This document shows positions 1 to 36,296 of a DNA stretch of 36,296 nt, piece by piece. The notes under the pieces are model-generated. The model worked only from the letters and a program-made list of their open reading frames with translations. It searched no databases and had not been told where the DNA came from. Both the position numbers and the translations under genes were made by a program. The stretch's first letter is position 1, and every line of letters starts with the position of its first letter. The stretch comes from Bacteroidota bacterium. Lineage in GTDB: Bacteria > Bacteroidota > Rhodothermia > Rhodothermales > UBA10348. The DNA is taken from positions 1 through 36,296 of the forward strand of contig JACZYD010000018.1 of the NCBI GenBank assembly GCA_022571255.1. The letters run 5' to 3'.

Positions 1-812
1 AAATCGTCTTTTAGGCGCTGCAGGAATCTTTCCGGGGATCCTGGGAGAGACTTAATAGTGCGGTTGTAAGCCAGAATCCTCATGTCCATCATGGGGAAAA
101 GAACGGCCGGAAAGAAGTTTACTTCATTCGAAACTCCCTCTTTTCCGGCAAGGCTTTCTGCCGCCCTGCTCGCCGCTTTGCAGCGGTGATGACCGTCTGC
201 TACGTAAAGAGACTGTATTTCGGCAAAACACTTCACCAATACCGCTGGGTTTTTCACTCTCCACAGAGTGTGTTGGACGCCATCGGCCGAAACCAGGTCG
301 TAAACGGCCCTGGAACTCACCGTATCGGTGATGATACTTTTCACTCTTTCGTCATCCGGGAAGGTCAACATCACCGGCTCAGCGTGCGCCCGTTGCTCTA
401 TGATGTGCCGTGTGCGATCGTCCTCTTTGGAGGGTCTTGTCAGCTCATGTTTCAGGATGACGTCATTGTCGTAATCCTCAACAGAAACGCATCCGAAAAT
501 TCCCGTCTGAGAGCGACCGTTCATGATCAACCGATATACATAGAGGCTCGGATCCTCATCCTGGACGGAGTACTCCCCTCTTGCGTATTCGAGAAGATTA
601 CTGGCTCCTGTTGAATAGACCTCATCCGCATATTCACCAACAGATGAAGGAAGGTCTATTTCGGGACGTACAATGTGAAGAAAGCTCATCGGTAGACCCT
701 CGGCCAATTTGAGAGCTTCACTGGTGTTTACTACGTCGTAGGGAACGCAAGCTACCTCCTCTGCCTTTTCAGGCACGGGACGTAAAGCACGGAATGGATG
801 GAGCGTGGCCAT
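1..812 (-). CDS. DUF1015 family protein (N-terminal part; gene runs off the left edge)
   Basis: Minus-strand reading from CAT at 810-812: MATLHPFRALRPVPEKAEEVACVPYDVVNTSEALKLAEGLPMSFLHIVRPEIDLP...LYVYRLIMNGRSQTGIFGCVSVEDYDNDVILKHELTRPSKEDDRTRHI...YVADGHHRCKAA. Open to base 1. Typical DUF1015 motifs (PYDVV, HELTRPxKEDDR, ADGHHR). Absent from the ORF track because it is edge-truncated. Confidence 0.9.
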   Translation of the reverse strand, partial: MATLHPFRALRPVPEKAEEVACVPYDVVNTSEALKLAEGLPMSFLHIVRPEIDLPSSVGEYADEVYSTGASNLLEYARGEYSVQDEDPSLYVYRLIMNGRSQTGIFGCVSVEDYDNDVILKHELTRPSKEDDRTRHIIEQRAHAEPVMLTFPDDERVKSIITDTVSSRAVYDLVSADGVQHTLWRVKNPAVLVKCFAEIQSLYVADGHHRCKAASRAAESLAGKEGVSNEVNFFPAVLFPMMDMRILAYNRTIKSLPGSPERFLQRLKDD

Positions 813-1045
813 GGTCGCGGGGCTTCGTCTGAGAAAACAGCCTATGATCACTACGTTTCTCATAAGGCACTGTTTGGGCAAGTTAAAACGCCCATTTGTG
901 GCGCGAGAAGCGAGTTAGCGAAAATACTACGAATACCCGATTCCAGTGCGGACCGCCCAATTACCAATATTGTGTGAGGTGCAAGGTCTCACGCTTGAAA
1001 CGGGTTGCGCATCGAGGGATAGTCCTTATATTCGGCGTCCTATAC

Positions 1046-1117
<72 letters not shown>

Positions 1118-1123
1118 CAGATC

Positions 1124-1158
1124 AAAACGTCGGATTCCAATGGGATTCGACGTTTTTT
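1124..1158 (+). terminator. Rho-independent terminator after tRNA-fMet
   Basis: Inverted repeat AAAACGTCG ... CGACGTTTT followed by T-run (cgacgtttttta), directly downstream of the tRNA. Confidence 0.75.
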
Positions 1159-1241
1159 ATTTTAATAGTATTCGTTCCTATTTTCGTGTCGTTGCTCTGG
1201 TAGAGATCACGCTTGTTCTGACTGTAATCTCGAAATGGAGA

Positions 1242-2348
1242 ATGATCATGCCTACCCGCCCGTTTGTTTTTTCAGGAATCGCACAGGGAACTGCCGCCCT
1301 TGTATTCTTCTTCGCGCTTAACGGTTGTGACAGTTCAGGTCCCGACAATTCTCCCACCGACTCTCTTGCGAAAGGGCACGTCGATTTCACGCATCTTCCG
1401 GTTGACCTCGATGACGTAACCGAATTCATCGGCCTGGGAGCCATGCAGGTGTTTCCAAAGGACCATGGCGGTTTTTTCGTTAAAAACTGGGATGCGGATG
1501 CGCCTTCCCTCAAACCTGTTTACGCTCCTGCGAACGGTATCATCACCCTTGTTGACCTGGCCAATTTTCGGGCGAAAGGCGACGATGACCTGGCCATCAG
1601 ACTCGACGTAAGTTCAACCATCTATATTCGTTTCGGGCATGTGGATGCCCTGTCGGAAAACATTCTATCTCAGATTGGATCTTTGAAATTCGGCGAAAAC
1701 CGGGTCAGTATCGCAGTCTCAGCGGGCGAGCAGATTGGATGGATCGGTCAATGGCAGGGATTCGACATGGGGATTATCGACAAAGATCTGTCACTGGATT
1801 TCGTCCATCCGGAACGTTATCCCGATCCGCAGCGGTACGCCGGATATTACTTTGATTATTTCAAAGGCTCGATCGGACAGCAACTGCTCTCGATTACGGT
1901 GCGCACGATTGAGCCCCGCGGTGGCAAAATCGACTACGATATTCGGGGTCGTATTATTGGGAACTGGTTTCTTGAGGGCACGGTCAATCCTGGAGAATAC
2001 CTGCCCTTCAGCGGACATATGTCCATCGCGTACGGATATTTACAAGGCGACCAGATTGCAATCTCTGATGCATACGAACGTCGCTTCCTTCCCGACGATC
2101 GTGAGACATCGGGTCCTGACGAGATCGTCTGGATAGCCGGAGACCCGACGTCGCCTGAAACAGTCGGAGAAGAGCAGGGACTGATAAAATATGAATACAC
2201 GGAGGAGCGACACCCGCAAGGTCCCATTCGCGGTGTGTTTCTTATTCAGCTGGTGGGTCCGGAGCGATTGCGATTTGAAAGATTTGCAGGAAAAACTGCG
2301 GATTCGGTAAATGGATTCACCGCGACCGCCAGAATCTATCTGAGGTAA
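1242..2348 (+). CDS. Putative lipoprotein with degenerate M23/biotinyl-like domain
   Basis: ORF with lipobox-like signal (MIMPTRPFVFSGIAQGTAALVFFFALNGCDSSG). Start probably 1242 or 1248 rather than 1140. LKPVYAPANGIITLV...IYIRFGHVD...VSAGEQIGWIG resembles an M23-type barrel. Confidence 0.7.
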   Translation: MIMPTRPFVFSGIAQGTAALVFFFALNGCDSSGPDNSPTDSLAKGHVDFTHLPVDLDDVTEFIGLGAMQVFPKDHGGFFVKNWDADAPSLKPVYAPANGIITLVDLANFRAKGDDDLAIRLDVSSTIYIRFGHVDALSENILSQIGSLKFGENRVSIAVSAGEQIGWIGQWQGFDMGIIDKDLSLDFVHPERYPDPQRYAGYYFDYFKGSIGQQLLSITVRTIEPRGGKIDYDIRGRIIGNWFLEGTVNPGEYLPFSGHMSIAYGYLQGDQIAISDAYERRFLPDDRETSGPDEIVWIAGDPTSPETVGEEQGLIKYEYTEERHPQGPIRGVFLIQLVGPERLRFERFAGKTADSVNGFTATARIYLR

Positions 2349-2380
2349 CCGCAATAAACCGCTTATCAGGACTTTGAGCC

Positions 2381-2830
2381 ATGTACCAGTTAAAACGAAT
2401 ACAACCGATTCTGATTCTTTTTCTCGTCACGGGCATAAACGTTTCGTGCGCAGAAAAAAAGGAGGAACCCCGAGGTACCAGGATGATGGATACAGTCTGG
2501 AATCTCATCGAAATTGAAGGTGAACCCGTCACGCTGGGTATGGAGGCGCGGTATCTGGATCTGGTCCTGGCCGGAAATGGCCCGCGTATAGGTGGTTTTG
2601 CGGGATGTAACAGATTTACCGGCTCTTACGAAATCATCAATGACCATCTGGCACTGGGACGCCTGGAGTTAACGTATCGGTCCTGTTCACGTGCGATGGA
2701 GCAGGAACAACTTTATTTTGAGGCGATGAAAGCCACCAGGCGATTCAAACACGACGGAGATGATTTGACGTTTTTCAACTCCGATGGTAAGATTATCCTG
2801 ACTTTTGAGGCAGTGCATTTTCGTATATAG
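2381..2830 (+). CDS. META domain (HslJ-like) lipoprotein
   Basis: Signal with lipobox (FLVTGINVSCAEKK). MDTVWNLIEIEGEPVT...GGFAGCNRFTGSYEI...LELTYRSCSRAMEQEQLYFEAMKATRRFKHDGDDLTFFNSDGKIILTFEA is the META/HslJ pattern. Confidence 0.88.
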   Translation: MYQLKRIQPILILFLVTGINVSCAEKKEEPRGTRMMDTVWNLIEIEGEPVTLGMEARYLDLVLAGNGPRIGGFAGCNRFTGSYEIINDHLALGRLELTYRSCSRAMEQEQLYFEAMKATRRFKHDGDDLTFFNSDGKIILTFEAVHFRI

Positions 2831-2871
2831 TCGGATAATTTGAGGTCTTCTGATCGGGTCCAGAAACATCG

Positions 2872-4050
2872 TCAGAGCGCGGGGTCCAGAAACCGTCCCA
2901 GTTCACTGCGTTGCGCGACAGCGTCCTGATAACCTACATCCATGAGACGCTGCGCATAGTCCGGTTCGAACAGAATCATCGAAAGCCAGTCGGGCGATTT
3001 CGTATCGCGACTGCCCAGCCCTTTCGAAATCAACTTCAGAATACCTTCCAGATCGGCCTGGTATTCGCCGGTCAGCATTCCGAGGTCACGTGACGGACGC
3101 ATGACCATGAGATCGATCGTACGCATTTTTTTTCTACGCGCCTTCGGAATCTCAGCAATCAATTGGTTGATCCTTTCAAGGATATGAGCGTCCTGGTCGA
3201 GTCGGTCCAGAAAAATGGCATTGAGCAGTAAACCGAATATCTGTGCCGCCGGCGGATATCCAATTACCACGGGCTTATCGGCCTCCTCTCTGGACCGTTT
3301 GTACCGCGTCGAGATCGCCAGAATCTTACTGGCTCCCATATGGATAACCGGACTGAGCGGGTCTGCCAGGCGAATTCCACCATCACCGAAAAAGGCTCCG
3401 TCCACTTCAATTGCCGGAAACAGAAACGGTAGAGACGAAGATGCCATGATATGATTCACTGTCAACTGTCCATTATGACTGACCCGGGTAGCTCGGTCCC
3501 AGTTTCTGATCCGCATTCCGTCAATCCAGGCGACACTTTGCCCGGTACCGTAATTGGTACCAATAAATGCGCACCCTTTGAGGTACCCGCTCTTTATGTT
3601 CGCGCTGATTCCCGTCAGCTTGCCGTCCGGTGCGTTCAGCGTTTTTGTCAGAAATTTACAGAGTGGTTCCGTGTCGACCAGTCCTGACCTCGGAATAAGT
3701 TCGTCGGTGTCGTTGGAGATCCGACTTCCAAACATTTGCCAGAATACCTTGAAGCTGGAACTTGCTTCATAGACATCGGCCGACGTGAGACTCTCCCACA
3801 CGTTCACCAGTTCATGAACGCCGTTTCGGAAGCCATCCGTATGATTGGCGATATAGGCGGCATTCATTGAGCCGGCCGAAACACCAGTAATGACGGAGGG
3901 CCGGCATTCTGCGAAAGCCTCGGCTATATAGGCAAGAACTCCGGCCTGATACGATGCACGGGCTCCACCGCCACTGAGCACGAGTCCCAGGGTACAATTC
4001 TTCTTAGAGGGTCCGGCCCAGGACTTCAGTCTGTCAATTGATTGCCACAT
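2872..4050 (-). CDS. Patatin-like phospholipase
   Basis: GLVLSGGGARASYQAGVLAYI (oxyanion loop), GVSAGSMNAA (GxSxG nucleophile), FFGDGGIRLADPLSP (DGG catalytic Asp). Confidence 0.92.
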   Translation of the reverse strand: MWQSIDRLKSWAGPSKKNCTLGLVLSGGGARASYQAGVLAYIAEAFAECRPSVITGVSAGSMNAAYIANHTDGFRNGVHELVNVWESLTSADVYEASSSFKVFWQMFGSRISNDTDELIPRSGLVDTEPLCKFLTKTLNAPDGKLTGISANIKSGYLKGCAFIGTNYGTGQSVAWIDGMRIRNWDRATRVSHNGQLTVNHIMASSSLPFLFPAIEVDGAFFGDGGIRLADPLSPVIHMGASKILAISTRYKRSREEADKPVVIGYPPAAQIFGLLLNAIFLDRLDQDAHILERINQLIAEIPKARRKKMRTIDLMVMRPSRDLGMLTGEYQADLEGILKLISKGLGSRDTKSPDWLSMILFEPDYAQRLMDVGYQDAVAQRSELGRFLDPAL

Positions 4051-4254
4051 ACAACGCCTTATTTCAATATTCTATGGTTTCAAACTAATGCACATGAACG
4101 CTTCCCGCTACAGGCTCAATCTAATGCGTTATCCACTCTTACTTGATGCGTAATCCACTCTCAGGATCGTCATGTCCGCAAATTCATTTCTTCTGGCGGA
4201 CTTGAGCGTACTTTCATACATATCGTTGGTTGTCTGACACCACTTTTTCATTAC

Positions 4255-5187
4255 ATGGCACACCGTATAATTTTCGTTTTCGTAGACGGTATCGGACTCG
4301 GGGCTCCTGGTTCATCCAACCCGTTCAGCACGATCTCACTTCCGGGGTTCGAAAGACTTTCCGACAATCAGCCATGGGACTCTGATGCGAAACCCGTAGC
4401 GGGCAAAGATTTCTCCTTTCGCGGTATTGATGCTACACTGGGGATCGAAGGCCTTCCACAGAGTGGAACGGGTCAAGCAACGCTTTTTACAGGGTACAAC
4501 TGTGCTTCAATAGCCGGTCGTCATTTCGGACCCTTCCCCCACTCTGCCACCAGGGAAACGATTCGTCGATACAATGTATTTACCCGTGTGAATGAGGGCA
4601 CCGGAACGTCGGCATTTTCGAACGCATACCCGCCTGTTTTTTTCGAACATGTGCGGAAAAGGGATCGCTGGACCGTCACTACGAGAGCCTGCCTCGACTC
4701 TGGCACCGACATTCGCACACTCGATCACCTCGATCTGAGTCGCGCCGTTGCAGCAGACATCACCGGCGAACGACTGATCTCAAATCTCAATCTCCCCGTA
4801 AAGGTCATTACCGAGAGGGAGGCAGCACGAAACCTTGTTTCGATCGCATCCGACCATGCGTTTACTCTGTTCGAATATTTCCACTCCGATAAGGCCGGAC
4901 ATGCCCGGTCCCCTGAAAAAGCCAGGCAATGCCTCGAATCGCTCGATCAATTCATCCAGGGTATTCTACATCACATCGAAGGCACGGACATGACGCTTAT
5001 TCTCACAAGCGACCATGGAAACCTGGAAGACCTCAGCGTCAGGACACACACCAGGAATCCGGTACCATTCGCTGCATACGGTCCGGGTGCGGATGCCTTT
5101 CACATAATCACGTCGATAACAGACGTCACCCCGCAAATCGTCAGCCTGCTGGAGGCGGGCAATGCCCCCTCTTCAAGCCCCCGCTGA
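4255..5187 (+). CDS. Alkaline-phosphatase-superfamily metalloenzyme (phosphopentomutase-like)
   Basis: MAHRIIFVFVDGIGLGAPGSSNPFS; GLPQSGTGQATLFTGYN; FEYFHSDKAGHA; TLILTSDHGNLEDLS are metalloenzyme-superfamily motifs. Confidence 0.85.
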   Translation: MAHRIIFVFVDGIGLGAPGSSNPFSTISLPGFERLSDNQPWDSDAKPVAGKDFSFRGIDATLGIEGLPQSGTGQATLFTGYNCASIAGRHFGPFPHSATRETIRRYNVFTRVNEGTGTSAFSNAYPPVFFEHVRKRDRWTVTTRACLDSGTDIRTLDHLDLSRAVAADITGERLISNLNLPVKVITEREAARNLVSIASDHAFTLFEYFHSDKAGHARSPEKARQCLESLDQFIQGILHHIEGTDMTLILTSDHGNLEDLSVRTHTRNPVPFAAYGPGADAFHIITSITDVTPQIVSLLEAGNAPSSSPR

Positions 5188-5199
5188 TACCCGGGACAC

Positions 5200-7449
5200 T
5201 CAGTGGGTTAGTTCATCTACAATCCGCTTGGCACCGTAAATTTTATCGAGAGATTCCAAAATCCCGCGAACATCTACGGAGACGGTCCTTGCTCCCACAT
5301 CGGTATACAGGAATTGATTTGGAAGCGACTCGATATTTCCGTCGAAAACGAGTCCTACAACTTCAAGGGCGATGTTCAACAGAGGTGATCCTGAATTACC
5401 ACCGGTAATATCGTTGGTCGATACCAGGTTCAGGGGTGTTGAATAATTAAATCCCGAGCCTGGATTCTTCCAGCGCTCGGGGAGTTCCCACTGCTTCTTA
5501 CCCGCGTGGGCGTAGGTCAGCTCAAACATCCCGTAAAAATTGGTAAAAGCCGGAGCGAGTGTACCGTTGTATTCATAACCCGAAATCACGCCATCGGCAA
5601 TTCGGGGTGAGAAAGACGCATCGGGTGGAAATGTATCGCTGTAGATTGCAAACTTGGCGCGTGCCAGTCGCGCGGCAAACGAATTCTCCTGATCAACGAA
5701 AGCAGACAGCTGCTGATTCAGCGTGAAATACAGCGGTGCTATCGTGTTGATGACATCAACCGTGTTATCACCGCTACCAAGATAATTCTGGTCAAGTAAA
5801 GCCATGAAGGAAGCCGAATCGGAAAGTACAGAGTGAGCAACGATGGAATCAGCCAACGCCTCTGCTCCACCAAATTCCTGTAGTTTCCGCGCCGAAGGAT
5901 CTGTCGGGCCGAGGTATTCAACGAACTCAGACACCCGTTGGGCTATGACCTCTCTTTCCAGACGATCAGGCCAGGATTTTATCGATGCAGCTTCTTCGCG
6001 TAAGTCATCAAGCGTTTCCTGCGGCGCCCCACGCTGGCGCATGATGGAGTAAAAATATCCGTACATGGCTCGCGTAAGAATTCTCGAGCTCAGCGCGGGA
6101 TTCATGAACTGTGTAAACACGGCTGCCTTCTCTGCCGATGCTCTTTTCGAAGCCTGGAGACGCTCAATATCTTTCAGAACACTTCCATAAATAGTCGAAA
6201 GAGAATCGGATTTTTCGATCTCTTCCCTTAAAATATTTTCGGCCGCTTCCCGTCGAGCAATAAGAGCACCGTCCAGCAATCCCTCCAACTGGCCCTTCTG
6301 ATTTTTCAGACTGTTCTGAATGGAGAAATAGTCATTCCTGATATCGAATTCGTCGGCCTCCTCGGGATACGATTCTATGTAGGCTGCCAGAATCTGTCCC
6401 CGCTTTTCCAAAACTCGGATATCCTCCGGCAAGGAATAGTCACGAAAATATTCCAGCTGACTGACCGTAGACATCCGACTGGTCTGGCCCGGATTTCCTA
6501 CGACAAACACGGCATCGCCGTCGGAAGCGCCATCCATGTCCCACTTGAAATAATCGGGCGTATCGAGAGGCTCATCGTTCTCTCCATAAGCGCGGAAAAA
6601 ACTCATGTCCAGGTTGTACCGGGGATACGTAAAGTTGTCATGATCTCCCCCGAAAAAACCGATCTGAAGCTCGGGTACCATGACCAGTCTGATGTCATCA
6701 TAACGCTTATAGGTGTATGCAGCATATTTGCCACCATTATAGAGAGCCACGATCTCGACTTGTAACGAAGAATCCGCCGCGCTGGCTTGGGTCTGCAGTC
6801 TTTTCTCAATTTTTTCTGCCCGATTACGCCGCGCTTCCGCCTGAGGCCCGGCTCCCTTCACTTTTTTAATCGCTGCGTAAACTTCTGCCGTTACGTCTTC
6901 GAGAGATATGAGCTGATCGACGTAGAGATCCTCGACTTTACGCTCGTCCGACGCGGATTCTGCATAAAATCCATTGTCCAGCAGCTTTTCTCCTTCTTGA
7001 CTGACTTCCGTAACGCTCTCGCGAGCACAGTGATGGTTGGTCATGATGAGGCCCGTCGCAGAAACAAACGATGCCGAGCAGTACGACGAAAATCGGAGAG
7101 CCCCCAATCGCGCCTTGTCAAACCAGGCTTTATCTGGTGTGAACCCATAGGTTTCTTCGAAATACGCAACCGGTGGATTGTCAAACGTCCACATCTTGCC
7201 GCCATCAAATCTACCAACCACAATTTCGTCATCGTTCACAGGTTGCGGCTCCGGTACCACGATCGATTCAGTGATCGAAGGCGGCGTTTCGCGAATGACA
7301 TTTTCTGCCATGACAGGCCTTTGAGTCTGCTCGGTTGTACGCGTTGTGGATGAACACCTGACGAGTTGACTTCCCAGTAACAGGAGTACGATGACTCGCA
7401 GGCTGAACAAAGAGCGCAAGGAGTTTTTAATCATTTTCAAGGTTTTCAT
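5200..7449 (-). CDS. S46 family dipeptidyl-peptidase (DPP7/DPP11 family)
   Basis: FSSYCSASFVSATGLIMTNHHCAR (catalytic His), GNPGQTSRMSTVSQLEY, TNDITGGNSGSPLLN (catalytic Ser). Start set at MKTLKMIKNSLRSLFSLRVIVLLLLG (7449). The upstream extension in the ORF track is antisense to tRNA-Leu. Confidence 0.93.
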   Translation of the reverse strand: MKTLKMIKNSLRSLFSLRVIVLLLLGSQLVRCSSTTRTTEQTQRPVMAENVIRETPPSITESIVVPEPQPVNDDEIVVGRFDGGKMWTFDNPPVAYFEETYGFTPDKAWFDKARLGALRFSSYCSASFVSATGLIMTNHHCARESVTEVSQEGEKLLDNGFYAESASDERKVEDLYVDQLISLEDVTAEVYAAIKKVKGAGPQAEARRNRAEKIEKRLQTQASAADSSLQVEIVALYNGGKYAAYTYKRYDDIRLVMVPELQIGFFGGDHDNFTYPRYNLDMSFFRAYGENDEPLDTPDYFKWDMDGASDGDAVFVVGNPGQTSRMSTVSQLEYFRDYSLPEDIRVLEKRGQILAAYIESYPEEADEFDIRNDYFSIQNSLKNQKGQLEGLLDGALIARREAAENILREEIEKSDSLSTIYGSVLKDIERLQASKRASAEKAAVFTQFMNPALSSRILTRAMYGYFYSIMRQRGAPQETLDDLREEAASIKSWPDRLEREVIAQRVSEFVEYLGPTDPSARKLQEFGGAEALADSIVAHSVLSDSASFMALLDQNYLGSGDNTVDVINTIAPLYFTLNQQLSAFVDQENSFAARLARAKFAIYSDTFPPDASFSPRIADGVISGYEYNGTLAPAFTNFYGMFELTYAHAGKKQWELPERWKNPGSGFNYSTPLNLVSTNDITGGNSGSPLLNIALEVVGLVFDGNIESLPNQFLYTDVGARTVSVDVRGILESLDKIYGAKRIVDELTH

Positions 7450-7514
7450 TTCATTCTGCAGACCGATAATGCAAGCGGAAATCACTCGATCAAACGGTAT
7501 ATTAGCGCGGCGAA

Positions 7515-7598
7515 GCGAGAGTGGCGGAATTGGCAGACGCGCCAGATTTAGGATCTGGTGGGGTAACACCCGTGGGGGTTCGAGTCCCCCCTTTCGCA
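7515..7598 (+). tRNA. tRNA-Leu (anticodon TAG)
   Basis: GCGAGAG ... GGCGGAATTGGCAGACGCGCCAGATTTAGGATCTGGTGGGGTAACACCCGTGGGGGTTCGAGTCCCCCCTTTCGC A. Class II long variable arm, anticodon loop TTTAGGA, acceptor pairs GCGAGAG/CTTTCGC. Confidence 0.96.
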
Positions 7599-7734
7599 CA
7601 CCAGTCTTTCGACTCCGGGCGCATACTACATCGTTGCGCGATGTATGTTCTTCCCTGTCATGGTCGAGATCCGCGTCACCATCAGGTCTTGTTCGCAACA
7701 CTCAAATCAATCAAGATACTCGAGTAGCGATGCG

Positions 7735-8838
7735 ATGAACAGAAATGCAATAACCTCACGCGCTTTCACGGCGGCTGCACTTCGAAGCGAGAAATATCGG
7801 ATCACCGGACTTCTCTGGTTTCTTGTGGCAGCCGTGCTGATTGTTGCCGTCCGGATCATTGTTGCAGAATCCGCGGCGGAACGGGAGGCCCTGATCCAGA
7901 CAGGCATCCTTGTCTTCGTAATAATGGCTTACGAGGGACTCATGTTTCGATTTATCACACGCAGTATCGAGACCGATCACGAACCGGCTTCTTGACTCTG
8001 GAATCTGAATCTTTTCATCGAGACCCTGTTTCCGACCGGAATTTTATTCATCGCCATCATTGGATCTTCGGTGGAACCCTATCAGGCACTGATCTCACCG
8101 GTCGACCGGTTATACACCGTGTTCATTATTCTGTCCACGTTGCGGCTCACTCCGTTTTTGTCGCAACTGACGGGGATTTATGCCGCACTCGGCTATTTCG
8201 CGGGGGTTGCCTATACATACAGTTTCTTCCCCTACCCGGAATCCGGTGCTTTTACTTTGCCGGTGTTCGCGACCTATGGTGCACTTCTGTTGTTGAGTGG
8301 TTTTGTGGCGGGAGGCGTTGCGGGGCAGATTAGATTACATGTTGACGCAGCGCTTCGCGAAGCCGAGACAAAGAGGGAGATGGATCGGATCAATGAATTA
8401 CTTGTTGCAGATCTTCCGTCGGACAAATTTGTGACGTTTGTTGTCTCTTTGCTCGACCCTGAAAGCAGGAAAATCCAATTGTTGTCCGCCGGTCACGCGC
8501 CTCTTATGCTCTATATGGCGGCCGACAATACTGTGGAAATATCTGGCGCCCACGGCATCCCGTTCGGGCTCATGACAGGTATTCCATACGGCCCGCCTCA
8601 GGAAATCGAGATGGCTCCCGGCGACATTCTTCTTCTGATTGCGGATGGCTTTACAGAGTGGATGAACCCCGATGAAGAGGAGTTTGGAGATGAACGGGTC
8701 GCTGCGGTACTCAAAAATTGCAGTGACTTGCCCCCCGCAGACATTATTTCGCGGCTGCACACTGAAGTACTCGATTTCAAAAGTGGCGTGACGCAGGCGG
8801 ACGACCTTACGGTGGTAATTGTGAAGCGGATCGAGTGA
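7735..8838 (+). pseudogene. Membrane-anchored SpoIIE-type PP2C phosphatase, disrupted (in-frame TGA plus internal loss of the first half of the catalytic domain)
   Basis: Phase-1 reading is continuous from ATG 7735 to 8838 except for TGA at 7993-7995: ...RSIETDHEPAS*LWNLNLFIETLFPTGILFIAIIGSSVEPYQAL... C-terminus is SpoIIE-like (FVTFVVSLLDPESRKIQLLSAGHAPLMLY...GDILLLIADGFTEWMNPDEEEFGDER...QADDLTVVIVKR). The N-terminal catalytic motifs (GGDxxD, DVxGHG) are absent; the sequence passes from EAETKREMDRI directly to NELLVADLPSDKF. Confidence 0.8.
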
Positions 8839-8848
8839 ATAATTCAGA

Positions 8849-8866
8849 GGCTCTTTTAAGAGAGCC
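8849..8866. terminator. Hairpin between convergent genes (possible terminator)
   Basis: GGCTCT TTTAAG AGAGCC between the ends of the 8838 (+) and 8882 (-) genes. No T-tract. Confidence 0.35.
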
Positions 8867-8881
8867 GGAAGAACTGAGGCA

Positions 8882-9784
8882 TCAGTTCAGCATCGTGGAA
8901 TATTCCGACAGATGCGCAGGATCGAGTCGCGCAAGCGTGTCATACGCCTGAACAGCGACTGTCGAGCCCTTGAAAGCGGTTGCAATCTCCCTGTATTTCG
9001 CCGTGAAAAACTGATCAATGTAGTAAGACCGTTCTACCTCGTCCGCGACCGCCTCAATCCGGATAATTACGTCGAGAATTGTTCTGCGGGCAGCATTGGC
9101 GTCGGTGACGAAGCGATCGAGACCGCGAAGATGATAGTCTGCGTACGCGATCCGAAGATCCCGATATCGTGGATCCATGATCTGCGAAATAAGATCGCCG
9201 CGACCCAACTCGCCCGCCAGGCTGGACCACCCGACAGTCCCGGCATTCTTCGCCACATCCGCGACCCGTCGCGCCTGCTCGAAATGCGGGCTTCCTCCCA
9301 TATTATCGAACGTGTCATAGTCGTAACCGAGAAGAATATACACGTAAAAATTGACCAGTGACGTAATGGAATGAAATACGTCCGGGCGAAAGAAAAGTGG
9401 CGTACCTCGATCGTAATCGAAAACCCATTCCTGGTCGTTGACCTGGAAAACGGTTGTTTTCTGTACCGTTCCGTAGATCGGACGCCTGCCTACGACAAGG
9501 ACCCGCGCCCTGAACCGAGTCAGGGAAATCGCCTCGGTAATAATCACCTGAAAAGAACACTCTATACGCTCAAAATCCTCGTACACGTCGTTCGTCCATC
9601 GCCTGTCATTGATGTACTCGCGAATGTTTTGACCGAGTTCGTCAAGAAACGAATAATCATTGCCTGTAATATTCTGATAATTGACAGAAACGTTGCATTG
9701 GAGCTCCTGGCCACTCACCTGGATGGTTTGAGCAAGCGAGAGAAGCATGAATACAAGCACATATTTGATGTGCATTCGAGCCAT
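8882..9784 (-). CDS. DUF4835 family protein (PorD-like, T9SS-associated)
   Basis: Signal peptide then QELQCNVSVNYQNITGNDYSFLDELGQNIREYINDRRWTNDVYEDFERIECSFQVIITE...FDYDRGTPLFFRPDVFHSITSLVNFYVYILLGYDYDTFDNMGGSPHFEQARRV is the DUF4835 signature. Confidence 0.9.
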   Translation of the reverse strand: MARMHIKYVLVFMLLSLAQTIQVSGQELQCNVSVNYQNITGNDYSFLDELGQNIREYINDRRWTNDVYEDFERIECSFQVIITEAISLTRFRARVLVVGRRPIYGTVQKTTVFQVNDQEWVFDYDRGTPLFFRPDVFHSITSLVNFYVYILLGYDYDTFDNMGGSPHFEQARRVADVAKNAGTVGWSSLAGELGRGDLISQIMDPRYRDLRIAYADYHLRGLDRFVTDANAARRTILDVIIRIEAVADEVERSYYIDQFFTAKYREIATAFKGSTVAVQAYDTLARLDPAHLSEYSTMLN

Positions 9785-9918
9785 CAGACGGATTTCATTG
9801 TGCATGGAGGTCGAGAGCAGTAATACACGGTGAACGTGTTACAGTTTCAGACGAGATTCCTCTATCAGGTGAAAATCATGTCCTCCGGGGCTGATATCAA
9901 CGATCAAAATCTCGACGG

Positions 9919-10761
9919 ATGAATCACTTTTTTTACTGCGCTGCAATATATTATACCCTTTTCTGGGTGACTCTTCTTACAGCTCCACCCGCTGTGTTGG
10001 CGCAGAGTATGCCTCGTGAAGATCTGCGAAGTGGACTTCTCGCTACCACCGCTGATACAAATGCCTCCTCTTCGATCAATCCGGCCGCCACCGGCTATGA
10101 CGGGTATTCCTCCGTTCGGCTCTGGGTATATGATCCGTACGGTATCGCCGAAATCAGAACGCAGGGAGCAGGTTTCTCACGCGCGACCGGGTCTACTGGT
10201 TTCGGTCTGTCCGTTCAGTCCGTCAGTTACGACCGGTTGGCACTCGTGCATGGCAACGTAATCCTGGCCCGGGAAATATCGAGATCAGAGGGTTCGCTGG
10301 TTCGAATCGGGTTGAAGTTGAAACTGGAGTATGCTCGATTGTCCTCGCATCTCTCCCCGCGACGCGGTCATGTGACAGCGGGCATCCAGTTCGGCATTCT
10401 GATACAGATATTACCGGGGATTCATGTAGGATCTGTTCTCGGGAATTGGATCCCGACGTCATCGCGATCGGTTTCCGGCACCGGATTCGATGCCGGAATG
10501 GGTATTGGAATCCAACTTTCAAGACGGACCCGACTGCTTTCTGACATTCGTCGAACAAAGTTTTTCGGTACGGATGTGCGGGTCGGCATGGAGTTTACGC
10601 CGGTACATGTTTTGAGGATTCAAACAGGTATGGCCACAAATCCCGAACGATTTACCCTTGGAATTACGTTCGCCCTGCGTCCAGTTCTTCTGCATTTTTC
10701 GGTGGATCGTCACAATCTCCTGGGCACATCACGCCTGGCTGAAATGGAATTGGAATTCTAA
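9919..10761 (+). CDS. Putative outer-membrane beta-barrel protein
   Basis: Signal peptide and alternating hydrophobic strands. VGMEFTPVHVLRIQTGMATNPERFTLGITFAL resembles PorV-like/UPF0164-type strands. Confidence 0.55.
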   Translation: MNHFFYCAAIYYTLFWVTLLTAPPAVLAQSMPREDLRSGLLATTADTNASSSINPAATGYDGYSSVRLWVYDPYGIAEIRTQGAGFSRATGSTGFGLSVQSVSYDRLALVHGNVILAREISRSEGSLVRIGLKLKLEYARLSSHLSPRRGHVTAGIQFGILIQILPGIHVGSVLGNWIPTSSRSVSGTGFDAGMGIGIQLSRRTRLLSDIRRTKFFGTDVRVGMEFTPVHVLRIQTGMATNPERFTLGITFALRPVLLHFSVDRHNLLGTSRLAEMELEF

Positions 10762-10776
10762 GGCCTGTTAACGGAA

Positions 10777-12945
10777 ATGGAAGCGCGAACTACAACGATT
10801 TCAGACTTGCTTCGACTCGTGATCATCACGGTAATGTATGTCGGGCAAATCGGTGATACTCTGGCGGCGCAACGGTCGAAAGAGCGTGTTCCTGAAGAGT
10901 CGAAACACATCAACCTGGAGCAGGTGCGGATCGAATCCTTGGTGCGCGTCGATGACTTCGAAGAACTTACCGAGGCGGAATACGAAATAATTGCGGCCGA
11001 ACACGAGGTGTTTATTCAAGCCATTCTTCTTCGATCCGTTCTCGATGCCCGGATTATTTCGCTGATTCCGGGTATAACCGACTCTGAAATCAACGCTCTT
11101 CTCGGATTATCACGTCGAGTCCGCACGAAAGTTGACTGGAGACGATTGACCGATGTCATCGGCGTCTCCGCACGAACATCCGCCTATCTCAATTTCGCCA
11201 GTCGTTATGCAAAGTCTGCCGCAACAGGCAGCAATCCCGAGGCGAAAGGTATGGCAAACAAGGTCCGGATCCACCGAGCGAACCAGTGGGCCGGTCGGGT
11301 CATTCTCAGGATCGAGAGGAATCAAAAATCGAGTACCGCAACTCAACGAGCATTTGTAAGATCGCTCAGAACAACGGCAAAAATTTCAATTCGCAACGCT
11401 GATTTCACCTCCTCGATCACAGCACGGAATGATCCAGGTGAGCCGTTTCAATGGCGACCGGACCTCGGCTGGTACGGATTCGATCACGTCGCGGGATATG
11501 TTCGATGGCAACCATCGCTATACCCCGTAGAGATTACAATTGGCCACTATTCGCTCGACTACGGGCAGGGAGTTTTATGGTCCCGTCCATTCGGGCAGCG
11601 ACGGGATGCGTCGGCTCCCCACCGTTCGCTCAGACGCTCATCCGGGATTCGAGGGCACGCATCAGCGTCAGGAAATTCCTTCTTGACAGGAATGGCCGCA
11701 AAAATACAGGTCCAGCGAAATACGCAATTTGTTCTCTTTCTTTCGCAGCGCAACTATGATGCACGACGGCTGAGTTTGATCTGCAGTGCTGATTGTACCG
11801 AACCCGGCCTCCTGAACGGATCAACTGCGGGCTGGCAACTCTCCTCCTCAGACATACACGTGACGGATGATCAGGTAGCACGAAAAAATTCGGTGCGTTC
11901 CAGGATAGTCGGTGCGCTGTTCGAACAGAGGTTCTCCACGATTCTCGTCGGCCTGTCCTCTGCCCGGACCACGTTTGACAAGCCTTTCAGATGGCAGCAA
12001 CGTTCAAGTACCGAGCGATCTGTTCATTCCAGTAATCTGTTCTGGGTATGGACGGCCGACAACATTACCGTTTCAGGTGAAGTTGCAGTCTCCAATACAA
12101 ACATTTCTGGTGCTGTACTCGGTGCGGTCATTCGCCCCGACAAGCACATGCATGGAATCGTATTGTTGAAATATTTTGACGGACAACGCATTGGACTGCA
12201 CGCAGGAGCTTCCGGTTTTTCTGCGTCGCTCGAACAGCAATGGGGTCTGGTCCTCGGATGGAGATTTGTCTCCCGGAAAGGCTGGAAGCTCTCGGCCTCG
12301 ATAGAGTATCACACAGGACAGGACCATGACCGGAGTTTCCCGGGTAAGCGTCACGGCGTGGACGCGCGAGTATTCGCTGAGATCATCCCGGTCCGCCGTG
12401 CACGATTCAGAATCTATCTTCGGCAAAAGCGGGCTCTGCGGATGTTTTCAATTTCATCCTCTCTCGCACCCTCGATAAACTACCCGGAGATTGCTTCCGT
12501 TGAGCAATTTTCCGCTGAACTTCTGTATGAACTGTCGCCTCGATTCCAGATGCGTCTTCGAACAGACGCAAACGCAGCAATGATGGGCTCATCTGACCTG
12601 GGCACTGGGTTTCAGATTTATCAGCAATTCGACGTACACGTATCGTCCCGATTCTCGATTACGTTCCGGGCATCGGTTTTTGAGTCCGACAACTCACTGA
12701 ATAGAATATATGTGTACGAACCCGACGTGTCTGGAAAATTAATTGCGCCGTCAACGTCGGGAAGTGGTTACAATCTCCTGGTGCTCGCTCGTGCGATAAA
12801 CGTCTCAGGTGTTCAATTGGAATTAAAGGTGAGCACGCGGCGCTACTCTGATACGTATTTCGATATTCCCGATCCTGAGGGGAAAAAAGAGATTGAATAC
12901 AGGAGCCAACACCAGGTCACGTTCCAGATTTCACGCGTGTTCTGA
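10777..12945 (+). CDS. Helix-hairpin-helix-containing outer-membrane-like protein
   Basis: N-terminal SLIPGITDSEINALLGLSRRVRTKVDWRRLTDVIGVSARTSAYLNFASRY (HhH-like), then a long beta-rich region (WGLVLGWRFVSRKGWKLSASIEYHTG...) ending in ...QHQVTFQISRVF. Follows the 10761 gene closely. Confidence 0.65.
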   Translation: MEARTTTISDLLRLVIITVMYVGQIGDTLAAQRSKERVPEESKHINLEQVRIESLVRVDDFEELTEAEYEIIAAEHEVFIQAILLRSVLDARIISLIPGITDSEINALLGLSRRVRTKVDWRRLTDVIGVSARTSAYLNFASRYAKSAATGSNPEAKGMANKVRIHRANQWAGRVILRIERNQKSSTATQRAFVRSLRTTAKISIRNADFTSSITARNDPGEPFQWRPDLGWYGFDHVAGYVRWQPSLYPVEITIGHYSLDYGQGVLWSRPFGQRRDASAPHRSLRRSSGIRGHASASGNSFLTGMAAKIQVQRNTQFVLFLSQRNYDARRLSLICSADCTEPGLLNGSTAGWQLSSSDIHVTDDQVARKNSVRSRIVGALFEQRFSTILVGLSSARTTFDKPFRWQQRSSTERSVHSSNLFWVWTADNITVSGEVAVSNTNISGAVLGAVIRPDKHMHGIVLLKYFDGQRIGLHAGASGFSASLEQQWGLVLGWRFVSRKGWKLSASIEYHTGQDHDRSFPGKRHGVDARVFAEIIPVRRARFRIYLRQKRALRMFSISSSLAPSINYPEIASVEQFSAELLYELSPRFQMRLRTDANAAMMGSSDLGTGFQIYQQFDVHVSSRFSITFRASVFESDNSLNRIYVYEPDVSGKLIAPSTSGSGYNLLVLARAINVSGVQLELKVSTRRYSDTYFDIPDPEGKKEIEYRSQHQVTFQISRVF

Positions 12946-12956
12946 TCGTGCTTTGA

Positions 12957-13337
12957 TCAGTTCGTGCAGATTGATTTCAAAATCCTCCTGCGATTGAGCA
13001 GTTTCTCCTGCCAGGTTTTTTCTTCGATCTCTTCGTCGTCGAAATAATACTCCCATTTGTCAACGGCGGTATCCTGCAGTACTTCATCACGCTGAAGAAA
13101 TGCTATTCGCTTGAGTACAGGAGACATTCCCATCTGATGGACAAAGGTCACGCGGCTGTCGCCCTCATTTTCATCTTCACGAACCGATAACCAATTATCA
13201 CCACATACGTGGCAGCTGTAGAAAGTAGAATCCATGCGGGACTCGTCAGCCTCATCAGTTTCTTCCTCGTCTGCAACCGATACCACCATCGGTGCCATGC
13301 TGTAACAGCTGCACGCTTTACACTTGAGTCGTTCCAT
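12957..13337 (-). CDS. Small protein with zinc-ribbon-like Cys pairs
   Basis: MERLKCKACSCYSMAPMVV...TFYSCHVCGDNWLSVRED: CxxC...CxxC pairs; acidic linker. Confidence 0.55.
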   Translation of the reverse strand: MERLKCKACSCYSMAPMVVSVADEEETDEADESRMDSTFYSCHVCGDNWLSVREDENEGDSRVTFVHQMGMSPVLKRIAFLQRDEVLQDTAVDKWEYYFDDEEIEEKTWQEKLLNRRRILKSICTN

Positions 13338-13441
13338 ATTGAATAGTTTTACGTTGTCCCGCTTATTCTGCGCCCCGATTCTACTTCGCCCGGCATCGAG
13401 AGTTCTTCTGGAATTGTCCGTTTTTGTGTGACAAAATGATC

Positions 13442-13481
13442 AAGGCCTGTCAACAGGTTCCAAGGCCTGTCAACAGGCCTT
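13442..13481 (-). repeat. Direct repeat (AAGGCCTGTCAACAGG x2, 20-bp period) forming two consecutive hairpins that overlap a stop codon
   Basis: 13442-13457 and 13462-13477 are identical. 13462-13481 is a perfect inverted repeat AAGGCCTGT-CA-ACAGGCCTT, directly at the TAA of the 13480-16392 gene. Confidence 0.8.
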
Positions 13482-16392
13482 AATACGCAACACTGTCCAC
13501 CCATCCTCGACCTCTCCATGCTCCGTCTTCCGGGAAATAAGCCAGCTCGCCCTTCAGATCGATGTTAAAGAAATGGAAAAGACGAAACTGAACTCCTGCC
13601 CCGGCTCCCAGACTCGAATAATCGGCTGTTCCTTCGTCAATAGAGCGCACGTGATCTGCAAACCCGTACACGTAAAAAACCTGTAGAAAAATTGGCAGCA
13701 GAGTCAAGCCGTCGTCTACGAACAGAACGGGATGGCGAACTTCTGCGCTGAAACGGGCAAATCTCCCGGCCGGAAGGAAAATATCCTCGCGCCCCCTGGG
13801 CTTGAAAAAGTCGAGGTTGAATACGGACGGAGAATTCTGATCAAGAACGCCTCCGTTGAGACGAATTCCGGTATTCGATCTGGTGAGCAAAGGTACATAT
13901 ATATCGGCGAGACCGACGATTGCGTTCTCTGAATCGACCTCGGTCGTTGCAAGATCCAGATCTCCGAAACCTCTGAGAACGACTCCCGAGTTGGGAAAGA
14001 GATCCCGTCGATTTCGCTGAACTCGCCACCGGTAAGACCAGCCGTGAGAAAGTGTGAGGCGGCGCCTCTCAGGCGCAAGCGGCGAAAGAGCGTCATCCAG
14101 AAATTTGTCTCTCCGCATATTCAGGCTGAGCGCTGAATTAAATGACGTCCGATACACATTGTCCGTTATCGTGATCGGCAATTCGATGCCAAAAGAAACC
14201 TCTTTCCGGTGGCGAATTACACGCTGCTCGAGCACTTCCCCCTCCTCGATGATCAAAGCGTCCACGGTCTTGGGACGGCTCGATGCCGATACCGATGGTC
14301 GCAAGATAAACCCTGCCCACGCTCCTCCGATTTCTCCCCAGAAATTGCTCTTTTGTACAATACCCTCTGCGTAATATGTCCATTCCTGCAGTGGGTCTGC
14401 AAACTGCAGCGCCAGCCCGACCCCCGTTCCGAGTGTAGCGTCATTTTTATTGGAGCTGAAGTTTTCCAGATACAGGGTCGGATATAACATGCGCAGGGAT
14501 ACATTTCGAAAAGCGTTGTACGGTCTGACCGGAAGATGCGACCAGGTCCGCCTTTTTTCTCCGAGCCATTCGCGCCACGGAATCGTGCTTGTGAATCGGG
14601 CAATTTCCGGGTCAAGCGCCTGGTCTTCATCCGGACGGAACGTGATGATTTTCAGGTCAAATCGTTGATCATGGTATTCGACGTAAGCGATCCTGCTGTT
14701 AGATGGTGAAAATCCCCCTTCCATCGCGGCATATTTTACGTTCGTGACGCGCCAGATTTTGTTGTCGGCCGCGCGCACGGCGTAGACGTTCAACACACCT
14801 TCCATGTCAGCCGTAAAAGTCAGAAATCGACCGTCGGAGCTCCACGCGGCATCATAAATCGTAGCGTTATCGAATCCGATCCACGGACGCAGCGACTCGG
14901 TCGACAGATTGCGGCTGTCCACGAGGAAAAGCGCCTGATGTGTACCGGCCTTAAGGATGATAGCCAGCGAATCCGACCCCGGGCGTGGAATCAGACTGAC
15001 AAAATCAGAGCGCGGGAATTCCATAATAATATCAACAAGGCCTCGCGCGTCAATTTCTACGATGGAATTGAACTGGCCTTTGTTTCTGAGAGCCAGGGTT
15101 CTTCCGTCGGGCAGTTGAACGGGGTTGAGGACGTGGGAGTGACGACTCGTCTGCGTCATTTTCCCATCGTCGAGGCTCACAGCATAGGCATCAGCAATTT
15201 TTTGTCCGGGAACGAAGGCATCTTCCACGTAACGTGAATAAAGAATCTGTGTGGAATCCAGATTCAACACAAAAAAGGCATCGTCCGAAATCGTGGTATT
15301 GGCGATCGTTTCCCTCCTGCCGGTATCTACGTCATAACGGTAAAATCCTCTTCGCACATTATAACCTACCGCAAACACCAGAATCGTTCTTGAATCGAGC
15401 CATCGGGGGCGACGATGAATCAGACCATTGGAGGACGAAAGCGCTGCGGCGTAGGAAAGCGGGCCGAGTGCCCGTATTCTCTTTACTTCTCGGTTCTTAT
15501 AGAACGTGCGTACATTTTTCTGGATCTTCCACGGCCACTGGTGCGTGGCGTACAACAGATTTATCCCGTAAGCTGGAAATGGTATTCTATATTGCCAGGT
15601 TAAAAGACGTTGCACTACATTCGATGAATACGATTCCTTCATGTATTTAACGAGATGAGCTCCGCCTGGATAAAACCGATCAAAAGGGGTCGTATACCTG
15701 GGTCTCTCAAGCATCTGGGCAAGCGACCACCCCTTTCCCTTTTCGAAAGAAGCTCTGTACAACATGTTGAAAAAAGCACTGTTGAGCCTGCCCGCACCTT
15801 CTGTCAGTCGGCTTTCGCGGTACACTGCCAGCCCTTCGGCTATTCCAGGAGGAACAAAAAGGTTCAGGCTCCGGGCAGCGTCGGGTGCGAAGAATCGGAC
15901 CAATCCGACGATGCCTGCTCCATCCGAATATTCGGCCTGAGCCGAATGTACCACTTCGTGCGGACCAACCACTGAAATCCAGTCAGGATGCCGCCTCGAT
16001 AATCCGCGACCTTTTACCGATGCTGTCGATATTTCCTGCTTGAACGGCAGTGTACTCGCGAAACCTCCCGCTCGATCAGAGTACCCGTTCAATAATACAG
16101 GCATGTGCATTCCAGCCCGAACGCCGATCAACGAGTCCGTGCCCGCAAGGGAGGTCTCGAGGGAGCTCAGCATTTCCTCGGCCAGACTACGGTGGCCCCA
16201 CTGATAGATAATGTCGAAATGATCACCGGGAAGTATCAGATATCCAACTCCTGGAGGACGATAGATGACATCATACAGTGGAACGATCTGGCCCGAAGAC
16301 GATCGGACATCCAGAAACAGGAGGATACAAATGGTAGCAAAAAGCACCCGCCAGCGCTTTGAAAACGCTCTCTGGCGTACGACGTGAGGCAA
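13480..16392 (-). CDS. Large secreted protein: peptidase-MA-like N-terminus, TolB-like beta-propeller, C-terminal surface-antigen (beta-barrel) domain
   Basis: VGPHEVVHSAQAEYSDGAG (HExxH-like, here HEVVH); AWSSDGRFLTFTADMEGVLNVYAVRAADNKIWRVTN (TolB-like); SHGWSYRWRVQRNRRDLFPNSGVVLRGFGDLD...FARFSAEVRHPVLFVDDG (surface antigen). Confidence 0.78.
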   Translation of the reverse strand: MPHVVRQRAFSKRWRVLFATICILLFLDVRSSSGQIVPLYDVIYRPPGVGYLILPGDHFDIIYQWGHRSLAEEMLSSLETSLAGTDSLIGVRAGMHMPVLLNGYSDRAGGFASTLPFKQEISTASVKGRGLSRRHPDWISVVGPHEVVHSAQAEYSDGAGIVGLVRFFAPDAARSLNLFVPPGIAEGLAVYRESRLTEGAGRLNSAFFNMLYRASFEKGKGWSLAQMLERPRYTTPFDRFYPGGAHLVKYMKESYSSNVVQRLLTWQYRIPFPAYGINLLYATHQWPWKIQKNVRTFYKNREVKRIRALGPLSYAAALSSSNGLIHRRPRWLDSRTILVFAVGYNVRRGFYRYDVDTGRRETIANTTISDDAFFVLNLDSTQILYSRYVEDAFVPGQKIADAYAVSLDDGKMTQTSRHSHVLNPVQLPDGRTLALRNKGQFNSIVEIDARGLVDIIMEFPRSDFVSLIPRPGSDSLAIILKAGTHQALFLVDSRNLSTESLRPWIGFDNATIYDAAWSSDGRFLTFTADMEGVLNVYAVRAADNKIWRVTNVKYAAMEGGFSPSNSRIAYVEYHDQRFDLKIITFRPDEDQALDPEIARFTSTIPWREWLGEKRRTWSHLPVRPYNAFRNVSLRMLYPTLYLENFSSNKNDATLGTGVGLALQFADPLQEWTYYAEGIVQKSNFWGEIGGAWAGFILRPSVSASSRPKTVDALIIEEGEVLEQRVIRHRKEVSFGIELPITITDNVYRTSFNSALSLNMRRDKFLDDALSPLAPERRRLTLSHGWSYRWRVQRNRRDLFPNSGVVLRGFGDLDLATTEVDSENAIVGLADIYVPLLTRSNTGIRLNGGVLDQNSPSVFNLDFFKPRGREDIFLPAGRFARFSAEVRHPVLFVDDGLTLLPIFLQVFYVYGFADHVRSIDEGTADYSSLGAGAGVQFRLFHFFNIDLKGELAYFPEDGAWRGRGWVDSVAY

Positions 16393-16492
16393 GGAGAACA
16401 GACGATTGGTTGAAAAGCTGATCGCAAATTACTGATAAACGATCACTTCATTGCGCCGAGTTTCCCACATTCTGTGAGCGTCCAGGATCGAC

Positions 16493-16557
16493 ACCGACCA
16501 GCCCCCTTGAAAGCTGAGGCGATCTACCGACCTGCCCCTTGAATGCTGAGGCGATTA
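16493..16557. repeat. Two imperfect tandem copies of a 32-33 bp unit
   Basis: ACCGACCAGCCCCCTTGAAAGCTGAGGCGATCT / ACCGACCTGCCCCTTGAATGCTGAGGCGATTA, then ACCGGCC starts a third partial unit. Confidence 0.8.
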
Positions 16558-17105
16558 ACCGGCCGCCTCCATTGCAACGACCTGGTACACATCATCACCA
16601 TTCTGGGTCATCGGCTGGAAATAAACTTCGTTGTACACCACATACGACTGACCATCGATTTCCTCCTCAACTGCTCCTTCGGGAATGTTTTTGATGATGG
16701 CTCCATCCGGAGCTTCGATCACCTTATAACCTTCGTCCGTTTTTGTATAAAACGCACCGCCGAAATAATAAATGGTTTCTTCCTTCTCTATGGGTCCACC
16801 TCTAAAAATGACGGACTACTGCCGTCGTATCAGTATCCTCGTTCGATTCCGCTGTGCAGACCCACCGAGTGTATGTACATTTTATCCGGTCCTCGCATAT
16901 AGAGATCGGACAGACGTACATCGTCGGGAACCCACGTGGTAGTCGTAAGACTGACCGATTCGAGTCCGCCAATTGTTTCCGAGAGGAGATCAAGATGGGC
17001 AATCGCCCGCTCGTCATATTCGCCTGAATTATCGGTCGTCGATGCCGTGCAGGATGCCAGAATGACACTCATGGCGCATGCGCCGATCATGGATATTTTT
17101 CCCAT
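16555..17105 (-). pseudogene. Chimeric remnant: DUF2092-like lipoprotein N-terminus joined to a DUF6515-like C-terminus, with in-frame TGA and frameshift
   Basis: 17105-16833: MGKISMIGACAMSVILASCTASTTDNSGEYDERAIAHLDLLSETIGGLESVSLTTTTWVPDDVRLSDLYMRGPDKMYIHSVGLHSGIERGY, TGA at 16832-16830, then YDGSSPSFLE. A different frame continues at ~16800 to the stop at 16555: GGPIEKEETIYYFGGAFYTKTDEGYKVIEAPDGAIIKNIPEGAVEEEIDGQSYVVYNEVYFQPMTQNGDDVYQVVAMEAAG*. The second part lacks an ATG and is absent from the ORF track. Confidence 0.7.
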
Positions 17106-17351
17106 GAACAGGAATATGTTTCGAGTGGATCGGTTAAAATAGAATATTATGACCCGGCAACCAGGTGGACAGGCAGGGACCTGCGGCCACTGAATATATT
17201 TTATTTACCGGAATCAATACCACCGGTATCTGTAAATGTAATCATTCGCTGCAAGCTATTCTACCGGAACAAAATTTCCCCTGATTTGAGGAATGGATCG
17301 TTGTGGCTATCCTGCGGTAAATCTTACATCCAGCCCACAGACCAATGAATC

Positions 17352-20054
17352 ATGTTTTTAATCGCTCAATATCTCTGGCCCGGTTCCGTTCATGCCCGTC
17401 GCGCCGGTCAGGCCCGAATTAGGGTGTCCCTGCTTTTTGCACTTGCCTCCTCCGTGTCAGTTTGCTTTACTGGCTTGGCCACAGCGCAAGAGGTGACACC
17501 CGCCGGGCACACACCTGAACAAAGGCTTCCCGCAATGGCCGACACTCTCGAAGGTCCGCTACCGGGATCCATTCCTGCGTTTGCCATCGACGAAACGTCT
17601 GTTGACCTGACGCGGTTGGCTCAACCGGATACATACCTCGACAAAACGGGTCGCAAGTTTGCGCTTCTGGGTACCGAATCTGGTCGGTTTGAAGCATGGG
17701 CGTGGCCACTGAAGTTGTTTACAGGATTCAGGCTGTCATTTTTTGTGAGCGAAAGTACGACGCCCATCGCCGCTCGTGACATCGTTCAGCGAATAGAGGT
17801 GCGCCCTGCGGTCACAACCATTACGTACGTCTATCAATCATTTACCGTACAGGCGCACATCGTCACGGCGATTGACGAACCCGGCGCAGTGATTTTTCTG
17901 GACGTTGACGCCGAGCACCCGTTGAGCATCGTGGTGGGTTTCATTCCGACTATGCAGCCCATGTGGCCGGCCGGCATGGGCGGGCAATTTGCACGCTGGT
18001 ACGATGATATGCACGCGTATTTGATATCAGAGTCCTCGAACGGCAATCATGGATACGTTGGTTCGCCGGCGGCTAGAGGTTTGTCTTACACACCCGCTCA
18101 CATGCTCGGCGAAGATCCGAACGAGTTCCGGATTGATATTTTGGACCCTGTATCCGTGAAAGATCGCTACATCCCGATTGTGATGGCAGGAGGTAAGGGT
18201 GAACGAGAGGATATCAAAAAGATTTATATAAAAATCGCTGCCAAACCGGAGGCGATTTATAAGGATGCGGTCCTACACTACAACACCCTTCTAGGATCCA
18301 CTATGTCGATTTCGACGCCCGAACCGACGCTTGACCTTGCGTTCGAATGGGCCAAGATCAGTTACGATAATCTGCTGGCGGTCAATCCGGACTTTTCGGG
18401 CACAGGACTGATGGCCGGACTGGATCGAGCCGGTAGTGGTGGACGCCCGGGGTTCGGGTGGTTTTTTGGCGGAGATACATACATCAACACACTCAGTTTA
18501 AACGCCATCGGCATGTTCGATGCCTCCCGTGACGCGCTCGCCTTCATGACGCAATTCCAGCGTAATGATGGAAAAATGGCTCACGAAGTAACGCAAGCGA
18601 AAGAATATGTGGACTGGTTCGGGGACTATCCATACGCCTACATCCACGCCGATACTTCACCGTGGTACATCGTCGCGGTGCACGATCATTTCGCCGCGAC
18701 AGGAGATCGTGACTATGTGCGGTCGGAATGGCCCTCGGTACTGCGGACGTATGAATGGTGCCTGACTACAGACATCGACGGGGACGGTTTGATGGACAAC
18801 GAGGCGGCGGGTCTTGGCGCTCTGGAATTCGGATCCCTCACCAATATTCAGACCGACGTTTATCTGGCGGCCATCTGGACCCGCTCGCTGATCGCGCTTT
18901 CCGAAATGGCCCGAGAGATGGGCGATGAAGTGTTGGCAACGCGGGCGCTGGAACGATATGAGAAGGCCGCAGGCGCATTCGAGAAATTCTGGAGTGAAGA
19001 AACCGGGCAGTACGCTTACGCCTTCAACGCAGACGGAAAAACCGTCAATGAGATAACTCCGTGGGCGTCGGTCGGGATGATATTTGGCCTCGGAACGGAG
19101 GAACGCAGAGCAGCGACCATGGACCGGCTTAGCCGATCGGATATGACGACGGACTGGGGAATCCGAATGCTTTCGACAACCAGCGATCTTTACGAGCCAC
19201 TCAATTACAACTATGGAGCAGTATGGCCTTTTGTCACCAGCTGGGCGACGATGGCGCAGTTCATGACCAGCCGGCCCATTCAGGGTTATTCGTCCCTGAT
19301 GTCGACCGTGCAACGGGTCTTCACACGTAGCTTGGGAGATATTTCAGAGGTTTTGTCCGGACGTCGCCATACATGGCCTCAGGAATCCGTCCCCCATCAG
19401 GGTTTCGCCATTGCATCGACCATTTTGCCGACCGTTCGTGGACTGTTCGGGTTGTGGTATGATGCCCCGTCAAATGTCCTGACATTCGGCCCTCAGGTTC
19501 CTGCCGACTGGAGCCACTATTCGGTTGACGGATTCCGGTACGGATCGGGATCTGTGAGCATCGAGGTCACGCGATCAGACAGTCACGACACATTTGATCT
19601 GTCGGCGAAAAAAGAGACGTCACTCGTATTCCGCCCTCTTTATCCCTTAGGTACACACATCCGTTCTGTACGCGCCGGTAATCAAGACATTGAATTTGAA
19701 ACGACGGAAGAGGCCGGTGGCGTCCGAGTTCGAGCGGTCGTGACGATAAACGGAAAACTCACACTCGATGTCGATCACTCGAACGAGCCGGCCATTGTAC
19801 CGCCCGTCTGGGAAAGTCCGCTGGGTGCCGAGAGCACCGGATTACGCGTGTTGTCGTTTGAACGGGATGGCGAAAAAGCTACACTTGTGGTTGAAGGGCT
19901 CTCGGGTTGGACTTACACCCTCGGAATGACCAACACCGAAGCCATCCGGTCAATCGCAGGCGCTCGTTTAACGGACGGAGGACTTTTAATGAATCTCCCG
20001 GAGTCGAGCGACCAACACGTTGTGCACACTATACGGATGGTCTTCGGGAACTAA
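17352..20054 (+). CDS. Secreted (alpha/alpha)6 six-hairpin glycosidase (amylo-alpha-1,6-glucosidase/GH63-like)
   Basis: LAFEWAKISYDNLLAVNPDFSGTGLMAGLDRAGSGGRPGFGWFFGGDTYINTLSLNAIGMFDASRDALAFMTQFQRNDGKMAHEVTQ...ADTSPWYIVAVHDHFAATGDRDYV...GAVWPFVTSWA. Signal sequence present. Confidence 0.82.
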   Translation: MFLIAQYLWPGSVHARRAGQARIRVSLLFALASSVSVCFTGLATAQEVTPAGHTPEQRLPAMADTLEGPLPGSIPAFAIDETSVDLTRLAQPDTYLDKTGRKFALLGTESGRFEAWAWPLKLFTGFRLSFFVSESTTPIAARDIVQRIEVRPAVTTITYVYQSFTVQAHIVTAIDEPGAVIFLDVDAEHPLSIVVGFIPTMQPMWPAGMGGQFARWYDDMHAYLISESSNGNHGYVGSPAARGLSYTPAHMLGEDPNEFRIDILDPVSVKDRYIPIVMAGGKGEREDIKKIYIKIAAKPEAIYKDAVLHYNTLLGSTMSISTPEPTLDLAFEWAKISYDNLLAVNPDFSGTGLMAGLDRAGSGGRPGFGWFFGGDTYINTLSLNAIGMFDASRDALAFMTQFQRNDGKMAHEVTQAKEYVDWFGDYPYAYIHADTSPWYIVAVHDHFAATGDRDYVRSEWPSVLRTYEWCLTTDIDGDGLMDNEAAGLGALEFGSLTNIQTDVYLAAIWTRSLIALSEMAREMGDEVLATRALERYEKAAGAFEKFWSEETGQYAYAFNADGKTVNEITPWASVGMIFGLGTEERRAATMDRLSRSDMTTDWGIRMLSTTSDLYEPLNYNYGAVWPFVTSWATMAQFMTSRPIQGYSSLMSTVQRVFTRSLGDISEVLSGRRHTWPQESVPHQGFAIASTILPTVRGLFGLWYDAPSNVLTFGPQVPADWSHYSVDGFRYGSGSVSIEVTRSDSHDTFDLSAKKETSLVFRPLYPLGTHIRSVRAGNQDIEFETTEEAGGVRVRAVVTINGKLTLDVDHSNEPAIVPPVWESPLGAESTGLRVLSFERDGEKATLVVEGLSGWTYTLGMTNTEAIRSIAGARLTDGGLLMNLPESSDQHVVHTIRMVFGN

Positions 20055-20113
20055 ACCGTTAGTGCCCTGTCGCTTATCTGGCCCCACACCGTCGAGCGGC
20101 GAACGATTCCATC

Positions 20114-22648
20114 ATGAGCAGATTCATCTTTATCATAGTCGCCCTCATCTGCCTTACGGGCTGTCACGAAGCGCCCCCACTTATCGACAAAAATCAGGTT
20201 TTCGATCGCTACGACTGGTGGGACAATCGAGACTGGGACTGGTATTCGGAAAATATCCCCTTTATCGAAACACCGGACGACGAGATCAACGAAGTGTACT
20301 ATTATCGATGGGAGGTCATGACAAAACACCTCACTTACGGCTCACCGGAAACCGGATACACCTTTACTGAATTTATTGACCGGCCTTTCTGGTCGGGTAC
20401 ATACGGGGGCATCGCCTGTCCGCTCGGCCATCAACTCTCCGAAGTGCGCTGGCTCAAAAATCCGCGCATCATAGATGATTTTTCCAGGTACTGGATCGAC
20501 ACCGAAGGTGCGAGGCCACGCAATTATTCCAACTGGTACGGCGCCGCACTCTGGCAGATTTATGAGGTATGGGGTGACGACGCGTGGATCATATCGATGC
20601 TTCCGTACATGGAAGAACAGATGGCGGGATGGGTCAACGAACATTTCGACCCGGACCACAGACTGTTTTTCAGGACGGGTCATGACGATGGAATGGAGGT
20701 CAATATCAACAGCCGCCAGACCGAAGACGGGGTCGTCGAAGGATATCGCCCGACGTTGAACGCATACATGTTCGGCGACCTCACAGCCCTGTCTCGTGCA
20801 GCGGAGATGGCCGGGCAACCCGAGAAAGCAGCCGAATATGCTCAACGCGCGGCCGCTTTGAAAACGCGCGTCATTGAAGAACTCTGGGACGAACGCCGTC
20901 AGTTTTTCCTCCATCAGTGGGTGGATGACCATGCTCCCGGGATCAAAGCTAAGACCCTGACCTACGAAACGGGACCTTTCGCGGGTGATGAGCACGGTCG
21001 CGAACTCATTGGTTATGTCCCGTGGCAATTCAATCTCCCGAATTCCGAGCATTCTGTCGCGTGGAAATTCCTGATGGACCCGGATTATTTTTATGCGCCG
21101 TACGGTCCGACAACTGCTGAACAGAACGACCCGCAATTTTTTGTTTCACGGAATTGTTGTGTGTGGAGTGGTCAGTCGTGGCCGTACGCCACGACACAGA
21201 CGCTGGTCGCGTTGGCAAATCTGCTGAACAATTACAAACAGAATGAAATAGACGCGGGAGCCTATGCAACGATGTTGCACACCTATACGCGTACTCAGTA
21301 CAAAAACGGCCGACCGTACATCGCCGAATCGGCCAATCCATTCGACGGCTCCTGGTCCGGGAGCGACTTGCCCAACCACAGCGAACACTACCTGCATTCC
21401 GGTTATGTGGACCTGATCCTTGGCGGCCTTTTCGGGATCCGCGCTTCCGCGGGCGATTCACTTCGGATCAATCCGCTGGTCCCTGAAGATTGGCGGTATT
21501 TTGCGGTGGAGGGCGTGTCCTATCACGGGCGTGACCTTGCACTGATCTGGGACCTCGACGGAACGCGATATGGACGGGGTGCGGGATTCACGGTTTTTAT
21601 AGACGACAAAGTAGTTCTGAATCGCTCGACGGTCGAATCATCAATCGTCCACGTCAAGAGTCGAAAAGCAGCACTCACGTTCGAGCGTCCACATAATCTC
21701 GCGGTCAACAATGGCAGACGGTTTCCGGAAATCACGGCCTCCTATTCCCATCCGTCCACTCCGCCGTTTTACGCCAACGACGGTAGTATATGGTATCACG
21801 ATGTTCCCATAAACCGTTGGACTACCCTTGATTCTCCCAACGCCACAGACTGGATCTCTATTGATTTTGGGGTCGAGCAGACGATCTCTGAGGTTAAACT
21901 TTATTTCATCGATGATGATTTAATTGCGCCCCCCGCCTCGTACGTCGTCGAAGCACTACGTGGCGAACGATGGACCGCGATCAACGAGATCAAACGTCAT
22001 CCCGAACGTTCAACGGGCCACCGTGCCAACACCATATCGTTCGATGCACTTGATACCGAAGGCTTGCGCGTTCTTTTCAAACACGCCGACAATCGGTTTA
22101 CCGGACTCTCGGAAATCGAAGCATGGACTCCGGCCGGCACGCAGATAAATTTACCGATCGGGCAGCCCCGAAATCTAGCTCTCAATCCTGACGGAGCATC
22201 CTTTCCCCGTCTCTCTTCGTCCGTTGCTCCGGATCCAAATAAACTCGGAGTTTTGATTGATGGGTCTTTCGGCTTTACAACCTACCAGGCGAATCGCTGG
22301 ACCGCCCTCAGACCCGAGGGAGAAACTCCCGATTCAGAAGACTGGATACAGATCGATTTTGACGCACCCAGAATCGTTTCGCAGGTGGATGTTTACCTGT
22401 GGGGCGACTCTCCACGTTATCTGGGCCGCATAGACAGTACGGTTTCAGCTCCGCGTGCGCTGCGCATCGCCGCACTCCGGCATGGAAAATGGGTTCCGGT
22501 AGATCACGTAGTTCAACTGCCGGAGTCCCCGCAAACAATGGCGAGAAATACTCTGCGCTTCGACGCCATCGAAACGATCGCAATTCGGGTATATTTTAAA
22601 CACAACCTTCCCTCTTTATCGGGGGCAACTGAGATTCAGATCTGGTAA
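20114..22648 (+). CDS. Lipoprotein MGH1-like glycoside hydrolase with two C-terminal discoidin (F5/8 type C)-like modules
   Basis: Lipobox (FIIVALICLTGCHE). PRIIDDFSRYWIDTEGARPRNYSNWYGAALWQIYEVWGDDAWIISMLPYMEEQMAGWVNEHFDPDHRLFFRTGHDDGMEVNINSRQ...EGYRPTLNAYMFGDLTALSRAAEMAG. Two similar tails NLAVN...DWISIDFGVEQTISEVKLYF... and NLALN...DWIQIDFDAPRIVSQVDVYLW. Confidence 0.85.
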   Translation: MSRFIFIIVALICLTGCHEAPPLIDKNQVFDRYDWWDNRDWDWYSENIPFIETPDDEINEVYYYRWEVMTKHLTYGSPETGYTFTEFIDRPFWSGTYGGIACPLGHQLSEVRWLKNPRIIDDFSRYWIDTEGARPRNYSNWYGAALWQIYEVWGDDAWIISMLPYMEEQMAGWVNEHFDPDHRLFFRTGHDDGMEVNINSRQTEDGVVEGYRPTLNAYMFGDLTALSRAAEMAGQPEKAAEYAQRAAALKTRVIEELWDERRQFFLHQWVDDHAPGIKAKTLTYETGPFAGDEHGRELIGYVPWQFNLPNSEHSVAWKFLMDPDYFYAPYGPTTAEQNDPQFFVSRNCCVWSGQSWPYATTQTLVALANLLNNYKQNEIDAGAYATMLHTYTRTQYKNGRPYIAESANPFDGSWSGSDLPNHSEHYLHSGYVDLILGGLFGIRASAGDSLRINPLVPEDWRYFAVEGVSYHGRDLALIWDLDGTRYGRGAGFTVFIDDKVVLNRSTVESSIVHVKSRKAALTFERPHNLAVNNGRRFPEITASYSHPSTPPFYANDGSIWYHDVPINRWTTLDSPNATDWISIDFGVEQTISEVKLYFIDDDLIAPPASYVVEALRGERWTAINEIKRHPERSTGHRANTISFDALDTEGLRVLFKHADNRFTGLSEIEAWTPAGTQINLPIGQPRNLALNPDGASFPRLSSSVAPDPNKLGVLIDGSFGFTTYQANRWTALRPEGETPDSEDWIQIDFDAPRIVSQVDVYLWGDSPRYLGRIDSTVSAPRALRIAALRHGKWVPVDHVVQLPESPQTMARNTLRFDAIETIAIRVYFKHNLPSLSGATEIQIW

Positions 22649-22687
22649 CTTAATGGCGACAGGCTCTCACTTCCATTCATCATTGCC

Positions 22688-23827
22688 ATGCGTAAATTCG
22701 TTACCATTTCCGTGATCTTTACGTGTCTGTTTCTATTCGGATGCGAACCCCAGGCCCCTGACGTCGTCGCTGGAGTTACATCAGATTCATGGGGTCGTTT
22801 GCCTGATGGTCGAGAGGTTACGCTCTTCCATATCGTGAGCCCCTCCGGGATGAAAATGGACGTCACCAACTATGGTGGAATAATTACCTCGCTTACGGCG
22901 CCCGACAGGAATGGAAAATTCGATGACATTGTGCTCGGGTTCGACAGCCTGGAGTCCTACCTGGAGAATACACCTTATTTCGGGGCGATAATTGGCCGGT
23001 ACGGCAATCGAATCGCTGAAGGTCGATTTTCCCTGGATGGAGAAAACTACGAACTTGCTCTGAACAACGGAGCCAACCACCTGCATGGTGGTCTCGTTGG
23101 ATTCGACAAAGTGCTCTGGGACGCCGAGCCATTCTCAGACGAGGAAAATCACGGCGTCATTTTCAAATACGAGAGTGCGGACGGCGAAGAGGGTTATCCG
23201 GGTAATTTGTCGGTGGAAGTGAAGTATCGCCTTACGCCCGACAGCCGCGTGGTCTTCAGTTACAAAGCCACCACGGACAAAGCCACACCCGTCAATCTGA
23301 CACAACATACTTATTTCAATCTTGCCGGTCCGGCTTCCAATTCCATTCTCGGTCACGAACTGATGATTACCGCAGCCGAATTTATACCCATTGACTCCAA
23401 CATGATTCCGACGGGAGAACTCCGCGCAGTGGACGGCACCCCTTTTGACTTTCGCAAGCCCGTAACCATCGGCGAAAGAATCAATGCAGGTGGCAAGCAA
23501 CTGGAATATGGCCGGGGATACGATCACAATTTTGTCTTGCCGATCGTGGCGACCAGTCTCAATCTGGTTGCGCGTGTTTTCGAGCCCTCAAGCGGGCGTA
23601 TCATGACTGTCATCACCACCGAACCCGGCCTTCAATTCTACTCGGGAAATTTTCTTGACGGTACGCTCGTCGGAAAAGGAGGCGTTGTTTACGAACACCG
23701 CTCCGGTTTCTGTCTCGAAACACAACATTTCCCCGATTCACCCAATCAATCAGCTTTTCCATCGACCATTCTGAGGCCCGGCGAGACATACTCCAGCCAC
23801 ACGATGTACGCCTTCACGGCTGAATGA
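22688..23827 (+). CDS. galM: Aldose 1-epimerase (galactose mutarotase)
   Basis: VTNYGGIITSLTAPDRNGKFDDIVLGFDSLESYLENTPYFGAIIGRYGNRIAEGRFSLDGENYELALNNGANHLHGG; LTQHTYFNLAG; GLQFYSGNFLDG; ETQHFPDSPNQSAFPSTILRPGETY. Confidence 0.97.
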   Translation: MRKFVTISVIFTCLFLFGCEPQAPDVVAGVTSDSWGRLPDGREVTLFHIVSPSGMKMDVTNYGGIITSLTAPDRNGKFDDIVLGFDSLESYLENTPYFGAIIGRYGNRIAEGRFSLDGENYELALNNGANHLHGGLVGFDKVLWDAEPFSDEENHGVIFKYESADGEEGYPGNLSVEVKYRLTPDSRVVFSYKATTDKATPVNLTQHTYFNLAGPASNSILGHELMITAAEFIPIDSNMIPTGELRAVDGTPFDFRKPVTIGERINAGGKQLEYGRGYDHNFVLPIVATSLNLVARVFEPSSGRIMTVITTEPGLQFYSGNFLDGTLVGKGGVVYEHRSGFCLETQHFPDSPNQSAFPSTILRPGETYSSHTMYAFTAE

Positions 23828-23896
23828 TTTGAGACACAGACGCAGTCTGCAGGAAACACCGGATGCGCAGCCCACCAAGAAAGCGATTACCTTCCC

Positions 23897-24631
23897 ATGC
23901 ACTTTCTTCGAATTGTATTAATCTGCCTGGGGCTTACGAGCCTCAGCGCCAGAGCAGTGACCCTGCAGACTCCAACAGAGTCAGAAGTACGGCAGATCGT
24001 GACTTTCTCGTTCCTCCCGGGCAGTACCTCTGAGGCCATCAGGATCTATCGTGAGGAAGTGGTTCCGCTCTATGAAAACAACGACGCCATGCTCTCGTTC
24101 AGAGCGTTTCGCGAGATTGAAAGCCCGATTCCTCTCGACCTGATCGCGATCAGTTCTTTCAGGGGCATGTCCGGAATGGACGTGTCCAATGCCGCGCTGC
24201 GCGACATCGCGTCAGCGGCCGGCAAGAGCCTTGGTGCGATCTACGGCCAGATCGGCGCGCTCAGCTCGGGGCACACCGACCAGTTCATCGAGATGCTCCC
24301 CTCCCTCGGACTCGGGGACCCATCGGCATCAAGAATAACGGCGCTCGTCTGGTACCAAGTCCTTCCGGGTAAAACAGACGCTTTCGAAGATGCTCTCTCG
24401 ACTGCGCTCTTGTCGGCAGATGGGGAGTTGAGTGTTCCCTCAGCGACGGGTCGTTTTCTGTTGTCAGACGGATGGCACTATCTGAGATTTCTGGGCTTCG
24501 GTTCGCTCGGAGAATACCAGGAATACTGGTCCGGGGCGACCGAGCACCCTGCACACCAACGGATTCATGCACTGACCGTCCGACGCCGGGAGGTCATTGT
24601 CGCGGCCATCCCTGGGTTATCTGTTCGATAG
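23897..24631 (+). CDS. NIPSNAP-like / antibiotic-biosynthesis-monooxygenase-like secreted protein
   Basis: Signal peptide, then two related modules (RQIVTFSFLPGSTSEAIRIYREEVVPLYENNDAMLSFRAFREI and ALVWYQVLPGKTDAFEDALSTAL). Confidence 0.5.
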   Translation: MHFLRIVLICLGLTSLSARAVTLQTPTESEVRQIVTFSFLPGSTSEAIRIYREEVVPLYENNDAMLSFRAFREIESPIPLDLIAISSFRGMSGMDVSNAALRDIASAAGKSLGAIYGQIGALSSGHTDQFIEMLPSLGLGDPSASRITALVWYQVLPGKTDAFEDALSTALLSADGELSVPSATGRFLLSDGWHYLRFLGFGSLGEYQEYWSGATEHPAHQRIHALTVRRREVIVAAIPGLSVR

Positions 24632-24683
24632 AGCGGTCCGGAACCCGAGAAAACAGAAAATCCGGCATGTTTTCAGCGATTAA

Positions 24684-25280
24684 ATGATTGAACACCAAGG
24701 CATAACGCGCATCAGTGCGATCATTCTTGCTGCCGGATCTTCCACGCGAATGGGATTGACCAATAAACTGCTGCTGCCGATTTCCGGAACACCAATGATC
24801 GAATGCGTCATCCGTGCGGCCGTAGAGCAGGATTTCGAAAAGGTGATCGTTGTAACGGGTTACGATGCGTCCGGTGTCCAGAAAGTACTGGCTCCATTTC
24901 CCGTCCAAATTGTTTACAACTCCCTATATGATACAGGGATGGGGTCGTCGCTGGTCGCCGGAATTGAAGCAGATCTTGAGTCAGATGTCCGCAGTGATGC
25001 GTACCTGATATGGCCGGGCGACATGCCGTTTATCCATCGAAAAACGATCCAATTGATATGCAGTATGTTTGATCCGGAGTCGATCATCGTTCCGACATTT
25101 GATTCACATCGCGGCCATCCCGTGCTTTTTGGGGCCCGGTTCAGAGAGGCGCTCCTGAATATCCCTTCTGACAAAGGTGCCCGTACTATTCTGAAGAATA
25201 ACAGCGACTCCGTAATCGAGTGCCCTGTGGAAGATGCAGCAATATTGCGCGACGTAGATACGCCGGAGGATCTGTATTGA
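24684..25280 (+). CDS. MobA-like NTP transferase (molybdenum-cofactor nucleotidyltransferase family)
   Basis: ISAIILAAGSSTRMGLTNKLLLPISGTPMIECVI; YLIWPGDMPFIHRKTIQLI; PTFDSHRGHPVLFGARFREAL; DVDTPEDL. Next to XdhC. Confidence 0.9.
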   Translation: MIEHQGITRISAIILAAGSSTRMGLTNKLLLPISGTPMIECVIRAAVEQDFEKVIVVTGYDASGVQKVLAPFPVQIVYNSLYDTGMGSSLVAGIEADLESDVRSDAYLIWPGDMPFIHRKTIQLICSMFDPESIIVPTFDSHRGHPVLFGARFREALLNIPSDKGARTILKNNSDSVIECPVEDAAILRDVDTPEDLY

Positions 25281-26281
25281 AAACACTGATACCAACTCTT
25301 ATCAAGTGGGAAGGCGCGGGTAAATCGCTCGTGATCGCCCGTGTGATATCGACCTGGGGATCATCCCCAAGACGCCCGGGCGCAACGCTCGCCGTATCGT
25401 CTGCCGGTGACCTCGTGGGCTCGGTGAGTGGCGGATGTATTGAGGGCGCTGTGCGGGAGGAAGCACTTGAGATCATCCGGGGAGCGCCGGCCCGAATTAT
25501 TGATTATGGCGTAGACGATGACACTGCCTGGTCGGTGGGTCTGAGCTGCGGCGGATCCGTCAGAGTGCTGATCCAGACACTGCCCGATTTCGGAAAAGAG
25601 CTCATCGAGAGTATAACTGCCGGAGAGAGGGTCACTCTCGTTACGGCGCTTGAAGACGGACAGGAATACAATCTCCTGATCAGACCGGACCACAAAACGC
25701 TTGGCACCTGGCCCGCCGACACCGAACATGTGGTTGCCGCTGCTCTCAACGCGACCAGTCCCGGCGAAACAGACGTCGACGAACTGACCTGTTTCATTCA
25801 TCCGTTCCACGCGCCAGAGCGTTTATTGATCGTAGGGGGAGCCGATATTGCCGTTCATCTCATCAGTTACGCCAGTTCACTGGGTTTTGAAACGATTCTT
25901 ATGGATCCGAGAGCGGTGTTTACAGATTCAGATCGTTTTTCGACACTACCGTCTCGCCTCGAAACGGCGTGGCCTCAAGACATCATTCCCGGGCTGAATC
26001 TCGACGATCACACCTGTGCGGTGCTCCTCACACACGATCCCAAGATCGACGACCCGGCCATTCACCTTCTGCTGCGATCACCGGTGGCCTATATCGGAGC
26101 GCTCGGGAGTCGACGCACCCAAGAAAAGCGACGAAACAGACTTCGCACGGCCGGATTTTCCGAGGCTGAAATCGCTCGCATCCACGGACCGGTCGGGATC
26201 GACATCGGAGCGTCTACGCCGTCGGAAATCGCCCTCAGCATCATGGCGGAGATTATTTCGACGCTCCGGAAAAATGATTGA
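25277..26281 (+). CDS. XdhC family protein (molybdenum-hydroxylase maturation)
   Basis: TTG start overlapping the upstream stop (TTGA). LVIARVISTWGSSPRRPGATLAVSSAGDLVGSVSGGCIEGAVREEA; DDHTCAVLLTHDPKIDDPAIHLLLRSPVAYIGALGSRRTQEKRRNRLRTAGFSEAEIARIHGPVGIDIGASTPSEIALSIMAEII. Confidence 0.95.
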   Translation: MKTLIPTLIKWEGAGKSLVIARVISTWGSSPRRPGATLAVSSAGDLVGSVSGGCIEGAVREEALEIIRGAPARIIDYGVDDDTAWSVGLSCGGSVRVLIQTLPDFGKELIESITAGERVTLVTALEDGQEYNLLIRPDHKTLGTWPADTEHVVAAALNATSPGETDVDELTCFIHPFHAPERLLIVGGADIAVHLISYASSLGFETILMDPRAVFTDSDRFSTLPSRLETAWPQDIIPGLNLDDHTCAVLLTHDPKIDDPAIHLLLRSPVAYIGALGSRRTQEKRRNRLRTAGFSEAEIARIHGPVGIDIGASTPSEIALSIMAEIISTLRKND

Positions 26282-26311
26282 TCGACCATAAGTAACATCG
26301 GCGACAAGCGC

Positions 26312-26403
26312 CATCGCTGTTCGTCGCCGTGGAGCACGTCACTGCCGTTCGTCGCCGTAGGTCGCGTCATAGCCTTTCGTCGCCGCGGGGCGCGCCATTG
26401 CCA
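26312..26403. repeat. 28-bp tandem repeat, three full units plus a partial
   Basis: CATCGCTGTTCGTCGCCGTGGAGCACGT / CACTGCCGTTCGTCGCCGTAGGTCGCGT / CATAGCCTTTCGTCGCCGCGGGGCGCGC / CATTGCCATC..., in the gap between convergent XdhC and SufU genes. Confidence 0.85.
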
Positions 26404-26856
26404 TCATTCCGTGCTTACCATCGACTCTCCGGCCAGCGCTGCGCGAGCTGCGTGCCATGGCAACGTGACACATTTGATCCGGCTCGGAAATCGCCTGACG
26501 CCGAGCAGCGCCACAAGATCGGGGAGCAATCCGGCGGGCAGCGATGCGCCGTGTTCGAGGGCATTCTCCACGTCTTTGATCAGCCTTTCTGCCTCTGAGC
26601 GCGAGAGATTCCTGAGCACCTCGGTCATCATCGAGGCGGATGCTCTTGAAATAACGCAGCCATAACCAGTGAATTGAACCTCGACGATGCATTCATCTGA
26701 GAGTCTCAGGAAAATCTGATAGCGGTCTCCGCAAACCGGATTGTAGCCGAACGCTGCGACATCGGGATCGTCCATTTTCCCGAAGTACCGCTGCCGCGAA
26801 GCATGATCCTCAATGATCGCCTGTAGATCAGCTTCGTCGAGTTCTGATTCGCTCAT
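26404..26856 (-). CDS. sufU: SufU-type iron-sulfur cluster assembly protein
   Basis: YNPVCGDRYQIFLRLSDECIVEVQFTGYGCVISRASASMMTEVL...RIKCVTLPWHAARAAL: canonical SufU Cys-Gly-Asp, GC and RxKCxxLPW motifs. Confidence 0.93.
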   Translation of the reverse strand: MSESELDEADLQAIIEDHASRQRYFGKMDDPDVAAFGYNPVCGDRYQIFLRLSDECIVEVQFTGYGCVISRASASMMTEVLRNLSRSEAERLIKDVENALEHGASLPAGLLPDLVALLGVRRFPSRIKCVTLPWHAARAALAGESMVSTE

Positions 26857-26885
26857 GCGCTTCTATCGCTCGCGGGCATACGCAC

Positions 26886-29258
26886 TCATGCCAGTCGGAC
26901 GGGCAGTTCCCGAACGGGCGAACCGGTCGCAGCCAGAATGGCGTTCGTCAGCGCCGGAGAAACCGGAGGAAGCCCGGGCTCTCCGACACCACCGGGAATC
27001 ATCTCGCTCTCTGTTAGATAAATGTGCGTTTCCGGTGTCTGCTCCATCCGAAGCAGACGATAATTGTGGAAATTACTCTGGTTGATCGAGCCGTTCGTAG
27101 CCGTTATCCGCCCGTTGAAAGCCAGAGTCAGTCCGAAAACGAGATTGCCTTCCATCTGAGCACGAACACGATCGGCATTGACATAAGTGCCGCAATCAAT
27201 TACACCATCAGCGCGAACCACGCGAACCGTGTTATTTTCGACTTTCACGCGCATTACCCAGGCCACGTATGACCCGAAACTGTAGTGAACAGCTGCGCCC
27301 ATTCCTTCGCCTGGCCCGAGCGCTTGCGAGCCCCAGCCTGATTCTCGAGCCGCACGCTCAAGCACAGCTCTGAGCCGGCCCGTGTGATACGGCGCTTCTT
27401 CAAGGTTTTCGCCGTAGGGTCCCTTCTCGGGAAACATGTCGTTCAGGCTTCGCGAGGGTCCAAGCAGCTCCAGCAGATATTCGACCTGATCCCGACCGAC
27501 GCTGTGCGCCATCTCCCCTGCAAACGCATTGATGGCGAAGCTGTGATGGATATTGCAGACCGATCGGAGCCATCCGATCCGGACATGAGCAATGGCCTCT
27601 CCATTCTCACACGACATATTCGGGATATCATACGGTACTGTGGTAAATCCGAGATTAAGCTCGCCTTCACTTGCATATTTTACGCCCGGCGCGAAGGTTG
27701 AGCTGATGGAGGGGAAGGCCGTACGGTGGAGCCAGGAAACGGCCTTTCCATCTTCGTCGAATCCAGCCTTCAGGTACTGAGCGCTCGGACTGTGGAAATA
27801 GTCGAACTGAATGCAATCCTCGCGCTTCCAGGTCACTTTTACCGGCGCTCCCACGGCTCTCGAAATCAGGGCAGCTTCACAAATGAAATCGGGTTTGGAC
27901 TTTCGACCAAATCCTCCGCCGAGCAGCGTTATATGTATGGTTACTTTCGATTCCTCTATTTCAAGCGTCTGCGCAACGGTAGCCCGCGCGCCCTGTGCAT
28001 CCTGGGTTGGCGCCCAGCATTCGCAGCTGCCGTCGTCCTTGAACCACGCTGTTGCGTTAGGAACCTCCATCGGAGTGTGTGCCAGCATGGGAACATAATA
28101 GCTCGCTTCAATGGTAGTCGCAGCCGAATCGAACGCGGCGGCCTCGTCTCCCGTCTTCCGGATTACTTTACCAGGAGCTTTCACACTGGCCTCGAGAGTC
28201 TCCCGATACGCCGCCGATTCGTAACTGGCGTTGTCTCCGAGATCCCACTCGGCAATCAGTTTTTCCCGGCCTTGAAAGGCGGCCCACGTGTTTTCTGCCA
28301 CAACAGCCAGGCCTCCGAGAGATCCGAATCCGGGAGAAGCAGAGGCAAGAGGTAAACTCACAACCTCCCTGACACCTGGTACTTTCAATGTTTCTGCGGC
28401 GTCGTAACTGATCAGGGTCCCGCCGATGGTCGGGCAGTGCTCCACCGAGGCATATAACATTCCCGGCACTTTGACATCGAGCCCGTAGACTGCTTTACCG
28501 GTAGCGATGTCTCGATTATCCGTACCTCGGATTTCTTTCCCGATATAGCGCCATTTCTCCCGCGGTTTGAACGCAGGATCTTCCGGGACCGGCTGCTCCG
28601 CCGCCATTCGAGCCAGGTCTCCGTATGCTGCCTCACGACCAGACGCCCGGTGATAAACCACGTGATTTTCCGCCTCACACTCTTCTGCCGGGACCCCCCA
28701 ATCGGCCGCTGCGGCAGAGACGAGCATTACCCTCGCCGTTGCACCGGCTTTTCGCCAGTCATCGAAAAAATTTCGAATGCTGGTCGATCCGTCGGTGTTC
28801 TGATCACCGTACATGGCATCTCCATCTGCCTGCAGTACATGAACACGTTCCAGATCGGCCTCCATTTCGTCCGCGATAAGCGGCGGTATGCTGCTTCGAA
28901 CCCCCTGCCCCATTTCCGAGCGGGAGTTGACGATAAATACGTCCCCATTTTCGTGAAGAGCAACAAATACATTAGGTCTGAATTCGGAGTCAGAGACAGC
29001 TTCTTCGCGGGTGCCTGTCTCCATAACATCCGGAGAATCTTGCGCCCGGAAACCCGTTCCAAGGCCGAGTACAAATACGCTGCCGCCCGCTAGCGCGGAC
29101 GTTTTTAGAAAACTTCTACGAGACAGGTTGAGAATGACCGTGCGCGAGTCACGTCCATTATTGCGAACGTGTGTAAAGGGATCAAATTTCGTTCCGGTCA
29201 CAGGATCAATTCCCAGGGCTTCAAGCATGAACGGAAGGCCGTTGCTGATTTTCTTCAT
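26886..29258 (-). CDS. Molybdopterin-binding subunit, xanthine dehydrogenase/aldehyde oxidoreductase family (IorB-like, Tat signal)
   Basis: Tat-like motif SRRSFLKTSALAGG; GQGVRSSIPPLIADEM; HITLLGGGFGRKSKPDF; PVKVTWKREDCIQFDYFHSPSAQYLKAGFDEDGK; C-terminal PGGVGEPGLPPVSPALTNAILAATGSPVRELPV with the conserved Glu. Confidence 0.95.
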   Translation of the reverse strand: MKKISNGLPFMLEALGIDPVTGTKFDPFTHVRNNGRDSRTVILNLSRRSFLKTSALAGGSVFVLGLGTGFRAQDSPDVMETGTREEAVSDSEFRPNVFVALHENGDVFIVNSRSEMGQGVRSSIPPLIADEMEADLERVHVLQADGDAMYGDQNTDGSTSIRNFFDDWRKAGATARVMLVSAAAADWGVPAEECEAENHVVYHRASGREAAYGDLARMAAEQPVPEDPAFKPREKWRYIGKEIRGTDNRDIATGKAVYGLDVKVPGMLYASVEHCPTIGGTLISYDAAETLKVPGVREVVSLPLASASPGFGSLGGLAVVAENTWAAFQGREKLIAEWDLGDNASYESAAYRETLEASVKAPGKVIRKTGDEAAAFDSAATTIEASYYVPMLAHTPMEVPNATAWFKDDGSCECWAPTQDAQGARATVAQTLEIEESKVTIHITLLGGGFGRKSKPDFICEAALISRAVGAPVKVTWKREDCIQFDYFHSPSAQYLKAGFDEDGKAVSWLHRTAFPSISSTFAPGVKYASEGELNLGFTTVPYDIPNMSCENGEAIAHVRIGWLRSVCNIHHSFAINAFAGEMAHSVGRDQVEYLLELLGPSRSLNDMFPEKGPYGENLEEAPYHTGRLRAVLERAARESGWGSQALGPGEGMGAAVHYSFGSYVAWVMRVKVENNTVRVVRADGVIDCGTYVNADRVRAQMEGNLVFGLTLAFNGRITATNGSINQSNFHNYRLLRMEQTPETHIYLTESEMIPGGVGEPGLPPVSPALTNAILAATGSPVRELPVRLA

Positions 29259-29261
29259 GGC

Positions 29262-29726
29262 TTAATCCTCCACCAGGCCGGCAGCCTGTTTTATGGCTTC
29301 CTTGATCCGGATATACGTTCCGCATCGACACAGATTGCGAGACATCTCTCGATCGATATCTGCATCCGTCGGATTCGGCCTCGAGCGAAGCATGGCGAAC
29401 GCGGTCAGGATCTGACCTGGCTGACAGAAGCCGCACTGTGAAACGTTCAGTTCATCCCACATCACCTGCAGCGGATGATCACCGGATTCCGAGAGTCCTT
29501 CGATGGTTGTTATGCGTTCGTCTCCGATGGAAGAAATTGACCGTTGACACGATCGGCCGGGCGAACCGTTGAGCAAGACGGTACACGAACCGCACTGTCC
29601 GATTCCACACCCATATTTGGTACCCGTGAGGCCGATCACATCTCGCAGGACCCATAAAAGGGGCATCTTCGGCTCAGCTTCCACGCTGTGTTCGACACCG
29701 TTTACGGTAAGGACGTATGTTGCCAT
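29262..29726 (-). CDS. (2Fe-2S)-binding subunit of molybdenum hydroxylase
   Basis: [32 protein letters not shown] and [18 protein letters not shown]...[15 protein letters not shown]: both [2Fe-2S] motifs. Start set at [10 protein letters not shown]. Confidence 0.96.
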
Positions 29727-29880
29727 CGTATTCTTTGTATTTGGGTCTGAGTCTCTACCAATGTAGCGGATTGGATGCATCGATTCAAGGATGTACAGGC
29801 AATCACTCAGGACTGATGCGGAAGCCAGAGCATGACTATGATTGTTCGAAAAACGATCCTGACCAAAAGAGAATAAAAAG

Positions 29881-30186
29881 GTGGGAATTGTCAGAGTCGG
29901 AATTTTTCTATCCGATGAAGTCGACGTGTTGGACTTCGCTGGACCCTACGAAGTGTTTTCCCGGACGCGTCTTGCTCCGGGAGTTGAGTCGCGTCGTTCG
30001 GATGGTTCGGCACGTTTTGAAGTTTGCACGGTGGCGACAGACCTGGAAATTGTGACGGCAACGGGCGGCTCCCGGATTCCGCCCGGAACTGACCGACAGG
30101 TACAGAATCGCATCGAGATGGGCAAGAAACCGCCTTTATTAAGAGCGATTATATTCCTATTCAAACAAATAGGATCCTGGTGTTAG
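29881..30186 (+). pseudogene. Truncated DJ-1/PfpI-family (GATase1-like) gene
   Basis: GTG start; [33 protein letters not shown]...ARFEVCTVATDLEIVTATGG matches the N-terminal part of the DJ-1/PfpI fold. The expected nucleophile-elbow region is missing; the rest (SRIPPGTDRQVQNRIEMGKKPPLLRAIIFLFKQIGSWC) is not recognisable. Confidence 0.65.
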
Positions 30187-30245
30187 AAAAAGAAGACCGA
30201 GTAAAGACAATTTCGTTCAAATCATTTCGACGAACAGTTTCGGTT

Positions 30246-30628
30246 GTGAATAGAAAACGCATTTATATCTCCATACTTCTACTGGTCGTGTGGGGTCTCC
30301 CGACGGGAAATAGTGCAAAATCTCAGACCATTATGCTGTCGATCAGTCAGCCACAGGAAAGAATGACGGCACGTCGTGGACAGATGCGTTCGTATCACTT
30401 CAGGACGCCATCGCCGCGGCCACTGCTGGCGACTGCTACGATACTGCCATGTGCGAAAGTTTCTTTACAACGCTCGAGTGCAAACTGCTTGACCGAAGAC
30501 GATTCAAGAATTCATCAGAGGCCCGGATGGCCATCTTTGAATTTATTGAAGCATGGTATAATCCAAAACGGCAGCGCTCATCACTCGATTATAAATCACC
30601 CGTAGCCTTTGAAAATAAATTCCTTTAA
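30246..30628 (+). pseudogene. Secreted beta-helix-type protein N-terminus fused to an IS3-family transposase C-terminus
   Basis: Signal peptide in phase 0 from GTG 30246 (VNRKRIYISILLLVVWGLPTGNSAKSQTI). Then phase 2: YAVDQSATGKNDGTSWTDAFVSLQDAIAAATAGD | CYDTAMCESFFTTLECKLLDRRRFKNSSEARMAIFEFIEAWYNPKRQRSSLDYKSPVAFENKFL* (stop 30626-30628). Second half is the IS3 OrfB tail containing the DDE glutamate. Confidence 0.82.
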
Positions 30629-30676
30629 ACGAACCAGAAAACCAAACCCATAACTGTCCCCTGAAACGGATCAACT
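30432..30676 (+). mobile_element. IS3-family insertion sequence remnant (3' end of orfB plus probable right end)
   Basis: CYDTAMCESFFTTLECKLLDRRRF...YNPKRQRSSLDYKSPVAFE is the IS3 OrfB C-terminal signature. The following aaaaccaaacccataactgtcccctgaaacggatcaactcc resembles IS3-type right ends. No left part in the window; exact end uncertain. Confidence 0.75.
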
Positions 30677-30722
30677 CCGCACTACACGAGCGAGGAAGCG
30701 AACACGGGAATGCGGTTTCCGA

Positions 30723-33700
30723 TTAACGAATCAGGAGCATTCGATTGGTTTTAGAATATCTGGCCGTTTTTAGCGTGTAGAAGTAGACGCCGCTGGTTAG
30801 ACCCGTAGCGTCGAAAACGAATTCGCGCAGCCCCGGAGGAAGTACTCCATCTTGAAGAATCCTGACCTCTCTTCCGAGTACATCATGAATCGTAAGAGAG
30901 ACATTTTCCCGAATCGGAAGCTCGACCCGGATGGAAGTGCTTTCGCTGAATGGATTGGGATAGTTCTGGAACAGCGTATACGACTCGGGGAGGTCAGATT
31001 CACCTTCGAATTCAAAAGCGGTATCAATGGCGGAACGGTGATAGTCTTCGACTTCCCCGTCCAATTGCAGTCCCCACGCGAATCGAACGACCTGTGATGC
31101 AATCCTCAAACGAATATATTTTATGACATCTCCCGGCTGAATCGTCCCTGGTAGCGACTGAAGAATATTTATTCCGTCGTCTACGGCTGTGGAGATCACT
31201 CGTTCTCGCTCGCCTCCCGGTACAGAGCCGTCATTCAAGACTCCGTCCTCGTTAAGGTCTATGAAAACAGAAAGATTTCCACCAATTCCGGACGCGTCCG
31301 CCACCAGAACCGTGATCTGAAAAATGCCCCCTTCCAGAACAGTGAAAGAGATTAAACCATCCTCATCATCCTCACCACCGATACTGCTGAGATTGTCGTC
31401 ATCTCCGTCGGCGAATTCGGTCGGTTGCCCATCGGGATCCGCGTCAATGCGTGCACCGAGAATGATCGATTGCGCGTGCATGACATGCGCTGCTCCCTGA
31501 ACGCTGGCGACCGTCCTGTAACAGGAAAGCGGGCCCCCAATCGGGCACGGTCCGGCGAGATCATCACGTGGATCAGGCAGGTCGCCATAGTCAAGATTAG
31601 CGCCGTTACCAAATACGAGGGGGCCCGTTGTTTTTCCGGATTCGACTATTACGTCGACCAGCGCGTTGTCTGGAACTGTAAGGAAAAAGCCCGGAGGAAT
31701 TAATTCCAGGACCTGGTAATTGCCCGGTTCGAGGTCGCTGAATCCAAATGTGCCAAAGATATCTGTGGTATTCTGAGCGATGGAAAGGTTATTCTGGAGC
31801 AGTTCGAACACTATCCCCTCCACGACATAGTCGTTATTATTGAACTCCCTGTCTTCATCCAGGTCCATGAATTTGAATCCGATGATGCCTCCCGGAGGAA
31901 GCACAAGCCCATAAGAGGCCATGAGGCCGTCGAAACCACCCGCGAGAGTGTTTTGAATCGGCATGCCTGTTATCGGTATGGCCGTATTTCGGGTTCCACC
32001 GACCACGTGCGCCTCGCTTTCATCGGCTTTAACTTGCGCCATCTCCGTATTCGCATAGGAGTCAATCAGATTGATCGCAGTGACCAAGAGAAAGAGGTCT
32101 ACGACAGGATTCCCGGTTCCAAATGTCATTCCCCAAAACTCGCTGACCTCGTCCAGTGCAGATTTCAACACAGCGAAATACACTTCTGCACGGTAGGGCC
32201 CGATCTTGCCTTTTCCTGCGCCGGCAGGTCGCAAGTCCAACGAGGTTACAAAATCGAAATCCGGTCCGCCTGCATAACTCAGATAGGCGATTTCCATGGT
32301 GGCCTTTTTACAGGCTCCGATCATTCCATCGCCGCCGCCGCCGCCGAAGTCAGGTTGGTGTGCGCCGGGTGTGGTTGGCAGACCCTCTCCGGCTGAGCCA
32401 CCGAAGTAGGCATAGAATTCGTCGACGACAAGGTGTGAGGCCGAATCGAATCCGGTACCATCGGCCGTGCAGATCCCCGCAATTGAGGGCGGGTTGACTC
32501 CATCATTGCTCAGTTTTACCACGAAAGCCGCAGAGCCTCCACCGGACGGCACGCCTGTGAAGTCTGTCGAAGCCGATCCTCCTGAGACGAACAGATCACC
32601 AGCGGCGTCAACGGAGATTCCGTTGCCAGAGTCGCTGCCGATTCCCCCTAGATATGTCGAGTATAAAACGAGGGATCCATCCCCCGAAAGTTTTGTAATG
32701 AACGCGTCCTGGTCCCCCAGCGGCGATCCGTTCAGGGCGTCTGGAGTAGTCGGGAAATCAGACGATTTACTCGAGCCAGTTATCCACACATTCCCGTCAC
32801 TGTCCAAGTCGAGATCCGAGGCAGAATCACGGGCATCGCCACCCAGATATGTTGAAAACAATAACGTCCCATCAGGCGCAAACTTGGCGACAATTGCTTC
32901 TCCATCACCATTACTCGCTGCCTGAACAGCGTTTAAAGTCGGGAAATCAGCGGAAGACGTACTTCCGACTATGTATACATTGTCAGCGTCATCGACCTGC
33001 AGACGCGAGAGTCCATCCGAGTCGCTACCACCGAAAAAAGTGGAGTAGAGAATCGTGCCTGTGGCCGGATCGATTCTGGTGATAAAAAGGTCTACAAAAC
33101 CACCCCCCAGAACAGCCTGATGGGCGTTTACCAGAGGAAAATCAGCCGAATTCGTAACACCTCCCACAAAAAAATGTCCCTCTGCGTTTGTATCCATACT
33201 GCTGATTCGGTCGAAACCTGATCCCCCCAGGTATGACGCAAATGTCAAGTCCGGATCGATTACAAGTGGAAAGTCAACGTCGTACGTGCCGACCTCGAAT
33301 CCGAGTGTTCGATCGGCGAGGAGTTTGAACGCCCCGGTCACGCTGAGCGACTCGCCACCAATCTCCTGATAAAGCACTGGCGCGGATTCTGTCAGTCGGC
33401 CAAGTGGCGTTTCAATGACCAGCACGCCATCGCGCCGAAGGTACATTGCGTCGACTCCGTCGTAAATCATCCTTATCACTCCTGGATCTGCGCCGGGCGC
33501 TAAAATAAATTCCCGTTTCAACGTGCCGGATGCACCGGTGTACACCATATCGATTCCATCGTACAGTCCTTCATATCGTATTTCTTCGAACGTTGGAACG
33601 TGAGTTTGCCATTTCGCAGGATTATTTCCGTGGTAGAAATTCGCTGTGCCGGAAAGTTGACCATGTCCCGTAAGAATACCTCCGGTTAATGCATTTTCGA

Positions 33701-34028
33701 AAGTCACAATAACTTCGTTTCGGCCTGACTCACCTGTGTCTGAGAACGAGGATCGACGGAATTCGATGCTGAGTCTTTTAAAAAGAACGGTATGACCGGC
33801 AGACGTTACCTGAAACCGAACGCTGGAATCAAGCTGGCCGTCATTTCGGATAAAACTGAGAGACGGCGATAGACGGGATCCATCCGCGTCCGATATTAAT
33901 GTCGCGAGCGCGATCGGAGTTGAAGAGGAAGTCGATGTGATCCCCATCTGTGTGTACAATAGAAGCGCAAGGAGTAGAAGGGCTATAGAAACGAACCCGA
34001 CGAGTCTGATCTGTTTGCGTCGCATCAT
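30723..34028 (-). CDS. Secreted SBBP-repeat protein with DUF7948-like N-terminus, SdrD-B-like and GEVED-like domains and T9SS type A sorting domain
   Basis: LSFIRNDGQLDSSVRFQVTSAGHTVLFKR; repeated SBBP units (ASYLGGSGFDRISSMDTNAEGHFFVGGVTNSADFP...); IGFKFMDLDEDREFNNNDYVVEGIVFELLQN; DYGDLPDPRDD...GEDDEDGL; C-terminal LFQNYPNPFSESTSIRVELP...GVYFYTLKTARYSKTNRMLLIR. Confidence 0.92.
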   Translation of the reverse strand: MMRRKQIRLVGFVSIALLLLALLLYTQMGITSTSSSTPIALATLISDADGSRLSPSLSFIRNDGQLDSSVRFQVTSAGHTVLFKRLSIEFRRSSFSDTGESGRNEVIVTFENALTGGILTGHGQLSGTANFYHGNNPAKWQTHVPTFEEIRYEGLYDGIDMVYTGASGTLKREFILAPGADPGVIRMIYDGVDAMYLRRDGVLVIETPLGRLTESAPVLYQEIGGESLSVTGAFKLLADRTLGFEVGTYDVDFPLVIDPDLTFASYLGGSGFDRISSMDTNAEGHFFVGGVTNSADFPLVNAHQAVLGGGFVDLFITRIDPATGTILYSTFFGGSDSDGLSRLQVDDADNVYIVGSTSSADFPTLNAVQAASNGDGEAIVAKFAPDGTLLFSTYLGGDARDSASDLDLDSDGNVWITGSSKSSDFPTTPDALNGSPLGDQDAFITKLSGDGSLVLYSTYLGGIGSDSGNGISVDAAGDLFVSGGSASTDFTGVPSGGGSAAFVVKLSNDGVNPPSIAGICTADGTGFDSASHLVVDEFYAYFGGSAGEGLPTTPGAHQPDFGGGGGDGMIGACKKATMEIAYLSYAGGPDFDFVTSLDLRPAGAGKGKIGPYRAEVYFAVLKSALDEVSEFWGMTFGTGNPVVDLFLLVTAINLIDSYANTEMAQVKADESEAHVVGGTRNTAIPITGMPIQNTLAGGFDGLMASYGLVLPPGGIIGFKFMDLDEDREFNNNDYVVEGIVFELLQNNLSIAQNTTDIFGTFGFSDLEPGNYQVLELIPPGFFLTVPDNALVDVIVESGKTTGPLVFGNGANLDYGDLPDPRDDLAGPCPIGGPLSCYRTVASVQGAAHVMHAQSIILGARIDADPDGQPTEFADGDDDNLSSIGGEDDEDGLISFTVLEGGIFQITVLVADASGIGGNLSVFIDLNEDGVLNDGSVPGGERERVISTAVDDGINILQSLPGTIQPGDVIKYIRLRIASQVVRFAWGLQLDGEVEDYHRSAIDTAFEFEGESDLPESYTLFQNYPNPFSESTSIRVELPIRENVSLTIHDVLGREVRILQDGVLPPGLREFVFDATGLTSGVYFYTLKTARYSKTNRMLLIR

Positions 34029-34419
34029 TGACCTCTTTGAATTGACCGCCGCACTCCGGTAGCCATGGAATGCTCGGAATGGTGGGAATGAGAGCTATGA
34101 TTGTGCGTGATAGCTCATCGATCGCTCCAATAAAGACGTTATCGGGCAGAATCGCAAGAATGGGACTGCGGCGAACGCATAAAAGTGCGAATCGACTCGG
34201 CCCAGCACCGCCGCTTCCGTTGTAATTCCGGGCCGCAAAAGAATCTGAGCGAGTACTCGGTTTGCGAGGCGTCTGCACGCAGAACCAGGCAGAGGAATGC
34301 GTGGACATCCCGTATAGCCTCGTTAATATTCTTACCGAACGCTCTCATTTCCGTATTGACTTTCGCAATGTACAACGATTTCTATGGCGTCTGCCGCGGG
34401 CAGTGAATCGCCCGCGCTC

Positions 34420-34503
34420 CACTCGTGTAGGGGTCGTTTTAGTTGCTCAATACGCCATTCTTTTACCCGTCTCTGCAGCGTGCGCAGTTCCGTTGGATGA
34501 ATA
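34420..34503 (-). mobile_element. IS21-type IstA transposase fragment
   Basis: Minus reading NIHPTELRTLQRRVKEWRIEQLKRPLHE resembles the conserved IstA segment (QLRTLQRRVxxWR). A stop codon lies just upstream and no coherent transposase follows. Confidence 0.6.
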
Positions 34504-34733
34504 TTTTAAAGGGTATGCGGTTTGCAGCTGCTATAGTGTCGTGCAATAGGGCGATTCCCTTACCAGGACCAGTTAACACTAATTAGTCAAAGAGGATTTG
34601 ATTCGGGCTTTGGCTTTGAGCGGTGAATATTTTGCTCGCCAAGTCTTTCCACAGCGTTGGGTTTATTCTCGCTTTCGCCATAAATGGGATTGAGCCTCGC
34701 TTCACTTGGTTTTAGCCCTGAACGGGAGCCACA

Positions 34734-34778
34734 AAAAAGAAAGCCCTCATGCTTAAGATGTTCGCATGGAGGCTCGCC
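34734..34778 (-). terminator. Probable intrinsic terminator downstream of tRNA-Ser(CGA)
   Basis: Minus strand AGCCTCCATGC - loop - GCATGAGGGCT followed by TTCTTTTTT. Confidence 0.55.
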
Positions 34779-34831
34779 TGTCGATTTCTTTCGGAAACAA
34801 GCTTCCTCCGAATTGCGCCAGTCGCGCCCGC

Positions 34832-34858
34832 AAGCCTCGCTTTGCGGGGCTTGCTTTT
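34832..34858 (+). terminator. Strong hairpin with T-run pointing to the + strand
   Basis: GCAAGCCTCGC TTT GCGGGGCTTGC TTTTTT. Confidence 0.6.
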
Positions 34859-34863
34859 TTGTG

Positions 34864-34950
34864 CGGAGGAGGAGGGATTCGAACCCTCGATACCCGTACA
34901 GGTATACTGGTTTTCGAGACCAGCGCATTCAACCACTCTGCCACCCCTCC
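34864..34950 (-). tRNA. tRNA-Ser (anticodon CGA)
   Basis: Minus: GGAGGGGTGGCAGAGTGGTTGAATGCGCTGGTCTCGAAAACCAGTATACCTGTACGGGTATCGAGGGTTCGAATCCCTCCTCCTCC G. Class II, acceptor GGAGGGG/CTCCTCC, anticodon loop CTCGAAA. Confidence 0.95.
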
Positions 34951-35345
34951 AATGTGCCTAAATGGCCTGAATAAGCTGTTTTTCGCTTCTCAGTACAACC
35001 AGCAATAAATGCTGGCCTGCAATAGGCCTGCAGTCACGACACCCAAACCCCTGGATTAAAGGGAATTTTATGTTCAGTGAAGGTGCAATTTACCACCTAC
35101 AGGAAAGCTAATCCGAGAAGAGATCGTCAAAATTATTTCTCTCCACTTGTTTCCGGATTTTCAGGTTTTGAATACTCGAATAACGCAGGGAGACGCCCTA
35201 AAATCTTGATGCTTGTTCTTGCGCCGCCGAGAGGTTTCAGAGCGGAATCTGCTTGATCTTCTTGACGCGGCCTTTCTTCATTTTGCCTGGAAGTTCTTTG
35301 TCAACTTGTCAGGAATGTACTGCGCCGGATGTGATCTCAGGTGGA

Positions 35346-35416
35346 AACCCTCGGTACCCTGTAACAGGTACGCTGGTTTAGCAAACCAGTGGTTTCAGCC
35401 ACTCACCCACCTCTCC
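35346..35416 (-). pseudogene. Truncated tRNA-Ser (anticodon GCT) gene lacking the 3' T-arm and acceptor 3' strand
   Basis: Minus: GGAGAGGTGGGTGAGTGGCTGAAACCACTGGTTTGCTAAACCAGCGTACCTGTTACAGGGTACCGAGGGTT, then TCCACCTGAGATCAC instead of CGAATCCCTC...CCTCTCC. Confidence 0.8.
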
Positions 35417-35609
35417 GTATGCGTTTCTGACGCGCATAAGGCGATTTTGTGCCTTCTGGCATTTATGCCAATTCCGCATACGTGCACTATCCGTGCAGTT
35501 GAGACCACGAATACCAGATCACCGGTGGTGATTGAGTACTGCGCCCCGCGAGCTTTGGGCCGGGAGCACATGGTCATTGCAGGCGCCAAAGTTACGGAGA
35601 TTCGCGGCA

Positions 35610-36107
35610 TCATTCAACGCGGATATCAACAAGATCAAGCATATTGACGTGGGACCAGGTCTTTCTATTTTTTATGTCTCGAATCACGCTCTTGGACACC
35701 CCGTGGTGGCGGGCTATTTCGGCGTGGCTCTGATACGGCCAGATTAGCGCCGCCTTTATGCTCTTCACGTCCTTTTCCGTCAGCTTGGCTCTTCCGTTAC
35801 GTGAACCTCTGGCCTGGCGATCCTTACTCACCTTGTCCTGCATGTTCTGTAACTGGCTACCGCCACGTAAATGCCTCGGATTACAGCAGGCGGGATTATC
35901 GCACAGGTGCATCACAACGGGTGGCTGATCACCAGCATGTGTTAACCCGTATACCGTTCGGTGTGCTTTTCTGTCTTTCAGATTGTACTGAAACACCCCG
36001 TATCCGTCTCGATCTCTTTTCCCTTGCCACTCCCAGCAGTCATCAGGATCACATTTATTTATCGTTTTCCAGAATCTGGCTACGATTTTCTCTGATTTGG
36101 ACTTCAT
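35610..36107 (-). CDS. HNH endonuclease with C-terminal helix-turn-helix-like region (homing-type)
   Basis: ARFWKTINKCDPDDCWEWQGKRDRDGYGVFQYNLKDRKAHRTVYGLTHAGDQPPVVMHLCDNPACCNPRHLRGGSQLQNMQDKVSKDRQARGSRNGRAKLTEKDVKSIKAAL...HAEIARHHGVSKSVIRDIKNRKTWSHV. Confidence 0.92.
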   Translation of the reverse strand: MKSKSEKIVARFWKTINKCDPDDCWEWQGKRDRDGYGVFQYNLKDRKAHRTVYGLTHAGDQPPVVMHLCDNPACCNPRHLRGGSQLQNMQDKVSKDRQARGSRNGRAKLTEKDVKSIKAALIWPYQSHAEIARHHGVSKSVIRDIKNRKTWSHVNMLDLVDIRVE

Positions 36108-36296
36108 CGCTCTCTTTTTGTTGGGTATGTAATTAAGCCTCGATCACGAAGTGAGAGCCGTCTAAATGCTCACAAGCTTGCGCCGACAGTGATTACCCAA
36201 CGAGAAGAACGATATCTCATCGTAGACAGGAAGTACACTTCCTGACGCAAATTCTTTGCCAAAATCAGAATGTAAACGGTGAAATCATTGCGAAGG

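Follow-up and report, generated by a model that had tools for sequence, protein, structure and literature searches.

A tRNA-Ser(GCT) gene cut off in the T-loop as a probable element-borne 5' half at the distal end of an integrated element in a member of the Rhodothermales

The window (the whole stretch of 36,296 nt that was analysed) carries, near its right end, an intact tRNA-Ser(CGA) gene, the 5' part of a tRNA-Ser(GCT) gene and an HNH endonuclease gene (Table 1). The truncated gene, hereafter the GCT half, lies on the minus strand with G1 at 35416, and its anticodon GCT, its long variable arm and the sequence as far as GAGGGTT, at about 35346, can all be recognised; it then diverges to TCCACCTGAGATC (also given as TCCACCTGAG), the intact GCT genes of all relatives reading TTCGAATCCC... 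at the point where the host copy breaks off. Because its 71 nt align to these intact genes, with a match of up to 93-94%, we regard the half as a genuine partial tRNA gene and not as a chance resemblance, and, judged from the relatives' genes, it lacks the remaining T-arm and the 3' strand of the acceptor stem. Neither ARAGORN nor Rfam called a tRNA at this position. When the window was searched for the GCT 3' half, as many as 3 mismatches being allowed, the sole match fell on the 3' end of the adjacent tRNA-Ser(CGA) gene (34865-34883, 2 mismatches). A preliminary description of this DNA had reported a tRNA-Ser(GCT) gene cut off in the T-loop, with no 3' half in its flanks, and both observations are borne out, the first by the sequence and the alignment and the second by this search. 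A split or intron-containing tRNA gene was rejected, as the window is without a GCT 3' half.

Table 1. Features at the right end of the window
Feature	Position	Strand	Basis
Intact tRNA-Ser(CGA) gene, interpreted as the gene restored at the end distal to the integrase (attR)	34863..34950	-	ARAGORN, Rfam
Segment of 395 bp between GCT half and intact tRNA-Ser(CGA), holding the second arm site; no gene recognised	34951..35345	.	
Distal end of the inferred integrated element, to contig end	34951..36296	.	CGA 5' flank (alaS-pcrB) on C82
Putative arm-type double site TGCAGGCCTATTGCAGG, 11-bp period, upstream of intact tRNA-Ser(CGA)	35016..35032	-	
tRNA-Ser(GCT) gene, 5' part only (nt 1-71, as far as the T-loop)	35346..35416	-	Sequence and alignment
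Putative arm-type double site TGCACGGATAGTGCACG, 11-bp period, upstream of GCT half	35481..35497	-	
Phage-type HNH endonuclease gene, 165 aa, 194 bp upstream of GCT half	35610..36107	-	Pfam HNH_3

The HNH protein is about 40-46% identical to HNH proteins of phages, and a degraded relative of its gene is found in a related genome (G006, L094), at a comparable spacing of 157 bp upstream of a tRNA-Ser(TGA) gene, where no 5' stub lies within 19 kb upstream of the pair. No integrase remains were found in the 395-bp segment, which is single-copy in the assembly.

The host assembly (3.29 Mb in 205 contigs, 99% complete, 1.78% contamination) contains intact tRNA-Ser genes with the anticodons CGA, TGA and GGA, and a search of it for a second tRNA-Ser(GCT) found no intact copy. 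It is likewise without tRNA-Asp, -Asn and -Val, so that the missing GCT gene is uninformative; the tRNAs missing from the assembly reflect the assembly itself. AGC and AGU account for 24% of Ser codons in 14 long ORFs of the window, and a GCT tRNA must therefore exist. The suggestion that AGC/AGU decoding would be compromised was rejected on both grounds, and the half most likely does not mark a lost essential tRNA. In relatives, tRNA-Ser(GCT) adjoins atpG on the downstream side; host atpG, on contig C90, reaches the contig end 560 bp away with no tRNA in that stretch, and the chromosomal GCT gene, expected downstream of atpG, would sit in an assembly gap. Two short ORFs 3' of atpG (G000:C90:1-560) head to the contig end, at the place where relatives carry tRNA-Ser(GCT). 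On another host contig, a weak Rfam tRNA match of 30 bits is located in a stretch (G000:C57:25405-25603; L038:106-304) with outer ends, about 200 nt apart, for which acceptor-stem pairing is feasible (GCGCCCG / CGGGCGT); the stretch may be a tRNA-like gene interrupted by an insertion, or the structure may be due to chance.

When the host genome was searched with the region, a second cut tRNA was found, namely the 5' part of a tRNA-Ser(CGA) gene (C82:23395-23468), which ends at GAGGGTT, the same base at which the GCT half breaks off. Beginning about 160 bp past the break point of this stub is a 363-aa tyrosine recombinase that matches Pfam Phage_integrase (E 3.6e-29) and has the R, HxxR, H and Y residues all present. 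The stub is preceded by alaS-pcrB; the order alaS-pcrB-tRNA-Ser(CGA) is kept in two relatives (G016 and G008) and alaS-tRNA-Ser(CGA) in a third (G004), and since this order is conserved in the family, C82 represents the chromosomal 5' side of tRNA-Ser(CGA). This upstream side alone was matched in relatives in the empty-site comparison for the host island. The 5' part of the intact tRNA-Ser(CGA) gene in the window is identical to the C82 stub over about 69 nt, and outside this shared part there is no similarity on either side. We infer that C82 and the window, two separate contigs that both end inside the island, are the two ends of one island, with about 34881-34950 of the window gene read as element-borne and its 3' part as chromosomal. 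The GCT half would then be 395 bp in from the distal boundary of the island, and it is 0.9 kb from the contig end. Named genomes and viral contigs scanned with the C82 integrase yielded distant relatives alone (22-38%). A partial tyrosine recombinase is also present on the opposite strand just downstream of the host tRNA-Thr(CGT) gene (G000:C143:10377-11221), which may mark a further decayed tRNA island.

Direct repeats that are short and recur with a period of 11 bp are a typical feature of integrase arm sites, and we take the repeats of this kind listed in Table 1 to be putative arm sites from their sequence. The repeat near the CGA gene is the sole period-11 repeat with at least 7 matches in the window; its words are of the TGCAGG type, whereas those near the GCT half are of the TGCACG type and have just 6 matching bases. 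The pattern TGCASG-N5-TGCASG has five matches in the 3.29 Mb of the assembly, three of which coincide with the three half-tRNA sites (on the integrase side in C82, and upstream of the intact tRNA-Ser(CGA) gene and of the GCT half, at 82 and 81 bp, respectively), the other two being elsewhere. In C82 the integrase-side arm is located 85 bp past the break point; after the GCT break point there is none within 300 bp, and the next, at 313 bp, serves the CGA gene. The chromosomal flank before the C82 stub contains no such repeat. Because arm repeats lie upstream of the GCT half and the flank of the C82 stub has none, the half resembles the element side of an attachment site and not a chromosomal stub. 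The arm repeats aside, the upstream regions of the GCT half and the CGA gene show no significant similarity, a score as high being reached by 7% of random segments.

These observations bear on the alternatives. The GCT half could be the stub of the chromosomal gene itself, left after integration of a 5'-type element whose restored copy lies in unassembled DNA; the position of GCT after atpG in relatives and the course of host atpG towards a contig end agree with this, the orientation of C90 being one that could join the right end of the window. We nevertheless consider it unlikely, since the arm repeats and the phage-type HNH gene upstream of the half are expected for the element side, no arm repeat precedes the one known chromosomal stub, and the intact tRNA-Ser(CGA) gene downstream of the half would require a rearrangement. 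An assembly chimera, in which similar elements at tRNA-Ser(CGA) and tRNA-Ser(GCT) were misjoined in the 395-bp segment, has in its favour the fragmentation and contamination of the assembly and the nearness of the site to a contig end; the segment is single-copy, though, with nothing to mislead an assembler, and we hold this explanation to be improbable. Ordinary decay, in which a deletion removed the 3' end of a tandem tRNA-Ser(GCT) copy and mobile elements played no part, is very unlikely even with tandem GCT-TGA serine tRNA genes known in the order (G021 and G019), as the break falls at the exact base of the integrase-associated CGA stub, the 5' 71 nt are otherwise intact, and arm repeats and an HNH gene adjoin the half.

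Relatives of the C82 integrase within the order often adjoin tRNA genes, and many sit after an intact tRNA, which is the ordinary case. Three, however, sit after a tRNA stub, a 5' part that breaks off beyond the anticodon loop or stem, in the genomes G067 (Ser-CGA), G078 (Ser-TGA) and G029 (Leu-TAA). In each of these the stub, the integrase and then an intact tRNA with the same anticodon follow one another on one contig and one strand, over a distance from stub to intact tRNA of 21.6 kb, 10.7 kb and about 6 kb, respectively, with the 5' half common to both. An intact tRNA with an upstream 5' fragment on the same strand, the arrangement that defines the 5'-fragment class, is thus present in all three. 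In three congeners (G030, G040 and G049), the two flanks of the G078 island (identities of 75-82% and 84-90%) meet at a single intact tRNA-Ser(TGA) gene, and the 10.6-kb insert has no match at this empty site in any of them. From the layout of the three islands, together with the G078 empty site, we conclude that such an element brings the 5' half of its target and repairs the gene at its far end. For G067, an empty site was sought in G030 and G040, with which its flanks are not shared; for G029, just one other genome has the flank gene, and the stretch analysed there is without a tRNA. Repeats with an 11-bp period occur at both ends of the island in the host, G067 and G029, at one end in the interval from stub to integrase and at the other ahead of the restored gene, and the word common to the two ends differs from island to island (TGCAGG, GATAGCA and CGTAGCA, respectively); G078 has the repeat pair on the integrase side and a single arm word at the distal end. 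A GCT gene in G012, at which a contig ends in the T-loop, was considered as a second case and rejected, as the contigs overlap by about 21 bases in the gene, as at an assembly fork.

In the 21.6-kb island of G067, genes resembling a type I restriction-modification system were recognised by reading the ORFs (L145 and L146). Two large proteins encoded on islands, about 530 and 600 aa long (L147:7431-9017, minus strand, and L148:3937-5751, plus strand), have no Pfam match; by eye, they contain a stretch like a polymerase motif (VELDYDNLHIAM and VELDLSSAHFAI), and are perhaps replication proteins. In two different genomes, a degenerate inverted copy of a tRNA 5' half, derived from the same tRNA, lies between an intact tRNA gene (Cys and Arg-ACG) and the integrase (L119:2660-2700 and L140:2636-2670, both plus strand).

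Our preferred reading, to which we assign a probability of roughly 0.7, is that the GCT half is an element-borne 5' tRNA half within the distal end of a mobile element that has integrated here. The integration or excision scar entertained in the preliminary description was right in kind, the arm repeats marking the half as element-borne. Elements of this group would bring with them the 5' half of the tRNA gene that they target, with integrase arm sites ahead of it, and the tyrosine integrase would recombine inside the tRNA, at the T-loop in the host and at the anticodon loop in the islands of the three relatives. Integration would leave the chromosome's own 5' half and its promoter as a stub ahead of the integrase gene, and at the far end the 5' half of the element would join the chromosomal 3' half, so that a working tRNA is restored whose transcription would start in element DNA. 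The occupied target in the host would be tRNA-Ser(CGA), with stub and integrase on C82 and the restored gene lying in the window. A further half of this sort, equipped with an arm site of its own, would be the GCT half, from an older GCT-directed element nested in, or in tandem with, the CGA element. What the data show directly are the sequences, the layout of stub, integrase and intact gene, the empty site in one relative and the arm repeats; the recombination steps, the binding of the arms by the integrase and this nested or tandem origin are inferred. An integrase-side end that would belong to the GCT half, i.e. a second arm with an integrase, was not found in the sequence following it, and the other end of its element may lie in unassembled DNA. 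Three histories fit the half: a tandem arrangement with an older element of the GCT type, nesting of such an element at a site outside any tRNA gene, and a double attachment site. It is unlikely that one element has Ser-GCT and Ser-CGA halves, each with its own arm sites, as alternative attachment sites by which it integrates into and repairs different serine tRNA genes. The half tRNA is most likely explained by a known, uncommon mode of integration, and the second half is an unusual detail.

Attachment to a 5' half is seldom met in bacteria, according to a review (PMC8371274), and recombination on the 5' side of tRNA genes is considerably rarer (PMC6563490). In the Islander collection, 159 of 3,919 islands have a 5' tDNA fragment, the other 3,760 carrying the 3' half, the usual type (PMC4383910). 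The 5'-fragment islands (PMC4383910) resemble the islands of the three relatives in that the fragment lies upstream of the intact tRNA on the same strand with a tyrosine integrase between them, and their crossover takes place in the T-loop or the anticodon region, as proposed here; the host island differs in being split over contigs and in having a second, different tRNA 5' half. The archaeal pTN3-like elements of Thermococcales likewise attach to the tRNA 5' half, and the restored tRNA is expressed from element DNA, but their integrase genes are split on integration ('suicidal'), whereas that of the host is whole, beside the stub (PMC8371274). CalSub-E1, in a tRNA-Ser gene of Ca. Caldiarchaeum subterraneum, is reported as the sole such case among 39 tRNA-targeting elements and, unlike the host, is archaeal (PMC6563490). 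Elements that are nested or adjacent at a tRNA gene are known from NitEve-E7 in NitEve-E6 (PMC6563490) and from tandem islands in Islander; by comparison, the host shows one end only of the inner or older element.

What appeared to be the loss of an essential tRNA thus becomes a marker of a rare mode of integration, and tRNA counts from metagenome assemblies call for caution. Elements with a 5' half would swap the host's tRNA promoter for their own, the host promoter then facing the integrase. With four cases in one bacterial order, and relatives of the integrase in the ordinary mode, the switch between 3'-half and 5'-half capture is open to study.
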